Shown: positions 1 through 64,000 of the stretch, one piece after another
How positions within the stretch are numbered: position 1 is the stretch's first letter
Layout: every line of letters begins with the position of its first letter
NCBI RefSeq assembly: GCF_014077005.1
Contig: NZ_JACGVC010000045.1
Span: 1 to 64,000, forward strand
Source: Colwellia sp. MB3u-45
GTDB lineage: Bacteria > Pseudomonadota > Gammaproteobacteria > Enterobacterales > Alteromonadaceae
DNA length: 64,000 bases
Direction of reading: 5' to 3'
Program-made: the position numbers and the translations under genes
The notes under the pieces: model-generated
The model's database searches: none
Seen by the model: the letters and a program-made list of their open reading frames with translations, nothing else
What the model was told of the DNA's origin: nothing

Positions 1-54
1 TAGCGCCGATGGTAGTGTGGGAGTTCCCATGTGAGAGTAGGACATTGCTAGGCT
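1..54 (+). rRNA. rrf: 5S ribosomal RNA, 3' end (partial)
   Basis: The first bases match the 3' part of gammaproteobacterial 5S rRNA, including the GCGCCGATGGTAGTGTGGG segment, the CCCATGTGAGAGTAGG segment and the closing GCTAGGC. The gene begins before the window, so only its 3' half is visible and the exact end is estimated. It indicates that an rRNA operon lies immediately to the left. Confidence 0.9.
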
Positions 55-66
55 TCTATTTAGAGA

Positions 67-96
67 AACCCGTAGCTGACGCTACGGGTTTTTTGC
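67..96 (+). terminator. Rho-independent terminator of the rRNA operon
   Basis: A perfect 10-bp stem, AACCCGTAGC with GCTACGGGTT, encloses a TGAC loop and is followed by a run of T. It starts about a dozen bases after the 5S rRNA end, where an rRNA operon terminator is expected. Confidence 0.92.
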
Positions 97-393
97 TTTC
101 TGGCATTTGATAAATAAAGCTTGAGTTAGCTTGATACAATATAAAAGGTTACAAAGCGTTAAGAAAACCCTCCAACCTCAGTCAATTGCTAGTTTTGAAT
201 AACTTATATCAAGATATTAATGCAGAATCACTTGATTATTTAACTACTAATTTTTATTATGTATCGTGATTATTTAAGCACTATTTTTCAATATAAAAAA
301 GTACATCAAAATAGTTTTATAGTCCATATACCCTATGTAAATGACGTTCTTCTACGTGAAACTTCCCAATGAAAGTATTATATTGTCAACTTT
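97..393. other. Intergenic region, no gene seen
   Basis: About 300 AT-rich bases lie between the 5S terminator and the FAD oxidoreductase gene. I see no convincing ORF, RNA or strong repeat. It should contain the promoter of the downstream gene, but no clear -35/-10 pair or Shine-Dalgarno sequence stands out. Confidence 0.5.
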
Positions 394-1896
394 ATGAATA
401 AAATCTTAACTCCTGAACAGCCATTTATAAACTCAAGTGTAAAAGTCGGTATTATTGGTGGCGGAGTGGCGGGATCAACTATTGCTTTACGTTTTGCTGA
501 ACTAGGCATTAACACTACGTTGATAGAAAAAGGCAAGAGTTTGGTGAATGGCCCTCCTTTTTGTCATTTGCATGCCGGTGGTAATTTATATCGAGAGATT
601 TCTGAACAACAATGTATAACACTGTTGGAGCAGTCAATAGACACGGTAAAAGTTTTTCCGCATAGTGTTAACTATCGCCCGACTATTATTGCCTTACCGA
701 AAACAGATCAAGGTGAGATTATTGATCTATTACCTCGCTTAAATAAACTGCGTGAACGTTACGCTGAACTCGTACAGCAAAATATTAGTAATAAAGTGCT
801 GGGTGATCCTGAGCAATATTTTCTGTTATTTGACCGCAATGCTTTAGAGAGCTTAGCGAAACGAGTTTTACCCACTCAGATTGAAGCCAATGAAGACTGG
901 TTGGTGGCTTTTGCTCAACAAGTGGATTTAGACAAATTAAAATTTCCCGTTCTGCTTGTGCAAGAATATGGTTGGTCTGCTTTTCGTATGGCTGCTATCG
1001 CCACACTCGCGATTGAAAAATTACCTTGTTGTCAGCTAAAACTTAATAGCCAAGTCGTCAATATTGAACACCAAGCTAGCGCAAAAAAGTGGCGTGTAAC
1101 TTATAAAAACTCTCAAGATAACAATCAACAACAGACTGATTTTGATTATGTTATTAACGCCTGTGGCTTTAAGAGTGGTGAGATTGATGACATGCTGCAC
1201 GCTAAGCGCGAACGTATGGTTGAATTTAAAGCTGCATATGTTGCTCATTGGGCGCAATGCCAGGGCTTGTGGCCAGAAGTGGTTTTTTATGGTGAACGTG
1301 GCACACCCAATGGCATGGCACAGCTAACGCCTTACCCAGATGGTTATTTTCAATTACATGGTATGACACAAGACATTACTTTATTTGACAAAGGGTTAGT
1401 GGCCAGCGCCGAGCAGAGTGCACAGCCTAGATTGTTATCGCGGTTTATTAAAAAAATCGAGCAACAATGGCCGGAAAAGTTAATAAAGGATAGAACAGTC
1501 GGTTCTATTGAATACCTTGCACAATACATAACTAGTTTTTCGCAAGCAAACGTTGCAGCTAAGCCTATGTTTGGTGCACAACAAATACCTGGCGATGATG
1601 CTACCTTACGTGCGGCAGACGTTTCTTTTTATGGTAAGCATTATGCTCGTACCGAAATAGTAAAAGCATCTTCTGCATTGACAGCCGCGGATGTTATTTT
1701 ACAAAATTTGCTTGATGTTGGTTTAGTTAGCTCAGCACAAGTGGGAGAGCATTTACATGACTATTATTTTCCTATCACTTTACAATGTTCAGAAGTAGAG
1801 GTGACTAATAAAGCGATTATGTTTGCTCGCCAACGGGATTATCCTGCAGCGTTAGCGAAAAATTTTATGTTAGCTAATTTTATGTTATCTGAGTAA
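394..1896 (+). CDS. FAD-dependent oxidoreductase of unknown substrate
   Basis: This 500-residue protein opens with a Rossmann dinucleotide-binding fold: VGIIGGGVAGSTIALRF at about residues 18-34, followed by an acidic strand end (TLIEK near 46), the classic FAD ADP-binding signature. A later DYVINACGFKSGEID segment (about 250-265) matches the second FAD contact typical of DAO/Mqo-like flavoproteins. There is no signal peptide or membrane segment, so it should be cytoplasmic or peripheral. The substrate cannot be deduced. Its last 12 bases overlap the end of the convergent gph gene. The start is the first ATG in frame, without a strong Shine-Dalgarno sequence. Confidence 0.8.
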   Translation: MNKILTPEQPFINSSVKVGIIGGGVAGSTIALRFAELGINTTLIEKGKSLVNGPPFCHLHAGGNLYREISEQQCITLLEQSIDTVKVFPHSVNYRPTIIALPKTDQGEIIDLLPRLNKLRERYAELVQQNISNKVLGDPEQYFLLFDRNALESLAKRVLPTQIEANEDWLVAFAQQVDLDKLKFPVLLVQEYGWSAFRMAAIATLAIEKLPCCQLKLNSQVVNIEHQASAKKWRVTYKNSQDNNQQQTDFDYVINACGFKSGEIDDMLHAKRERMVEFKAAYVAHWAQCQGLWPEVVFYGERGTPNGMAQLTPYPDGYFQLHGMTQDITLFDKGLVASAEQSAQPRLLSRFIKKIEQQWPEKLIKDRTVGSIEYLAQYITSFSQANVAAKPMFGAQQIPGDDATLRAADVSFYGKHYARTEIVKASSALTAADVILQNLLDVGLVSSAQVGEHLHDYYFPITLQCSEVEVTNKAIMFARQRDYPAALAKNFMLANFMLSE

Positions 1897-2574
1897 GTCT
1901 AACAACTCAGCGAAGTTATCTAGGCACCAGTCAGGTTGGTAGACTCTAATATCTTCACCATAGTTATATCCATAAGTTAAGCCAATGCTTTGTATGTTCG
2001 CCGCCTTTGCCGCCAAAATATCGTTTTTAGAGTCACCTATCATTAGACATTGCGCTGCTGAGACTTTTAATGTTTCACAAGCATGTAAAAGTGGTAAAGG
2101 ATGCGGTTTGCGTTCGACTAAACTGTCGCCACCCAGTTGTAACTCAAATAAACCTTCAAGTCCAAAACCTCTAACAATAGGTTCGATAAACTCTGTGGGT
2201 TTATTGGTGATAATCGCTAACCGATAGCCCTGATTCTTTAAGGCTAATAAGGTTTCTCTTACTCCCCTATATAACCTTGATTCAACGCATAAACACTGTC
2301 GGTAGTAATTTAAGAAAATCGCCAAAGCTTTGTTTACTTTTGCTTCACTTAAGCTGTTATTTACAGCTGTATTGTTGTTCAAAGAGTGATGTAAAGCACG
2401 TTCAACTAAGGTTTTTGCACCATTACCTACCCAACTACGGATAATTTCTTGGGGAAATGTCGTTAAGTTTAATGCTAGTAGCATTTTGTTTATCGCTGCA
2501 GCAAGATCGGGAGCACTATCAACTAAAGTGCCATCAAGATCGAATAACAGTACGGTTTTATTTTCTGGGTTCAT
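1885..2574 (-). CDS. gph: Phosphoglycolate phosphatase, HAD superfamily
   Basis: The 229-residue protein has the HAD motifs in order: FDLDGTLVDS near the N-terminus with both catalytic aspartates, the motif II threonine in IITNKPTEF, the conserved lysine region ERKPHP, and the motif III acidic pair in MIGDSKNDILAA. The helical cap between motifs I and II has the length seen in Gph/PGP enzymes, which hydrolyse 2-phosphoglycolate formed during repair of oxidised DNA ends. Length fits the family (E. coli Gph has 252 residues). It converges on the FAD oxidoreductase gene with a 12-bp 3' overlap. Another HAD phosphatase of the same subfamily remains possible. Confidence 0.85.
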   Translation of the reverse strand: MNPENKTVLLFDLDGTLVDSAPDLAAAINKMLLALNLTTFPQEIIRSWVGNGAKTLVERALHHSLNNNTAVNNSLSEAKVNKALAIFLNYYRQCLCVESRLYRGVRETLLALKNQGYRLAIITNKPTEFIEPIVRGFGLEGLFELQLGGDSLVERKPHPLPLLHACETLKVSAAQCLMIGDSKNDILAAKAANIQSIGLTYGYNYGEDIRVYQPDWCLDNFAELLDLLR

Positions 2575-2959
2575 CTGAATCTCTTCTGTAATAAAGTGAT
2601 TTATTGCGCTGATGTATCACTTTCTTTATAAAATGCATCAATTTATCAGTATGTTATCCGATTATTTTTGCGAGCTACTTCTGCTAATCTATTTGTTGTA
2701 TTGATTTACTTCTAACTTTAGCTCAGTCCTTAACTTTAATGAGTTAAGCCTAAAAGCTGAGGCACCTGAAACTGGAATTTCTCAATAACAAAAAACATTC
2801 TCGGCATACTTATTTTCTTCAATTATTGGCCACCTGTGCCCGTTAGAATTATCCAGATCTGCGTTGAACCCAAGCTACAATGAACACTTCTTCACGTAAA
2901 CTGAGCTTAACTATGGCTAATTAGGTAGTTAACTAACGCAATGGCTGCGAAGCTTTATG
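2575..2959. other. Intergenic region, no gene seen
   Basis: This 385-base gap lies between gph and the next leftward gene. I find no ORF with coding character, no RNA gene and no strong terminator. It presumably contains the gph promoter. Confidence 0.45.
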
Positions 2960-3337
2960 TTAACCAAATTCTAGGGTGTCGATTACCCGTCTCGCTTCCG
3001 CTATTGTGCAGTCGGTACGCTGCATGAGCTCAGAGACTGTTATCTCAGGTTTGTTTTGAGCAATAGTTAATAACATGTCAAAGCCTAAATTTTTACGCTG
3101 TTTGGATAGGTGTGTTGCTAGCCATTGCCAACTTGTTTCTTCACTTTGCTCTATCAGGCTAATGGTTTGTTCTAGTTGTTCAAAAGTTGCTTTTAACTGC
3201 CAGTTCCGTGAGCGACCTATGCGGCTAATTTCGCAGCCTTGCTCACGGATTAAGGCTTTAAGTGCGTAGGCCTTTAGCACCCGACGCAAAAAAGAGGGTA
3301 GAGTAATATAAGGGATATGATTTTTTGGCGTTTTCAT
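2960..3337 (-). CDS. Small protein of the 'ribosome recycling factor family' annotation group (not Frr)
   Basis: This 125-residue basic protein has the pattern I associate with a short Vibrio/Shewanella family named 'ribosome recycling factor family protein': an ITLPS start, an RIGRSRNWQL core near residue 45, and a C-terminal helical unit (ITVSELMQRTDCTIAEARRV) resembling a small winged helix. It lacks the length and sequence of true Frr (about 185 residues), so the family name should not be read as a demonstrated function. No membrane segment is present. It sits 56 bp downstream of the membrane-anchored protein gene on the same strand and may be cotranscribed. Confidence 0.55.
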   Translation of the reverse strand: MKTPKNHIPYITLPSFLRRVLKAYALKALIREQGCEISRIGRSRNWQLKATFEQLEQTISLIEQSEETSWQWLATHLSKQRKNLGFDMLLTIAQNKPEITVSELMQRTDCTIAEARRVIDTLEFG

Positions 3338-3393
3338 CAGAAGTTAGCCATAACAACTGGCATTGCTGACAGCTATTTGCCACAAATAAAAAA

Positions 3394-4158
3394 TTACCAC
3401 TTTTTCTTTGGTTGAAATAGTAAGTCTAAATCATCTTCTTCTGTTTTGGCTTTTTTAGCGGCATCTTTAGCATTTGTATTGTTCAACGAAGAAGTAATAT
3501 CTTCTAGCACGCTTTGTATTTCCTCACGCTTGCTAAGACAGTATTCAGTTTGAATAGGGCTTTCTGATATCGTTTGTAGGGCTTTTTCTAAATATTGTCT
3601 TGCCGATCCCAGCATTTCTTTTTGATAGGCTATTACACCGCGTTTTTGCAAGGTTTCTACGCCAATTTTAAGTTGCATAGCAGATAATTTATTATCTTCT
3701 TGAGCAAGGGTTTGTGCATCTAAATTACCTTTTGACTGTTCTGACTTTAATATCACTCGCAACTTTTTTATGCATTGCAAAGCAGCGACTAATTGTTGCT
3801 CATTGTCAGGCAAAATAAAAATTTGCTCACCGGCTTGATGGCTAGTGTTAGATTGGCTAGTATTGACACGCTCTTGCATTTCTCTTATGCGTTTAATTAA
3901 CGGCTTATCATCTGGTAATATTCTCGCCATAGATTTTGCTGCATTTAAACTGCGGTTATTAAGTATCAGAACTAAATGTGGATTATTTGGTAGGTTGGCA
4001 ATACTTAAAAGTAATTCTTCCGTTTCATCGATGATGGCTTTTTGTTTTGCTGCTTTAGTTCGCTTTTCACGTTGTACTTTTTCTTTGTGCTGTTGAATTG
4101 CACCCAGTACCACGACAATGATAATTAAAGCGATAATTAAAGCGAAGATAATGCCCAT
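3394..4158 (-). CDS. Membrane-anchored coiled-coil protein, function unknown
   Basis: The 254-residue product begins with one strongly hydrophobic helix (IIFALIIALIIIVVVLGAI, residues 3-21) followed by a basic stretch, so the bulk should face the cytoplasm. The rest is charged and helical, with probable coiled-coil or TPR-like content (AARQYLEKALQTI-type helices near 190-205) and a lysine-rich C-terminus ending KPKKKW. I do not recognise a named domain. The gene precedes the small 125-residue protein on the same strand and is divergent from cysB. Confidence 0.6.
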   Translation of the reverse strand: MGIIFALIIALIIIVVVLGAIQQHKEKVQREKRTKAAKQKAIIDETEELLLSIANLPNNPHLVLILNNRSLNAAKSMARILPDDKPLIKRIREMQERVNTSQSNTSHQAGEQIFILPDNEQQLVAALQCIKKLRVILKSEQSKGNLDAQTLAQEDNKLSAMQLKIGVETLQKRGVIAYQKEMLGSARQYLEKALQTISESPIQTEYCLSKREEIQSVLEDITSSLNNTNAKDAAKKAKTEEDDLDLLFQPKKKW

Positions 4159-4424
4159 GTTTAATTCTCTATTATGATAAATATAAATTACTAATACGCC
4201 AGTCTACAAAAATTGTTCGATGATGCAAAGGATAAAGCGGCTTCTTTTAAGTATTTGGCTACATTAGCTTGTTTGTGACATTTTATGTGCTCGATTCGAC
4301 TAACAGATTAGCGGTTTATTTTGTGAACAAATGGGTAATCAGTAAGTTATTTACACCTAATGTAAAAAATAATATGGAATAAATGTCTATTTAAGTATAT
4401 ATTTTTCGTCTAAGAAAACTCTGA

Positions 4425-5408
<984 letters not shown>

Positions 5409-5424
5409 ACGTAAAAGTAGCTAT

Positions 5425-5460
5425 AAAAAAACCGTATTATTTAATACGGTTTTTTTGTTT
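5425..5460. terminator. Bidirectional Rho-independent terminator between cysB and sdaA
   Basis: The stem ACCGTATTA paired with TAATACGGT is flanked by an A-run on the left and a T-run on the right. It can terminate cysB from the left and sdaA from the right, which suits the convergent arrangement. Confidence 0.9.
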
Positions 5461-5491
5461 TTAAGAGCTGATTTTTACATGAAAGTGAATA

Positions 5492-6868
5492 CTAACACTC
5501 GGTAATATTAACCGCTAAGCCACCACGTGAGGTTTCTTTATATTTGGTTTTCATATCATTACCTGTATCCCACATGGTTTTGATCACTTTATCCAATGAT
5601 ACCTTTTGCTTACCTGTACCTCTAAGTGCCAAACGAGAAGCGTTGATTGCTTTTACTGAACCCATGGCATTACGTTCGATACAAGGAACCTGTACTAGGC
5701 CTCCTACGGGGTCACAAGTTAATCCTAAGTTATGTTCCATGCCTATTTCCGCGGCATTTTCTACTTGCTCTGGGGTTCCACCCATAATTTCTGTTAATGC
5801 ACCGGCTGCCATTGAACATGCAACGCCTACTTCTGCTTGGCATCCGCCTTCTGCGCCAGAAATAGTAGCATTGGTTTTATATAAAATACCGATGGCTGCT
5901 GCGGTTAATAAATAACGAATACAGTCTTGGTCATCTACGGGTTTAATAAATTTATCATAATAGGATAATACCGCAGGAAGTATTCCTGCCGCGCCATTGG
6001 TTGGCGCGGTTACCACACGACTGCCGGCTGCATTTTCTTCATTTACCGCTAAGGCAAATAAATTAACCCAATCCATGGCTGACAGTGGGTCGGCATTTTT
6101 TTCAACGCATAGTGCTCTGTGTAAAGCGGGCGCTCTGCGAGTGACTTTTAAACCGCCAGGCAATATACCTTCGGTGACTATGCCACGTGCAATACTTGCT
6201 TTCATGGCATCCCATATTTCTATTAGACCCGAGCGAATACTTGCTTCATCTTGCAAACACTTCTCGTTATCCATCATGATGGTACTAATACTTAAGCCTT
6301 TTTCGTTGGCTATTTCTAACAGCTTATCAGCACTAGAAAAGCGGTGAGGGCGATCAATATTGGCATGAGTTGATAAGGCTTTGTCTTTTTCTTTTTCAAA
6401 GTCGCAATCTTTAACAATGAACCCGCCACCAATGGAGTAATAGGTTTCTTCGAAGATGACAAGATCACCACTATAAGCAAAAAATGTCATGGCGTTAGCA
6501 TGTGCGGGCAGGGATTTTCTGCGATGGTAGATAATGGCATTGGCTTTAGGGAAAGCGACAAAATGCTGCATATTCAGGTTTATTTTTTCGCTCGCTACCA
6601 CCTCAGCTAAAATAGATTCTATAGAATCAACTGGAATGGTTTCAGGGCTTTGCCCCGTTAACCCCAGAATAACGGCTTTACCGGTACCATGACCAATACC
6701 TGTTTGACCTAATGAGCCAAACAGTTCACATTTCACGCGATCTGTCTTAATTAATTTATTATCTGCTATAAGATTTTGAACAAACAATTTTGCTGCTTTC
6801 ATTGGGCCAACGGTATGAGAACTGGATGGGCCAATTCCGATTGAAAACATATCAAATACACTAATCAT
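5492..6868 (-). CDS. sdaA: L-serine ammonia-lyase, iron-sulfur type
   Basis: The 458-residue protein converts L-serine to pyruvate and ammonia using a [4Fe-4S] cluster. It starts with the typical MISVFDMFSIGIGPSSSHTVG and carries the SSSHT motif. The cysteines expected for the cluster occur in GGCQAEVGVACS, LTCDPVGG and VPCIERNA. Both the N-terminal beta domain and the C-terminal alpha domain are present in one chain, as in E. coli SdaA (454 residues). It is the last gene of a leftward run pabB, nudL, sdaA, although the 186-bp gap to nudL leaves room for its own promoter. I cannot separate SdaA from its paralogue SdaB by sequence alone. Confidence 0.92.
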   Translation of the reverse strand: MISVFDMFSIGIGPSSSHTVGPMKAAKLFVQNLIADNKLIKTDRVKCELFGSLGQTGIGHGTGKAVILGLTGQSPETIPVDSIESILAEVVASEKINLNMQHFVAFPKANAIIYHRRKSLPAHANAMTFFAYSGDLVIFEETYYSIGGGFIVKDCDFEKEKDKALSTHANIDRPHRFSSADKLLEIANEKGLSISTIMMDNEKCLQDEASIRSGLIEIWDAMKASIARGIVTEGILPGGLKVTRRAPALHRALCVEKNADPLSAMDWVNLFALAVNEENAAGSRVVTAPTNGAAGILPAVLSYYDKFIKPVDDQDCIRYLLTAAAIGILYKTNATISGAEGGCQAEVGVACSMAAGALTEIMGGTPEQVENAAEIGMEHNLGLTCDPVGGLVQVPCIERNAMGSVKAINASRLALRGTGKQKVSLDKVIKTMWDTGNDMKTKYKETSRGGLAVNITEC

Positions 6869-7054
6869 AAGAAAACCTGAATATATACTGTTATAAGTGG
6901 GTGGAATTAAAATTTTGTTCGGTTATTGTAGCTGAAAGCTTTCAACATGCAAAACAAAAATTCGGTTCAATGGGTATAACTATAGCTAATATTTTTTATC
7001 GGTTGGCTCAAGCGTGATATTCATTAATTGACTGTTCATTTAATGCGTATCACG

Positions 7055-7633
7055 CTAGTTTCTTTGGTTTAATAAAATACTCAAGTCATGCAACATAGCG
7101 GCGGTTGCTCCCCAAATATTGTAGTTTTGATAAGGCATATAGTGCACATTGTGTTGCTTGCCATCATGATAAACGGGTACTTGAATATGATGTTGTCGTT
7201 GCAAAAAGTGTGATAAAGGCACATGAAACACTTCTGAAACTTCATTTAGGTCAATTTGATAGCTGCTGTTATTTGAAATAAGGGCGACAATCGGCGTTAC
7301 TTCATAACCTGATATAGTTTGGTAAGGTTTAAGTTGCCCAAGTACCTCTATGCAGCTAGCGTGTAGGCCTATTTCTTCTTGTGTTTCACGCAGTGCTGTT
7401 GCGATCATATCATCATCATAGCGCTCGACTTTCCCACCTGGAAAACTGATTTGTCCTGGGTGATGGGTAAGATGACTGGCACGTTTGGTCAATACCACTT
7501 CAAGCTGGCCTTGATGATTGACAATGGGGATCAACACCGCGGCACTTTTAAGCTTATGTTGGTAGCGAAATTTATGTGCTGAAGCGGGTAATGCTTGCAT
7601 TTGAAAGCGCTGTATAAATTCTTCTCTAGTCAT
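7055..7633 (-). CDS. nudL: Nudix hydrolase, CoA pyrophosphatase type (NudL)
   Basis: The protein carries the Nudix box with FPGGKVE and ALRETQEEIGL, and just upstream the LTKRASHLTHHPGQISFPGG signature characteristic of the CoA pyrophosphatase (YeaB/NudL) branch. These enzymes split CoA and derivatives into phosphopantetheine and 3',5'-ADP. From the ATG at 7633 it is 192 residues, the family's usual length. This start has an AAGG Shine-Dalgarno sequence five bases upstream; a GTG two codons earlier overlaps that sequence and is unlikely. It lies 88 bp after pabB, the same arrangement as in other gammaproteobacteria, suggesting cotranscription. Confidence 0.88.
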   Translation of the reverse strand: MTREEFIQRFQMQALPASAHKFRYQHKLKSAAVLIPIVNHQGQLEVVLTKRASHLTHHPGQISFPGGKVERYDDDMIATALRETQEEIGLHASCIEVLGQLKPYQTISGYEVTPIVALISNNSSYQIDLNEVSEVFHVPLSHFLQRQHHIQVPVYHDGKQHNVHYMPYQNYNIWGATAAMLHDLSILLNQRN

Positions 7634-7721
7634 ACACACCTTAACGCTACTCTAAAAGTGCCAAGTTCTCCGGGGCTACTTGGCGTTCGGGGGGGCTTTA
7701 TCTTTGATACTCGACCTTAGA

Positions 7722-9161
7722 TTATGCCGAGTTTAGTTGGCTTAATACCGGCAAAATTTTACGCACTTTATCGTAAGTTTCTTGATACTCGCTGTCAACA
7801 TTTGAATCGGCGACTAAGCCACCGCCAGCCCAACAATGTATTTGCTGATTGTGACAAACTAAAGTGCGAATGGTGATGCTAGTATCCATATTACCGCAAG
7901 CTGACAAATATCCAATAGAGCCGCAATAAATACTACGTTGGTGAGGCTCTAATTCTTCTATGATATCCATGGCTCTTATTTTTGGTGCACCGGTAATAGA
8001 ACCGCCAGGAAACGCTGCACGTAATAAATCGCTGCCATCATACTGTGGGTCTATCTTCCCTTCAACCGTGCTTACTAAGTGATGCACGGCTGGAAAGCTT
8101 TCAATGGCAAAAAGTGCTGGCACGGTTACTGTACCGGGTAGACAAACACGACTAATATCATTACGTAACAGATCAACTATCATCAGGTTTTCTGCTTTAT
8201 CTTTACTGGCTTGCTGCAGTTCAATGGCGTTAGCGTGATCTTGGGCTGCATCATCGCTGCGTGGGCGGGTACCTTTAATCGGCTTACTTTGTACTTTATT
8301 ATCGACCAGTTGTAAAAATCGCTCGGGTGAAATACTTAAAACAGCACTCTCCTCAAAACGTAAAAAAGCTGAAAAAGGAGCTATATTTGCTTGTCTCAAG
8401 GCACAATACGCTTGATATTCACTACCGGCATACTGGGCGGTAAAACGCTGGGCTAGATTGATTTGATAACAATCGCCAGACAGTAGGTAGTCATGCACTT
8501 GCTTAAATTTATCGTGATATTGTTCAGGCGCCATATTTGATTGCCACGGCGTAATTAACTTGAAATTATTTTCTGGCACTTTTAGCTGAACTACTTGTTC
8601 AGCAGCTTGCGCTTTATTTTGCAACAGGGCGCGGTTAAAAAAAGCAATGAAATCTGCTCTTTGTTCATCAATACATAACAACCAAAATTGTTGTAATTTT
8701 CGATCATAGATTACCGCATGTTGGTAAATACCAATGGCCATTTCAGGTATATCAATATCTTTACTGTTTTGCTGTTTTATGGCCTCAAAACGTTTACCTA
8801 AATCGTAGGCGAAATAGCCGACTGCACCGCCTTTAAAAGGCAAGTCGTGTTCAGTAATCTCGAGATGACTAAAGATCGCCTTTTGTTCACGTTTTAACAA
8901 CAATAATGGGTCGTCATGACTGTGATACTCACTGTTGTCGAGTTTATGATTAATGCGAGTCACATTACCGACAGTGGTTAGTGTGGTATGAGGTTGCCAA
9001 ACCATAATGTCATAGCGGCTATCAACATGGCTACTTTCACAGGAGTCTAGCCACATTGCCCAAGGTTGCTCAGCAAGTGTGGCAAAAAGTGACTGACTAT
9101 CGAAGCTTAGATCAAGCTGCAGTAATTTAGCGGATAGCTGCGTTGGGGAATTAGTCGGCAA
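7722..9161 (-). CDS. pabB: Aminodeoxychorismate synthase component I
   Basis: This 479-residue chorismate-binding enzyme carries the PIKGTRPR motif whose lysine marks PabB rather than anthranilate or isochorismate synthase. Other family blocks seen are DLLRNDISRVC, FPGGSITGAPK and YCGSIGYLS. With PabA it makes 4-amino-4-deoxychorismate for folate synthesis. The N-terminal part matches the PabB fold that binds a structural tryptophan in E. coli. The start is a TTG; a weak GTGAGA Shine-Dalgarno precedes it, and no later ATG would preserve the N-terminal domain. It heads the pabB-nudL pair. Confidence 0.92.
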   Translation of the reverse strand: MPTNSPTQLSAKLLQLDLSFDSQSLFATLAEQPWAMWLDSCESSHVDSRYDIMVWQPHTTLTTVGNVTRINHKLDNSEYHSHDDPLLLLKREQKAIFSHLEITEHDLPFKGGAVGYFAYDLGKRFEAIKQQNSKDIDIPEMAIGIYQHAVIYDRKLQQFWLLCIDEQRADFIAFFNRALLQNKAQAAEQVVQLKVPENNFKLITPWQSNMAPEQYHDKFKQVHDYLLSGDCYQINLAQRFTAQYAGSEYQAYCALRQANIAPFSAFLRFEESAVLSISPERFLQLVDNKVQSKPIKGTRPRSDDAAQDHANAIELQQASKDKAENLMIVDLLRNDISRVCLPGTVTVPALFAIESFPAVHHLVSTVEGKIDPQYDGSDLLRAAFPGGSITGAPKIRAMDIIEELEPHQRSIYCGSIGYLSACGNMDTSITIRTLVCHNQQIHCWAGGGLVADSNVDSEYQETYDKVRKILPVLSQLNSA

Positions 9162-9365
9162 AATATTCTCACAGGTTTTATGTTAAGTCATTATATTCAA
9201 ACTACCTTGAGTTATTCAATGCTGCAGTTCGAAGTGGGGTTGCTATATTTGATCGTTATTATTAGACCATTTGATACTAGTAGGTCTTTAACAAGCAAGG
9301 TATGATATCGGCAAATTTATAACTTTCAACTCTTCTCTCGCCCAATTAATAAAAAAGAGACCGTT

Positions 9366-10892
9366 ATGGCCATTATTAAACAAAAAGATTTAATCGAAAG
9401 TGTTGCAGACGCGCTGCAATATATTTCTTACTACCATCCGCTAGATTTTATTCAAGCACTTGAAAAGGCTTACCACAAAGAAGAAAGCCAGGCAGCTAAA
9501 GATGCCATTGCGCAAATTTTAATTAACTCGCGTATGTCGGCTCATGGCAAGCGACCTATTTGTCAAGATACCGGTATTGTTACCTGTTTCGTCAAAGTGG
9601 GTATGGCTGTGCAGTGGGATAACACGGATATGACAGTGCAGCAAATGGTCGATGAAGGCACGCGTCGTGCTTATCTTAATCCTGATAACCCATTACGTGC
9701 ATCTATTGTTTCTGACCCTGCAGGTAAGCGCATCAACACGAAAGATAATACGCCAGCGGTTGTGCACATTGAGATGGTGCCAGGTGATCAAATAGACGTG
9801 ATGATCGCGGCCAAAGGCGGCGGCAGTGAAAACAAATCTAAAATGGCGATGTTAAACCCAAGTGATTCTATTGCCGACTGGGTTGTTAAAACGTTACCCA
9901 CTATGGGCGCTGGTTGGTGTCCGCCCGGCATGCTGGGCATAGGTATTGGTGGAACAGCTGAAAAAGCCGGTGTATTAGCTAAAGAAAGCTTAATGGAACC
10001 CGTCAATATTCAAGACCTTATCGACCGTGGTCCAGAAAATGCCGAAGAAGAATTACGTTTAGAAATTTACGATAGGGTAAATAAACTCGGTATTGGCGCT
10101 CAAGGCTTGGGTGGCTTAACAACGGTTGTTGATATCAAAATCATGTCAGTGCCGACTCATGCGGCGTCAAAACCCGTAGTGATGATCCCAAATTGTGCGG
10201 CAACTCGTCATGTACACTTTCATCTTGACGGCTCCGGTCCTGCCGACTTAACGCCACCTAAATTAGAAGATTGGCCAGAAATCACCTGGGAAGTGGGTGA
10301 AAATGTTCGTCGCGTTAACGTTGATGAGTTATCAAAAACTGATATTAGTAGCTGGAAAACTGGCGAAACCGTTTTACTTAGCGGCACCATTTTAACCGGT
10401 CGTGACGCAGCGCATAAACGCATTCAAGAAATGTTAGCTGCTGGAGAGAAACTGCCGGTTGACTTTACGGATAAATTTATTTATTACGTGGGGCCTGTTG
10501 ATGCGATAGGCGATGAAGCCGTAGGCCCAGCAGGACCAACAACAGCAACCCGTATGGATAAGTTTACTGAAATGATGCTTGCAGAAACGGGTTTGCTCGG
10601 CACTATCGGTAAAGCCGAACGTGGCCCTGAAACCGTTCAGTCGATTAAAAACCATAAGTCGGTCTATTTAATGGCGGTGGGTGGCGCAGCCTATTTAGTT
10701 TCTAAAGCTATTAAGAAAGCAAAAGTAGTGGCTTTTGAAGATATGGGTATGGAAGCTATTTACGAATTTGTGGTTGAAGATATGCCAGTCACTGTCGCTG
10801 TTGATAGTTTAGGTGAATCAGTTCATGTCACTGGGCCAGCAATTTGGCAAGTAAAGATTGAAGAGCTAGACAGAAAATCAAAAGAAAAATAA
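9366..10892 (+). CDS. fumA: Fumarate hydratase class I
   Basis: This 508-residue protein is the iron-sulfur, homodimeric type of fumarase, with the alpha and beta regions in one chain. Cysteine-containing blocks expected to bind the [4Fe-4S] cluster are RPICQDTGIVTCF, WCPPGMLGIGIGGT and IPNCAATRHVHF. The C-terminal swivelling domain includes LLSGTILTGRDAAHKR. It interconverts fumarate and malate in the citric acid cycle. It is a little shorter than E. coli FumA (548 residues), as in many marine Alteromonadales. It is a single-gene unit ending in a good terminator and divergent from pabB. Confidence 0.93.
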   Translation: MAIIKQKDLIESVADALQYISYYHPLDFIQALEKAYHKEESQAAKDAIAQILINSRMSAHGKRPICQDTGIVTCFVKVGMAVQWDNTDMTVQQMVDEGTRRAYLNPDNPLRASIVSDPAGKRINTKDNTPAVVHIEMVPGDQIDVMIAAKGGGSENKSKMAMLNPSDSIADWVVKTLPTMGAGWCPPGMLGIGIGGTAEKAGVLAKESLMEPVNIQDLIDRGPENAEEELRLEIYDRVNKLGIGAQGLGGLTTVVDIKIMSVPTHAASKPVVMIPNCAATRHVHFHLDGSGPADLTPPKLEDWPEITWEVGENVRRVNVDELSKTDISSWKTGETVLLSGTILTGRDAAHKRIQEMLAAGEKLPVDFTDKFIYYVGPVDAIGDEAVGPAGPTTATRMDKFTEMMLAETGLLGTIGKAERGPETVQSIKNHKSVYLMAVGGAAYLVSKAIKKAKVVAFEDMGMEAIYEFVVEDMPVTVAVDSLGESVHVTGPAIWQVKIEELDRKSKEK

Positions 10893-10908
10893 CCCGTTAG
10901 ATTAGTCT

Positions 10909-10935
10909 AAACGCCCATTAGGGCGTTTTTTTTTG
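10909..10935 (+). terminator. Rho-independent terminator of fumarase gene
   Basis: The stem AACGCCC with GGGCGTT encloses an ATTA loop and runs directly into a long T tract, 17 bases after the fumarase stop codon. Confidence 0.92.
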
Positions 10936-11154
10936 GTCAAAATAAAGGTAACTTAATATCAATGAAACTAGCCAAAAACACCAGTGAAATGTTATTGAAG
11001 TGCTATTAAAATGTTACGTGAAAAAAGTGAGGTGTTGTTTAATATAATAAAAAAAGATAGTTAATTAATTGCATGACGACTTTGTATTTCTGCTGTAGAA
11101 TTTTAATTAATTCATCTAGTTATAAAGCTAAATTTGAAAGGTTGCAAATTATTA

Positions 11155-11364
11155 ATGGACGAACATAACGATGTTGAACATCGCCTTATTACTATCATTT
11201 TTTATAGTGATATATCATTAAAACTTATGCATGAAGTGCGCACGTTTCCGCAAAGTAAAACCGGTCGAGTTGTGATCCCCGCAAGCTTTAAACTGGATAA
11301 ATCTATCATTGCGGTTTGTGATGGTGCCGTTGCTATTATCGATAAGTTTGGCGACAGAATCTAA
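11155..11364 (+). CDS. Small conserved protein of the TIGR02922 type
   Basis: This is a 69-residue protein with an acidic N-terminus, a central hydrophobic strand (LITIIFYSDIS), and a GRVVIPASFK segment followed by a C-terminal AVAIIDKFGDRI. I associate this pattern with TIGR02922, a short family known from Colwellia and relatives and without a known role. The first ATG (11155) is preferred; an in-frame TTG at 11134 would add seven residues but lacks a ribosome binding site. It stands alone between fumarase and rmuC. No membrane segment or metal-binding motif is visible. Confidence 0.6.
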   Translation: MDEHNDVEHRLITIIFYSDISLKLMHEVRTFPQSKTGRVVIPASFKLDKSIIAVCDGAVAIIDKFGDRI

Positions 11365-11411
11365 TAACATCAGCCATGGCTGTTTTTATTGTTTAACTAA
11401 TAGCTAGCTGT

Positions 11412-11427
11412 TGTGACTAAAATCACG
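11412..11427. promoter_or_regulatory. Possible CRP-like site upstream of rmuC
   Basis: TGTGA and TCACG are separated by six bases, close to the CRP consensus TGTGA-N6-TCACA. It is about 200 bp upstream of the rmuC start, in a 263-base gap with nothing else clear. Such matches arise by chance in AT-rich DNA. Confidence 0.3.
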
Positions 11428-11627
11428 CTATGTGACTAGATAAAACTAAAGTAGTGATTATTTTGTCTGGCATAAATTTAAACGTGTCTTTTTAGGTTAT
11501 TGATAAATTGTTTGTATTGGCTAAATATGTATTCATTAACCGACCCGAGTTGATGTTAAATAACGATTAACCTTATTAATAAAGTATGCTTTAATAACTG
11601 TTAATATTTACAGTATTTGGCTTTACA

Positions 11628-13139
11628 ATGAATTCACTATCCAACTCTTCACTTAACCCGCCACTTAACTTCCCATTCAATTCACCTTGGTTAGCTTTAG
11701 ATAATTTCCCTGTCTTGGTCTTTATGGTGCTAGTATTAATTATTATTTTAATTATCATTGCGTTAGTGTTATTTCGCCAAGTAAAAAAAAGCCAAGTATC
11801 CTCTCTAGCACAACAGCAACTTTTGCAGCAGTTAGCTGAAAAAGTAAACCTTAGTTATGAAGTTAATGGCAATAATCAGCAGCAACTACAACAACAGTTA
11901 AGTTTTAATCATCAGCAATTAGCTCATCAGCAAAGTGAACTAAAAACCTACTTTGAGCAGCAAATTTCCGATTTTAAATTAAAATTATTACGCCAACATG
12001 GTGAGCAAGGTGAAAAACAAGCACAGCAACTATATAGCCATAGTGAGCAACTTAAAAAGACCTTATATGAACACCACATCACTTTTAACGATAATCAACG
12101 CAACGCCACAGAACAATTATCCAGCCAACTTACAGCAACCTCTAAACTTGGCCGAGAAGAAATGGCAAAATCACTGCATTTATCCAGTGAGCAAATGGCT
12201 AAAAGAATTGATGACTTAACGATTTCAACTGATAACCGTCTAAAAGATATTAGTGGCCAGGTCGAAAAGCGTTTAGCCGACGGCTTCGAAAAAACCACCA
12301 AAACCTTTAATGACATTTTACAACGATTAGCTTTGATTGATGATGCACAGAAAAAAATTACTGAACTGTCCACTAATGTCGTGAGCTTGCAAGAAGTACT
12401 GTCAGATAAACGCTCACGAGGTGCTTTTGGCGAAGTACAGTTAAATGCTTTAATTCGTAACGTATTACCGGAACAGCACTTTTCACTGCAACATACCTTG
12501 TCAAACGGTAAAATTGCTGACTGTATTTTGTTTCTACCTAAGCCAACCGGTAATGTGGTGGTTGACTCCAAGTTTCCGCTAGAAAGCTTTAAAAAAATGG
12601 CTGACAATACCTTAGGTGAATTTGAGCGTAAAGCAGCCGAGCGGCAATTTAAAATTGATATTAAGAAGCATATTAATGATATCAGCGATAAATATCTCAT
12701 TGAAAAAGAAACCGCCGATGGCGCGATAATGTTTATTCCAGCAGAAGCTATTTTTGCAGAAATACATGCACACCACGGTGACTTGGTTGATTATGCCAAT
12801 AAAAAACGCGTTTGGTTAGCCTCGCCAACAACACTGATGGCGATTTTAACCACCGCACGTTCAGTGTTAAAAGACGAAGCAACCCGCAAACAAATACATG
12901 TTATTCAAGCGCATTTGTCGCATCTTTCAGCTGATTTTGCTCGCTTTAAGGGCCGCTTTGCCAATTTAGCGAAACATATTGATCAAGCGGCAAGTGACGT
13001 AAAACAAATCCATACCTCAGCGGATAAGATTAGCAACCGTTTTGATAAAATAGAGCAGGTAGAATTAAAGCAAGAAGATAAAGAAGAAAGTGAAAAAGAA
13101 GCAGAGGAAGAAGAGAGTGTAGCGATAACATCGGAATAA
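11628..13139 (+). CDS. rmuC: DNA recombination protein RmuC
   Basis: The 503-residue protein has an N-terminal membrane helix (VFMVLVLIIILIIIALVLF, about 30-48), then a long glutamine-rich coiled coil to about residue 230, and a C-terminal RmuC domain. Family blocks seen include RSRGAFGEVQL, VVVDSKFPLE, ADGAIMFIPAEAIFAE and VWLASPTTLMAIL. RmuC proteins limit inversions between short inverted repeats and have a nuclease-like fold. The C-terminal tail is very acidic and lysine/glutamate rich, probably disordered. It is monocistronic. The first residues are a low-complexity Asn/Ser/Pro stretch, and the first ATG is used. Confidence 0.9.
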   Translation: MNSLSNSSLNPPLNFPFNSPWLALDNFPVLVFMVLVLIIILIIIALVLFRQVKKSQVSSLAQQQLLQQLAEKVNLSYEVNGNNQQQLQQQLSFNHQQLAHQQSELKTYFEQQISDFKLKLLRQHGEQGEKQAQQLYSHSEQLKKTLYEHHITFNDNQRNATEQLSSQLTATSKLGREEMAKSLHLSSEQMAKRIDDLTISTDNRLKDISGQVEKRLADGFEKTTKTFNDILQRLALIDDAQKKITELSTNVVSLQEVLSDKRSRGAFGEVQLNALIRNVLPEQHFSLQHTLSNGKIADCILFLPKPTGNVVVDSKFPLESFKKMADNTLGEFERKAAERQFKIDIKKHINDISDKYLIEKETADGAIMFIPAEAIFAEIHAHHGDLVDYANKKRVWLASPTTLMAILTTARSVLKDEATRKQIHVIQAHLSHLSADFARFKGRFANLAKHIDQAASDVKQIHTSADKISNRFDKIEQVELKQEDKEESEKEAEEEESVAITSE

Positions 13140-13410
13140 ATACGACTATAACTTGAGTGCTCTAGCAGCAGTAGGTTAATGCTCAATCATTATCAGAGCT
13201 ATAAATTATATGCTCATAGCTAACAGTAAGTGCTAACAGCGAACGCTAAATACCAAGTTGCCCACGTCGATATTTTACCTCGGTATTACGCTTGGGCAAT
13301 AACATCAAAGCTCAATCCTAAACAAAGTGTAAAGTTAGCCCTCCAATATTATACCGACCTAAAACCGCTCGAAATAATATGAGCCAATAATTGAGATAGT
13401 AAACGCTTAG

Positions 13411-13458
13411 CTTATTAATCCTATAGGTTTATCTTTATATACCTATAGGATTAATAAG
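13411..13458. repeat. 18-bp perfect inverted repeat
   Basis: The arms CTTATTAATCCTATAGGT (13411-13428) and its exact reverse complement (13441-13458) enclose a 12-base AT loop. There is no T-run after the right arm, so it is not a standard terminator. It may be a palindromic repetitive element or a cruciform. Confidence 0.75.
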
Positions 13459-13516
13459 GCTTGCCAGTTAAGTTTACGGCATAAATACTAAGCTATAGTT
13501 GGATGATGATGCTTTT

Positions 13517-13556
13517 AAACGTCACTATACACTAGTATAGGGACGTTTTTAAATGA
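13517..13556. terminator. Terminator-like hairpin between rmuC and the NSS transporter gene
   Basis: AAACGTCACTATAC pairs with GTATAGGGACGTTT (one mismatch) around an ACTA loop and leads into TTTTT. A-rich bases on the other side allow weaker termination in the opposite direction. It lies about 380 bp beyond rmuC and about 100 bp before the end of the convergent transporter gene. Confidence 0.65.
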
Positions 13557-13659
13557 TGGTTTACGCTAATAGCGCTAAAGTAAAGTTAATCGCACAATTA
13601 GCAATTCCATCTATTTGACTTAACTTAATTTACCTTAACTTAACTTAAGTGAAGCGACT

Positions 13660-14997
13660 TTAATTTAATATAGCAACATTGACAAAAACTACCGTTAACA
13701 ATAACGGACAAACAAAGCGTAAATAATTGCCCCATATGGGTAACCATTTTCTGCCTTCTTGCAAAGACACATCGCGTAGCTTGTTACCGCGTTTCCATAA
13801 CCAGCCAACAACAATAAAGTAAAACAAACAGCTCAGTGGCTGTAAAATAGTCGTAAGTACACGAATTACCATGCCAAATAGGCTATCAAAAAATGTGATT
13901 ATGGTCATACTGGCGGTTAATACAATGGCTGATACCAACCAAGTTGCCTTAGAACGGCTAAGATTTTTATCTTCAACAAGATAAGCCACAGGTACTTCTG
14001 TTGAGGAAATGGTTGAGGTGAGGGCAGCAATTGATAATAACGAAAAAAAGCCTATGGCTACTACCATACCTATGTTGCCCATAGAGTTAAAAAGCTCAGG
14101 CAATATGTTGAAAATAAGTTGACCCTCACCAATTAACTTATCACCTTGAAATACTTGCTGTCCGGCGGCTTCTGCAACATAAAGTGCTGGAATAATTAAT
14201 AAACCAGCCATAAAAGCAATAAAGGTATCGAGTACGGTAATAGAAATAGCGAGCTTACCTATATCGTCATCTTTCTTCATATATGAGCCGTAAACCATCA
14301 TGCCACCAACGCCAATAGAGAGTGAGAAAAAGGCTTGGCCCATGGCAGAAATAATTAACTTTGGATTAGTGACCTGTGAAAAATCGGGTATTAAATATGT
14401 TCTTAAACCTTTTTCTGCCCCGGGTTGTTGCAATATGTAAGTAATTAACGCGACTAGCATGATCAATAAAACTGGCATTAATCGCGCAGACCACTTTTCA
14501 ATGCCGGCGTTAACCCCTTGATGAATAATAGCCGCGCCAAGTAATATAAAAACGGGTGTAAATAATAAATTTCTTAACGTGCTTGATGTAGCAAGCCACT
14601 GAGAAATATCATGATAACCCAATAACTCTGCAAGTGGTGATATTGCATGTGCGAGCATCCAGCCAGCCACAATGGTGTAGAAACTTAACATCATGATAGC
14701 GCCGCCTAAACCAATCAGACCGGCATATTTACCAAGCCTTGGTGCGGTATCGCGACAAGCATCTTCTAATGCTGAAACTGGGTTTTTCTGTGCTTGGTTG
14801 CCAATATAAACTTCGGCATAAAGTGCCGGTAGGGCAAGTAATATGGTAACGACTAAATAAACAAATAAAAAGGCGCCACCACCATTATTGGCTGCTTGAG
14901 TTGGAAAACCCCAAATATTGCCTAAACCAATGGCTGAACCTGCGGCAGCGAGAACAAAACCTATTCTCGAATGAAATGAATCTCTGATATTACTCAT
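13660..14997 (-). CDS. Sodium-dependent transporter, NSS/SNF family
   Basis: This 445-residue integral membrane protein has the signature of the neurotransmitter:sodium symporter family in TM1, GSAIGLGNIWGFPTQAANNGGG, where the chain unwinds to bind sodium and substrate. About eleven membrane helices are visible, the usual number for bacterial LeuT/MhsT-like members. These proteins import amino acids with sodium, fitting a marine bacterium, but the substrate cannot be read from sequence. It is monocistronic and converges on rmuC. Confidence 0.88.
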   Translation of the reverse strand: MSNIRDSFHSRIGFVLAAAGSAIGLGNIWGFPTQAANNGGGAFLFVYLVVTILLALPALYAEVYIGNQAQKNPVSALEDACRDTAPRLGKYAGLIGLGGAIMMLSFYTIVAGWMLAHAISPLAELLGYHDISQWLATSSTLRNLLFTPVFILLGAAIIHQGVNAGIEKWSARLMPVLLIMLVALITYILQQPGAEKGLRTYLIPDFSQVTNPKLIISAMGQAFFSLSIGVGGMMVYGSYMKKDDDIGKLAISITVLDTFIAFMAGLLIIPALYVAEAAGQQVFQGDKLIGEGQLIFNILPELFNSMGNIGMVVAIGFFSLLSIAALTSTISSTEVPVAYLVEDKNLSRSKATWLVSAIVLTASMTIITFFDSLFGMVIRVLTTILQPLSCLFYFIVVGWLWKRGNKLRDVSLQEGRKWLPIWGNYLRFVCPLLLTVVFVNVAILN

Positions 14998-15364
14998 AAA
15001 TGATAATTATTATTGTGGTTGTTAATGCTTTGGTTTGAGCTTACCTAGTTAACACGGGTTAGCAAAGTTTTTTTAACGATTTGTTGGTTTTGATTTTATG
15101 TTTTTATCATTTTATTTTTGCAGGCTGACTTATGGGCTATTAAGTAAGCAATAGTTAATAAAACGTTAAGGATTAAAAATTTTAAATGTACAAGAAGGGT
15201 TTAAAAACATAGACCGTTTTTATAAATAAATTGCTAAAACATTTTTCTATTTCATCATTTTGTCGAAATCGATGGCCTGCACAAAGATAAAATAAACATA
15301 AAGCTATTAATCAATAGCGATTAATAGCTTTATGTTTTACTTAGTTCATCTTGTGCTTAGAGGA
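14998..15364. other. Intergenic region between the NSS transporter and proA
   Basis: This 367-base gap contains the upstream region of the transporter gene and the proA terminator (listed separately). No ORF or RNA gene is supported. Confidence 0.45.
15288..15342 (-). terminator. Rho-independent terminator of proA
   Basis: A perfect 19-bp stem (15294-15312 with 15319-15337) encloses an AATAGC loop. On the minus strand the stem is followed by a T-rich stretch. It lies about 23 bases past the proA stop codon. Confidence 0.85.
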
Positions 15365-16636
15365 TTAAGGACGGATTTGTCCTTGGCCAGCAACACGATA
15401 TTTAAATATGGTTAGTTGCTCAAGACCTACAGGTCCACGTGCGTGAATTTTACCGGTAGCAATACCGATTTCAGCGCCCATACCAAATTCACCACCGTCT
15501 GAAAACTGGGTTGATGCATTATGCATCACTACCGCTGAATCAACGGCGCGCATGAAAACTTCTGCGGTTTCTGCGTTTTCAGTAATAATAGCGTCAGTAT
15601 GTTTAGACGAGTGCTGGTCGATAAAATCAAGCGCTTCTTCTAAATCGGCTACAACTTTGACCGATAAAATAGCGTCAAGATATTCGGTGTCCCAGTCAGC
15701 GTCATTAGCGGGGTTAATTCGTGCGTCACAGGCTTGAGCTGCAAGGTCACCTCGAACTTCACAATGCGCTAAGGTATTAAGCAATTTAGGCAAAAACTCA
15801 GCAGCTATTGCTTGGTTTACGACTAAACTTTCGGTCGCACCACAAACACCTGTTCTACGTAGTTTGGCATTTTTAACAATACTCAATGCTTTTGCTAAGT
15901 CGGCGTCTTTATCAATATAAATGTGGTTGTTGCCATCGAGATGCAATAATGTTGGTACCTGAGCTTCGTTTCTTACTAGCTCTACAAGGCCACGGCCACC
16001 ACGAGGGATAACTAAGTCAACATATTCAGCACAACGCAGTAATGCAGCAACTGCAGAACGGTCATCGGTATCAACGAGTTGTATACAAGTGGTTGGTAAA
16101 TTAGCTGCACGCAAGCCTGTTGCCATACACTCAACAATAATGCGAGTAGAATTAAGACTTTCAGAGCCGCCACGCAATATCACCGTATTACCTGATTTTA
16201 GACATAAAGCACCAGCATCTGCACCAACATTGGGGCGAGACTCATAGATCATGCCAATAACACCGATAGGGGTTGATACACGGGTTATTTTTAGGCCATT
16301 GGGACGATCAAATTCTGCTAAGGCTCGACCAATAGGATCGGGTAATTTGGCAATGCTTTCTAAAGCGACAGCCATAGCTTCGACTCTTTCAGGGTTCAAT
16401 TCAAGGCGATCAATAAATGACTCAGCTTTACCCGCTTTTCTAACACTTAAAACGTCTAAAGCATTTGCTTCGAGTAGTGCTGGCGTATTCTGACGTAAAG
16501 CATCGGCGGCAACGGTTAATGCTTGGTTTTTTTGTTCGGTAGTGGCACTGGCCAGAATCTTGGCTGCGGCTTTAGCCTGCTTACCAAGATTTTCAATCAT
16601 AGTTTCAGTATCGATAATTTTATTACTATTTGACAT
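15365..16636 (-). CDS. proA: Gamma-glutamyl phosphate reductase
   Basis: The 423-residue protein belongs to the aldehyde dehydrogenase superfamily and carries the ProA blocks [29 protein letters not shown], a catalytic cysteine in [14 protein letters not shown], and the closing [17 protein letters not shown]. It reduces gamma-glutamyl phosphate to glutamate-5-semialdehyde in proline synthesis. Length is normal. Proline synthesis genes are usually ordered proB-proA in one operon; here proA is divergent from proB, with about 1.4 kb and a decayed gene between them. Confidence 0.95.
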
Positions 16637-17127
16637 AAATGAGTTTCCTTTTGCTTATTCGCTTCACTCTAAACTGTTTGGTAAATTCAAGGTTATGCTA
16701 TTGAATGGTTAACTTTTATTTTATTGCCAATATTTATATTAAAAATAATATTAAAACAATAGTAAAAGTTCAGCTTAAAGCACTTAGTAGTATTCATTGC
16801 GCTCAATACTACTTTAGATGTTAATTTAATCGTTATTTATTTAACCTTGAGCCACTTCATCGCCTTGGCGAAGAAATATCAACGCAGCGCAACTGGCTGT
16901 TGAGCAGTCGCTAAAACGGTCGAGTTAATGAGTGTATCTCATTTGATATTTTGCTTAGACGCTGCCAATTTTGTTTCCATTGTACCATTTTTACTGATCA
17001 CTTAGTTGCATCATATTTAGACGTGCTGTTCGTGCGTCATTGGCAGTTCTATTGAACCACCAAGTGTGTCGAGTAACTATGCTTTGGTGGTGCGAGGTAA
17101 AAACCCCATTGTTATCGCTGATTCAAT
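16637..17127. other. Intergenic region upstream of proA, with short inverted repeats
   Basis: This stretch holds the probable proA promoter and two inverted repeats: AGTAGTATT with AATACTACT (16786-16813), and ACCACCAA with TTGGTGGT around a 20-base centre (about 17055-17092). Short protein-like stretches occur in several frames but none gives a credible gene, so this may be further debris of the neighbouring decayed gene. Confidence 0.4.
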
Positions 17128-17590
17128 TCAGTAGCGCGTAATTTTAAAAGCATAAACAGAGCCGTTTCTCACCAATACTGTCACTCGGTTTAGCTCAGCT
17201 TCGCTGGCAGCCAAATCCGTATAACCCAATGCTTTAGTTAACCCAACGACAGTGTCTAATTGCGCTAATACCTCGACCAATTTGCGCCAGCACATTTTGC
17301 ATCAAAGACAGAATCGTTTGTTTGCCAACCCGCTTTTCTATTGAAGATACCGAGTAACCCTCGGCGATAGCAATAAGGTAAGCTGAATCAGTAAGGTAGC
17401 GACAATAGGCTAACCATACTTTTTCAATAAGTGCGCTTTAATCGCCATAACCTTGATTAGACAGCTCTTTAATTGCTTGTGTGACAACAATACTGGGAGG
17501 CGTTTTGACTAAAGAAGGATTAATGATGGTCATTGTCTGATCAGTAGAAGTTACCCAGTGAGTCAACAATGAAGCACAATCGTCCTACAA
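17128..17590 (-). pseudogene. Decayed gene between proA and proB, family unknown
   Basis: Reading the minus strand, a coding-like stretch runs from about 17590 (MTIINPSLVKTPPSIVV from 17533), is broken by an in-frame stop after LSNQGYGD, and continues as EKVWLAYCRYLTDSAYLIAIAEGY. Around 17290 a different frame takes over (KLVEVLAQLDTVVGLTKALG) and ends cleanly with LVRNGSVYAFKITRY at 17128. Two frames plus internal stops suggest a disabled gene of roughly 150 residues. I do not recognise the family, and no transposase motif is visible. The smooth ends of both parts argue against chance, but this is a by-eye reading. Confidence 0.45.
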
Positions 17591-18022
17591 ACAATCATAA
17601 TTAATGACACAAAACTCCTCATGCTTTTAGTTTGCTGTTGAATGAAATACAGCCTGTTTTGCAAGTGTTCAATATCATCTTAAAAAACAATCTTAAAAAC
17701 TCGTTTTACATTCGTTTTACATTCGTTTTGCAAAGGTGATTTTAAGTTCAATTGAAAAAATAGGGTTTTTAGTATATAATCTCCCAACTCATTTGTCGAT
17801 TGTTGTCAAATTTTAACGTTTTTTAAAACGTTTCAGCAATTTTTTATCTATCTTTTATCTATCATCCCCAAGGCAATATATTGCTAGTAAAACTGATGTT
17901 TTGATAATAAGATAATCGCACAACGACAAAAAATATTACGGAAATATCTGTAGACTTATGCACCAAATTTTTATTGGTTCAGCCCAGATGTTTAATTATA
18001 TTAATCAGAAAACGGAGTCATT
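17591..18022. other. proB upstream region
   Basis: About 430 bases before proB contain a short tandem duplication of ATTCGTTTTAC/GCA near 17708-17732 and a TTTAACGTTTTTTAAAACGTTT palindrome-like segment near 17811-17833. No ORF is supported. The proB promoter should be here. Confidence 0.4.
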
Positions 18023-19201
18023 TTGCCCTCATTCGAACAACCAAAATCAGAAAAAGTTTCACGAATCAAACCTCGTATAGTCATTAAAGTTGGCTCGAGC
18101 CTTTTAGCAAACGTTAAGAATTTAACACCTAGTTTCGCCTTCATGCATGGCTTGCTTAGTGATATTTCTGCGTTACGTGATCAAGGATACGAAGTTGTAC
18201 TTACGTCTTCAGGATCAGTTGCATTAGGTCTTAATACCGTTGGCTGTACCATTGAAAACGCCAGCGTTCAAGACAAGCAAGCAGCAGCGGCTTGTGGACA
18301 ACCCATCTTAATGCATGCTTATAAGCAAATTGCATTAGAGTATGGTTTTGATATTGCACAGGTATTAGTTACCTTAGATGATCTCGAAAATCGACGTCGC
18401 TTTCTTAACGTCAAAAATACGGTACACCGTTTGATAAAACAGGGTGTAATGCCGATTGTCAACGAAAATGATACCGTGACCACCGAAGAAATTCGTGTTG
18501 GTGACAACGATAGACTAGCAGCGAAAGTCGCTCAAATGATTGGTGCTGAGTATCTGTTTATTTTAACTTGTATCGACGGCGTTTATGACCGAAACCCTTC
18601 AGAAGAAGGTGCGATATTTGTTGAGTCTATTGAAGATGTGAGCAGTTATATGGAAGCGGCAAGCAGTACCAGTTCTTTAGGTACCGGCGGTATGCTAACT
18701 AAATTGCAAGCAGCAAATATGGCACAGAATGCCGGTTGCACCACAATTATTGCGAGAGGAACAATGGAAGATCCTGTTACTGCAATACTACGTGGCGAAC
18801 GCAAGCACACCAAATGTATTGCCCATTCATCTCCTTCATCGGCATGGAATATTTGGTTAACAGATCGCTTGCAAATGGCTGGTAGCCTAGTGATAAAACA
18901 AGATGTAGCTGACTCATTATATGGTGGTGACGATGGTTTTACCTGCCATGATGTTGTTTCTATACACGGAAATTTCGAACGCGCAGACGTACTTCACGTC
19001 TATGATGAAAAAGGTGAAGAAATAGCACGTGGTTTGTGTAATTTCTCATCAGATGAAACTGCTATTATTTCAAGCCGTCCAGAAGAGACTGTTGAGAATA
19101 TACTTGGCTATGCTGCATCACATCGTTTGATTAACAGTGAAAATTTAGTCGTATTGGCTGAACATCATCTTTCTTGGGATGAACCTGTTCAAGGTGAATA
19201 G
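18023..19201 (+). CDS. proB: Glutamate 5-kinase
   Basis: The 392-residue protein has an N-terminal amino acid kinase domain (VIKVGSSLL near residue 21, then VNENDTV and GDNDRLAAKVA) and a C-terminal PUA domain (from about 290), as in full-length ProB. It phosphorylates glutamate in the first step of proline synthesis and is normally feedback-inhibited by proline. The start is TTG, supported by a GGAG Shine-Dalgarno five bases upstream. It is slightly longer than E. coli ProB (367 residues) because of its N- and C-terminal extensions. It is divergent from proA and ends in a hairpin. Confidence 0.94.
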   Translation: MPSFEQPKSEKVSRIKPRIVIKVGSSLLANVKNLTPSFAFMHGLLSDISALRDQGYEVVLTSSGSVALGLNTVGCTIENASVQDKQAAAACGQPILMHAYKQIALEYGFDIAQVLVTLDDLENRRRFLNVKNTVHRLIKQGVMPIVNENDTVTTEEIRVGDNDRLAAKVAQMIGAEYLFILTCIDGVYDRNPSEEGAIFVESIEDVSSYMEAASSTSSLGTGGMLTKLQAANMAQNAGCTTIIARGTMEDPVTAILRGERKHTKCIAHSSPSSAWNIWLTDRLQMAGSLVIKQDVADSLYGGDDGFTCHDVVSIHGNFERADVLHVYDEKGEEIARGLCNFSSDETAIISSRPEETVENILGYAASHRLINSENLVVLAEHHLSWDEPVQGE

Positions 19202-19223
19202 TTAATCACTTTGATATAACAAC

Positions 19224-19293
19224 AAGGGCCGCTGTTGAATACTAATTTCGCTTTATCTGCGTTACTGTCGTATTCAACCGGCCTTATTTTTAT
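19224..19293 (+). terminator. Terminator hairpin after proB
   Basis: GGGCCG-CT-GTTGAATAC pairs with GTATTCAACCGGCC, a long stem with a small bulge, and is followed by TTATTTTTATTT. It begins about 25 bases after the proB stop codon. Confidence 0.75.
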
Positions 19294-19775
19294 TTAAAAA
19301 TTCTTACTACCCCCTAATTTATTTTCACTTCAAAAAATTTAATAACCTTTATTTTTACTCTTAGATTAAATGCTTAAGTGATAATTGGCATAACTGAGTT
19401 TAAGTTTTAGCTAGGCTGTTGATCACTATATTTCCCCGCACAACAAGATCACAAACTTAATGAAACTGCTAGAACCTGTTATCCTAGAACTTTTTATTAA
19501 AGTCATCGTTAGCATTAATTTTCTTAATTAAGAACTCAGCTTTTTTATAACAGAAAATGAATAATGACCAGTCATAAAACGTAGTCAGTAGTTAGGTTAC
19601 TTATAAATCTCATCACAGAGCGGCTGTTTATGTTAACCCTTAACGTGAGCAAGTAATTAATCAAATGGGCGTAAATAGCTTTTACTTATTTTAAGATCAT
19701 CAGCAGAGATGTCAGTTGACGTATTCCTTATTTTAATTGATATTCATAACTAAACAGATTGCAATGGAGCTTAAT
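19294..19775. other. Intergenic region with one copy of a dispersed repeat
   Basis: No gene is seen in this stretch of about 480 bases. Bases 19633-19670 resemble the right half of the repeat at 44126-44213 (shared pattern TTAAC, GTGAGC/ATGAGC, then TAATTAATCAA and TGG), suggesting a dispersed intergenic repeat. Confidence 0.4.
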
Positions 19776-21248
19776 ATGCAAAATAACTCAGATCTTGGTT
19801 TACAAGATAGTCAGTTAGTTAAAAATTGTTCATACATTAATGGTCATTGGTGTAGCAGTGAAGCTCAGATCATTGTGACCAATCCAGCTGATGACAGTGA
19901 AGTGGCGAAGGTCAGTAATGCTGGTGTTGTTGAAACAGAATTAGCGGTAAATGCCGCTAAAGGCGCATTAAAAATGTGGTCGGGAAAATCGGCTAACGAA
20001 CGTGCAGGCATAATGCGTAATTGGTTTAATTTGATGATGCAACATCAAGACGATCTTGGGCGAATATTAACCTTAGAACAAGGTAAGCCACTTGCCGAAG
20101 CTAAAGGCGAAGTAGCTTATGGCGCGGCATTTATTGAATGGTTTGCAGAAGAAGGCAAGCGGGTTTATGGTGATACGATCCCAGGACCATCAGGGGATAA
20201 ACGTATTATAGTGATTAAACAACCGGTAGGTGTTGTTGCCTCGATCACACCATGGAATTTCCCCAATGCTATGATCGCCAGAAAAGCCGCGGCTGCACTA
20301 GCTGCCGGTTGTACCTTCGTTGTTCGTCCGGCAACACAAACACCACTTTCAGCGTTAGCCATGGCTGAGCTTGCCGAGCGAGCAGGCATTCCTGCAGGGG
20401 TATTTAATGTGGTGGTTGGTGACGACGCTAGTGGTATAGGCAAAGTGTTAACTCAGCACCCTGATGTTGCTAAGTTTACCTTCACAGGGTCAACGCCCGT
20501 AGGAAAAACGTTGTTGAGCCAATGTGCTACAACCGTGAAGAAGGTATCAATGGAGTTGGGCGGCAATGCGCCTTTTATCGTTTTTGCCGATGCTGACATT
20601 GATGCGGCTGTACAAGGGGCGTTGCTTTCAAAATATCGTAATGCTGGCCAAACTTGTGTTTGCACTAATCGTATTTTCGTTCAAAACCAAGTGTTGGAAG
20701 AATTTACTGAAAAATTCACAGCTAGCGTGGCGAAATTAGTTATAGGTAATGGTTTAGATGACGGGACTATTATTGGTCCTATGATTTCTAGCCAGGCGGT
20801 TAATGATGTTGATAAATTAGTGCAAGCATCTATTGCCGCGGGCGCGAAAGTCATTTTGGGTGCTAAGAAAGACCCGGCGGGCGAAAACTTTTACCAAGCA
20901 ACAATTTTGAGTCATGTTACCAATGATATGCCCGTTGCTAAAAATGAAATATTTGGTCCAGTTTCTCCCATTATCGCCTTCGATAATGAAGCCGAGGTCA
21001 TCGCTATGGCTAATGATACAAAATTTGGTCTAGCCGCTTATTTTTATGCCAGAGATATTGGCAGAATTTGGCGTGTTGCTGAAGGGCTTGAGTATGGAAT
21101 GATTGGCATTAATGAAGGCATTATTTCTAATGCTGCTGCGCCATTTGGTGGTGTTAAGCAATCAGGTAGTGGCCGTGAAGGCTCGAAATATGGTTTAGAT
21201 GATTATTTAGAAATTAAATATTTATGCCTGGGTGGTTTAGATAAATAG
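19776..21248 (+). CDS. gabD: NAD(P)-dependent succinate-semialdehyde dehydrogenase type aldehyde dehydrogenase
   Basis: The protein has the aldehyde dehydrogenase blocks of the GabD branch: ITPWNFPNAMIARK, FTGSTPVGKTL, the catalytic glutamate in MELGGNAPFIVF, and the catalytic cysteine in NAGQTCVCTNRIFVQ. It should oxidise succinate semialdehyde to succinate in GABA or lysine breakdown. From the ATG at 19776, preceded by ATGGAG as Shine-Dalgarno six bases away, it is 490 residues, close to E. coli GabD (482); upstream in-frame starts lack such a site. No transaminase gene adjoins it, so a related semialdehyde such as glutarate semialdehyde is possible. Confidence 0.87.
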   Translation: MQNNSDLGLQDSQLVKNCSYINGHWCSSEAQIIVTNPADDSEVAKVSNAGVVETELAVNAAKGALKMWSGKSANERAGIMRNWFNLMMQHQDDLGRILTLEQGKPLAEAKGEVAYGAAFIEWFAEEGKRVYGDTIPGPSGDKRIIVIKQPVGVVASITPWNFPNAMIARKAAAALAAGCTFVVRPATQTPLSALAMAELAERAGIPAGVFNVVVGDDASGIGKVLTQHPDVAKFTFTGSTPVGKTLLSQCATTVKKVSMELGGNAPFIVFADADIDAAVQGALLSKYRNAGQTCVCTNRIFVQNQVLEEFTEKFTASVAKLVIGNGLDDGTIIGPMISSQAVNDVDKLVQASIAAGAKVILGAKKDPAGENFYQATILSHVTNDMPVAKNEIFGPVSPIIAFDNEAEVIAMANDTKFGLAAYFYARDIGRIWRVAEGLEYGMIGINEGIISNAAAPFGGVKQSGSGREGSKYGLDDYLEIKYLCLGGLDK

Positions 21249-21492
21249 CGCTATTGTGGCAATATTATCACTCGCTTTATTGATAATGACGCCACGGATA
21301 TTCACAGGGTATTAGCGATTTTTAGCCATGTAAAATAGGGTTTGAATAGATAAAAAAATGGTTAAATCTGCTGTTACTTGTAGTGACGCCAGATTTTCAT
21401 GTCATTCACACTGATAATTAAAAGTTGTCGATAAAATTATCTGTTTGGCTACGCGCGATAACTTTTAACGTGCGTAGCCAAAAACCACTTAA

Positions 21493-22308
21493 CTAGTGAT
21501 CCTTTTTGTTATCCATCTGTAAAATAAGTGTCTTTAATTCTGTTATCTCTTGTTTTAAGTCACTTAACGTTGGCTGATTTTTGTTCTTTACTTTTGAGCG
21601 CTCTTCTTCCATCACATTAACCACAATGCCAATGACCATGTTGAGAAAGGCGAATGCGGTAAAAAAGATAAAGGTCATGTAGTAAATCCAGCTATAAGGA
21701 TAAATTTCCATCGTCTCATACTGAATGTCGGTCCAATCTTCAAACGTCATCACCCTAAAAAGTGTTAGCATCGATATAGCGATGTCACCCCATAATTTCG
21801 GGTTAATGGTATTAAACAAAAAACTACCAACAGCCGCATAGATATAAAAAATTATAAACATCAACAACACGACATAGCCTAATTGCGGCATGGCCTTAAC
21901 CAGTGAGTTAATGAGTATTCTAAGTTCAGGCACAACAGAAACCATTCTTAAAACACGAAACACTCTCACTAATCTAGCCAGTAAAGCCATTTCAGAATCA
22001 TTTATCGGGATAAGGCTGATAACAACAACTAGCGTATCGAAGATATTCCAAGCTGATTTAAAAAAGTTTATTTTCTTTTCTTCTGTCAGAAAGCGTAACG
22101 AAATTTCAAATAAGAAAAAAAGTGTGATGAAAGTATCGAGCAGTGAGGTAATAGAAATAGCGGTATTTGAAAGCGGGAAAGTCTTAGCGCCAATTTCAAG
22201 TGCAGAAATTATAATGACACAGATAACACTTAATTCGAAAAATTTATTGTTTTTTAACTGGGTGAATGCAACTTTAGTTTTCTGATACATTGGGATAACT
22301 TTAATCAT
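21493..22308 (-). CDS. Single-domain voltage-gated cation channel (BacNav/BacCav type)
   Basis: The 271-residue protein has six membrane helices in the order of one voltage-gated channel repeat. The S4 segment has arginines at every third position (112, 115, 118, 121). The pore loop carries TFEDWTD at residues 188-194, at the place of the TLESWS-type filter of NaChBac and NavAb. The C-terminus (about 243-266) is a short coiled coil that would assemble a tetramer. Such channels pass sodium in marine bacteria and may affect motility or pH control, but the two extra acidic residues leave the ion uncertain. The first ATG is used; a second at 22290 is possible. Confidence 0.88.
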   Translation of the reverse strand: MIKVIPMYQKTKVAFTQLKNNKFFELSVICVIIISALEIGAKTFPLSNTAISITSLLDTFITLFFLFEISLRFLTEEKKINFFKSAWNIFDTLVVVISLIPINDSEMALLARLVRVFRVLRMVSVVPELRILINSLVKAMPQLGYVVLLMFIIFYIYAAVGSFLFNTINPKLWGDIAISMLTLFRVMTFEDWTDIQYETMEIYPYSWIYYMTFIFFTAFAFLNMVIGIVVNVMEEERSKVKNKNQPTLSDLKQEITELKTLILQMDNKKDH

Positions 22309-22616
22309 GGATTATGGGGATATTTAACCTCGGATTATAAGCCTTTTGTTACGCTCTTGGCTAAGTTTTTAGTGAAATTTTTAGTAAAGTTTTAGTAACT
22401 ATTTATGTTGAAATAACAGCCATTTTTCTGGATAAATTGTCGAGGTCGTACAGCTCTAATGTTAAAGTAAGACAATATAACACAATATAATAAAACATAA
22501 GACAATGTAAGATAAGGTAAAAATCAATTACCCTTTGCATTGTTAGTAGAATAGTAAAATGCTATAACTACCAACCACATATACTTTTATCAATTGAAAT
22601 AATAGATTATAACTAT
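22309..22616. promoter_or_regulatory. Upstream region of the first hybrid kinase
   Basis: This 308-base gap separates the channel gene from the first kinase gene. Bases 22440-22520 hold imperfect AT-rich repeats (TAAGACAATATAACACAATATAA type). From about 22521 to the start codon the sequence is closely similar to 25680-25776 upstream of the second kinase, including GTTAGT, AAAATGCTATAACTA and TTTATCAATTGAAATAATAGA, so the promoter was duplicated with the gene. Confidence 0.55.
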
Positions 22617-25568
22617 ATGAGCAAATATAAGCATTCACTTGGTAGTAAACAATCAGCGTATTTTAAGGTGTTATGGATGACGGTTCCCAACCGAACGTTG
22701 TTAGTATTTTTCTTGATTTTATTTACAAACCTATTGGTTGGCTTTACTGCGCAAAGTCAAGGTCAAAGTCAAAGCCAAGACCAAGACCAAGACCCAAGCC
22801 AATTCGTCGATAAAAACTTTGGTCAGCAGCTATCGACAATCGAAGCCATGGTGGATCAACACCAAGCTTTAGATTTAATCACCTTACTCAGTGCAGACAA
22901 AACCTTATCAACCTTAGATAAACTTTCCGTTTTAGCCAGTCAAAGTAGAATATATCATCAATTAGGCCAACTTGAGCACGCCATTGAAACGGCCCAAAAA
23001 GAGCAGCAACTTGCCAATGAATTTGACTTAAAAAGGCTTGCTGCTAATGCTTATAAAAGAGTGGGCGTTTATGCCTATTATAACGGTAAAAATCGCTTGG
23101 CTTTATACTCATACCAACAAGCACTTAATTACTACCTTACTCTCGACGAGCCTATTGCCCAAGCCAACTTATACAACAACATTGCTTTGGTTTATGGTAG
23201 AACAGCCCAAAATGAACTTGAGCTAGCGATATATCAGAAAATTCAACCTATTTATCAGAAGTTTGGCAGTAAAAAAGATCAACTTGACGTCTTAAATAAT
23301 ATTGCCAATTTGCATTTACGCTTAAAGCGCTACGATGCATCAATTCAAATGTTTTATGACATTATAGAAAAACGCAAAGAAATTTCAGATAAAATTGGTC
23401 TAGCAATGGCGTATAGTGATTTAGGCTCCTCCTATAAGTATGCTGGCGATTATCAACAAGCGGAACACTTCATGAAATTGGCACTTAGTTTACATCGTCA
23501 AAATAAAGATGATTATAATGCTGCGTCTACCTTACATAACTTGGCCGAACTTAATAATGATCTTCACAACATCGACCAAGCGATAACTTATGCTAAGGAA
23601 GGTATTAACTTAAGTCTTGAACAGGGACACAACAATGCTTATTTGGGGGCAAAATATAGCTTAGCTACCGCTTATTTTTATCAAGGAAAGTATGATCTAG
23701 CATTGCAGCATCTTGAACAATCTACTGAAGTGATCAACCAAATCGGCAATAAAGAACAACTTAAGCACAACTTATCACTACAAGCCCTTATATATGCAGC
23801 GCAACATCATCCGTTTAAAGCCGTTAAAAGCCTGCGTGATTTTATGCAAACACAACTTGAATTAGCCAATAACCAACTTAACTCTCAATTGGCTATTTTT
23901 GATTCTGAGCAACTAAAGCAACAAGTTGAGCAGTTAAAGCAACAAAAACGTTTACAAGTACTGGAAATGAGCCGTTCGTCACAAGTGCGTATTATGATTA
24001 TGATTATGATTATTGCCAGCTTACTGATTGGTTTTTTAATTGCACGTCGACTAATAGAGCGGCGCTCAAAGCAAGCACTTGAGTCAAAAGTCAAACAAAG
24101 AACCACCGAGCTCGAATATTTAATGCAAGAGCTACAAAGTGCTAACAAGATCAAAAGTCAATTTTTAGCGAACATGAGTCATGAAATTAGAACACCTTTA
24201 ACCACAGTTATTGGTCAAGCTGAGGCGATAATGAGTGGTGATGTTGAAGATGAATTTATTGGTAAAGAAGTTAAAATTATTCATGGCAATAGCTTACATT
24301 TACTTGAACTGACGAACAACATTCTCGATTTAAGTAAAATTGAAGCCAATAAAATAGAACTTGAAATACAAATACAAAACTTGCACGACATTTTGCAAGA
24401 ACTCGCGAATATGTTCAGCTTACAAGCAAGTTCTAAAGGCTTAACTTTTGACATTATTCATTGCTTGCCTGAGCCTTTTTTAATCGAGATGGATGGTTTT
24501 CGAGTTAAACAAATCTTGATCAACTTATGCGCTAATGCCGTTAAGTTCACCCCAAGAGGACATGTAGAATTAAACATTAGTCAAAGCAAAGATAATTTGA
24601 TATTTAAAATTACCGACAGTGGCATCGGCATGAGTAGTTCGCAGCTGCAAAGCCTATTTGAAAGCTTCACCCAAGGGGATAGTAGTATTAGTCGACGCTT
24701 TGGTGGTACCGGCTTAGGCTTATGTTTATCAGACCAGTTAGCTAAAATCATGGGCGGTAAAATTGAAGTTGAAAGTGAGTTAAATCAGGGCAGTGTTTTT
24801 GCCTTTAGCTTACCTTGTACAGCCAATTTCAGTGAGCAATGCGGTGAAAGTAAAATATCGTCCACCGAAGTTACTATTGAGGAAGAACACCCAAAATTGC
24901 AGGGCACCATTTTACTGGCGGACGATCACAACGATAATCGACGACTCATTGCTCGCTTATTAGCGTCATTGGGGCTAGAGGTGTTAACTGCCCGTAACGG
25001 TTTAGAAGCAGTCGCTTTATTTGAACAACACCAACCTGAGTTGATTTTAATGGATATTCAAATGCCAGAAATGGATGGTATCGAGGCATTTAATATTTTG
25101 CGGCAAAAGGGCTGTAAAACGCCAATTATTGCCTTAACGGCAAACGCCATGTCGCATGAAATAACGCATTATTTATCCTTGGGCTTTAATGGCCATTTAT
25201 CTAAACCTATTGAACGAAATATTTTTATACCAACCATTATAAAATTTTATGACGGTAGTCTTTCGCACGAAAAAGCCAGTGAAATTTTTAATAATCTTGA
25301 TATGTCAGACTTAGTGCAAAAATTTAAATCAAACCTAGTGTTAGAGCAACAAGATTTAGTCTTACACATTAATAATAATGACTTGGATCAACTGGGCAGA
25401 CTGTCGCATCGCATTGCTGGTGCGGCGCAAATGTTTGGCTTTGCTGAGCTATCTAAATGTGCCCTGCAATTAGAAACAGTGATTAAAAATAATCCAAACA
25501 ATCAAAACTCGAGTGTTAGTCATCACACCCAAGAATTATTGAATGAGATAGACCAAGTGCTATGGTAA
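22617..25568 (+). CDS. TPR-containing hybrid sensor histidine kinase with receiver and HPt domains (copy 1)
   Basis: This 983-residue membrane protein has an N-terminal hydrophobic segment (28-44, signal or anchor), a short Gln/Ser/Asp repeat linker (46-62), a predicted periplasmic TPR array to about residue 400, a second membrane helix at 459-476, and then a cytoplasmic phosphorelay. HisKA has MSHEIRTP with the phospho-histidine at 522. The ATPase domain has CANAVKFTP, DSGIGMS and GGTGLGL. The receiver has the acceptor aspartate at 813 in LMDIQMPEMDG. The HPt domain has the histidine at 931 in LSHRIAGAAQ. No separate response regulator gene is adjacent, so the output partner is elsewhere. 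The next gene is a tandem paralogue. Confidence 0.92.
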   Translation: MSKYKHSLGSKQSAYFKVLWMTVPNRTLLVFFLILFTNLLVGFTAQSQGQSQSQDQDQDPSQFVDKNFGQQLSTIEAMVDQHQALDLITLLSADKTLSTLDKLSVLASQSRIYHQLGQLEHAIETAQKEQQLANEFDLKRLAANAYKRVGVYAYYNGKNRLALYSYQQALNYYLTLDEPIAQANLYNNIALVYGRTAQNELELAIYQKIQPIYQKFGSKKDQLDVLNNIANLHLRLKRYDASIQMFYDIIEKRKEISDKIGLAMAYSDLGSSYKYAGDYQQAEHFMKLALSLHRQNKDDYNAASTLHNLAELNNDLHNIDQAITYAKEGINLSLEQGHNNAYLGAKYSLATAYFYQGKYDLALQHLEQSTEVINQIGNKEQLKHNLSLQALIYAAQHHPFKAVKSLRDFMQTQLELANNQLNSQLAIFDSEQLKQQVEQLKQQKRLQVLEMSRSSQVRIMIMIMIIASLLIGFLIARRLIERRSKQALESKVKQRTTELEYLMQELQSANKIKSQFLANMSHEIRTPLTTVIGQAEAIMSGDVEDEFIGKEVKIIHGNSLHLLELTNNILDLSKIEANKIELEIQIQNLHDILQELANMFSLQASSKGLTFDIIHCLPEPFLIEMDGFRVKQILINLCANAVKFTPRGHVELNISQSKDNLIFKITDSGIGMSSSQLQSLFESFTQGDSSISRRFGGTGLGLCLSDQLAKIMGGKIEVESELNQGSVFAFSLPCTANFSEQCGESKISSTEVTIEEEHPKLQGTILLADDHNDNRRLIARLLASLGLEVLTARNGLEAVALFEQHQPELILMDIQMPEMDGIEAFNILRQKGCKTPIIALTANAMSHEITHYLSLGFNGHLSKPIERNIFIPTIIKFYDGSLSHEKASEIFNNLDMSDLVQKFKSNLVLEQQDLVLHINNNDLDQLGRLSHRIAGAAQMFGFAELSKCALQLETVIKNNPNNQNSSVSHHTQELLNEIDQVLW

Positions 25569-25776
25569 AACGTAACTAAATAAGCTTTGCTATGTAAATT
25601 AAAGGTTATTTTTTAATTATTAAGTTGTGTTTTATTGTTGATTAAATGTTGGTGTTATATCTGGTTAAAGCAACAAAATAAATCAATGACCTAGAGCGTT
25701 GTTAGTCGAATACTAAAATGCTATAACTAGCGGCTAAATAATATATTTATCAATTGAAATAATAGACTAAAGCTAA

Positions 25777-28698
25777 ATGAGCACAAAGAATAATTTACTT
25801 GTTAGTAAACAACACGCGTATTTTAAGCTGTCATCGAAAGTAATTTTCAAGCGAATATTGTTATTACCTTTATTCATTTTATTGACAAATTTGTTCACCA
25901 GTTCTGCGGTGCACAGTCAAAACCCAAGTCAATATATAGGTAAAAACTTTGGCCAGCAGCTATCGATAATCGAAGCCATGGCAGACAAAAAACAAGCTTT
26001 AGTTTTAATTACCTCGCTCAGTACAGATAAAACCTTATCTACCTTAGATAAAATCTCGGTTTTAGCTAGTCAAAGTAGAATACTTCATCAATTAGGTCAA
26101 CTTGACCATGCCATTGACGTTGCCCAAAAAGAGCAACAACTTGCTCAGGAATTTGACTTAAAACAACTTGAAGCTGACGCCTATAAAAGAGTGGGAGTTT
26201 ATGCCTACTATAAAGGTAAATATGCTTTGGCTTTACATTCATATCAGCAAGCACTTAATTATTACTTTATCCTCGATGAGCCCATTGCCCAAGCAAATTT
26301 GTATAATAATATTGCCTTAGTTCATGCAAAAACCAGTGAGTTTGAAAGTGCGCTGTTGAGCTATCAACTAGCGGAAAAAATATATCAAAAATTTGGTAAT
26401 GAAACCGATAAAATTGATGTGAAATTTAATATTGCCGACTTTCATTTAGAGCTAAAACGCTACGATATAGCGATATCTATGTATCTGGACGTAATAGAAA
26501 GTCGGATAAAAATTTCAGATAAAAAAGGTATCGTTATGGCATATAGTGATATAGGCAAGGCTTACAAATATGCTGGTGATTATGAAAAAGCTGAGTACTA
26601 CATGACACTGTCGCTTAACTCTTCCCGTAAAAATAAATATGATTTTTATACTGCTACGGTGTTATATCACTTAGCCGAACTACATAACGACCTTTATAAT
26701 ATCGACCAAGCTATAGCTTATGCCACAGAAGCTCTTCGCTTAAGTATTGAGCAAGAACACGACACTGCTTATGTAGCTGCATTATATAGTTTAGCTAAAG
26801 CCTATTTTTATCAAGGGAAATATGACTTGGCATTACAATATACTGAGCGTTCAAGTGAAATGGCTGAAAAGAGGGATCATAAAGATCAAATGCAATATAA
26901 CCTTTCACTACAATCACTTATATATGCCGCGCAGCATGAAAACTTTAAAGCAGTTAAAAGTCAACGTGATTTTTTGCAAGTAAAATTTGAGTTAGATAAT
27001 AACGAACTTAATTCAAAATTAGCCTTATTTAACTCTGATCAATTAAAACAAGAAGTAGAACAATTAAAGCAACAAAAACGTTTACAAGCACTCGAAGTAG
27101 AGCAGTATTCACAAACGCGTATTATTATAATTATTGTGGTTATTGCCATCTTAATGATTGGTTTTTTAATTGCACGTCGACTAATAGAGCAGCGTTCAAA
27201 GCAAGCACTTGAGTCAAAAGTAAAACAAAGAACCACCGAACTCGAATATTTAATGCAAGAGTTGCAAAGTGCTAATAATATTAAAAGTCAGTTTTTAGCG
27301 AACATGAGTCATGAAATTAGAACACCATTAACCACAGTTATTGGTCAAGCCGAAGCGATAATGAGTGGTGATGTTGAAGAAGAGTTTATTGGTAAAGAAG
27401 TTAAAATTATTCATGGCAATAGCTTACATTTACTCGAACTGACGAACAACATTCTCGATTTAAGTAAAATTGAAGCCAACAAAATAGAACTTGAAATACA
27501 AACACAAAACTTGCACGACATTTTGCAAGAGCTCGCGAATATGTTCAGCTTGCAAGCAAGCTCAAAAGGTTTAACTTTTAAAATTATTCATTACTTGCCA
27601 GAGCCCTTTTTGATCAAGATGGATAGTTTTCGAGTTAAGCAGATTTTGATCAACTTATGCGCTAATGCGGTTAAATTCACCCCAAAAGGCCATGTAGAAT
27701 TAAACATTAGTCAAAGTGAAAATAACTTAATGTTTAAAATTACTGACAGTGGTATAGGTATGAGCAGTTCGCAGCTGCAAAGCATATTTGAAAGCTTTAC
27801 CCAAGGGGATAGCAGTATTAGCCGACGCTTTGGTGGTACCGGCTTAGGATTATGTTTATCAGACCAGTTAGCCAAAATTATGGGGGGTAAGATTGAAGTT
27901 GAAAGTGAGCTAAATCAGGGCAGTGTTTTTGCTTTTAGTTTACCCTGTACAGCCAGTTTCAGTGAGCAATGCCGTGAAAGTAGCATATCGTCTACCAAAG
28001 TCACTGTTGAAGAAGCTGCTGCGCCATTACAGGGCACTATTTTACTGGCTGAAGATCACAAGGATAATCGACGACTTATTGCTCGATTATTAGCGTCATT
28101 GGGGCTAGAGGTGTTAACCGCCCGTAACGGTTTAGAAGCGGTCGCTTTATTTGAACAACACCAGCCGACGTTAATTTTAATGGATATTCAAATGCCAGAA
28201 ATGGATGGTATCGAAGCGTTTAATATTTTGCGGCAAAAGGGCTGTAAAACGCCGATTATTGCCTTAACGGCAAACGCCATGTCGCATGAAATAACGCATT
28301 ATTTATCCTTGGGCTTTAGTGGCCATTTATCTAAACCCATTGAACGAAATGTTTTTATACCAACGATTACAAAATTTTACGATGGCAGTTTTTCGTACGA
28401 AAAAGCCAGTGAAATTTTTAGTAACCTTGATATGTCAGACTTAGTGCAGAAATTTAAATCAAATTTGGTATTAGAGCAGCAAGACTTAGTGTTACACATT
28501 AATAATAATGACTTGGATCAACTGGGCAGACTGTCGCATCGCATTGCTGGAGCTGCGCAAATGTTTGGCTTTGCGGAGCTATCTAAATGTGCCCTGCAAC
28601 TAGAAATGACCATTAAAAGCAATCAAAAAAATCAAAGTTTGGTGATCAATCATCACACCCAACAATTGTTGAATGAAATAGACCAGGTGCTATGGTAA
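25777..28698 (+). CDS. TPR-containing hybrid sensor histidine kinase with receiver and HPt domains (copy 2)
   Basis: This 973-residue protein has the same architecture as its upstream paralogue: N-terminal hydrophobic segment (27-41), TPR array, membrane helix (449-466), HisKA with His512, ATPase, receiver with Asp803 and HPt with His921. It lacks the Gln/Ser/Asp repeat linker. The sensory half differs from copy 1 at many positions, while from the end of the membrane helix onward the two differ at only about 35 of some 500 residues by eye. The likely meaning is a duplicated receptor whose input has diverged while the output stays shared. It has its own duplicated promoter region. Confidence 0.92.
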   Translation: MSTKNNLLVSKQHAYFKLSSKVIFKRILLLPLFILLTNLFTSSAVHSQNPSQYIGKNFGQQLSIIEAMADKKQALVLITSLSTDKTLSTLDKISVLASQSRILHQLGQLDHAIDVAQKEQQLAQEFDLKQLEADAYKRVGVYAYYKGKYALALHSYQQALNYYFILDEPIAQANLYNNIALVHAKTSEFESALLSYQLAEKIYQKFGNETDKIDVKFNIADFHLELKRYDIAISMYLDVIESRIKISDKKGIVMAYSDIGKAYKYAGDYEKAEYYMTLSLNSSRKNKYDFYTATVLYHLAELHNDLYNIDQAIAYATEALRLSIEQEHDTAYVAALYSLAKAYFYQGKYDLALQYTERSSEMAEKRDHKDQMQYNLSLQSLIYAAQHENFKAVKSQRDFLQVKFELDNNELNSKLALFNSDQLKQEVEQLKQQKRLQALEVEQYSQTRIIIIIVVIAILMIGFLIARRLIEQRSKQALESKVKQRTTELEYLMQELQSANNIKSQFLANMSHEIRTPLTTVIGQAEAIMSGDVEEEFIGKEVKIIHGNSLHLLELTNNILDLSKIEANKIELEIQTQNLHDILQELANMFSLQASSKGLTFKIIHYLPEPFLIKMDSFRVKQILINLCANAVKFTPKGHVELNISQSENNLMFKITDSGIGMSSSQLQSIFESFTQGDSSISRRFGGTGLGLCLSDQLAKIMGGKIEVESELNQGSVFAFSLPCTASFSEQCRESSISSTKVTVEEAAAPLQGTILLAEDHKDNRRLIARLLASLGLEVLTARNGLEAVALFEQHQPTLILMDIQMPEMDGIEAFNILRQKGCKTPIIALTANAMSHEITHYLSLGFSGHLSKPIERNVFIPTITKFYDGSFSYEKASEIFSNLDMSDLVQKFKSNLVLEQQDLVLHINNNDLDQLGRLSHRIAGAAQMFGFAELSKCALQLEMTIKSNQKNQSLVINHHTQQLLNEIDQVLW

Positions 28699-29011
28699 GC
28701 GGTATTTAAGCAAGCTTATGGGTAGTTAAACTGTGTTTCTAAGGGGGGTGTTTAAGTCTGACGCTTTGTTAAATGTGAGCGCTAATGACGGCGAATAGCT
28801 TTGAATCACAACTATAATTTGTCACTAGCCCCGACCATGTCAGCCAACATTTGTTATGTGATGCTATTGCTCTTAAAGCACGATTGTTGAGAGTGCGTTA
28901 TCAAGTCTACTATTTTAATTTTATGTTGGTTGGCAAGCTCAATCCTACTAAGTAATCTTGTGCTATATCCAAGAAACTAAATCCAAGAAAACTAAATCCA
29001 AGAAAAAACCC
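28699..29011. other. Intergenic region with a short direct repeat
   Basis: This gap of about 310 bases between convergent genes has no supported ORF. Near 28968-29005 the motif ATCCAAGAAA recurs three times (ATATCCAAGAAACTA, AATCCAAGAAAACTA, AATCCAAGAAAAA). Confidence 0.45.
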
Positions 29012-29329
29012 TTAGAACTTAAGTTTACCCATCAAGATGTCTTTATACATAACCCAGTCACCTAACAGGCTATACCAAGGATAAGTGAAGGTCGCTGGTG
29101 TATTTTTCTCAAAGAAAAAATGACCAAGCCAAGCAAAGCCATAACCTAGAAAAGGTAAGGTCCAGAGCAATATCCAAGCAGCATTAATCAAGACATAGGC
29201 CAGAGTAATTATAATTAAACTAGAGCCAATAAAATGTAACCGTCTGCAGGTAATATTTTCATGTTGGCTTAAATAAAACGGATAAAACGACTTGAAATTT
29301 TTATATTTTTTAACGGCTGTATTTGTCAT
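29012..29329 (-). CDS. Mpo1-like (DUF962) membrane protein
   Basis: The 105-residue protein matches the DUF962/Mpo1 pattern: an N-terminal SFYPFYLSQHENITCRRLHFIG, two or more hydrophobic hairpins, and GHFFFEKNTPATFTYPWYSL near the C-terminus. The yeast member is an Fe(II)-dependent dioxygenase acting on 2-hydroxy fatty acids; bacterial members are mostly unstudied. The histidines in QHENI, RRLHFIG and WLGHFFFE are those expected for metal binding. The ATG at 29329 is preceded by AGGTG, supporting it over a GTG three codons upstream. It directly follows the LysE gene and is probably cotranscribed. Confidence 0.8.
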   Translation of the reverse strand: MTNTAVKKYKNFKSFYPFYLSQHENITCRRLHFIGSSLIIITLAYVLINAAWILLWTLPFLGYGFAWLGHFFFEKNTPATFTYPWYSLLGDWVMYKDILMGKLKF

Positions 29330-29338
29330 GAAAATCAC

Positions 29339-29983
29339 CTAATTTATTTTGCTGAGCAATACTTTTAAGCCGATTAAAATCATAGCGCCACCAAGTACAC
29401 GGTCGATCCAATGGCCTAAGCGTTGAAATTTTTCATTAACACTTGGCCGAGAAAGTAAAACCACCACAGTAGAAAACCACAGCAGTTGTAATATCATCAT
29501 CCATATACCGTAAATAACCAAGTGTAATAGTGGTAAATTCGGTGATAAAACCACAGTAAACAAGGCTACAAAATATATTGGCGCTTTTGGGTTTAAGGCA
29601 TTGCATAAAAACCCTTTCGCAATTGCGCTTAAATGGGTGTGTTTTTTCAGCACTTTTTGCTCGCTGGCTTTGCCAATAGGGTCAAGGTTACTGACCGGTT
29701 TAGCGCTTAAACCTTGCACACCTAAGTAAATTAAATAACCACCACCGATAATTTTTATCGCCCACAATGCGGTTGTTGAGTTAGCGATAACAGCAGCTAA
29801 ACCTAGCGCAGAATAAATAATATGCACCGACAAGCCCAATGCAATACCAATACTGACCATAAAACCTGTTTGTTTGCCGTTAGACAAAGTTTGTTGCGAC
29901 ACCAAAACAAAATCAGGCCCTGGTGATGCTGCCGCCAACAAATGTATGGAGGTTATTAATAGTAAGCCTTGCATTAAATCCAT
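29339..29983 (-). CDS. LysE/RhtB family amino acid exporter
   Basis: The 214-residue membrane protein begins with the family signature, LLAAASPGPDFVLVSQQTLSNG, and has about six hydrophobic segments with IIGGGYLIYLGVQ and GFLCNALNPKAPIYF blocks typical of RhtB-type translocators. These export amino acids such as homoserine, threonine or lysine; the substrate is not determinable here. The stop codon lies only nine bases before the start of the DUF962 gene, indicating a two-gene operon. Confidence 0.87.
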   Translation of the reverse strand: MDLMQGLLLITSIHLLAAASPGPDFVLVSQQTLSNGKQTGFMVSIGIALGLSVHIIYSALGLAAVIANSTTALWAIKIIGGGYLIYLGVQGLSAKPVSNLDPIGKASEQKVLKKHTHLSAIAKGFLCNALNPKAPIYFVALFTVVLSPNLPLLHLVIYGIWMMILQLLWFSTVVVLLSRPSVNEKFQRLGHWIDRVLGGAMILIGLKVLLSKIN

Positions 29984-30570
29984 GAGTATTCCCTAAACAG
30001 CCACCTTAAAAATATTCTCGTAAAATAGCCTAAAAAGCGACTAATAACACCTATATCGATAACATGAACAAAACTCATTACTAAATTAACACTGCTAAAA
30101 TATAGCTGCAAATATTAGTTTAGAAAGCAGACTTATTGATAAAAACACTCATTTGTATTAAACACTTTATAGCGTTGGGCATTTTTTAGGTGCCACTTCA
30201 GTCCATCAAGCGCTAAGCCGGCGCTTAATGTGATGGGCCGAATATGTATGGCCAAGTTAATTTCATCTAGACGACATAATGAACGACAACAGAGCAATTA
30301 AAACGGATAGATCGTCAGAGATTAATTTGGTTGAAGTTCAGCACAATTTGGCGTTTTTCGCTAAATCTGTCTAGATATTGCGATTTTATGCCATTGGTAA
30401 GAGTTAATAAAAACTCGTATGTTACAGTGCAGGTATTATTTAATATTATTGCCAAAAATACTGAAAATCTGTTACACGTACTTGGCCAATAAGTAAGGAA
30501 ATCTGATGAGCAGTTGAGGTTTTATCAGCTATAAAATAAGACTAAGTTATTACTTATATTGAGAAGTTTT
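29984..30570. other. Intergenic region with a hairpin, no gene seen
   Basis: About 590 bases between the divergent LysE and small-protein genes. A hairpin-capable segment at about 30199-30236 (CCATCA-AAGCGC ... GCGCTT-TGATGG) has no T-run. No ORF or known RNA is supported. Confidence 0.4.
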
Positions 30571-30756
30571 ATGATGAAAGATGTAAAAAATGAAGTTACG
30601 GATGAAATTAAAGCAAAACTATTGTATTGGCGTAATATAAAAAGTAAGAGAAATAAAACCCTGCTCATTGTTTTTCTTTTAAGCTTGGTTGGCTTAAAGG
30701 TATTTACCACAGTGTTAACTTTTGAGTGGTTAGCGGGTTTATTTAACTCGGTATAA
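30571..30756 (+). CDS. Small single-span membrane protein, function unknown
   Basis: The 61-residue product has a charged N-terminus (MMKDVKNEVTDEIKAKLL), a basic stretch (KSKRNK), then one membrane helix (TLLIVFLLSLVGLKVFTTVL). The positive-inside rule puts the N-terminus in the cytoplasm. ATG 30571 follows a weak GAGAAG Shine-Dalgarno; an in-frame TTG at 30559 is less likely. It is a lone gene with no recognised family. The sensible charge and helix pattern favours a real gene, but conservation was not tested. Confidence 0.45.
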   Translation: MMKDVKNEVTDEIKAKLLYWRNIKSKRNKTLLIVFLLSLVGLKVFTTVLTFEWLAGLFNSV

Positions 30757-30783
30757 AGTAAGGTTTAAAATAGATGAGTAATT

Positions 30784-30810
30784 GCACAACTTAGGTGGCC
30801 TTAGTTGTGC
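30784..30810. repeat. Inverted repeat after the small membrane protein gene
   Basis: GCACAACTTAGG pairs with CCTTAGTTGTGC with one mismatch around a TGG centre. It may be a terminator without a good T tract. Confidence 0.5.
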
Positions 30811-30819
30811 TTACTGAGC

Positions 30820-30890
30820 CTTATTTAAGTCAGGTATATTTAAGTCAGATATATTTAAGTCAGATATATTTAACTCAGATATATGTACCG
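30820..30890. repeat. AT-rich tandem repeat, about 16-bp unit
   Basis: The unit TTTAAGTCAGATATAT occurs about four times with small changes (CAGG and AACTC variants). It lies in the 424-base gap before the YoaK-type gene, which otherwise shows no ORF. Confidence 0.75.
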
Positions 30891-31077
30891 ATGAATTTAT
30901 ATCAAGTTGATTATTTGCTGTTAAAGAAACTTAAGTGGTTATTCAAGATGATTAACTCGAGTTAATTAAACAATAGACCTCGACAGTTTTTAAACATGTA
31001 AGGCAATATAAATGCTGATCAACTTGTCACTAGGGGAGTAACTCGCTATTTTGATAGCGTTAATTATTTTAGCTAGT

Positions 31078-31128
31078 TTTTATTTTAACTTATTTTAACT
31101 TATTTAACTTATTTAACTTATTTAATTT
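31078..31128. repeat. TTATTTAAC tandem repeat upstream of yoaK-type gene
   Basis: Five or so units of TTATTTTAAC or TTATTTAAC follow one another about 55 bp before the GTG start. Unit-length changes here could alter promoter spacing, but this is only a possibility. Confidence 0.7.
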
Positions 31129-31180
31129 CAGCTGAGCTTAATTTTATACTCAAATAGGTGCTAGCAGCCTAAGGAATATA

Positions 31181-31849
31181 GTGACTTCAAAATTACCCCG
31201 ATGGGTAGAATACGGTGCATTTGTACTTGCTTTAGTGGCAGGACTTATTAATGCGGTTGGATTGTTAGGCTTTAAACATCAATCTATTTCGCATTTATCT
31301 GGCACGGCTACACTGCTTGGCACAGGAGTCGTAAACTCAACATTTACTGATGCTTTTCATTTACTGCTTATTTTATTTAGCTTTTTAATGGGGGCGGGTA
31401 TATCGGGTTACTTTATTCATGGTGGGGCCTTAAAATTAGGCCGCAATTATAGTGGTTTGCTTTATCTAGAAGCGGCATTGCTTTTTGGCGCTATTTATTT
31501 CTTAACCAAAGATTCTTTAAATGGCCATTATTTGGCCTCAGCAGCGTGTGGATTGCAGAATGCCTTAGCCACTACTTATAGTGGTGCGGTGATCAGAACA
31601 ACTCATGTCACCGGTATTTTTACTGATTTGGGTATTATGTTAGGTGCAAAATTAAGGGGCGATACATTTGATAATAGAAAGGCACTATTATTTCTGTTAA
31701 TTATTATAGGATTTATTGTCGGTGGGGGCTTAGGTACTTATTTATTTAGTTTGTTTAAATTTTATGCGCTATTTGTACCCGCAGGTATTTGTATTTTCTT
31801 AGCCTTAATCTATTCAATTTATAATGCTAATGCCCAAGCTAAGAGCTAG
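31181..31849 (+). CDS. YoaK/DUF1275 family membrane protein
   Basis: The 222-residue protein has about six membrane helices and the DUF1275 pattern: an AGLINAVGLLGFKHQSISHLSG start, then AAACGLQNALATTYSGAVIRTTHVTG in the middle (here SAACGLQNAL). The family is widespread and its role is unknown, with some suggestion of transport. The start is GTG with a clear AAGGA Shine-Dalgarno five bases upstream. It is monocistronic. Confidence 0.85.
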   Translation: MTSKLPRWVEYGAFVLALVAGLINAVGLLGFKHQSISHLSGTATLLGTGVVNSTFTDAFHLLLILFSFLMGAGISGYFIHGGALKLGRNYSGLLYLEAALLFGAIYFLTKDSLNGHYLASAACGLQNALATTYSGAVIRTTHVTGIFTDLGIMLGAKLRGDTFDNRKALLFLLIIIGFIVGGGLGTYLFSLFKFYALFVPAGICIFLALIYSIYNANAQAKS

Positions 31850-32029
31850 CACTTTTACCATTTTTTCAGGTTGCCAAGGTATGTGGTAAATTTATCACTA
31901 GTATATTAGGTCGCTTTATCGACACTTCAGCAGATTGTGTTGTTACTAAGGTGGAGTTATCGATGAAAGCCCCCATATCAACTTATGTGAGCATAAAATC
32001 ATCGTGCTAGCTTTCATATAGGAGAAGTA

Positions 32030-32623
32030 ATGCAAGACTTGAAGCAACAATTAGATTTTATTTTAGAGTTAGACCGTCTTAAAGCTGTCTACCGAAAAGT
32101 GATGGTAAAGTCGGATAAAAATAGACCAGAAAACAGTGCTGAGCATAGCTGGCATATTGCCATGATGGCGCAAACCTTACATGTTTATGCCGCAGAGCCA
32201 GTCAATGTTGCTCGAGTTACCAGCATGTTACTTATTCATGACATAGTAGAAATTGATGCCGGCGATACTTTTGCCTTTGCAGCACAAGTCGAACTTGATG
32301 CACAAGAAGCAAAAGAGCTTGCAGCGGCAAAGCGTATTTTTGGTTTGTTGCCTGAACAGCAATGCTCAGAAATGTTAAACTTGTGGCTAGAGTTTGAAGC
32401 GGCAGAAACAACCGATGCTAAATTTGCCAAAGCAATGGATCGGGTCTTACCTTTACTGCAAAATATGAAAAATGACGGAGGGAGTTGGGCTAAGCATAAT
32501 GTTAGCCGATCTGAAGTTATTGCCCGTAACAATCTCTTAGATGGTTTAGCCCCCAAACTATGGACTTATGTTGCTGAGCAAATTGAGTTTGCCGTAGAAA
32601 AAGGCTGGTTACGCAACGCGTAG
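32030..32623 (+). CDS. HD domain phosphohydrolase, HDDC2/YfbR-like
   Basis: The 197-residue protein has the HD superfamily metal-binding residues in order: a histidine in NSAEHSWHIAMMAQ, the HD pair in LLIHDIVEIDAGD, and a later aspartate in AKAMDRVLPLLQN. Members of this branch act as 5'-deoxynucleotidases on dNMPs. The ATG has a strong GGAGA ribosome binding site. It appears monocistronic. Confidence 0.85.
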   Translation: MQDLKQQLDFILELDRLKAVYRKVMVKSDKNRPENSAEHSWHIAMMAQTLHVYAAEPVNVARVTSMLLIHDIVEIDAGDTFAFAAQVELDAQEAKELAAAKRIFGLLPEQQCSEMLNLWLEFEAAETTDAKFAKAMDRVLPLLQNMKNDGGSWAKHNVSRSEVIARNNLLDGLAPKLWTYVAEQIEFAVEKGWLRNA

Positions 32624-32700
32624 CGGTAATAAAACTTCTAGCTATGTAAAGCAATGCCTTAGCTGCTTGTTAATATATCAGTCAACAAACAGCTAAGCTT

Positions 32701-33351
32701 CTATCTTTTAAATTTAAGAATATGACCTTTGAAGTCTTGTTTAATGTAATCGGTATGCTCAGGTTTAATATGGGTAGAGCTAAAACCAAAATCTAGCATT
32801 TTTGTACTTAATTTAGTTTTGCGCCCGCGACCCGGATCAACAAGAATAACTTCACAACTTTTGTTTGCATGGGCTTGGATGAAGTTGGCAAGCAATTCAA
32901 TATGTTCATTTTCATATAGTAGGTCACTACCTATGATTAAATCAAAAAGTCCTAAGCTATCTTGTTTATTTGACCAATTAGTTTGCTCATAGTTAATCGG
33001 ACCGTCTTGATTAAGCAGGGTGTTTCTCAGTAAAAATTTCCCTACTTCGGGGTGGTAATCTGTTGCGGTTATATCCGCTTTTTGTTTGTTTAAGAGTAAG
33101 CTACTAAGCGCTATGCCACAGCCTACTTCTAATACCCGTTTTGTGCCAACGGGGTATTGCGAAATAAAATGTGCCAGCACTAAGCTTGATGGCCAAATAA
33201 CACCAAATAAAGACCAAGTTGCCGATGAAATGCCTAAGTTTTGGGCGATGTCTTCAGGGTCATAAAATTCTTGTTTATCACGTAAGGTACAAAGATGGAT
33301 ATCAGTGTTACCAAACTCGATGGTTTGATAACTGTAACGAAGGTTTGTCAT
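32701..33351 (-). CDS. Class I SAM-dependent methyltransferase (METTL21-like)
   Basis: The 216-residue protein has the SAM-binding motif I in RVLEVGCGIALSSLLL, an acidic motif II (ITATDYHPE) and a DLIIGSDLLYE block that matches the Methyltransf_16 group, whose studied members methylate lysines in proteins. The bacterial substrate is unknown. The gene is divergent from metA with a 335-base gap. It is convergent with the HD phosphohydrolase gene. Confidence 0.8.
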   Translation of the reverse strand: MTNLRYSYQTIEFGNTDIHLCTLRDKQEFYDPEDIAQNLGISSATWSLFGVIWPSSLVLAHFISQYPVGTKRVLEVGCGIALSSLLLNKQKADITATDYHPEVGKFLLRNTLLNQDGPINYEQTNWSNKQDSLGLFDLIIGSDLLYENEHIELLANFIQAHANKSCEVILVDPGRGRKTKLSTKMLDFGFSSTHIKPEHTDYIKQDFKGHILKFKR

Positions 33352-33533
33352 TGTGCTGCCTAGGTAGGCGCGGAGCCAAGTCTCTTAAGACAAATGACAA
33401 AGTGCGCGAGTCGGCTAAGAGTACAGTGTTTAGCTTAAATGACAATATATTTCGTGCGCTATAATTTAGCTGATATAGCTTTTTTGTCGCGAATTTTCTT
33501 TGCGACTAAACGATAAAATGCTAAATCATATTA

Positions 33534-33565
33534 AAATGTTTAGACGTCTATACGTTTAGAGGTTG
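33534..33565 (+). promoter_or_regulatory. MetJ operator (tandem met boxes) upstream of metA
   Basis: Four consecutive 8-bp boxes can be read: AAATGTTT, AGACGTCT, ATACGTTT and AGAGGTTG. The second is the exact MetJ consensus and the others match it at about five or six of eight positions. The last box overlaps a TTGACA -35-like hexamer at 33563-33568. MetJ with S-adenosylmethionine would repress metA and metH here. Confidence 0.8.
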
Positions 33566-33686
33566 ACATAGCTAGCAATCCAAGTCACATTGTAGTTAGA
33601 TATAAATGGTAAAGAGCAATATTTTTTTCAGCGTTATTTTATTACTATTACAGATATAACGAATTACCCGACATTAGGTTATTACT

Positions 33687-34637
33687 ATGCCCATAAAAAT
33701 CCCCGATGAATTGCCCGCTTTAACGATTTTAGACAAAGAAAATATTTTTGTTATGTCTGAACGTCGCGCTGCAGATCAAGAAATTCGCCCAATGGAAGTG
33801 GCTATTCTTAACCTAATGCCCAATAAAATTGAAACTGAAGTGCAAATTCTGCGCATGTTGGCCAATACACCATTGCAAATTAATGTTGAATTTGTCCGCA
33901 TACATGCCAATGAATCTAAGAATACGCCGCAAGCACATCTAGATAATTTCTACCGCTTATTCGACGATATAAAACATAAACAATATGACGGTTTAATTAT
34001 TACCGGTGCGCCGCTGGCATTGTTGGATTATCAGCAAGTAACCTTTTGGGACAAAATTTGTCAAGTGTTTGACTGGGCAGAAAAAAATGTGACTTCAACC
34101 ATGTTTTCATGTTGGGCAGCACATGCAGCGCTTTATCATCATTATGGTTTGAAGCGACATTTGCGTAAAAAAAAGCTCTCTGGCGTCTACCACCACCATT
34201 GTTTAAAACCAGAAGAGCAGTTAACCCGAGGCTTCGATGAAAGTTTTAATGTGCCTCATTCTCGCTATGGTTATATCGATAAATCGGATTATCAAACACT
34301 GGAACATCTAGAAATATTGGCGGAGTCAGCTGAGGCAGGGGTGTATTTATCTGCGAGTAAAAATAAGCAGCAAGTCTACCTTACCGGCCATCCAGAGTAT
34401 GACGCAACCACCTTGAGTGAAGAGTATTTTCGTGACCTTGAAATGGGCCGTACCACGTCAATGCCTGAGCATTATTTTACTGAAAATGATCCCCATTCAA
34501 CCACAGCAAACACCTGGCGCAGCCATGGTAGTTTGCTTTTTACCAATTGGTTAAATTATTACGTTTATCAAATTACGCCGTATCAATTAGATGCAAACCA
34601 TATTAAAGCCATCCATCCAGGGAAATCTCGTGTCTAA
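33687..34637 (+). CDS. metA: Homoserine O-succinyltransferase
   Basis: The 316-residue protein has the MetA catalytic residues at the same numbers as in E. coli: Cys142 in [11 protein letters not shown], and His235 and Glu237 in LTGHPEYDA. The N-terminus [11 protein letters not shown] is canonical. It activates homoserine with succinyl-CoA (or acetyl-CoA in some members) for methionine synthesis. It lies about 120 bp after MetJ boxes and its stop codon overlaps the start of metH by 8 bp, so the two form a translationally linked operon. Confidence 0.95.
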
Positions 34638-37600
34638 GCAAGTAAATACTCAATCAAAAGCACCTGTGGTGCAGTCAGTTTCTTATGGCCGATTACAAGC
34701 CGAATTAAAAAAGCGCATTCTTATTTTAGATGGTGCTATGGGCACTATGATCCAAGCGTATAAATTTGAAGAGCAAGATTATCGTGGCGAGCAGTTTGCT
34801 GATTGGCATAGCGATGTTAAAGGTAACAACGATTTGTTGGTGCTGACTCAACCTGAGGTTATTAAAGCTATTCACCGCGAATACCTTGTTGCCGGTGCTG
34901 ACATTCTTGAAACCAATACTTTTAACGCCACCACTATTGCCATGTCTGATTACGATATGGCGGAGTACAGTGCTGATATTAATTTCGCGGCGGCGCAATT
35001 AGCACGTGAAGTGGCTGATGAATTCACCGCGAAAAATCCAGATAAACCCCGTTTTGTGGCTGGCGTGTTAGGGCCAACAAACCGCACTTGTTCAATTTCC
35101 CCTGATGTTAACGACCCAGCGTATCGTAATGTCACCTTTGATCAGCTCAAAGACGCTTACATTGAATCGACCAACGCCTTGATTGACGGCGGCAGTGACA
35201 TCATTTTAATTGAAACAATATTTGATACCCTCAATGCTAAAGCCGCTATATTTGCTGTTGAAACCGTCTTTGAAAGTCGCGGTGAACGTTTACCTGTGAT
35301 GATCTCAGGCACGATTACCGATGCCTCAGGGCGAACGTTATCAGGGCAAACCACCGAAGCTTTTTACAATTCTTTACGTCACGCTAGACCGATTTCATTT
35401 GGTTTGAACTGTGCGCTTGGCCCGGTTGAATTACGCCAATATGTGGAGGAATTAAGCCATATTTCAGATGTGGCGATTTCTGCTCATCCTAATGCGGGTT
35501 TGCCTAATGCTTTTGGTGAATATGATTTTACCGTTGAAGATATGGACGAGCATGTTGCTGAATGGGCCAATGCAGGTTTTTTAAATATTATTGGTGGCTG
35601 TTGTGGCACCACACCAGCGCATATTAAAGGCATGGCTGATGCCGTAGCGAATATCGCACCTCGAGAAATTAAAGCGAAAGAAATAGCTTGTCGATTATCC
35701 GGCTTAGAAGCACTGACCATTAAAGACGATAGCTTGTTTGTTAACGTAGGTGAGCGTACTAATGTGACAGGATCTGCGGTTTTTAAACGCTTAATTACCG
35801 ACGAAAATTACGATCAAGCCATCGCAGTAGCCTTGCAACAAGTTGAAAACGGCGCACAGATTATCGATATCAACATGGATGAAGGCATGTTGGACTCACA
35901 AGCAGCCATGGTTCGATTCCTGAATTTAATTGCGGGTGAGCCAGATATCGCCAAAGTGCCGATTATGTTGGACTCTTCTAAATGGGATATTTTAGAAGCG
36001 GGTTTAAAATGTATTCAAGGTAAGGGCATTGTAAATTCAATCAGTTTAAAAGAGGGTGAAGACAACTTTCGTGAACAAGCTGAACTGCTGCGCCGTTATG
36101 GTGCTGCGGTGATTATTATGGCGTTTGATGAAAAAGGCCAAGCCGATACTCGTGAACGTAAGTATCAAATTTGTCAGCGCGCTTATCATATTTTGGTCGA
36201 TGAAATTGGCTATCCCGCTGAAGATATTATTTTTGATCCTAATGTTTTTGCGGTTGCTACTGGCATCGACGAGCATAACAATTATGCGCGTGATTTTATT
36301 GAAGCGGTAGGTGACATTAAGCAAAACTTACCCCATGCCATGATTTCTGGTGGTGTCTCTAATGTCTCGTTCTCATTTCGCGGCAATAACCCAGTGCGCG
36401 AAGCGATACATGCGGTTTTTCTTTATCATGCGATAAAAAATGGTATGGACATGGGTATAGTTAATGCCGGCCAGTTAGCGATTTATTCTGATATCCCCGA
36501 CAACCTGCGTTTAGCCGTTGAAGACGTGATACAAAACTCTGATGATGGTGCTACTGAACGCCTACTCGATGTGGCACAAGAATATCGTGGCCAAGCGGGT
36601 AGTCAAAATAGCAAAGCTGATTTAACCTGGCGTGAATTAGAAGTGAATAAGCGCCTAGAATATTCGCTCGTTAAAGGTATTAATGAGTTTATTCTTGAGG
36701 ACACTGAAGCCGCTAGATTAGTCGCTAAACGGCCATTAGATGTTATCGAAGGGCCGTTGATGGACGGCATGAATGTGGTCGGTGATTTATTTGGTGCTGG
36801 CGAAATGTTTTTACCGCAAGTGGTAAAATCTGCCCGCGTCATGAAACAAGCGGTCGCACATTTAAACCCTTTTATTGAAGCAGAAAAAACTGAAGTAAGA
36901 TCTAACGGTAAAATATTACTGGCAACGGTGAAAGGTGATGTTCATGACATAGGTAAAAATATCGTTGGCGTGGTTTTACAGTGTAATAATTACGAGATTA
37001 TCGACTTAGGTGTGATGGTGTCATGTGAAGAGATTTTACGTGTTGCCCGTGCTGAAAAGGTCGATATTATTGGTTTGTCAGGGTTGATCACTCCCTCACT
37101 TGACGAAATGGTGCATGTTGCTAAAGAAATGAAGCGCCAAGAATTTAACTTACCCTTGCTTATCGGTGGCGCTACAACCTCTAAAGCGCATACCGCCGTT
37201 AAAATTGAACCTCAATATCAACATCCTGTGGTTTATGTACCTAATGCTTCACGTTCGGTTTCTGTGGTAAGTACACTACTCTCTGATGAGCATAGAGCGG
37301 CCTTTGTTGAGCGCCAAAACGCTGAATACGTTAAAGTGCGTGAGCGCCATTACAAAAAAGGCCCGCGTTCAAGTTTGATTTCCTTGAAAGACGCGCGCGC
37401 CAATGCGGTGCCGATTAACTTTGATAACTATACCCCTAAGGTGCCAAATAAATTAGGTGTGACTGTACTGGATAATATCGACTTAAATATTGTTAGGCAC
37501 TATATCGATTGGACGCCATTTTTTATGACTTGGCAGTTATCTGGTAAGTATCCCTTAATTCTTAAGCATGAAGTCGTCGGCGTGGAAGCAACTAAGTTAC

Positions 37601-38358
37601 TTAATGATGCTAATGCGATGTTAGATGATGTTATTAATAATAAAAAATTAACCGCAAAAGCGGTATTTGGTTTGTTTCCAGCCAATCGTGAGCAAGATGA
37701 CTTACAACTTTACACCGACGACTCGCGTACTGAACCCTTAATGAAATTGCACCAATTACGTCAACAAAGCAAAAAGCCCACGGGCCAATATAATCGTTGC
37801 TTAGCCGATTATGTCGCTGATAAAGCCTCGGGCGTTGATGACTACATTGGTGCTTTTGCCGTGTCGGCTGGCTTTGGTGTTGAGGCTTTAGTGAAAGCCT
37901 TTAATGCCGATCACGATGATTATAATAGTATTTTAATTAAAGCGGTTGCCGATAGACTAGCTGAAGCCAGCGCTGAGTATTTACACCAGCAAATTCGCAA
38001 AGAATATTGGGGCTACGCGCCAGATGAAACCTTGGATAACGATAGTTTAATTCGTGAAAGATATCAGGGTATTAGGCCTGCGCCAGGTTATCCTGCCTGT
38101 CCAGAACACACAGAAAAAGGCTTGCTTTGGACCTTACTTAATGTCGAAGAAAACATTGGTATGGACTTAACCTCAAGTTTTGCTATGTGGCCTGGTGCCG
38201 CGGTAAGTGGTTGGTACTTCGCGCATCCAGAGTCTAAATACTTTGCCGTGGCAAAAGTAGCACAAGACCAAGTTGAAAGTTATGCCGCACGTAAAGAAAT
38301 GACTATGCCACAGGCTGAACGTTGGTTGTCGGCTAATTTAGATTATGAACCTTCGTAA
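34630..38358 (+). CDS. metH: Cobalamin-dependent methionine synthase
   Basis: From the GTG at 34630, with AGGGA six bases upstream inside metA, the protein is 1242 residues (E. coli 1227). Domains in order are homocysteine binding with the zinc ligands Cys261, Cys324 and Cys325, the methyltetrahydrofolate domain ([11 protein letters not shown]), the cap and B12 domain with the cobalt ligand His772 in [11 protein letters not shown], and the C-terminal reactivation domain ([12 protein letters not shown]). The ligand spacing is the same as in E. coli MetH. An upstream ATG at 34591 would add 13 residues deep in metA without a ribosome binding site. Joint MetJ control with metA is inferred. Confidence 0.95.
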
Positions 38359-38485
38359 ACTATAAATTATAAGCTTTAGCTTGAAGTGACGAGGGGAGAT
38401 GTTTTATTAGCCTATCTTATAGCGTAGAAGTAACAGCGCAGAAGTAATAGCAAAGATAAGATAATAAATAAACGGTATAAAAGCT

Positions 38486-38526
38486 AAAAAGCGCTATAGC
38501 AAGACAAGCTATAGCGCTTTTTTAAT
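38486..38526 (+). terminator. Rho-independent terminator after metH
   Basis: AAAAGCGCTATAGC pairs perfectly with GCTATAGCGCTTTT around an AAGACAA loop and is followed by T residues. It lies about 130 bp after the metH stop codon. Confidence 0.9.
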
Positions 38527-39189
38527 ATTGGTTATCAGCGTTATTTTTAGACAAGATAATGTCGTAAGATTCAGGTCATTGTGTACTTAATTCACGTTAT
38601 ACAATAACGCCCCCCCTTAAGTGAACCTGTGTTGGAGTTAAATTACTTTCAGCAATAATGTAGCTTTGATGATATCAATAGTTATATTGAGTGACACTAT
38701 CTCAACAAGCAGACTCAGCTAAGGCAAGTGTTTCATCAGTGATGGTGGTTGAGCTAAGTTGAAATTTAAGTCGTCAGATTCAGATTCAGATTCAGTGAGC
38801 GGTTGTTGGACTGAAAATGTTGCACTGAAAAAATTAACGATTTTTTTGTGCATTTAAAGTGCTGGCTATTGCTTTAACGCTAGTGCTTCTGCTCGCTAAT
38901 TGCCGTTATTTTGCATCAACTAGGTGAATCAGAGGTTTAAATTCTTAGCAGGCATTATCGACATAACACGGCTCCATTTTGTATGGCCAATCTCATGGGG
39001 TAAATAAACCTGTAAAACGATTGTCATGATAGCTAAAGAATATTTTGTGAGATTTTAATAAACATTAAATTTACTCTTTCTAATTATTTAAAATTGTGAA
39101 ATATTGTTCAGCAGATATTACTGAGAAGTTTGCATAATATTGTTAGGGTTTCAATCTACTTAGAATGATTAAAATGGGGTTAACTTATT
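38527..39189. other. Intergenic region, no gene seen
   Basis: About 660 bases before the BLUF gene. A short CAGATT repeat (three to four units) occurs near 38777-38797. I see no supported ORF, RNA or pseudogene. Confidence 0.45.
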
Positions 39190-39609
39190 ATGTTTGAATT
39201 GCTTTATACAAGTATCTCTCCTGCAGGCCTATCAGAGGTCGAATTAATGGGTATGCTAAAACAGTGGCGATTAAAAAACCAAGCGCTCGATATAACCGGA
39301 ATGCTGTTATATCACGACCGTGAGATCATGCAAATTCTAGAAGGAGAAGAAGATAAAGTTAAAGCACTGTTTCAAACTATTCTTATGGATAATCGACATA
39401 GAAGTATTGAAGTGATCTATGAAGGGAATATCAAAGATAGAGCTTTTGGTGAATGGTCAATGGCATTTAAGCTACTTGACGAAAATATCATCAAAATGAT
39501 TTCAGCTGGTTATGAGGAATTTAACCTAAAAATGTCTCCTATTACCATGATTAAAGAGAATCCGAACCGTGGTAAGAAAACATTTTTATCCTTACGAGAC
39601 ATGCTTTAA
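39190..39609 (+). CDS. BLUF-domain blue-light photoreceptor
   Basis: The 139-residue protein is a BLUF (FAD-binding blue-light sensing) domain with a short C-terminal extension. Tyr6, Asn30, Gln48 and Trp89 keep exactly the spacings of Tyr21, Asn45, Gln63 and Trp104 in AppA, so the flavin photocycle residues are all present. Flanking blocks are ITGMLLYHDREIMQILEG and FGEWSMAF. There is no attached output domain, so it should work through a partner protein, as stand-alone BLUF proteins do in other bacteria. It is an isolated gene convergent with radA, and the partner is not evident nearby. Confidence 0.93.
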   Translation: MFELLYTSISPAGLSEVELMGMLKQWRLKNQALDITGMLLYHDREIMQILEGEEDKVKALFQTILMDNRHRSIEVIYEGNIKDRAFGEWSMAFKLLDENIIKMISAGYEEFNLKMSPITMIKENPNRGKKTFLSLRDML

Positions 39610-39896
39610 AGTAAAATGAGCTACTTCATATAGTCACCAGCGTTTACAGTTTGATAGCAAAAGCTCAAATTGTGGCATAACTGAAGCCGGCGTTAGCAAT
39701 ATAATATTTAATCAAAATCTTTAATCCCTCTCAATTTTTCAACCTGAACCGTCGCTATCGTATTCAAGTGATCGTTAAACAAAGTGATTTTTATCACAAT
39801 GTAGCGCACTTTTTCGCATTAGTGCCAATTGAACTAATGCTATTTTATGCCATTTACTGTGCAATAATCTCGCTAATTATGTCTGTTACAAAGGCG

Positions 39897-41285
39897 CTAT
39901 TTAATCAGTTCAATTAACTCATGAATAGTTTTTACGGGTGATATTTTAGCGCCTAAGCCTTCCATCGATTTATGATAATTTCGAAACGGAATAAATATTT
40001 CAGTAAAGCCATGTTGAGCCGCTTCTTTAACCCGCGGCACACCACTGTCAATCGGACGCACATCACCATTTAAGCTCAACTCACCCATGATGCAGGTGGT
40101 TCTTGGGATAACAAATTCATTCAAGCTGCTTAACAATGCTGTCACTAACGCAAGATCAATACAGGTTTCTGACTCGTCTATTTTTAGACCGCCAATAATA
40201 TTGAAAAATGTATCATGATAAATTTTGGTTTTGGTATGTTTGCGTAAAATTCCGGTTAACATCTTAATACGGTTCATATTGAGGCCAACACAAACACGTT
40301 GTGGAAACTCAGCTTCGGTTTCTGTGGTGAGACACTGAATTTCTAATAATAAGTTTCGATTGCCTTTGCGAATACAAGTAATGGCTGAGCCAGGTGATTC
40401 AGTGCTCGAGCCGGATAAAAATATTTCACTGGGATTATCAACACTGAGCATACCGCGTTCACACATTTTAAAAATGCCCACGGTATCAATGTCACCAAAG
40501 CGATTTTTATTCGCTCTTAAGGTGCGTATTTGGCCATCATTAGTGTCGATATGTAGTAAGGCGTCAACAATATGCACTAAGGTTTGAGGTCCGGCAATTT
40601 CATTGTTTTTATTAACATGGGCAATCAGAAACATAGTGACGTTATTTTGTTTACAGTATTGCGTTAACAACTGAGCGGCACCTTTTACCTGTGATGGTGA
40701 GCCTGGGCTACCATTGGCATTGTCGGTAACTACAGCTTGAATGGAGTCAATAACGGCAAACTTGATTTTCTTTTGCTCTAGCTCCTCAATAATGGCTTCA
40801 ACACTGGTTTCTGACAACAAGTACAATTCGTCTGGATTATACTCAAGCTTTAAACGTTGGACCCTATTTTTGAACTGCGAAAGCGACTCTTCGGCAGTAC
40901 AATAAAGTGACGGCATTATTTTTGACATACGGGCAACTAAATCGGACAGTAAGGTAGTTTTCCCCGCGCCTGGATCACCTGATACAATATTGACAGAGCC
41001 TGTGGTAACGCCGCCACATAATACTCGGTCAAGCTCACCTATGCCGGTTAATTGCTTTTCAGCCTCAGTAGAGGCTATTTCATTGATTTTTTTAGAGCCA
41101 CCGCCAGTACCACCGGCATAGCCGCCGGTTGAGATACGACTTTTTGTTGGGTTTTTACTTTGGCTGGCGGGGATTTTCATCTCAGCTAAGGTATTCCATG
41201 CCCCGCATCGGCATTGTCCCTGCCAACGAGGGTAGTTCATGCCGCAATCGGTACAAACGAATTCTAATTTTGCTAACTTTGCCAT
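39897..41285 (-). CDS. radA: DNA repair protein RadA
   Basis: The 462-residue protein has an N-terminal zinc finger, a RecA-like ATPase with the Walker A motif GDPGAGKTT, the RadA-specific KNRFG motif, and a C-terminal Lon protease-like domain. RadA drives branch migration in recombination repair. In the finger the first pair is Cys11-x2-Cys14 as usual, but the second is Cys25-x-Cys27 (GQCRCGAW) instead of the usual C-x2-C, one residue shorter. The gene is divergent from the PilZ protein gene. Confidence 0.95.
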   Translation of the reverse strand: MAKLAKLEFVCTDCGMNYPRWQGQCRCGAWNTLAEMKIPASQSKNPTKSRISTGGYAGGTGGGSKKINEIASTEAEKQLTGIGELDRVLCGGVTTGSVNIVSGDPGAGKTTLLSDLVARMSKIMPSLYCTAEESLSQFKNRVQRLKLEYNPDELYLLSETSVEAIIEELEQKKIKFAVIDSIQAVVTDNANGSPGSPSQVKGAAQLLTQYCKQNNVTMFLIAHVNKNNEIAGPQTLVHIVDALLHIDTNDGQIRTLRANKNRFGDIDTVGIFKMCERGMLSVDNPSEIFLSGSSTESPGSAITCIRKGNRNLLLEIQCLTTETEAEFPQRVCVGLNMNRIKMLTGILRKHTKTKIYHDTFFNIIGGLKIDESETCIDLALVTALLSSLNEFVIPRTTCIMGELSLNGDVRPIDSGVPRVKEAAQHGFTEIFIPFRNYHKSMEGLGAKISPVKTIHELIELIK

Positions 41286-41646
41286 TGGGCTGCCTATTGT
41301 CTAAATTTAAATTTTTTAACCTCTTGCTATGCAATCAGTCAAAATCATGACAAAACATCAAGGTGAAATGCTTAAATGCTGTTTGTCAGAAAAATTATTA
41401 TGCTTTATATTCAGGGTTTTAGTTGAACTAATGTCAGTATTTAGTTTATGGTAAACAAAGTTTTTTAGTTCTACTGCTTTTAGAGCAAGTTAACAGGTAT
41501 AGTTATTGCTTTGAAACAGTTAAAGATAAATTGTTTACTATTCAACGTTGAATATAGTGTTGTGGTGTTGATTTTATAACATGGTACGGATACTAAGTTA
41601 ATATACGATGCGTAGTTGGCTTTATTGTAAAGATATTGAAGCGTAA
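41286..41646. other. Divergent promoter region radA / PilZ protein
   Basis: This 361-base AT-rich gap lies between divergent genes and should hold both promoters. I see no ORF with coding character and no strong repeat. Confidence 0.45.
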
Positions 41647-44100
41647 ATGAATAAAGATTTTTCAAAATATAAAAAAATTATTGATGAATTTAGTGGCCAA
41701 GTCTTAAACAGTGACTTTGAAACTAAATTTTATGCTGTCTCCAAGAACCTTCCGCAGACTGAACGTTTTCTGTTAAAAATGGAATTAAAACGTCTTGCTG
41801 CACCTTGTACTCGTTTGATTGATTTACGAGGTCTTGTCGATGGTGAATGTAAGATTTTTCAACATGAACAAAGGATACACTTTTTAGACAATGTGGCCAG
41901 TTTAGTTTTTACAGAAGCGTTTACGCGTTATGGCAGCTATAGTTTGGCTGTCTACGAAGCAACGATGAATACCGAAAATAACTTTCGGGTTATTTATCAA
42001 AAAGAGAAAGCTCAGCTCAGTAAAGGCTCGCCAGAAGCCAGTACTAAAATACTTGAAAAATCACAATATCCAGCAAAATTTTATAGTTTTGGTCCTTATC
42101 ATAATCGCATTGAAGAGCGGATGAATTTTGTCATCTCGATTCAAGTCACTATCGGTAATGATCGAATATTTAAATGTAGCACTTTAGACTTAAGTGTCAG
42201 TGGCTGTAAGTTCAAAGTGAATGACCTCAGGCCTATTGCTATTGGTCAAAAAATCACAATACGTTTCAGTGGCTTGGAAGACCAGTTTCAACTGATGGCT
42301 GAGAGCGACTTTATTTATGAAGTTAAAAATTTGACCCTATTAGATAACATGCAGCTAGTGGGTGTTAAAAGAGCTCATCAAGACAAGTCTGGCCCCAATA
42401 GTTTTACCCAATATATGCTTAGCTTTATTCAAGAGAATAAACGTCGCTACAAAATCAATTTAGATAATACTATTAGTGCCTTGCAAGCTCGCAGTTTTGA
42501 ACAATATGTGCTGCCTAAATCTAATGAACTACCTGTTTTTATTGAAAAAAACAATACTAGCTTAACGCCAAAATATGCGCTGACTTGCCCTAATAACCAA
42601 GGTCTTTATCAGTATTGGCAGGATGAACAACATAATTCGACATTATTTTGTTTAATTACACCAGAACGAATCACTCGACTTAAAAAGCTGGCGCTATCTG
42701 GACAGTCGCTATTAGTGTTTAGTTTTATTCATCAAAGCCAAGGTAAGTCATATTTTTATACTGCCGATGAACTACAGCTTGGCGATGATGCTGAATTTAT
42801 GACGCAATTTTTGGCTTTTGCAGCGTCAAAAGAAAACTTCTTAATTACCCAACTGGCTTTGTTGGATGTAGTGCCAAGTCGCGGCCAGTCAAATTTTACT
42901 TTATCTAATAGTATGACTGAGAAAAACGCGTATTTAAATGCGCCACTATCTAATGAGATTCAGGCATTATTGGCTAAAACACCTTATATTGTTGTGGTAA
43001 ATGATGTTACACAAAATGAAAGCGTTCAGGCATATCAATCCTTGTCTTATGAGGGCATTAACAGCGTTAAATTGAAAAAATTTGGTCATAAACGCTTAAG
43101 TGAAAAGTTGATTGTTGATAACATCGGCATAAACTATAGAAATAAGCGACAAGAGTTACGTTTTACTTATAAAACGCCAGTTCATGTTGAAATTAATGAT
43201 GTTATTTTAACCGGCGTTTCTCTTGATTTTTCTCCCTCTGGTTTGAAGGTTTCACTCGATAAAACAACCATGTTGCTCAAGGGTGACATGGTTTACTTAA
43301 GTTTCCCTAAGCTACAAAAAATAACTTCAGCGTTTGCTTTAACTGACTTACCCTATGAAGTTGTGCGGGTAAATAGTGCTAAAAATATTATTAATTTACG
43401 GGTTTTTGTTCAGCAGCATCAACATATTGGCCGTAAATTTTTTAAAGCTTTGATTGATAAAAACAGCGATAAATTAACCTCTGACGAATATGATACGTTT
43501 AGCCCCGACTTAGCCAGAGCATTGCGTAATATCTACAGTGCAAGTTCAACCGTTCCTGCGCTTGTTATGCAAACAAGTGGTAGTCGTTATAAATCAGAAG
43601 TTATTGCTGGTGGAGACTGTCATAGCAACTTAATGTCAGTAATGCAGCAATTAAGTGATGGTAATTTATATTACAACTTATATCCTATCTTGGGTCACGC
43701 GGATATAATGCCAAGCTTAAGTGTTAAGCTAAAAAAAATGCAGGAAATGGACTCTCCCAGTTGCCATGTACTTTATATTGCGCTTAAGGCTAGTGTTGAC
43801 ACGGTAGACAAAGCGGTCAGTATAAAATTGTCTTCAGAGTTAAACAGTGAAGCATTAAAACAAGGCTTTATTCATCAGGCGCTGAAAAATGGACAATTTT
43901 TCTGTCTGATGATAAAGCTTTCACGCGTTGGCGAACCTGACATGAGCTACCTTCATCATGAATTAAGTTATATTAGTGCTTATGCACTTCATCGCGGTAA
44001 ACAAATTGAACAAAATATTTGGAGTGTTTCCGGCATTGCACAAATTTTTGATATCAGCCAAGAAGCGCTTTTTCGCTATGGTTTAACGCGCAACGCTTAA
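41647..44100 (+). CDS. Large protein with two PilZ domains (c-di-GMP effector candidate)
   Basis: The 817-residue soluble protein holds two PilZ-like regions. The first has RIEERMNF near residue 154 and DLSVSGCKF near 181; the second has KRQELRF near 501 and DFSPSGLKV near 527. These correspond to the RxxxR and D/NxSxxG c-di-GMP-binding motifs. The remaining stretches, including residues 1-140 and the C-terminal 200, match no domain I recognise. No membrane segment is visible. It stands alone between radA and serB. The role in motility or biofilm control is inferred from the domain only. Confidence 0.82.
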   Translation: MNKDFSKYKKIIDEFSGQVLNSDFETKFYAVSKNLPQTERFLLKMELKRLAAPCTRLIDLRGLVDGECKIFQHEQRIHFLDNVASLVFTEAFTRYGSYSLAVYEATMNTENNFRVIYQKEKAQLSKGSPEASTKILEKSQYPAKFYSFGPYHNRIEERMNFVISIQVTIGNDRIFKCSTLDLSVSGCKFKVNDLRPIAIGQKITIRFSGLEDQFQLMAESDFIYEVKNLTLLDNMQLVGVKRAHQDKSGPNSFTQYMLSFIQENKRRYKINLDNTISALQARSFEQYVLPKSNELPVFIEKNNTSLTPKYALTCPNNQGLYQYWQDEQHNSTLFCLITPERITRLKKLALSGQSLLVFSFIHQSQGKSYFYTADELQLGDDAEFMTQFLAFAASKENFLITQLALLDVVPSRGQSNFTLSNSMTEKNAYLNAPLSNEIQALLAKTPYIVVVNDVTQNESVQAYQSLSYEGINSVKLKKFGHKRLSEKLIVDNIGINYRNKRQELRFTYKTPVHVEINDVILTGVSLDFSPSGLKVSLDKTTMLLKGDMVYLSFPKLQKITSAFALTDLPYEVVRVNSAKNIINLRVFVQQHQHIGRKFFKALIDKNSDKLTSDEYDTFSPDLARALRNIYSASSTVPALVMQTSGSRYKSEVIAGGDCHSNLMSVMQQLSDGNLYYNLYPILGHADIMPSLSVKLKKMQEMDSPSCHVLYIALKASVDTVDKAVSIKLSSELNSEALKQGFIHQALKNGQFFCLMIKLSRVGEPDMSYLHHELSYISAYALHRGKQIEQNIWSVSGIAQIFDISQEALFRYGLTRNA

Positions 44101-44125
44101 AACTTTATTACTAGGGCTGATACCA

Positions 44126-44213
44126 AGTTGATTAATTAAGTGATCAGATTTCTCATTTTAACCATTAACCATTAACCATTAACCATTAACCATGAGCAGA
44201 TAATTAATCAACT
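44126..44213. repeat. Heptamer tandem repeat inside an inverted repeat
   Basis: A 13-bp inverted repeat, AGTTGATTAATTA (44126-44138) and TAATTAATCAACT (44201-44213), encloses about five copies of the 7-bp unit TTAACCA (44159-44193). It sits in the gap between the convergent PilZ and serB genes. Part of the right half resembles 19633-19670, so it may be one member of a dispersed palindromic family. Confidence 0.75.
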
Positions 44214-44279
44214 GGCGATGACATATTAACGCTGAAAATGTTGGGGCAAGTTAGCTAAGGGCTAACGGCCCCTGAAGAT

Positions 44280-45314
44280 CTACTTAAGCCAATGCAACAA
44301 ACAATCTAGGCCTGAGGTGGTAATACAAGCATCAGCTTGCGCTAGTACTAAAGGCTTAGCGTGAAAGGCAACACCTAAGTGTGCAGCGGCCATCATGACT
44401 AAATCGTTGGCACCATCGCCCATAGCAACTGTTTGTGTCGGCGCAATATTAAATTCATTTTTCAGCTGTACTAAGCAATTTGCTTTGGCTTTGGCGTCAA
44501 TAACTTCACCTAGCACTTTTCCGGTTAAAAGATTATTTTTTATTTCTAAAACGTTAGCCACAGCAGCGTCAAGTGATAACATTTGTTTTAAGTGGTCGGC
44601 AAAATAGGTAAAGCCGCCTGAGGCAATAGCAACGCGCCAGTGATGTTTTTTCAGTTCGCTAACTAAGGTTTCTAAGCCTTCCATTAAGGGGATGTTACTG
44701 GCGACTTGTGCCAAAATGTTTTCAGGCGCATGCTCAAGTTTAGCAACACGTTGATGTAAACTCTGGCTGAAATCTAGCTCTCCTAACATGGCCAGTTCAG
44801 TCACTGCTGCTACTTCTTCACCAACACCGGCCAGTGCCGCTATTTCATCGATACATTCAATTTTTATGGTGGTTGAGTCCATATCCATAACCAATAAGCC
44901 AGGTATTGAAAGTGTTGGCGCATTCATTAATAACGCCGATTCAATTTGTTCACTAATATTAAAGTTGGCGAGGCGATCTCGTGCCTGTTTAATATCCTTT
45001 ACTTGTACGCCAAATCGATAGCTTGTGGCGTTATTACGCTGATTAATTTTATGCAGACAGTGCAGGGTTAATTCACACACGCTCAACAAATTGACTAAGG
45101 TAGTAACTTTAAGATCACCAAAAACAATAAGCTCTAGGGTTTCTGATGAATTTTTTGGGGTTGATGATTCATTATTATCAAATAAAACAAAGGCTTGTTG
45201 CGCTTTATCAAAAACAATGGCGATATTGTTCGAGCTTGAGTCAACCGGTAGCCATTGTGTTAAATTTAAGTGCTGGATATTGTCTAAAGAAACTGATTTT
45301 TTTTGGGTTGTCAC
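44280..45314 (-). CDS. serB: Phosphoserine phosphatase
   Basis: The 344-residue protein has the HAD-type catalytic motif in LVMDMDSTTIKIECIDEIA, a downstream SGGFTYFADHL block and GDGANDLVMM, which together mark SerB. It makes L-serine from phosphoserine. The N-terminal 130 residues form the extra regulatory-type region found in gammaproteobacterial SerB. The start is a GTG with AAGG upstream. It is back to back with the smp-like gene, the same pairing seen in E. coli (serB and ytjB). Confidence 0.93.
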   Translation of the reverse strand: MTTQKKSVSLDNIQHLNLTQWLPVDSSSNNIAIVFDKAQQAFVLFDNNESSTPKNSSETLELIVFGDLKVTTLVNLLSVCELTLHCLHKINQRNNATSYRFGVQVKDIKQARDRLANFNISEQIESALLMNAPTLSIPGLLVMDMDSTTIKIECIDEIAALAGVGEEVAAVTELAMLGELDFSQSLHQRVAKLEHAPENILAQVASNIPLMEGLETLVSELKKHHWRVAIASGGFTYFADHLKQMLSLDAAVANVLEIKNNLLTGKVLGEVIDAKAKANCLVQLKNEFNIAPTQTVAMGDGANDLVMMAAAHLGVAFHAKPLVLAQADACITTSGLDCLLHWLK

Positions 45315-45421
45315 GATACTGCCTTATATGAAAAACACGATTTAAAATAACTGTCCTAGTATAAAAAGTTGAAATATGGTTCTATAATGCAGTTATAGAA
45401 ATATAGGAAGCAATTCGTTTG

Positions 45422-46024
45422 ATGAAGCAAATAGAACAGCCTTTATACCCTAAATTATCACCGATTTATAATAAAATATTACAATTAGCGCTCGCTATTT
45501 TATTGCTGGTATTTTTGATGGATTTTTGGGTAACTAGTCGTGATAGTCAGCAACAACAGATCCAAGCTCATGCCAATAAAATGGGCAAGCTTTATTTAGC
45601 GCAAGCAGCAACAAGCACCTTGCCTTATTTGGCACAAAACCCTAGCCAGTTACAGCAATATACCGACAACTTAGTGCAGCAGCCGTTAGTAAAGAGTGTG
45701 CACATTTATGGTATTACTGGGCAAAACATCGCCAGTTCAGAGCAAGCAGAATCTATTAATGATCTTTTTGGTCTTAGTCTGCGAAAAATTAACCAAACTG
45801 ATGATGTGATCCCTTTTGTGCAGGAATTGCGCACAGATAAATTGCACGGCTATATTCGACTCTCACTCTATCGCTCAATATTAGCCGATGAACTGATTAA
45901 AAATAGCCGTGATCAATACGATATTATGCGTTTGTTGATGATGGTTGCCGGTGTTATTGGCTTTCTCTTAACCCGTGGTTTAAATCGTTTCAGCCGTCAA
46001 GGTTTCAGGCCACCTAGCCGTTAG
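45422..46024 (+). CDS. SMP/YtjB family membrane protein
   Basis: The 200-residue protein has one N-terminal membrane helix (ILQLALAILLLVFLMDFWV), a periplasmic region of about 120 residues, and a second hydrophobic segment near the C-terminus (LLMMVAGVIGFLLTRGL). The topology and its position divergent from serB match the Smp/YtjB family, whose function is unclear. An AGGAAG Shine-Dalgarno lies upstream; ATG 45422 is used, although a TTG one codon earlier is better spaced from it. Confidence 0.78.
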   Translation: MKQIEQPLYPKLSPIYNKILQLALAILLLVFLMDFWVTSRDSQQQQIQAHANKMGKLYLAQAATSTLPYLAQNPSQLQQYTDNLVQQPLVKSVHIYGITGQNIASSEQAESINDLFGLSLRKINQTDDVIPFVQELRTDKLHGYIRLSLYRSILADELIKNSRDQYDIMRLLMMVAGVIGFLLTRGLNRFSRQGFRPPSR

Positions 46025-46045
46025 TGTAAAGCATTTATGTTTTAC

Positions 46046-46855
46046 CTAGCTTTTAGCGAAAGCTAAAGCAGTGTTTATATTCGACTCCAATGCATGGGCA
46101 AGTTCACTCGCTGATTCAGAGCGTATGCCCACCAGTGCTTGAAATACTTTGATCAGCTGTAAGGGCGAATTATCTTGGCCTTGAAAACCATATAATGGCA
46201 TTGACGGTGCGTCTGTTTCCAACACTAAGCTTGCTAGTGGTAGTCGTTTTATGGCTTTAATGGTTTTTTCCGCGCGTGGATAGGTAATTGTGCCGCCGAT
46301 ACCCAGCTTAAAACCTAAATCAATATACTGACATGCTTGCTGGTAACTACCTGAAAAAGCGTGAATAATTCCACCTTTAGTGAGGTTTTTTTGTCGTAGC
46401 ATAGCGACAATATGCTGATGCGATTTGCGATGATGAACAATAATGGGTAATTGGTAGGATTTTGCTAAGGTCAGTTGTTGTTCAAAAATTTGAATTTGCT
46501 GCGCTAAATTATTTTCTGCTTGAGCAATAACGCCATCAATACCCGCTTCACCGATAGCCACAATCTCATTGCGGTGGCTTTTAACTAAGTGTTCTAAAAC
46601 AGTCAGACTATCAGCATGTAAGTCATTGAGAAACCAAGGGTGAATACCTAAACACGGATGCAATGTTAGTGTTTCACTACTGTGATTTTTTGCTAGTGTT
46701 AGTGTCTTATGCCAGTTTTTAGGGCCAATGCTAGGTATAACGATATGATAGATATTCGCTTGCTGGCATTGCTTAAGTAATTCGGGTAAATTTTCAGAAA
46801 AAGCGTCAAAATCAAGATGACAATGGCTGTCGGTAAAGCTTAGCATGTCTGTCAT
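46046..46855 (-). CDS. TatD family metal-dependent hydrolase (YjjV-like)
   Basis: The 269-residue protein starts with FTDSHCHLDF, the metal-binding motif of TatD hydrolases, and continues with GEAGID, IVHHRKS, IIHAFSGS and VLETDAPSMPL, covering the expected histidine and acidic ligands. TatD members are DNases or related phosphodiesterases. It is closest to the YjjV branch by its HPWFLND and DAPSMPLYGFQGQDNSP patterns. A strong GGGGAG Shine-Dalgarno precedes the start. Its 3' end faces the smp-like gene. Confidence 0.88.
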   Translation of the reverse strand: MTDMLSFTDSHCHLDFDAFSENLPELLKQCQQANIYHIVIPSIGPKNWHKTLTLAKNHSSETLTLHPCLGIHPWFLNDLHADSLTVLEHLVKSHRNEIVAIGEAGIDGVIAQAENNLAQQIQIFEQQLTLAKSYQLPIIVHHRKSHQHIVAMLRQKNLTKGGIIHAFSGSYQQACQYIDLGFKLGIGGTITYPRAEKTIKAIKRLPLASLVLETDAPSMPLYGFQGQDNSPLQLIKVFQALVGIRSESASELAHALESNINTALAFAKS

Positions 46856-46949
46856 TTGCTCCCCCCACCTTAGGTTAACTAACCATTTTCGAAGTGTTAA
46901 TTCACTTTTTTAATGAGCGAATCAACACTACCTAGTATGGCTATTTTAT

Positions 46950-48689
46950 TTACATGCGTTCCATTACGTCAATGCCTAAAATATCTAAACCTTGTTTAAG
47001 TGTATTGGCAATTATGTAGCTTAGTGCCAGTCGCGATTGTTGTACATCACTGGCTATATCATCTTTTAATATTGGGCAGGCTTCATAAAAACTCATATAA
47101 AGACTGGCCAGTTCATATAAATAATTACACAGCAAGTTGGGTGTACATTCACTAATAACTGAGTCGATAACATTTTCTAGCTGCAATAACTTTAGTGCTA
47201 AGGCTTTTTCTTGTGGTTCAACAATAGCAATGGCGGGTAAGTTATTATTGGCTGAAAAGTCGGCTTTAGTAAAAATACTTTGAATACGTGAATAAGCATA
47301 TTGTAAGTAGGGCGCGGTAGCACCTTCAAAACTCAGCATGGTTTTCCAGTTGAAAATATAATCACTGGTACGGTTTTTTGATAAATCAGCAAACTTGACC
47401 GCGCCAATACCCACTTTTTTGGCAATTTCAGTTAAATGTGCTTCGCTGTAATCAGGGTTCTTTTCAGCAATAACGGCTTTGGCTCTAATAACGGCTTCAT
47501 CAAGTAATTCAGCTAGTTTTATTGTGCCACCCGTTCGTGTTTTAAATGGCTTACCGTCGTCTCCCATCATCATACCAAATGGGCAATGATCATAACTGAC
47601 ATGTTCAGGTAAGAAACCGGCCTTACGCGCGACAATTTCAACTTGCTTAAAGTGTAAAGCTTGACGAGCGTCAGTAAAAATAATAATACGATCAGCTTTT
47701 AACTGACCACTTCTGTAGCGACAAGCTGAAAGGTCGGTGGTGGCATATAAGTAACCGCCGCCAGACTTTTGCACGATAAATACTGAGGGATCACCATCTT
47801 TGTTGGCCATTTCATTAATAAACACAACTTTAGCGCCTTGATCTTCTACCGCTATTTTTTGTGCCATGAGTTCATCAATAACGTTTGATAAATCATTGTT
47901 ATAAGCACTTTCACCCATAATATCTTTGCGGGTTAAGGTCACGTTAAGTTTTTGATAAATATCTTCACTATGGCTAATTGAAATATCAATAAACTGTTGC
48001 CAAAGTTTTGCACAATGGCCATCGCCACTTTGCAGTTTTACGACGTAATCACGAGCACGATCAGCAAAACCGTCTTCGTTATCAAAACGCACTTTCGCTT
48101 CACGATAAAAGTTTTCTAAATCTGACAGGGCAGTTTCTGCCACTTCATTAGACGCTAACTTGTCGCTTAAATGGGCTAATAACATACCAAACTGTGTACC
48201 CCAATCACCCATGTGATTTTGGCGGATAACATGTTCACCACGAAACTCAAGCGCGCGCACAACGGCATCACCAATAATGGTTGAGCGTAAATGCCCTACG
48301 TGCATTTCTTTTGCCAGGTTAGGAGCAGAGTAATCAACAACAACATTTTGAGGCTTTATTGCTTGTATTACGCCTAAATTTTTGTCATTTGATATTTCAT
48401 TTAATTGCTTTGCTAACCAGCTTTTGTCTAAATGAATATTAATAAAGCCAGGGCCGGCTAATTCAACTTTTTCAGCGATACCGGTTAAGTCCAGGGCGGC
48501 AACTACTTTAGTTGCCAGTTCACGTGGATTGGTTTTTAATTTTTTAGCCGCACCCATGACACCATTAGCTTGGTAGTCACCAAAATTTGCTCGGTTAGAT
48601 AAACTTATCGCAGGGTTTGTGCCTTCTGGTAAACCTGCCGCGGTCATGGCTGCGCTAACTTTTTCATTCAGGATGTTGCTAATATTCAT
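46950..48689 (-). CDS. argS: Arginyl-tRNA synthetase
   Basis: The 579-residue class I synthetase has an N-terminal Add-1 domain, the HIGH motif as HVGHLRST preceded by SAPNLAKEM, and a C-terminal DALR anticodon-binding domain ending in LGIDVMERM. Length matches E. coli ArgS (577). As in most ArgRS there is no canonical KMSKS. It is followed by the TatD gene and preceded by prfC, all on the same strand, but gaps of about 95-130 bp allow separate promoters. Confidence 0.96.
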
Positions 48690-48818
48690 TTAAATTAACT
48701 CTTCTTCGATTAAAGGCTCAAGTGAGCGGCGATAACTTGAGTGAATAAGCGTGATGCTTTTCATTACGCTTATGGATAAATTATCGGCTATCAATGGTTT
48801 TCACTTACAAGACACTTA

Positions 48819-50399
48819 TTAATGCTCGCGTGTTTTGTGAAACTCAATATCTGGGTGGCGCTCTTGCGCTAGGTTTAAGTTAACCATAGTAGGGGCGATA
48901 TAGGTTAAATTATTGCCACCATCAAGTGCTAGGTTATCATAAGCTTTCTTTTGAAATTGCTCTAAAGTGCGTTCATTATCACAACTACACCAACGTGCAG
49001 TTGCTACGCTGATCGGTTCATAAATAGCGTCAACTTTGTATTCAGTTTTTAAGCGTTGTACGACAACTTCAAACTGCAATACACCTACCGCACCAACGAT
49101 CATATCGTTAGAGTTGAAAGGTCTAAATACTTGTACTGCACCTTCTTCTGATAATTGGATCAGGCCTTTTTGTAATTGTTTGGCTTTGAGTGGATCGCGT
49201 AAACGAATACGACGGAACATTTCTGGCGCAAAATTTGGAATACCACTAAATTTCATATCTTCACCTGCGGTAAAGGTATCGCCAATTTGAATACTACCGT
49301 GGTTATGTAAGCCAATAATATCGCCGGCATAAGCTTGCTCAACATTAGCGCGATCACCGGCCATAAAAGTTACAGCATCCGCAATTCTAACGTCTTTGCC
49401 GATGCGGACTTGTTTCATCTTCATGCCTTTTTCGTACTTGCCTGAACAAATGCGCATAAAAGCAATGCGATCACGATGTTTAGGGTCCATGTTGGCTTGA
49501 ATTTTAAAGACAAAACCAGAAAACTTCTCTTCTTCAGCTCTAACAATTCGGGTGTCAGTTTCGCGCGATAATGGCTTGGGAGCCCAGCGAGTTAGACCGT
49601 TTAGCATATGGTCAACACCAAAGTTGCCCAATGCGGTACCAAAATATACCGGTGTTAATTCGCCTTTTAAAAATTCTTCATGATTAAATTCATGAGAAGC
49701 GCCAACAACCAGTGCTAATTCTTCACGTAAGTCTTCAGCGTAATTACCAATAACGGCATCTAGCTCTGGGTTATCTAAGCCTTTAATGACACGTTTTTCT
49801 TGAATAGTATGACCTTGACCTGTCTGATATAAAAATATCTCATCAGTCAAAATATTATAGACACCTTTAAACTCTTTACCCATGCCAATGGGCCAAGTAA
49901 TAGGGGCACACTTTATTTTTAGTATGTCTTCAACTTCATCCATAACTTCCATTGGATCTCGCACATCGCGGTCCATTTTATTCATGAAGGTAATGATAGG
50001 GGTGTCGCGTAAACGGGTAACTTCCATCAGTTTAATGGTACGCGCTTCAACACCTTTAGCTACGTCAATCACCATTAAGCAAGAGTCGACTGCGGTCAGT
50101 GTTCGATAAGTATCTTCTGAGAAGTCTTCATGGCCGGGGGTATCGAGCAAATTGACTAAACAATTGTTATACGGAAATTGCATTACAGAAGTGGTAATTG
50201 AAATACCACGTTCTTTTTCCATTTCCATCCAGTCAGATTTTGCATGTTGTCCCGACTTTTTACCTTTCACGGTACCTGCTTTTTGTATAGCTTGACCAAA
50301 AAGTAAGACCTTTTCAGTGATAGTCGTTTTACCTGCATCAGGGTGACTAATAATAGCGAAGGTGCGTCTAAGGTCGACTTCTTGCTGTTGTACAGACAT
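48819..50399 (-). CDS. prfC: Peptide chain release factor 3
   Basis: The 526-residue translational GTPase has the P-loop [14 protein letters not shown], switch regions [10 protein letters not shown] and [18 protein letters not shown], and the NKMDRD base-recognition motif. Ending, length and domain II/III sequences match RF3, which recycles RF1 and RF2 after termination, rather than EF-G. It is the rightmost clearly core gene before the accessory region. Confidence 0.96.
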
Positions 50400-50868
50400 G
50401 CAAATTACCTGTTTTTAAAGTGGATGAAAAAAATTTAACTTAAATTTTAAAGCGCAACATTATAGCGAAAACAAGTGCGAAGGGCAGTAACAATATCTTG
50501 TATTGTCACTTTATTTTCTATTTTTTACCCTGATAGGCAATAGTTCTTGCTAGCCAGGGCATTTCTTTAATTGTGCTAAGGCAAATTTAAACTATTGATG
50601 TGCGCTTAATCAATGTTGGGTTAGCTTTTTTATCTAATGAATAACTAATAAACAACTAAAAAATAGTTAAGAAAGTAGTTCAGAAAGTAGTTCAGAAAAT
50701 ATAAATATGATCAGCCTTGAATGTTTTATAACTGATGATGTGATTTTGCTAAATAAGCTTATATTATTTAAAGTTTTTGTCTGTTCAGTGCAGTAGATAT
50801 TTGATTTGTTTTAAGTAAAGGAAAGCAAAGAAAAGGAAGGCGTTGTATTGTCGGTCAAGAACAGAAAT
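50400..50868. other. Intergenic region upstream of prfC, no gene seen
   Basis: About 470 AT-rich bases. A short direct repeat of AAAGTAGTTCAG (near 50670-50697) is visible. No ORF is supported; the prfC promoter should be here. Confidence 0.4.
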
Positions 50869-50900
50869 AAAAAAGGCTTACATTGCTGTAAGCCTTTTTT
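50869..50900. terminator. Rho-independent terminator next to the tRNA-Leu fragment
   Basis: AAAAAAGGCTTACA pairs perfectly with TGTAAGCCTTTTTT around a TTGC loop, so it can work on both strands. On the minus strand it begins seven bases after the CCA end of the tRNA-Leu fragment, as a native tRNA terminator would. Confidence 0.88.
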
Positions 50901-50907
50901 ATACATG

Positions 50908-50949
50908 TGGTGCAGATAGAGAGACTCGAATTATCATGCCCTTAGGCAC
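50908..50949 (-). pseudogene. 3' fragment of a tRNA-Leu gene (degenerate)
   Basis: On the minus strand this 42-base segment reads as a leucine tRNA 3' part: GTGCCTAAGGGCAT is like the long variable arm, TTCGAGTC is the T-loop region, CTCTC is the 3' side of the T stem, and it ends in ATCTGCACCA with an encoded CCA. The 5' side of the T stem reads GATAA where GAGAG is needed, so it is degenerate. No 5' half, D-arm or anticodon arm is found on either side. It lies at the border between core genes and the accessory cluster and may be a relic attachment site. Confidence 0.6.
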
Positions 50950-51197
50950 ACCCCCCTCAATAATGTTCACATAAACGACGTAAATACTATATACACAATA
51001 GCTTACATGTAAAACTATGTTGTATTTATTTAAAAACAATAGCAGCGTCAGTCGTTTGAGACCAATAGCTTACATCTGAATTAGCAACCAGAATAGCCAG
51101 TAACTTTTCTCACCATTAAATTATTTCCGTCTGGACTTTTCATTCGCTGTTATTGATGTTCATGTAATATCATCCTCATAATACCCCTAACCTATTT
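50950..51197. other. Left edge of the accessory region, no gene seen
   Basis: About 250 bases between the tRNA fragment and the end of the MFS gene. I see no ORF, integrase or further tRNA sequence. Confidence 0.4.
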
Positions 51198-52442
51198 TTA
51201 ATTAATTTCAGCGGTCACGACAGTCCGTGACTTGTTTTTATTCATATATAAGTACAAAAATGTAAAGGCGATGATGAGTATAGCGGGGAAAATCGTAAGA
51301 TTAGCTAGTACGCTTTGACCTGCTACAAGTTCTGGATCAACGCCGGCAACGATTGAAGCATTGGCTTTTGCACGAGCACTGTCTATCCAACTACCAATAA
51401 CAGGATTCCATAGACTTAAGGCAAACATGCCTGCAGCACCAATCATCGACATGCCTAAAGCACCACTTTCTGGAATGTTCTCTGCAACAAATCCCACCAT
51501 GGTTGGCCAAAAATACATCACGCCAATCGCAAATAATATAGCGGCAAAATAAACCATTGAACCAGTAGCAATGCTCATTGCATATATTCCCGCAGTGGCA
51601 ACAATGGCCGAAAATAGAAGTACGCCAACAGGATTTAGACGATGAATAACTGGGCCCGCAAAATAACGTCCTACAGCCATTAATCCGGTAATTAATGCCA
51701 TGATTAGCATAGGCGATGCACCTGATGACCCCAAAATCCTTTCAATCCATTGTTGTGTGCCTAGTTCGGCGGTAGTTGTTAACGTCATACAAATCGCTAT
51801 AAAAATGAATAGCGGTGAAAATAATGCTTTTACATTGTCACGGGTAGAGCCTTTGATACGTTCAATTTCTGGAAATTGCTGTTTTAACGTCATCACGCCA
51901 TATATAATTGCAGGAATTAACATGACCGCAATTTGTAATTGCCAACCTAAACTTGCATCGGTCATTGCTTTTGAAATAAGCGCTCCTACAACGATTCCAC
52001 CTGGAAACCAAACATGAAATCTATTTAGCATTGTAGTTTTGTTATCTGGGTACGTTTCAGCAATCAACGGATTACACCCGGCTTCTACTGCGCCATTAGC
52101 AAAACCAATAAAGAACGTTGAAATGAGTAAGCCCCAAAATCCTTCTGCAGATATAGTTAACAGTAGACCTGCTAAGTGACATACAAAGGCAATTATCAGT
52201 AACTTTTTAGCTCCAAGGCTATTGTATAAAGCCCCTCCTATCATCATAGCGACAGGAAAACCTAAAAAAGCCATAGCGTTTACCCAACCAAGCTGACCAT
52301 CGTTAAGCGAAAACTCAGCACCTAGTTGACTTAAAATACCTGCCCGTATTGCAAAGGTCATTGAAGTAACAAGTAAAGCTAAACAGCAAATGGTAAATAT
52401 TCTAGATGAGTTTTTTGCGCTTATTGTTTTATTCACAGTCAT
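51198..52442 (-). CDS. MFS transporter, probably for a sugar or sugar derivative
   Basis: The 414-residue protein has about twelve membrane helices and the sequence style of the fucose-permease-like branch of the major facilitator superfamily (GWVNAMAFLGFPVAMMIGGALYNSLG, GFANGAVEAGCNPLIAETYP, FHVWFPGGI). It is the last gene of the leftward operon after the Gfo/Idh/MocA oxidoreductase and the TIM-barrel protein, which suggests uptake across the inner membrane of the compound they act on. The substrate is unknown. Confidence 0.85.
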   Translation of the reverse strand: MTVNKTISAKNSSRIFTICCLALLVTSMTFAIRAGILSQLGAEFSLNDGQLGWVNAMAFLGFPVAMMIGGALYNSLGAKKLLIIAFVCHLAGLLLTISAEGFWGLLISTFFIGFANGAVEAGCNPLIAETYPDNKTTMLNRFHVWFPGGIVVGALISKAMTDASLGWQLQIAVMLIPAIIYGVMTLKQQFPEIERIKGSTRDNVKALFSPLFIFIAICMTLTTTAELGTQQWIERILGSSGASPMLIMALITGLMAVGRYFAGPVIHRLNPVGVLLFSAIVATAGIYAMSIATGSMVYFAAILFAIGVMYFWPTMVGFVAENIPESGALGMSMIGAAGMFALSLWNPVIGSWIDSARAKANASIVAGVDPELVAGQSVLANLTIFPAILIIAFTFLYLYMNKNKSRTVVTAEIN

Positions 52443-52454
52443 AGTCTTGCTCTT

Positions 52455-53507
52455 TTATTTCAGCCCTAAAAGGCTTTTATTAACATTATTGTCTGTAGCT
52501 ACGGCAGCAAAATCATCAAAAGCTTTGTCCGTTGGATTAATAATATGTTGGGCAATAAATATCGCCCCTTCTTTAGCTCCATCTTCTGGATGTTTAATAC
52601 AACACTCCCACTCGAGTACTGCCCAACCCGTAAAACCATATTGAGTCAGTTTGCTAAAAATGGCTTTAAAGTCAATTTGACCATCGCCTAAGGAGCGAAA
52701 ACGTCCTGGCCTATCTTGCCAAGATTGATAACCACCGTACACACCGCTGCGACCTGACGGATTGAACTCAGCGTCTTTAACATGAAAGGCTTTAATACGA
52801 TCATGATAGATATCGATAAAAGCAAGGTAATCGAGTTGCTGTAAAACGAAGTGACTTGGATCATATAAAATATTAGCGCGAGGATGGTTATTTACCGCTT
52901 CAAGAAAGCGTTCGAAGCTTGCGCCGTCATGTAAATCTTCACCTGGATGTAATTCATAACAAACGTCAACACCAGCTTCATCAAATGCATCGAGAATAGG
53001 TAACCAGCGATTAGCTAATTCTTCAAAACCTAATTCAACTAAGCCGGGAGGTCTTTGTGGCCAAGGGTAAAAGGTTTGCCACAACAATGCGCCTGAAAAC
53101 GTAGCGTGAGCTTTTAAGCCGAGTTTTTTACTCGCTTTTGCGGCAAACTTGAGCTGTTCTATTGCCCACTCAGTTCTAGCCACAGGGTTATTTCGCATCG
53201 CTTCGGGTGCAAAACCATCGAACATTTTATCGTAAGTAGGGTGTACCGCGACTAGTTGCCCTTGAAGATGCGTAGAAAGCTCGGTTATAACTAAACCAGC
53301 ACGGGCAACTATCGCCGTTATTTCATCACAGTAGTTTTGACTTTTTGCCGCTTTCTCTAAGTCGATAAGTTTAGGGATCGCGGGTAATTGAATTCCCTTA
53401 TAACCTAAATCCGCCGCCCAATGACATAATGAAGACAAATCATTAAATGGTGCTTCATCGCCAATAAATTGCGCAATTAAAATAGCAGGGCCTTTAATTT
53501 TTTCCAT
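52455..53507 (-). CDS. TIM-barrel sugar isomerase/epimerase (xylose isomerase-like)
   Basis: From the ATG at 53507 the protein is 350 residues with the AP-endonuclease-2/xylose isomerase-like barrel. Probable metal ligands are seen in CYELHPGEDLHDG, ILYDPSHFVLQQLDY, AFHVKDAEFNPSG and VLEWECC. This protein family is commonly found beside Gfo/Idh/MocA oxidoreductases in sugar catabolism, as here, where the two genes overlap. GGGA six bases upstream supports 53507 over the ATG at 53519. Related pairs isomerise inositol or keto-sugars or cleave 3-keto-glycosides; which applies is unknown. Confidence 0.85.
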   Translation of the reverse strand: MEKIKGPAILIAQFIGDEAPFNDLSSLCHWAADLGYKGIQLPAIPKLIDLEKAAKSQNYCDEITAIVARAGLVITELSTHLQGQLVAVHPTYDKMFDGFAPEAMRNNPVARTEWAIEQLKFAAKASKKLGLKAHATFSGALLWQTFYPWPQRPPGLVELGFEELANRWLPILDAFDEAGVDVCYELHPGEDLHDGASFERFLEAVNNHPRANILYDPSHFVLQQLDYLAFIDIYHDRIKAFHVKDAEFNPSGRSGVYGGYQSWQDRPGRFRSLGDGQIDFKAIFSKLTQYGFTGWAVLEWECCIKHPEDGAKEGAIFIAQHIINPTDKAFDDFAAVATDNNVNKSLLGLK

Positions 53508-54717
53508 TTTCTTTCCCATAAATATTATCGTTCGTTATGTTTTGTAGCTTTCGTGGTATTAGTGAAAACGGGTGCCACTTTACTTCAGACTGACTCGCGG
53601 CCACTACATTCTCTATAAAAGCCATACCTCTAATAGCAGATTTTATGTCTGGAACATCGTTCATCGCAGCGATATTAGTGTCACGGGTGTTACCAAATAA
53701 TCTACTGCGTATTTGATATGAAAACTGTGTATATATATTGGCGAAAGCTTCTAAATAACCTTCGGGGTGGCCTGCAGGAGTTCTCATGTTCGCTTGCGTT
53801 ATCGCATCCATTTCACCAACACCTGCACGTATAAGTTGGCTCGGTTTGTCAGCGAATTTCATCAACACACTATTTGGTTCAAGCTGCGCCCATTCAATAC
53901 TCGCTGTTTCACCATAAACGCGTATTTTAAGACTATTTTCTTCGCCTACTGATATTTGACTGGCAAGTAAAACACCTTGAGCTCCTGTATTAAAACGTAA
54001 TAAAACGCTCCCATCGTCGTCAAGTACTCGCCCAGCAACATGGCTAGATAAATCAGCACAAACATCGGTAATAACTAGGCCAGTTACATACTCAACAAGG
54101 TTAGATGCATGAACACCTATATCGCCCATGCAACAACTAATACCTGCTATTTTAGGGTCTAAGCGCCATGTCGCTTGTTTACTACCTTCATCGTTTTTGG
54201 TGGCTAACCAGCCTTGTGGATATTCAACAACAACCTTTTTAATTTTTCCTATTTGCCCTTGTTTAATACGAGCTTTGGCTTCTTTCACCATAGGGTAGCC
54301 CGTATAAGTGTGTGTTAAGCCGTACAATAATCCGGTTTTTTCAATAATGTCTTGTAGCGCTAGCGTTTGTGATAAATCAACCGTTGCAGGTTTATCTGAC
54401 ATCACATGAAAGCCATTTTCTAGCGCCATTTTTGCAACAGGAAAGTGCAGATGATTAGGTGTGACAATAGCGACCATATCCATGCGTTTATCATCACCAA
54501 GTTGTGCTTCTTGCTCGAACATTTCTTGATAGGACGCGTAACATCTACTTTCATCTAAATATAATGCTTTGCCTGAGGCAATAGAGTTAGCGGGATCTGA
54601 ACTAAAAGCACCACATACTAATTCAATTTGATTATCTAACTGTGCAGCAATCCGATGAATAGCGCCAATAAAAGCGCCCTGTCCACCACCAACCATACCC
54701 ATTCTAATTTTTCGCAT
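53494..54717 (-). CDS. Gfo/Idh/MocA family NAD(P)-dependent oxidoreductase
   Basis: The 407-residue protein has an N-terminal Rossmann fold (RMGMVGGGQGAFIGAIHR), the family's EKP-like motif as MSDKPATVDLS, and a C-terminal substrate-binding alpha/beta domain containing SCCMGDIGVHASNL and AGHPEGYLEAFANIY. These enzymes oxidise or reduce hydroxyl groups of sugars, inositols or glycosides with NAD(H) or NADP(H). It heads the leftward operon and overlaps the next gene. An 83-bp promoter element shared with the receptor operon lies 71 bp upstream. Confidence 0.9.
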   Translation of the reverse strand: MRKIRMGMVGGGQGAFIGAIHRIAAQLDNQIELVCGAFSSDPANSIASGKALYLDESRCYASYQEMFEQEAQLGDDKRMDMVAIVTPNHLHFPVAKMALENGFHVMSDKPATVDLSQTLALQDIIEKTGLLYGLTHTYTGYPMVKEAKARIKQGQIGKIKKVVVEYPQGWLATKNDEGSKQATWRLDPKIAGISCCMGDIGVHASNLVEYVTGLVITDVCADLSSHVAGRVLDDDGSVLLRFNTGAQGVLLASQISVGEENSLKIRVYGETASIEWAQLEPNSVLMKFADKPSQLIRAGVGEMDAITQANMRTPAGHPEGYLEAFANIYTQFSYQIRSRLFGNTRDTNIAAMNDVPDIKSAIRGMAFIENVVAASQSEVKWHPFSLIPRKLQNITNDNIYGKENGKN

Positions 54718-54788
54718 AAATAGTTAACTCTTTTTGAAATATAAGTTCCAACACTGCCATTTAGTCATAAGTTAACGACCTTCCTATT

Positions 54789-54871
54789 AGTGATTATTTA
54801 CTATAAGGATATTTCACTGTGTTGTGTTAAGAACAAATCGGTTTTTTATGCAACAAAATCGGCGTTGTATA
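54789..54871 (-). promoter_or_regulatory. Shared 83-bp operator-promoter element, copy A (Gfo/Idh operon)
   Basis: Read on the minus strand, this segment aligns without gaps to 56463-56545, with 69 of 83 bases identical by hand. It contains two CCGATTT half-sites 21 bp apart (54835-54841 and 54856-54862), a TTAACACAACAC block, and TTATAGTAAATAATCACT with a TATAGT -10-like box (54800-54805). The layout suits an AraC-type activator next to -35. The operon's start codon is 71 bp beyond it. Confidence 0.85.
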
Positions 54872-55188
54872 CTTTATAACAAACGCTGCGCTGAGTTATT
54901 ATAGATACGCAGCCCATTAGAAGTTGCTAATAATGGAATAACTTCATAGATGTGCTATGTCACCAAACAGTAACCTCAAATTTGCGAAAAAGTTAGTACT
55001 AAATGGGTTAATGTTCATTGATTTTTTAAAACGGTTAACCAGATTTTATGGTGAACGTTAGCGTCGATTGATAAAAATCCGTCTTGATTTTTGCAATGTT
55101 CTAGCTAGAAACTGCCGATTTGTTCTCCGCTCTTTAAGACAATCGAAGCCATATCTTTATTTTCTGCCGAAAGTACCTGTTTGACATG
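54872..55188. other. Intergenic region between copy A and the SMP-30 relic
   Basis: About 320 bases with no supported ORF. It may once have held the missing 5' part of the SMP-30-like gene, but I cannot read any of it there. Confidence 0.4.
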
Positions 55189-55525
55189 TCCTTGCATATA
55201 GCTACCCCCTCATTTATCAACACAATGCGGGTAAAGACTGTAGCGGAAATATTTATGTAACAACCAAGCGAGAAATACCAGAAATAAAAGGTGGGCAAGT
55301 GGTTGTTATATTTTATAAACAACACAAGGAGGTGGGTATATTAAAAGTACCCGGTATTCATATTGTTACTAATATGTCTTTTGGCGGGGATGTCCGAAAA
55401 CACTCTTTGTGACAGGGCTAACCGCACCAATGGATGGGAATAAACTCCGTCAATCTGGTGATAAGGCTTGTTTAAAAGCCGATATTCATACCACCAAACT
55501 TAATGTACAAGGCTTCCTTTTTTAA
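55189..55525 (+). pseudogene. SMP-30/gluconolactonase/LRE family relic (5' truncated, frameshifted)
   Basis: The plus strand translates as a C-terminal piece of a sugar lactonase-like beta-propeller: KDCSGNIYVTTK (from 55228), GGQVVVIF, LKVPGIHIVTNMSFGGDVRK, then, after a one-base shift in the AAAA run at 55397-55400, KTLFVTGL in the next frame and on to a stop at 55523-55525. NIYVT, the VPG and NMSFGGD elements and the TLFVTG element are family features. The upstream part is missing and a stop lies just before the readable piece. A lactonase suits a sugar-oxidation locus. Confidence 0.72.
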
Positions 55526-55592
55526 ATGTTTTTTTAACTGTTTTTAAAAAAACATTAAATATAAGTATGTAGATACCTATGGTGTTGCCGTT

Positions 55593-56396
55593 TTACCCTA
55601 ATTCAGTATTCCCTTTTGTGTTGTTACTTAACGTTTGATTCGAATAATACTCTTGGCGAAATGCGGAAGGGCTTTGTTCGAATAACTTTTGAAACTGGCG
55701 ACTAAAATAACTGTGATCGGCAAAGCCAGTATCATTAGCTATATTGGCAATAGCTATATTGGTTTCAATTAATAGGCGTCTCGCATTTTCTAACCGTACT
55801 TCATTAATGAATTGTTTAGGTGTTTTACCTAGAAATTTTTTGAAACGACGTTCTAATGCGCTAATAGATAGGTGTGTTATATCAGCGAGTTCTTCCAAAC
55901 AGATTTTTTGCATATAGTTTTTTCGTACATAAGCTACAGGCTCTTTTAAAGCATCCATTCCAGCCAGTACCAATGACGTTTTTTCTAAATGTCGTGTAAT
56001 TCCATAAGAACCGATGGGTTTGCCTTGCTCATTAAATAAAGGTCTTTTGGAAGTAGTAAACCAAGCAATGTCGCCTGATTTTGTATGATTCATTTCTAAA
56101 CGGTTATTGACCGTTTCGCCATGCATCACTTTTTGATCGTCAACATTATACTGTTTAGCCATGTGTGCCGGAGAAAAGTCAAAATCACTTAACCCTATTA
56201 CTTGAACGAGCGACGTTACCCCAAGGTGCTCTAAAAAGAACTGATTTGCATAAACAAAACAATTTTTCTCATCTTTTACCCAAAAAAGCACATCAGGCAT
56301 CAAATCAAACATTTCAATAATTTGTTTAACGCTAAACTGATTAATAAACTTATCTACACAGGCTGTCGACATGTTTTTTTTGGTCATATTGTCCAC
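55593..56396 (-). CDS. PAS-domain AraC-family transcriptional regulator
   Basis: The 267-residue protein has an N-terminal PAS domain (about 25-135, with DLMPDVLFWVKDEKNCFVYAN and GSYGITR) and a C-terminal pair of AraC helix-turn-helix motifs (about 165-262, with LEELADITHLSISALERRFKKFLG and IANDTGFADHSYFSRQFQKLF). There is no cupin-like sugar-binding domain; a ligand would bind in PAS. It lies between two operons that share an 83-bp promoter element with paired half-sites 21 bp apart, the layout typical of AraC-family operators, so it is the natural candidate for their activator. Confidence 0.92.
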   Translation of the reverse strand: MDNMTKKNMSTACVDKFINQFSVKQIIEMFDLMPDVLFWVKDEKNCFVYANQFFLEHLGVTSLVQVIGLSDFDFSPAHMAKQYNVDDQKVMHGETVNNRLEMNHTKSGDIAWFTTSKRPLFNEQGKPIGSYGITRHLEKTSLVLAGMDALKEPVAYVRKNYMQKICLEELADITHLSISALERRFKKFLGKTPKQFINEVRLENARRLLIETNIAIANIANDTGFADHSYFSRQFQKLFEQSPSAFRQEYYSNQTLSNNTKGNTELG

Positions 56397-56462
56397 TTAA
56401 ATATAGGCTAACGAAGCAAAGTAATAGTTAGGAAGTTAACAGTGTATGAAGTTATGATAAAA

Positions 56463-56545
56463 TATACAACGCCGATTTTGTCATATAAAAAACCGATTTC
56501 CTATTAACACAACACTGAAGAATGAATTTATAGTAAATAATCACT
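56463..56545 (+). promoter_or_regulatory. Shared 83-bp operator-promoter element, copy B (receptor-halogenase operon)
   Basis: This copy matches copy A (54789-54871, minus strand) without gaps. The CCGATTT half-sites are at 56472-56478 and 56493-56499, 21 bp apart. TTAACACAACAC follows, then TTATAGTAAATAATCACT with TATAGT at 56529-56534. It lies between the divergent regulator and the TonB-dependent receptor and points toward the receptor. Confidence 0.85.
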
Positions 56546-56694
56546 TCAGTATAAATGTTCAATTTTGGTCAATGTTCAATTTTGGTCTGAGGAAACATTA
56601 GTTTTTATTCTAAAAATGCAGTGAAGTGAGCTACAGCCTTGAAAAACGGCGATATACTTATATCAATAATAATAAAACAGTGGGAAATAAAAAC

Positions 56695-59619
56695 GTGAAA
56701 TACAAACAAAAAAATTACTCTAAAGTATTCAAACCTGCCCTAATGTCTATTGCGGTATCCTCAGCTATTTTATCAACACAAGTACTATCTCAAAGTTTAA
56801 ATACAATAGAAAATGAACAAGAGATAGAAGAAATTACAGTAACAGGTATTAGAGGTGCTTTAGTTAGAGCACAAGCAATTAAAATGGATAGCACATCGAT
56901 AGTTGAAGCGATATCGAGTGAAGATATTGGTAAATTGCCTGATTCGTCTATTGCTGAATCTTTAGCGCGTTTATCTGGTTTATCGGGTGAAAGAGTTGGC
57001 GGACGTACCTCGGGTATTTCTGTTCGTGGTTTTAAGGAAGATTTTACGGGTACGTCATTAAATGGTCGCGAACTTATAGGTATTGGTGACAATAGAGGTG
57101 TTGAATACGATTTATATCCGTCAGAAATTATGACAGGTGCTACCGTATATAAAACATCTGATGCTTCTCTTATGGTTCAAGGTATTGGTGGAACTGTTGA
57201 TTTACAATCTGTTAGACCTTTATCATCAGTCGAAACATTAACATTTAATGGTAATTATGAAGTCAGTGGAAGAGATTCTGATAACCCTGAATTTACGAAT
57301 AAGGGTAAGCGTTTTTCTTTATCTTTTGTGGAAAAGTTTGCAGACGACACTATCGGTTTAGCCGTAGCGCTAGCAAGTACAGAGTCGCCTAACAATCAAA
57401 GAAAATACGGTGTTTGGGGTTATGCTGAAAATGCTGATGGGCAAATGTTACCCACCGGTATCGATTCACAATCAATTAGTACCGTATTGGAAAGAGACAC
57501 CATTTCTGCTGTTCTACAGTATCAGCCAACTGAAGACATTAACCTTGTACTTGATGTACTAGATATTGATTATGCTGATTCAGGTGTGCTTCGAGGTTTT
57601 ATTGAACCATTCTCTTCAGAAGACGTGACAGGAACTGGTGTTTCGTCATCTGGTACACAGGTGCTTGCCAACCCAGTACTTCGAACCGATCCTCTACAAA
57701 AGAATGGAGAGTTAAGGGTATATGGCTTAAACCTAGAATATAACGTAGATGATATGTGGTCGGTAGAGCTAGATGTGGCTCATAGTAAATCTAAAAAGCG
57801 CGATGCAAGAGCTGAATCTTATGCGGGTCTTGCACGCTCTGGTGCACTTGACTCATCTCAATTAGGTTCTAGAGAATTTGTAATGGGGGCTGACGGCATT
57901 ATGTTTACTGATTCGGAAGGGCTTGATGCGTTTTCTAATCCTGATGCCCTTCAACTAACAGGCCCACAAACCTGGGGAGGCGGGCTTGCGAATTTAGCCG
58001 ACCAATTTACAACATCTGTAACGCAAGCAAATGGAGACCCTTATAGTTATTTTAACGCACAAGATGGGTTCTATAATTACGCCAATTTTAATGAAGAATT
58101 AACTACAGCTAAGTTTCAAGTGAACGGCATGTTAGACGGTGATTTTTTTACCAAGATACTCGTTGGCATAAACTATAGCGACAGAACGAAAGATAAAGAA
58201 AATAAAGGGTTATTTGCAACAGCTACCGCTTATCCATTATCAACATCCATCCCTTCAGATTATGTTTATGGACTTGCAGATTTAACTTGGGCTGGATTGG
58301 GAAAAGTTGTCGCTTATGATGGTTTTGCTCCATATAAAGATGGTACCTATACGTTAAATGATGCAGGTTTATTAGAGCCTGACCGTTTGGGCGATACCTA
58401 TATTGTTGAAGAACAAGTAACAACATTATTTGCAAAAATTGACTTTGAAACTGAGCTTAGTGGTTTTTTTATCAGAGGTAATTTTGGCGCTCAATATATT
58501 ACGACTGACCAATCTTCTTCAGGCTTTATTGGTGTTGTAGGTTCAAATTTTACTGTTTGTGATGAAAACAATGACAATAAAATTGATACTGATTGTATAA
58601 CAGAGCAAGGTGATGACTATTCGCACTTTTTACCAAGTGTGAATGTTAGTATTGAAGTCGGTGAAAATCAATTTTTAAGATTGGCTGCAAATAAAACAAT
58701 TAGCCGCGCACGAATAGACCAAATGAAAGCATCTGGTTTTGTTAAGTTTGGTCAAAGTATTGATTCTATTGCTGTGCCTAACACAGAAGCTGCTGTTGAT
58801 CTTTATGGGTCACCTTGGTCTAAATTTTCAGGTAATCCATTGTTACGTCCTTTAGAAGCGCATAATTTTGATATTTCATTTGAAAATTATTTTGAAGGTG
58901 AAGGGTATATCTCTATTGCTGGCTTTTATAAAGATTTAGTGAATTGGACTCGAGATGGTAACGCACTGATTGACTTTACAAACGATAGTACTAATGACGG
59001 AGCTAATTACTTCATTCCTGGTTTTCATGATCGTGTAATTGATCAAGATGGTGTTTATGGTCCTGCTGATATTCAATATTCTGCGGGTGACATAGCGACT
59101 CCTCCTGACTTAGGTTATTACTCGTATTTTGAAGATGGGCTTACGGGCAAGGTTAAAGGTATAGAGCTAACAGCCAATATACCAATGAGCCTTATTTTTG
59201 ATGGATTAGATGGATTCGGTATTTCTTCTTCAGGTACGCTAATCGATGCAAAACTTGAAGATGGCACAAAGATCCCAGGACAATCTGATCATGTGTATTC
59301 ATTTACGGGTTATTACGAGAATGAAGGCTTTGAAGTAAGAATTGCTGGAACAAATCGTTCTGAATTTGATACTTACGAACGAGGTGGTTCTAATAAAATA
59401 TCAACCGCAACTCGACAAGGTGTTACATTAATCGATGCTCAAGTGAGCTACGACTTTGCTAACAGCAGTTATTCTTCTCTACAAGGTTTGAGAGTGTCAC
59501 TTCAAGGGACAAACTTAACCGATGAAGATGAAGAAACGATTGACGATAACGGTATTGTAACAACACGTCGTCAATTTGGTCCGGCCTTTATGGTAAATTT
59601 TAACTATTCTTTTTATTAA
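56695..59619 (+). CDS. TonB-dependent receptor, carbohydrate-uptake type
   Basis: From the GTG at 56695 the protein is 974 residues with a signal peptide (VFKPALMSIAVSSAILSTQVLSQ region), a TonB-box-like EITVTG, a plug domain (SIVEAISSEDIGKLPDSSIAES, GISVRGF, GGTVDL) and a 22-stranded-type barrel ending in aromatic FNYSFY. The plug sequence fits the TIGR01782 group of marine and caulobacterial receptors often linked to carbohydrate uptake. GGGA nine bases upstream supports 56695. The alternative GTG at 56626 adds 23 non-signal residues but is nearer the promoter. It is the first gene of the rightward operon. Confidence 0.92.
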   Translation: MKYKQKNYSKVFKPALMSIAVSSAILSTQVLSQSLNTIENEQEIEEITVTGIRGALVRAQAIKMDSTSIVEAISSEDIGKLPDSSIAESLARLSGLSGERVGGRTSGISVRGFKEDFTGTSLNGRELIGIGDNRGVEYDLYPSEIMTGATVYKTSDASLMVQGIGGTVDLQSVRPLSSVETLTFNGNYEVSGRDSDNPEFTNKGKRFSLSFVEKFADDTIGLAVALASTESPNNQRKYGVWGYAENADGQMLPTGIDSQSISTVLERDTISAVLQYQPTEDINLVLDVLDIDYADSGVLRGFIEPFSSEDVTGTGVSSSGTQVLANPVLRTDPLQKNGELRVYGLNLEYNVDDMWSVELDVAHSKSKKRDARAESYAGLARSGALDSSQLGSREFVMGADGIMFTDSEGLDAFSNPDALQLTGPQTWGGGLANLADQFTTSVTQANGDPYSYFNAQDGFYNYANFNEELTTAKFQVNGMLDGDFFTKILVGINYSDRTKDKENKGLFATATAYPLSTSIPSDYVYGLADLTWAGLGKVVAYDGFAPYKDGTYTLNDAGLLEPDRLGDTYIVEEQVTTLFAKIDFETELSGFFIRGNFGAQYITTDQSSSGFIGVVGSNFTVCDENNDNKIDTDCITEQGDDYSHFLPSVNVSIEVGENQFLRLAANKTISRARIDQMKASGFVKFGQSIDSIAVPNTEAAVDLYGSPWSKFSGNPLLRPLEAHNFDISFENYFEGEGYISIAGFYKDLVNWTRDGNALIDFTNDSTNDGANYFIPGFHDRVIDQDGVYGPADIQYSAGDIATPPDLGYYSYFEDGLTGKVKGIELTANIPMSLIFDGLDGFGISSSGTLIDAKLEDGTKIPGQSDHVYSFTGYYENEGFEVRIAGTNRSEFDTYERGGSNKISTATRQGVTLIDAQVSYDFANSSYSSLQGLRVSLQGTNLTDEDEETIDDNGIVTTRRQFGPAFMVNFNYSFY

Positions 59620-59631
59620 ATAAATTGTATT

Positions 59632-59658
59632 AAGGCCTCTTTATAGAGGCCTTATTTT
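59632..59658 (+). terminator. Hairpin between receptor and halogenase genes (terminator or attenuator)
   Basis: AAGGCCTC pairs with GAGGCCTT around a TTTATA loop and leads into ATTTTAT. The T-run is imperfect, so it may only partly stop transcription, lowering expression of the enzymes relative to the receptor. Confidence 0.75.
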
Positions 59659-59715
59659 ATGGATTGATATTTAAATATTTAAATTAACGAAAATAGTAGA
59701 GTAAAGGAAAATATT

Positions 59716-61206
59716 GTGTCAAACGATATTAGAAACGTTGTAATAGCAGGAGGTGGAACGGCTGGTTGGATGACAGCATCACTGATGCGTAAAGTTCTCC
59801 CTGAATCTATTCATATTACGCTGATTGAATCAGAACAAATAGGGATAGTAGGTGTTGGCGAAGCCACGATACCCCCCATACATATTTTCAATAATTACAT
59901 CGGGTTAGATGAAAAAGAATTTCTGATTGAAACCAAAGCGACAATAAAGCTAGCAATTAAATTTGAACACTGGAAAAAACAAGGTGAGCATTATTTTCAT
60001 ACCTTCGGGGCACCAGGTGCAAATATAGGTTTTTGTAGCTTTCAACATTATTTTTTTAGAGCAAAAAAAGCAGGATTATCCGCGTCTATTTGGGATTTTG
60101 ATTTAAATTACTTGTGCAGTGCATCAGCCAAATTTAATAAAATAAATACCAAAAATCCTTTGTATGATCTTCAATACGCTTATCATTTTGACTCTGAATT
60201 ATACGGAAAATTATTACGTAGAAAATCTGAGCAGGCAGGCGTTAGAAGAATTGAAGGGATTATTGATCATATAAAAATTGACCCAATAACCGGCTTTATA
60301 GACAAACTTAAATTAAAAACAGGCGTAGAAGTTGAAGGTGATTTATTTATTGACTGTACTGGACAAAGAGGCTTATTAATTAAAGAGGCTTTAGGGGTTG
60401 CTTACGAAAGTTGGAGTAAATACTTACCGGCAGATAGTGCCATTGCAGTGCCTACCGAACGTCTTGAATCACCTCTGCCTTATACTAAAAGTATCGCTCA
60501 TGATATTGGTTGGCAGTGGCAAATTCCTTTAGCTCATCGTAACGGAAATGGCATTGTTTATAGCTCTCAATACACGAGTGACGATATTGCACTGCAAACG
60601 TTAACCTCTAATTTACACGGAAAAATGTTAGATACACCAAAGACCATTCGATTTAACACGGGGCGTTCTGAAAAGCAGTGGCATAAAAATGTTATTGCCA
60701 TTGGTATGTCGAGTGGTTTTTTAGAGCCTTTAGAGTCAACTAGTATTCACTTAATTCAATCGAGTATTGTTAGGTTGTTAAAAATGTTTCCTAACCATGG
60801 AATTAAAGAAGAGGTTGTATCTTTATATAACAGTGAGTCTAAAAAAGAACTGGAGCAAATTCGAGATTTTATCATTCTTCATTATCACGTGAATGAGCGA
60901 AATGGCGATGACTTTTGGAACGACATGAAAAATATGGATGTCCCTTCACGTTTGAAACAAAAGATTGGTGCTTTTAAGGAAAGTGCAATAATTTCAAATG
61001 ATGAAAATGACATTTTTAAAGACTCGTCATGGTTACAAGTGATGTTAGGACAAGGCGTAACCCCTGATGATTATCACCCTTGCGCAGATGCGTTTGATGA
61101 TACACAAATCTTACATATAATGAATGAGATTAAAACGGCAAAGCATAAGCCATTGAAAGATATGTTGAAGTGCGAAGACTTTCTCAAATTATATACGGCT
61201 TATTAA
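59716..61206 (+). CDS. Flavin-dependent halogenase-like protein (tryptophan halogenase family), copy 1
   Basis: The 496-residue protein begins with the FAD motif VVIAGGGTAGWMTA and carries the family marks of flavin-dependent halogenases: Lys78 in TIKLAIKFEHW at the place of the chloramine-forming lysine of PrnA and RebH (Lys79), WQWQIP at 266-271 (the WxWxIP motif), and Glu340 in FLEPLESTS at the place of PrnA Glu346. So the halogenation machinery appears intact. Halogenases of this family in TonB-receptor loci usually have unknown natural substrates, and no flavin reductase gene is in the window. It is separated by one base from the next gene, a paralogue. Confidence 0.88.
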   Translation: MSNDIRNVVIAGGGTAGWMTASLMRKVLPESIHITLIESEQIGIVGVGEATIPPIHIFNNYIGLDEKEFLIETKATIKLAIKFEHWKKQGEHYFHTFGAPGANIGFCSFQHYFFRAKKAGLSASIWDFDLNYLCSASAKFNKINTKNPLYDLQYAYHFDSELYGKLLRRKSEQAGVRRIEGIIDHIKIDPITGFIDKLKLKTGVEVEGDLFIDCTGQRGLLIKEALGVAYESWSKYLPADSAIAVPTERLESPLPYTKSIAHDIGWQWQIPLAHRNGNGIVYSSQYTSDDIALQTLTSNLHGKMLDTPKTIRFNTGRSEKQWHKNVIAIGMSSGFLEPLESTSIHLIQSSIVRLLKMFPNHGIKEEVVSLYNSESKKELEQIRDFIILHYHVNERNGDDFWNDMKNMDVPSRLKQKIGAFKESAIISNDENDIFKDSSWLQVMLGQGVTPDDYHPCADAFDDTQILHIMNEIKTAKHKPLKDMLKCEDFLKLYTAY

Positions 61207-61207
61207 T

Positions 61208-62683
61208 ATGTCGACGTTAAAGAAAATAGTGATATTAGGTGGCGGCACGGCCGGTTGGATGGCCGCAAACCTAATGGCAAAAAAGTGGAAAAACAAACCC
61301 ATAGCGATTTATTTAATTGAATCTCCCTGTATTGGTATTGTGGGTGTGGGGGAAGGGTCAACGCCCACATTAAAAGCATTTTTTAATCAGATGAATATAG
61401 CAGAATCTGAATGGATGCCTGCATGCAACGCAACCTATAAATTAAATATTCGTTTTAATGGTTGGAGCCCATCAAGTCCGCTAAATAGTTATTCGCACCC
61501 TTTTAAATCTCAGGTAGATGTTCACAGCGAACGATCTTTTTTTGTAAATTGTTTAACACGTAGGATGGGATTAAACGTAACAACAGATCCAGAACTGTTT
61601 TTTTTAAATGGGGTATTGGCTCAAAAAAAATTAAAGCCTGAAGCGGCTATAAATTTTCCGTTTAACACAGAATATGGTTATCACTTTGATTCAGCGCTAT
61701 TAGGTACTTTTTTAAAAGAGAAAGCCGTTGCTTTAGGTGTAACGCATTATCAAGGCAAAGTAACCTCTGTTGAACAGCATATTGATGGTTCAATAAAACA
61801 CTTAGTAACCGATGCAAACAACGTTTTTGAGGGCGATTTTTTTATCGATTGTTCTGGGTTTGAAGCTGTACTTATGCGACAAAAACTAAAGGTTAAGTTT
61901 ACCTCTTTTAGCGATAATTTATTCAATGATTCAGCTGTCGTTATACCTACAAACACGCCGTATGATAACAGTATTGAAACCATTTCTACGGCACTTAGTG
62001 CAGGTTGGGCGTGGGAAATACCTCTAGCGAATCGACAAGGTAATGGCTATGTTTATAGTTCTCAATTTATAGACAGTGACAAAGCAGAAAGAGAATTAAG
62101 GGATCATTTAGGCATTATAGATAAAGACGTAAATGCCAAACATTTAAAAATGAATATTGGGCAATTAGAGAGCCACTGGAGTAAAAATTGTTTGGCACTA
62201 GGGCTTTCTCAAGGGTTTATAGAACCATTAGAAGCCACGGCATTACATTTAGTACAAACCAGTATTGATAGTTTTATTACACTGTTTGAACAAGGTGATT
62301 TTACCAATAAATATCAAACGACCTACAATAAAATAGTCAATGAACGGTTTGAAAGCGTCAGAGATTATATCGTTGCGCATTATAAGTTAAATAGTCGGCA
62401 TGACAGTGATTACTGGAAGGAAAATAGAGAAAACCTCATATTATCAGATGCTCTTTTGCATATATTAGACTGTTGGTATAAAGGAAAGGAATTAACGCAA
62501 GAAGTGGTGATGAGCCAAACAGGTTCACAATTCTCATTGTCGTCTTGGCATTGCCTATTAGCCGGTAACAATGTTTTTCCTTCTTTAGCGGTAAAGCAGC
62601 CAGGGGTTGGAGACTTATACCGAGAATATCAATTAGAAAAATTTTACGCTAATTGCTCATTAAATTTTGCATCAATTATTTAA
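61208..62683 (+). CDS. Flavin-dependent halogenase-like protein (tryptophan halogenase family), copy 2
   Basis: The 491-residue paralogue starts with IVILGGGTAGWMAA, has Lys78 in ATYKLNIRFNGW, WAWEIP at 267-272 and Glu342 in FIEPLEATALH. The serine of the usual PLES block is alanine here, unlike copy 1. It is clearly diverged from copy 1, so the two are an old pair and not a recent duplication. The stop of copy 1 and the start of copy 2 are one base apart, which suggests translational coupling and perhaps a heterodimer or two sequential reactions. The GMC oxidoreductase gene follows after about 90 bp. Confidence 0.87.
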   Translation: MSTLKKIVILGGGTAGWMAANLMAKKWKNKPIAIYLIESPCIGIVGVGEGSTPTLKAFFNQMNIAESEWMPACNATYKLNIRFNGWSPSSPLNSYSHPFKSQVDVHSERSFFVNCLTRRMGLNVTTDPELFFLNGVLAQKKLKPEAAINFPFNTEYGYHFDSALLGTFLKEKAVALGVTHYQGKVTSVEQHIDGSIKHLVTDANNVFEGDFFIDCSGFEAVLMRQKLKVKFTSFSDNLFNDSAVVIPTNTPYDNSIETISTALSAGWAWEIPLANRQGNGYVYSSQFIDSDKAERELRDHLGIIDKDVNAKHLKMNIGQLESHWSKNCLALGLSQGFIEPLEATALHLVQTSIDSFITLFEQGDFTNKYQTTYNKIVNERFESVRDYIVAHYKLNSRHDSDYWKENRENLILSDALLHILDCWYKGKELTQEVVMSQTGSQFSLSSWHCLLAGNNVFPSLAVKQPGVGDLYREYQLEKFYANCSLNFASII

Positions 62684-62774
62684 TATTCAACGCAATACAT
62701 AATTAAACAAACAAAAAAAACGGGTGTATACCTGATTTACTGATTAACTAAAATACTGTCCGAGGGGATTTAAA

Positions 62775-64000
62775 ATGGAAAGTAATTATTACGATGCTAT
62801 CGTCGTTGGTTCGGGGATAAGTGGTGGCTGGGCCGCAAAAGAACTTACAGAAAAAGGTCTTAAAGTTTTAATGCTCGAAAGAGGAAGAAACATAGATCAC
62901 ATAACAGGTTATGAAAATGCGCATAAAGAAGCATGGGATTACCCACATCGTGGCGAACGCACACAAGAAATGGTAAAAAATCATCCGGTGCTATCACGAG
63001 ATTTTCCACTGAATGAGCCAACGTTTGGTATGTGGGCCAATGAACAAGAATCGCCGTACGTAGAAAAAAAACGATTTGATTGGTACAGAGGCTATCACGT
63101 AGGCGGCCGATCTTTATTATGGGGTCGTCAAAGTTATAGATTGAATCCAGAAGACTTTATGGCTAATGCCAAAGAAGGGATAGCGGTTGATTGGCCTATT
63201 CGATATGAAGATATTTCACCTTGGTATGATTATGTTGAACGCTATGCCGGAATAAGTGGAAATAGAGATGGCTTAGATGTTTTACCTGACGGTCAGTATC
63301 AACCAGCCATATTATTGAATTGTGTAGAGAAAGAAGTCGCAGCACGTATAAAAAAAGCCTACAAAAGCTCTCGCCATTTAATATCAGGTCGCACGGCAAA
63401 TATGACTCAACCTAAGCCAGAACAAAATAGGTTGAATTGTCAGTACCGTAATAAATGTTGGTTAGGTTGTCCGTTTGGTGGATATTTTAGTACGCAATCT
63501 TGTACGTTGCCAGCGGCAGTAAAAACAGGAAATTTAACTCTTCGCCCATTCTCAATTGTAAAAGAAATTCTTTATGATAAAGACAAGAAAAGAGCGACAG
63601 GTGTATCGGTTATTGATGCTGAAACTCACGAGGTGTACGAGTTTAAAAGTAAAATTATTTTTGTAAATGCGTCAACACTTAATTCTGCTTGGTTGCTCAT
63701 GAATTCTGCTACAGATGTTTGGGAAGGAGGCTTAGGGAGTAGTAGTGGCGAGCTAGGGCATAATGTAATGGATCACCATTTTAAGGTAGGTGCTCAGGCT
63801 GAAGTAGAAGGCTTTGACGATTTGTATCACTATGGGCGTCGTCCGAGCGGATTTTATATTCCACGTTTTCGTAATTGGGGATCTGATAAACGAAATTACC
63901 TTAGAGGTTTTGGTTATCAAGGTTCAGCAAGTCGACAAGGTTGGGGGCAAGATGTTGCAGAAATGGGGATAGGTAAAAACCTTAAAGATACGATAACCGA
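62775..64000 (+). CDS. GMC family oxidoreductase, partial (runs off window)
   Basis: The reading frame is open from the ATG at 62775, with a strong GAGGGG Shine-Dalgarno, to the window end: 408 codons without a stop. The N-terminus has the FAD motif IVVGSGISGGWAAKEL and the GMC signature GGRSLLWGRQSYRL. A cysteine cluster (Cys222, Cys228, Cys232, in NCQYRNKCWLGCP) is a feature of the glucoside 3-dehydrogenase-like branch. Such enzymes oxidise sugar hydroxyls, often with a small Tat-exported partner subunit and a cytochrome, which would lie to the right. The C-terminal substrate domain and catalytic histidines are beyond the window. Confidence 0.88.
   Translation, partial: MESNYYDAIVVGSGISGGWAAKELTEKGLKVLMLERGRNIDHITGYENAHKEAWDYPHRGERTQEMVKNHPVLSRDFPLNEPTFGMWANEQESPYVEKKRFDWYRGYHVGGRSLLWGRQSYRLNPEDFMANAKEGIAVDWPIRYEDISPWYDYVERYAGISGNRDGLDVLPDGQYQPAILLNCVEKEVAARIKKAYKSSRHLISGRTANMTQPKPEQNRLNCQYRNKCWLGCPFGGYFSTQSCTLPAAVKTGNLTLRPFSIVKEILYDKDKKRATGVSVIDAETHEVYEFKSKIIFVNASTLNSAWLLMNSATDVWEGGLGSSSGELGHNVMDHHFKVGAQAEVEGFDDLYHYGRRPSGFYIPRFRNWGSDKRNYLRGFGYQGSASRQGWGQDVAEMGIGKNLKDTIT

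Follow-up and report, generated by a model that had tools for sequence, protein, structure and literature searches.

AraC activates araBAD from the tandem half-sites I1-I2, and the 3-keto route of glycoside breakdown is one that gut bacteria also use. In Agrobacterium tumefaciens, as outlined in the main text of PMC10628242, the non-hydrolytic 3-keto-glucoside pathway consists of GlycDH, AtOGE, AtHYD and a Gfo reductase, and it yields glucose from glucosides through C3 oxidation, beta-elimination, hydration and reduction; the term "regulator" is absent from that main text. The levoglucosan pathway likewise proceeds by oxidation, elimination, hydration and reduction, as given in the titles and opening lines of the abstracts (PMC7676230, PMC10066097), and shared operators together with TonB receptors are reported in the main text on Shewanella sugar regulons in Alteromonadales (PMC2996990).

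The locus described here lies in Colwellia sp. MB3u-45, within the first 64,000 nucleotides of contig NZ_JACGVC010000045.1 (forward strand), hereafter the window. Two copies of an 83-bp element flank a gene for a PAS-AraC protein. Judged from sequence comparison, the element would be a conserved promoter and very probably the binding site of the regulator encoded between its copies, and it appears to switch on both halves of a sugar-breakdown pathway, here and in many relatives. It looks like a real, old and specific operator-promoter that defines a small regulon for apparent non-hydrolytic 3-keto-glycoside catabolism.

Copy 1 (54789-54871, minus strand; profile match E 1.2e-11) and copy 2 (56463-56545, plus strand; E 8.2e-12) lie 1.7 kb apart and are identical at 69 of 83 positions in an ungapped pairwise alignment, the same count that had been made by hand in a first-pass annotation of the DNA. 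The mismatches are grouped in three clusters, described there as three short spacers, and identity between the surroundings drops to a much lower level beyond the 83 bp, in agreement with its claim of unconserved flanks. Copy 1 is the putative operator-promoter of a reductase-hydratase-MFS operon and copy 2 that of a TonB-receptor operon divergent from the regulator gene. Each contains a 44-bp conserved operator core (54823-54866, minus, and 56468-56511, plus) with a CCGATTT direct repeat spaced 21 bp start to start (54856-54862 and 54835-54841 in copy 1; 56472-56478 and 56493-56499 in copy 2), as well as a TATAGT -10-like box at the same offset in both (54800-54805, minus; 56529-56534, plus), which is assigned from its sequence and from the offset pattern across sites. 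The repeat and the box had both been pointed out before, and both were recovered in these places.

The search string proposed in the first-pass annotation, with N9 between CCGATTTTG and ACCGATTT, failed, matching neither copy even with three mismatches; the correct gap is N11. With this gap, CCGATTTTG-N11-ACCGATTT matches both copies exactly and has no further exact match in the 4.17 Mb genome, where the other 22 matches carry one mismatch (C49:583271) or three mismatches (21 matches) and a reversed-pattern control gives 69 matches. The one-mismatch half-site pair at C49:583271 is unreported by the profile at E<=0.05, and the profile scan of this genome gives the two strong sites plus one at E 0.02. 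A 30-base form of the element allowing up to three mismatches was found twice in the window, both times exactly, against 0.02 expected from shuffles.

The arrangement within the element was characterized across genomes. Among 77 distinct sites, comparison of the core with itself gave the highest agreement, 0.497, at a shift of 21 bp; every other shift between 15 and 27 gave 0.173-0.356. Each half-site has two conserved blocks, CCGA(A/T)TT and, about ten bases on, T..(C/T)A. These are direct half-sites about two helical turns apart, as in AraC-type tandem operators, and two blocks per half are the mark expected of a monomer whose two helix-turn-helix motifs enter neighbouring major grooves, as in the AraC family. 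With offsets 52-67 searched, 70 of 89 sites had their best -10-like hexamer at core offset 60 or 61, which places a -35 at the end of the downstream half-site. TTAACA is separated from TATAGT by 19 bp, too far for a good unaided promoter, and the geometry of the half-sites and the -10 box suggests class II activation. A simple promoter scan returned five matches versus 8.3 in shuffles, with neither proposed element promoter among them, and the promoter and terminator scan together did not reach the number of matches seen in shuffles. The best promoter match (56436-56463, plus; TTAACA, 16 bp, TAAAAT, 10 of 12) lies just upstream of copy 2 and is not better than shuffles expect; this promoter, if used, would place the element downstream of a promoter, which suits a repressor model. 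Spacing variants with 22 bp between the half-sites were seen at L175:3090 and L179:8180 and would test the rigidity of the spacing.

The protein encoded between the copies (55593-56396, minus), the presumed element binder, is a PAS-AraC regulator as first annotated. PAS_4 (E 2.5e-13; 50.6 bits, cut-off 23.1) and HTH_18 (E 6.7e-26; 90.8 bits, cut-off 33.6) give it an N-terminal PAS fold, for which PAS structures were also matched, and membership of the AraC/XylS family. An AlphaFold2 model (mean pLDDT 83.1) shows the PAS fold and a seven-helix AraC-type DNA-binding domain. In the PDB, the first half was matched in fold by VqmA and by PAS domains and the second by AdpA-like domains, with Foldseek matching the C-terminal half to AdpA, 3mn2 and 3oio at TMt 0.86-0.89. 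One scan of viral_contigs for a phage origin found no relative of the regulator.

Both copies face catabolic genes, as had been noted. Behind copy 1, on the minus strand, are a Gfo/Idh/MocA oxidoreductase (53494-54717; Pfam; PDB 3v5n, E 4.4e-100), a TIM-barrel protein proposed as a 2-hydroxy-3-keto-glucal hydratase (52455-53519; PDB 8ro4, E 1.3e-178, residues 5-353 versus 1-349) and, third, an MFS transporter (51198-52442; Pfam MFS_1), in a gene order that is the same in relatives. The oxidoreductase is a proposed 3-keto-glucose reductase by analogy with the pathway outlined in PMC10628242, and its match to levoglucosan dehydrogenase, at 101 bits, stays below the cut-off of 650. Behind copy 2, on the plus strand, the first gene encodes a TonB-dependent receptor (56695-59619; Pfam Plug; NCBIfam TIGR01782 above cut-off), whose start codon at 56695 was picked by hand in a frame open from 56626. 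It is followed by two tryptophan-halogenase-family proteins (59716-61206, PF04820 E 8.7e-173; 61208-62683, PF04820 E 1.7e-122) and a GMC oxidoreductase (62775-63998; Pfam) that extends beyond the window, and then on the contig by a gluconate-2-dehydrogenase subunit 3 (L030:964-1551; Gluconate_2-dh3) and a 3-keto-disaccharide hydrolase (L030:1598-2371; 3keto-disac_hyd). The gene types of the non-hydrolytic 3-keto-glycoside route (oxidase, cleaving enzyme, hydratase, reductase) thus occur together under the two copies, and, going by predicted enzyme activities, the gene set of both operons looks like this known pathway, which in the window is split over two operons with one element each.

A collection of 84,980 named-species genomes contained 188 loci encoding relatives of the regulator, and the best 80 of these 188 were kept. 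They include Colwellia, Pseudoalteromonas, Paraglaciecola, Thalassotalea, Alteromonas and Shewanella as well as Catenovulum, Aliikangiella, Pseudoteredinibacter, SAR92, Microbulbifer and others, the nearest relative among them being Colwellia sp. MB3u-41 (89% over the regulator). Relatives contain close orthologs of the PAS-AraC protein, and in most of the loci retrieved around them the element is upstream and divergent. It adjoins the regulator gene in Colwellia, Pseudoalteromonas, Thalassotalea, Alteromonas, Shewanella, Aliikangiella, SAR92 and others. A weight matrix made from 13 seed sites in ten genomes and applied at a cut-off of 12 bits had a match anywhere in 66 of the 80 loci and a divergent site adjoining the regulator in 62, at 22-310 bp from the start of the protein match, distances that are measured from that point and not from a proven start codon. 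In the reversed-sequence control over the same 80 loci, nothing scored above 8 bits. At least three of the loci (L048, L065, L071) are on contigs that also gave seed sites, and the 66 include L085, where a 12.4-bit match lies far from the regulator and the proper site appeared only after retraining. Retraining the matrix on its own matches, a partly circular step, brought the counts to 73 of 80 loci and 69 adjoining the regulator. The seven loci without a match to the retrained matrix are L086, with a gapped site; L098, L101 and L104, where inspection by eye shows CCGA-type repeats at a distance of 21 bp; L107 and L115, with one half-site each; and L118, in which no half-site was seen by eye. 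Matches lie only away from the regulator start in L060, L081, L113 and L125, and those in L113, L116 and L125 are weak and are not counted as good cases.

Co-occurrence was then measured in 295 genomes of the family, which were scanned with a sequence-only profile (R1) of 56 sites and searched for the regulator. Sites with fewer than four changes from another site were excluded from the underlying alignment, keeping 56 of 89, and alignment A6 holds 56 of 58 rows, leaving out L102:1547 and L069:9799. With a strong element defined as E<=1e-4 and a close regulator as E<=1e-70, 67 genomes have both, two the element only, 22 the regulator only and 204 neither; with weak matches included (E<=0.01), the respective numbers are 78, 9, 11 and 197. 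Training the profile on sites in regulator loci partly predetermines the positive half of this comparison; it does not predetermine the near emptiness of the regulator-less genomes. Misses are upper bounds in profile scans over more than 40 genomes, which ran with stricter filters.

Among 95 close orthologs (E<=1e-70), 73 have a profile match (E<=0.01) 23-162 bp upstream, again counted from the start of the protein match, divergent in all 73 cases, and 22 have no profile match within 300 bp. The element was found in none of eight paralogs at 32-38% identity, within 2 kb upstream. Each of the 69 family genomes with any strong copy has one to four, and 39 of the 41 strong sites that do not adjoin the regulator are in genomes that have the regulator, several of them on other contigs. 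At the genus level, the element with at most one mismatch is present in five of 17 genomes, the same five that have the regulator; one more has a two-mismatch match of a kind that the reversed control pattern also gives in several genomes. The first-pass annotation had named two findings that would count against it, and neither is borne out: the element is mostly not absent at regulator orthologs, and, with two strong copies in its own genome and one to four in relatives, it is not a widespread repeat at unrelated genes. Of the two element-only genomes, G276 has a regulator-related fragment beside the element (48% over 56 residues) and G246 is 59% complete. At the G276 locus, a strong element (L166:6462-6719) has another AraC-type gene downstream, and no reductase-hydratase-MFS genes lie within the 13 kb fetched; it looks like a decaying locus.

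The genes behind the sites fall mostly into a few classes. In raw counts without a random background, from sites that sit inside the gene cluster, at 87 of 99 sites in the named loci the first gene (85) or the second (2) belongs to the pathway or encodes a TonB receptor, six have no co-directional gene within 400 bp and six have other genes; for the 30 of these sites not adjoining the regulator, the corresponding numbers are 25, two and three. Strong matches chosen in further genomes comprise 31 stretches with 36 sites, 34 of them not adjoining the regulator, and, again as a raw count, a gene of either kind comes first or second at 27 of these 34. Two precede GSDH-type sugar dehydrogenase genes (DUF7133 in L182, ThuA-GSDH in L188). 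The remaining five depart from the pattern: L166 with another AraC-type gene, L175:3090 with a GntP permease, L183 with DUF5060, and two in L177. The latter (L177:10243-10351, G310) are tandem copies of the element, separated by 65 bp and pointing away from a TonB receptor gene; no co-directional gene follows them. Within the regulon, receptor operons can also carry SapC, cupin-like and PF04820-type proteins (L031:13281-18329, L168, L170). The small regulon that was originally proposed is supported by conservation, by co-occurrence with the regulator and by these target gene classes.

We consider it highly probable that each copy is an activator-dependent promoter and that the PAS-AraC protein binds its two tandem half-sites as a class II activator of both operons. 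Two half-sites, each reading CCGA(A/T)TTT-n-T-nn-(C/T)A and spaced by 21 bp, would put two PAS-AraC DNA-binding domains on one face of the DNA, and the downstream one ends in about TTA(A/T)C at what would be the place of the -35 hexamer, and the -10 box, TATAGT in both copies, begins some 60 bp after the start of the core. This placement makes recruitment of RNA polymerase as a class II activator most likely. Copy 2 would drive uptake and early steps (TonB receptor, halogenase-family proteins, GMC oxidoreductase with subunit 3, 3-keto-disaccharide hydrolase) and copy 1 the later steps (MFS transporter, 2-hydroxy-3-keto-glucal hydratase, Gfo/Idh/MocA reductase), while the signal sensed by the PAS domain is probably a glycoside or a 3-keto intermediate.

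The same regulator on the same element could instead mainly repress the operons and be released by an inducer, which we regard as improbable. The sign of regulation is not fixed by sequence alone, and a protein bound at copy 2 could block the promoter-like match at 56436-56463; the scan counts, lower than in shuffles, however, give that match little weight, and there is no upstream promoter match for copy 1 on its strand. AraC represses its own gene, and the element, near the regulator's own start in 73 of 95 cases, could also serve to repress the regulator gene. The near-constant spacing of the site upstream of the -10-like box (70 of 89 sites) speaks against repression of the operons, as AraC-type activators sit upstream of the -10 at such spacing, and TTAACA with TATAGT at 19 bp would be a poor promoter without help.

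Activation by the PAS-AraC protein is also favored over binding by another, unlinked regulator, with the PAS-AraC gene a passenger of the cluster, an explanation that we think even less probable than repression. Linkage alone would also yield co-occurrence, and 22 genomes have a close regulator without a strong element, but strong sites away from the regulator are almost confined to genomes that hold it (39 of 41), several on other contigs, and the element-only genomes are the one with a regulator-related fragment and the 59% complete one. Furthermore, two conserved blocks per half-site and a 21-bp period are typical of an AraC-type protein, which the element fits. A recent duplication or a mobile repeat of MITE- or REP-like kind, landing at two promoters by chance, would account for two copies 1.7 kb apart with high identity, and several cross-species pairs are no more alike than copies within one genome. 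Nevertheless, the element lies beside the regulator in many genera, there are only one to four strong copies per genome, and the three closest cross-species orthologous pairs exceed every within-genome pair. The repeat-family explanation, to which we assign almost no probability, is rejected on the two strong copies in its own genome and the many-genus conservation, a pattern unlike that of REP-like repeats.

These pairs bear on the age of the element. Orthologous copies are identical at 76 of 83 positions between G000 and G006 on the reductase side and at 74 of 83 on each side between G012 and L047, above all within-genome pairs (62-70 of 83); other cross-species pairs, at 58-72 of 83, are not above them. 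Together with conservation across genera, the three closest pairs indicate that the duplication is old, in line with the earlier view of a maintained operator-promoter and not a recent duplication. In G012, the order is an SGL gene, the regulator, an element, a TonB receptor, SapC, a cupin-like gene, two PF04820-type genes, an element and the reductase operon, and G006 has the same order judged by size and similarity. The window contains a remnant of an SGL/gluconolactonase-like gene in two pieces in different frames (55230-55513, plus) and a remnant of the second PF04820-type gene (55117-55236, minus; a 40-residue match at 65%), both between copy 1 and the regulator, and relatives such as G012 have open frames of both. 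Compared with G012, the reductase operon of the window is on the other side, and copy 2 is followed by a different receptor (28% identity). The simplest reading would be a rearrangement in which the receptor operon was exchanged behind a kept operator.

In practical terms, the element offers a DNA handle that would predict membership of this route in marine bacteria, including for halogenase-family, SapC, cupin-like, DUF7133 and ThuA-GSDH proteins. It also singles out one regulator, and knowing the inducer of this protein would disclose the natural substrate. A broader scenario can be put forward tentatively, at somewhat below even chances: the PAS-AraC activator may sense a 3-keto sugar intermediate and serve throughout the marine Gammaproteobacteria as the dedicated master regulator of glycoside breakdown by the non-hydrolytic route, a single rigid 42-bp operator linking receptor, oxidase and lyase operons that lie apart in the genome, with the strain of the window having kept the regulator-side operator and exchanged the receptor operon behind it for an unrelated one.

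With respect to known systems, the closest parallel in geometry is AraC at I1-I2, which shares the AraC-type DNA-binding domain, direct half-sites 21 bp apart with the downstream one, here by prediction, abutting the -35 region, and a regulator gene divergent from a target. AraC differs in its sugar-binding cupin sensor, in place of which there is a PAS domain here, and the half-site sequence is another and further target operons can be distant. VqmA, the top-ranked two-domain fold match in the PDB (PAS plus LuxR-type HTH; 6ide, 6ugl), also combines an N-terminal PAS domain with a C-terminal HTH, but its DNA-binding domain is of another family and its ligand is DPO; at TM-scores of 0.38-0.50 and an rmsd of at least 10, the two are comparable over the PAS half only. 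The Agrobacterium pathway, as outlined in PMC10628242, shares the gene types of the C3-oxidising dehydrogenase, the TIM-barrel hydratase and the Gfo reductase, while a TonB receptor, halogenase-family proteins and a 3-keto-disaccharide hydrolase are additions of the version described here. The levoglucosan pathway follows the same order of reactions, and its titles and opening abstract lines mention neither a TonB receptor nor a PAS-AraC regulator (PMC7676230, PMC10066097). The Shewanella sugar regulons likewise have shared operators and TonB receptors; "PAS domain" and "GMC" are absent from that main text, and its lone "araC" is an arabonate dehydratase gene (PMC2996990). Among the matches listed in searches of the open-access literature, none described the regulator, operator or regulon, and a query with the half-site letters, which was uninformative, gave none related by title. 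The system is of a familiar kind and involves no new mechanism; the particular regulator, its site and the link to this pathway did not appear among the open-access matches listed.
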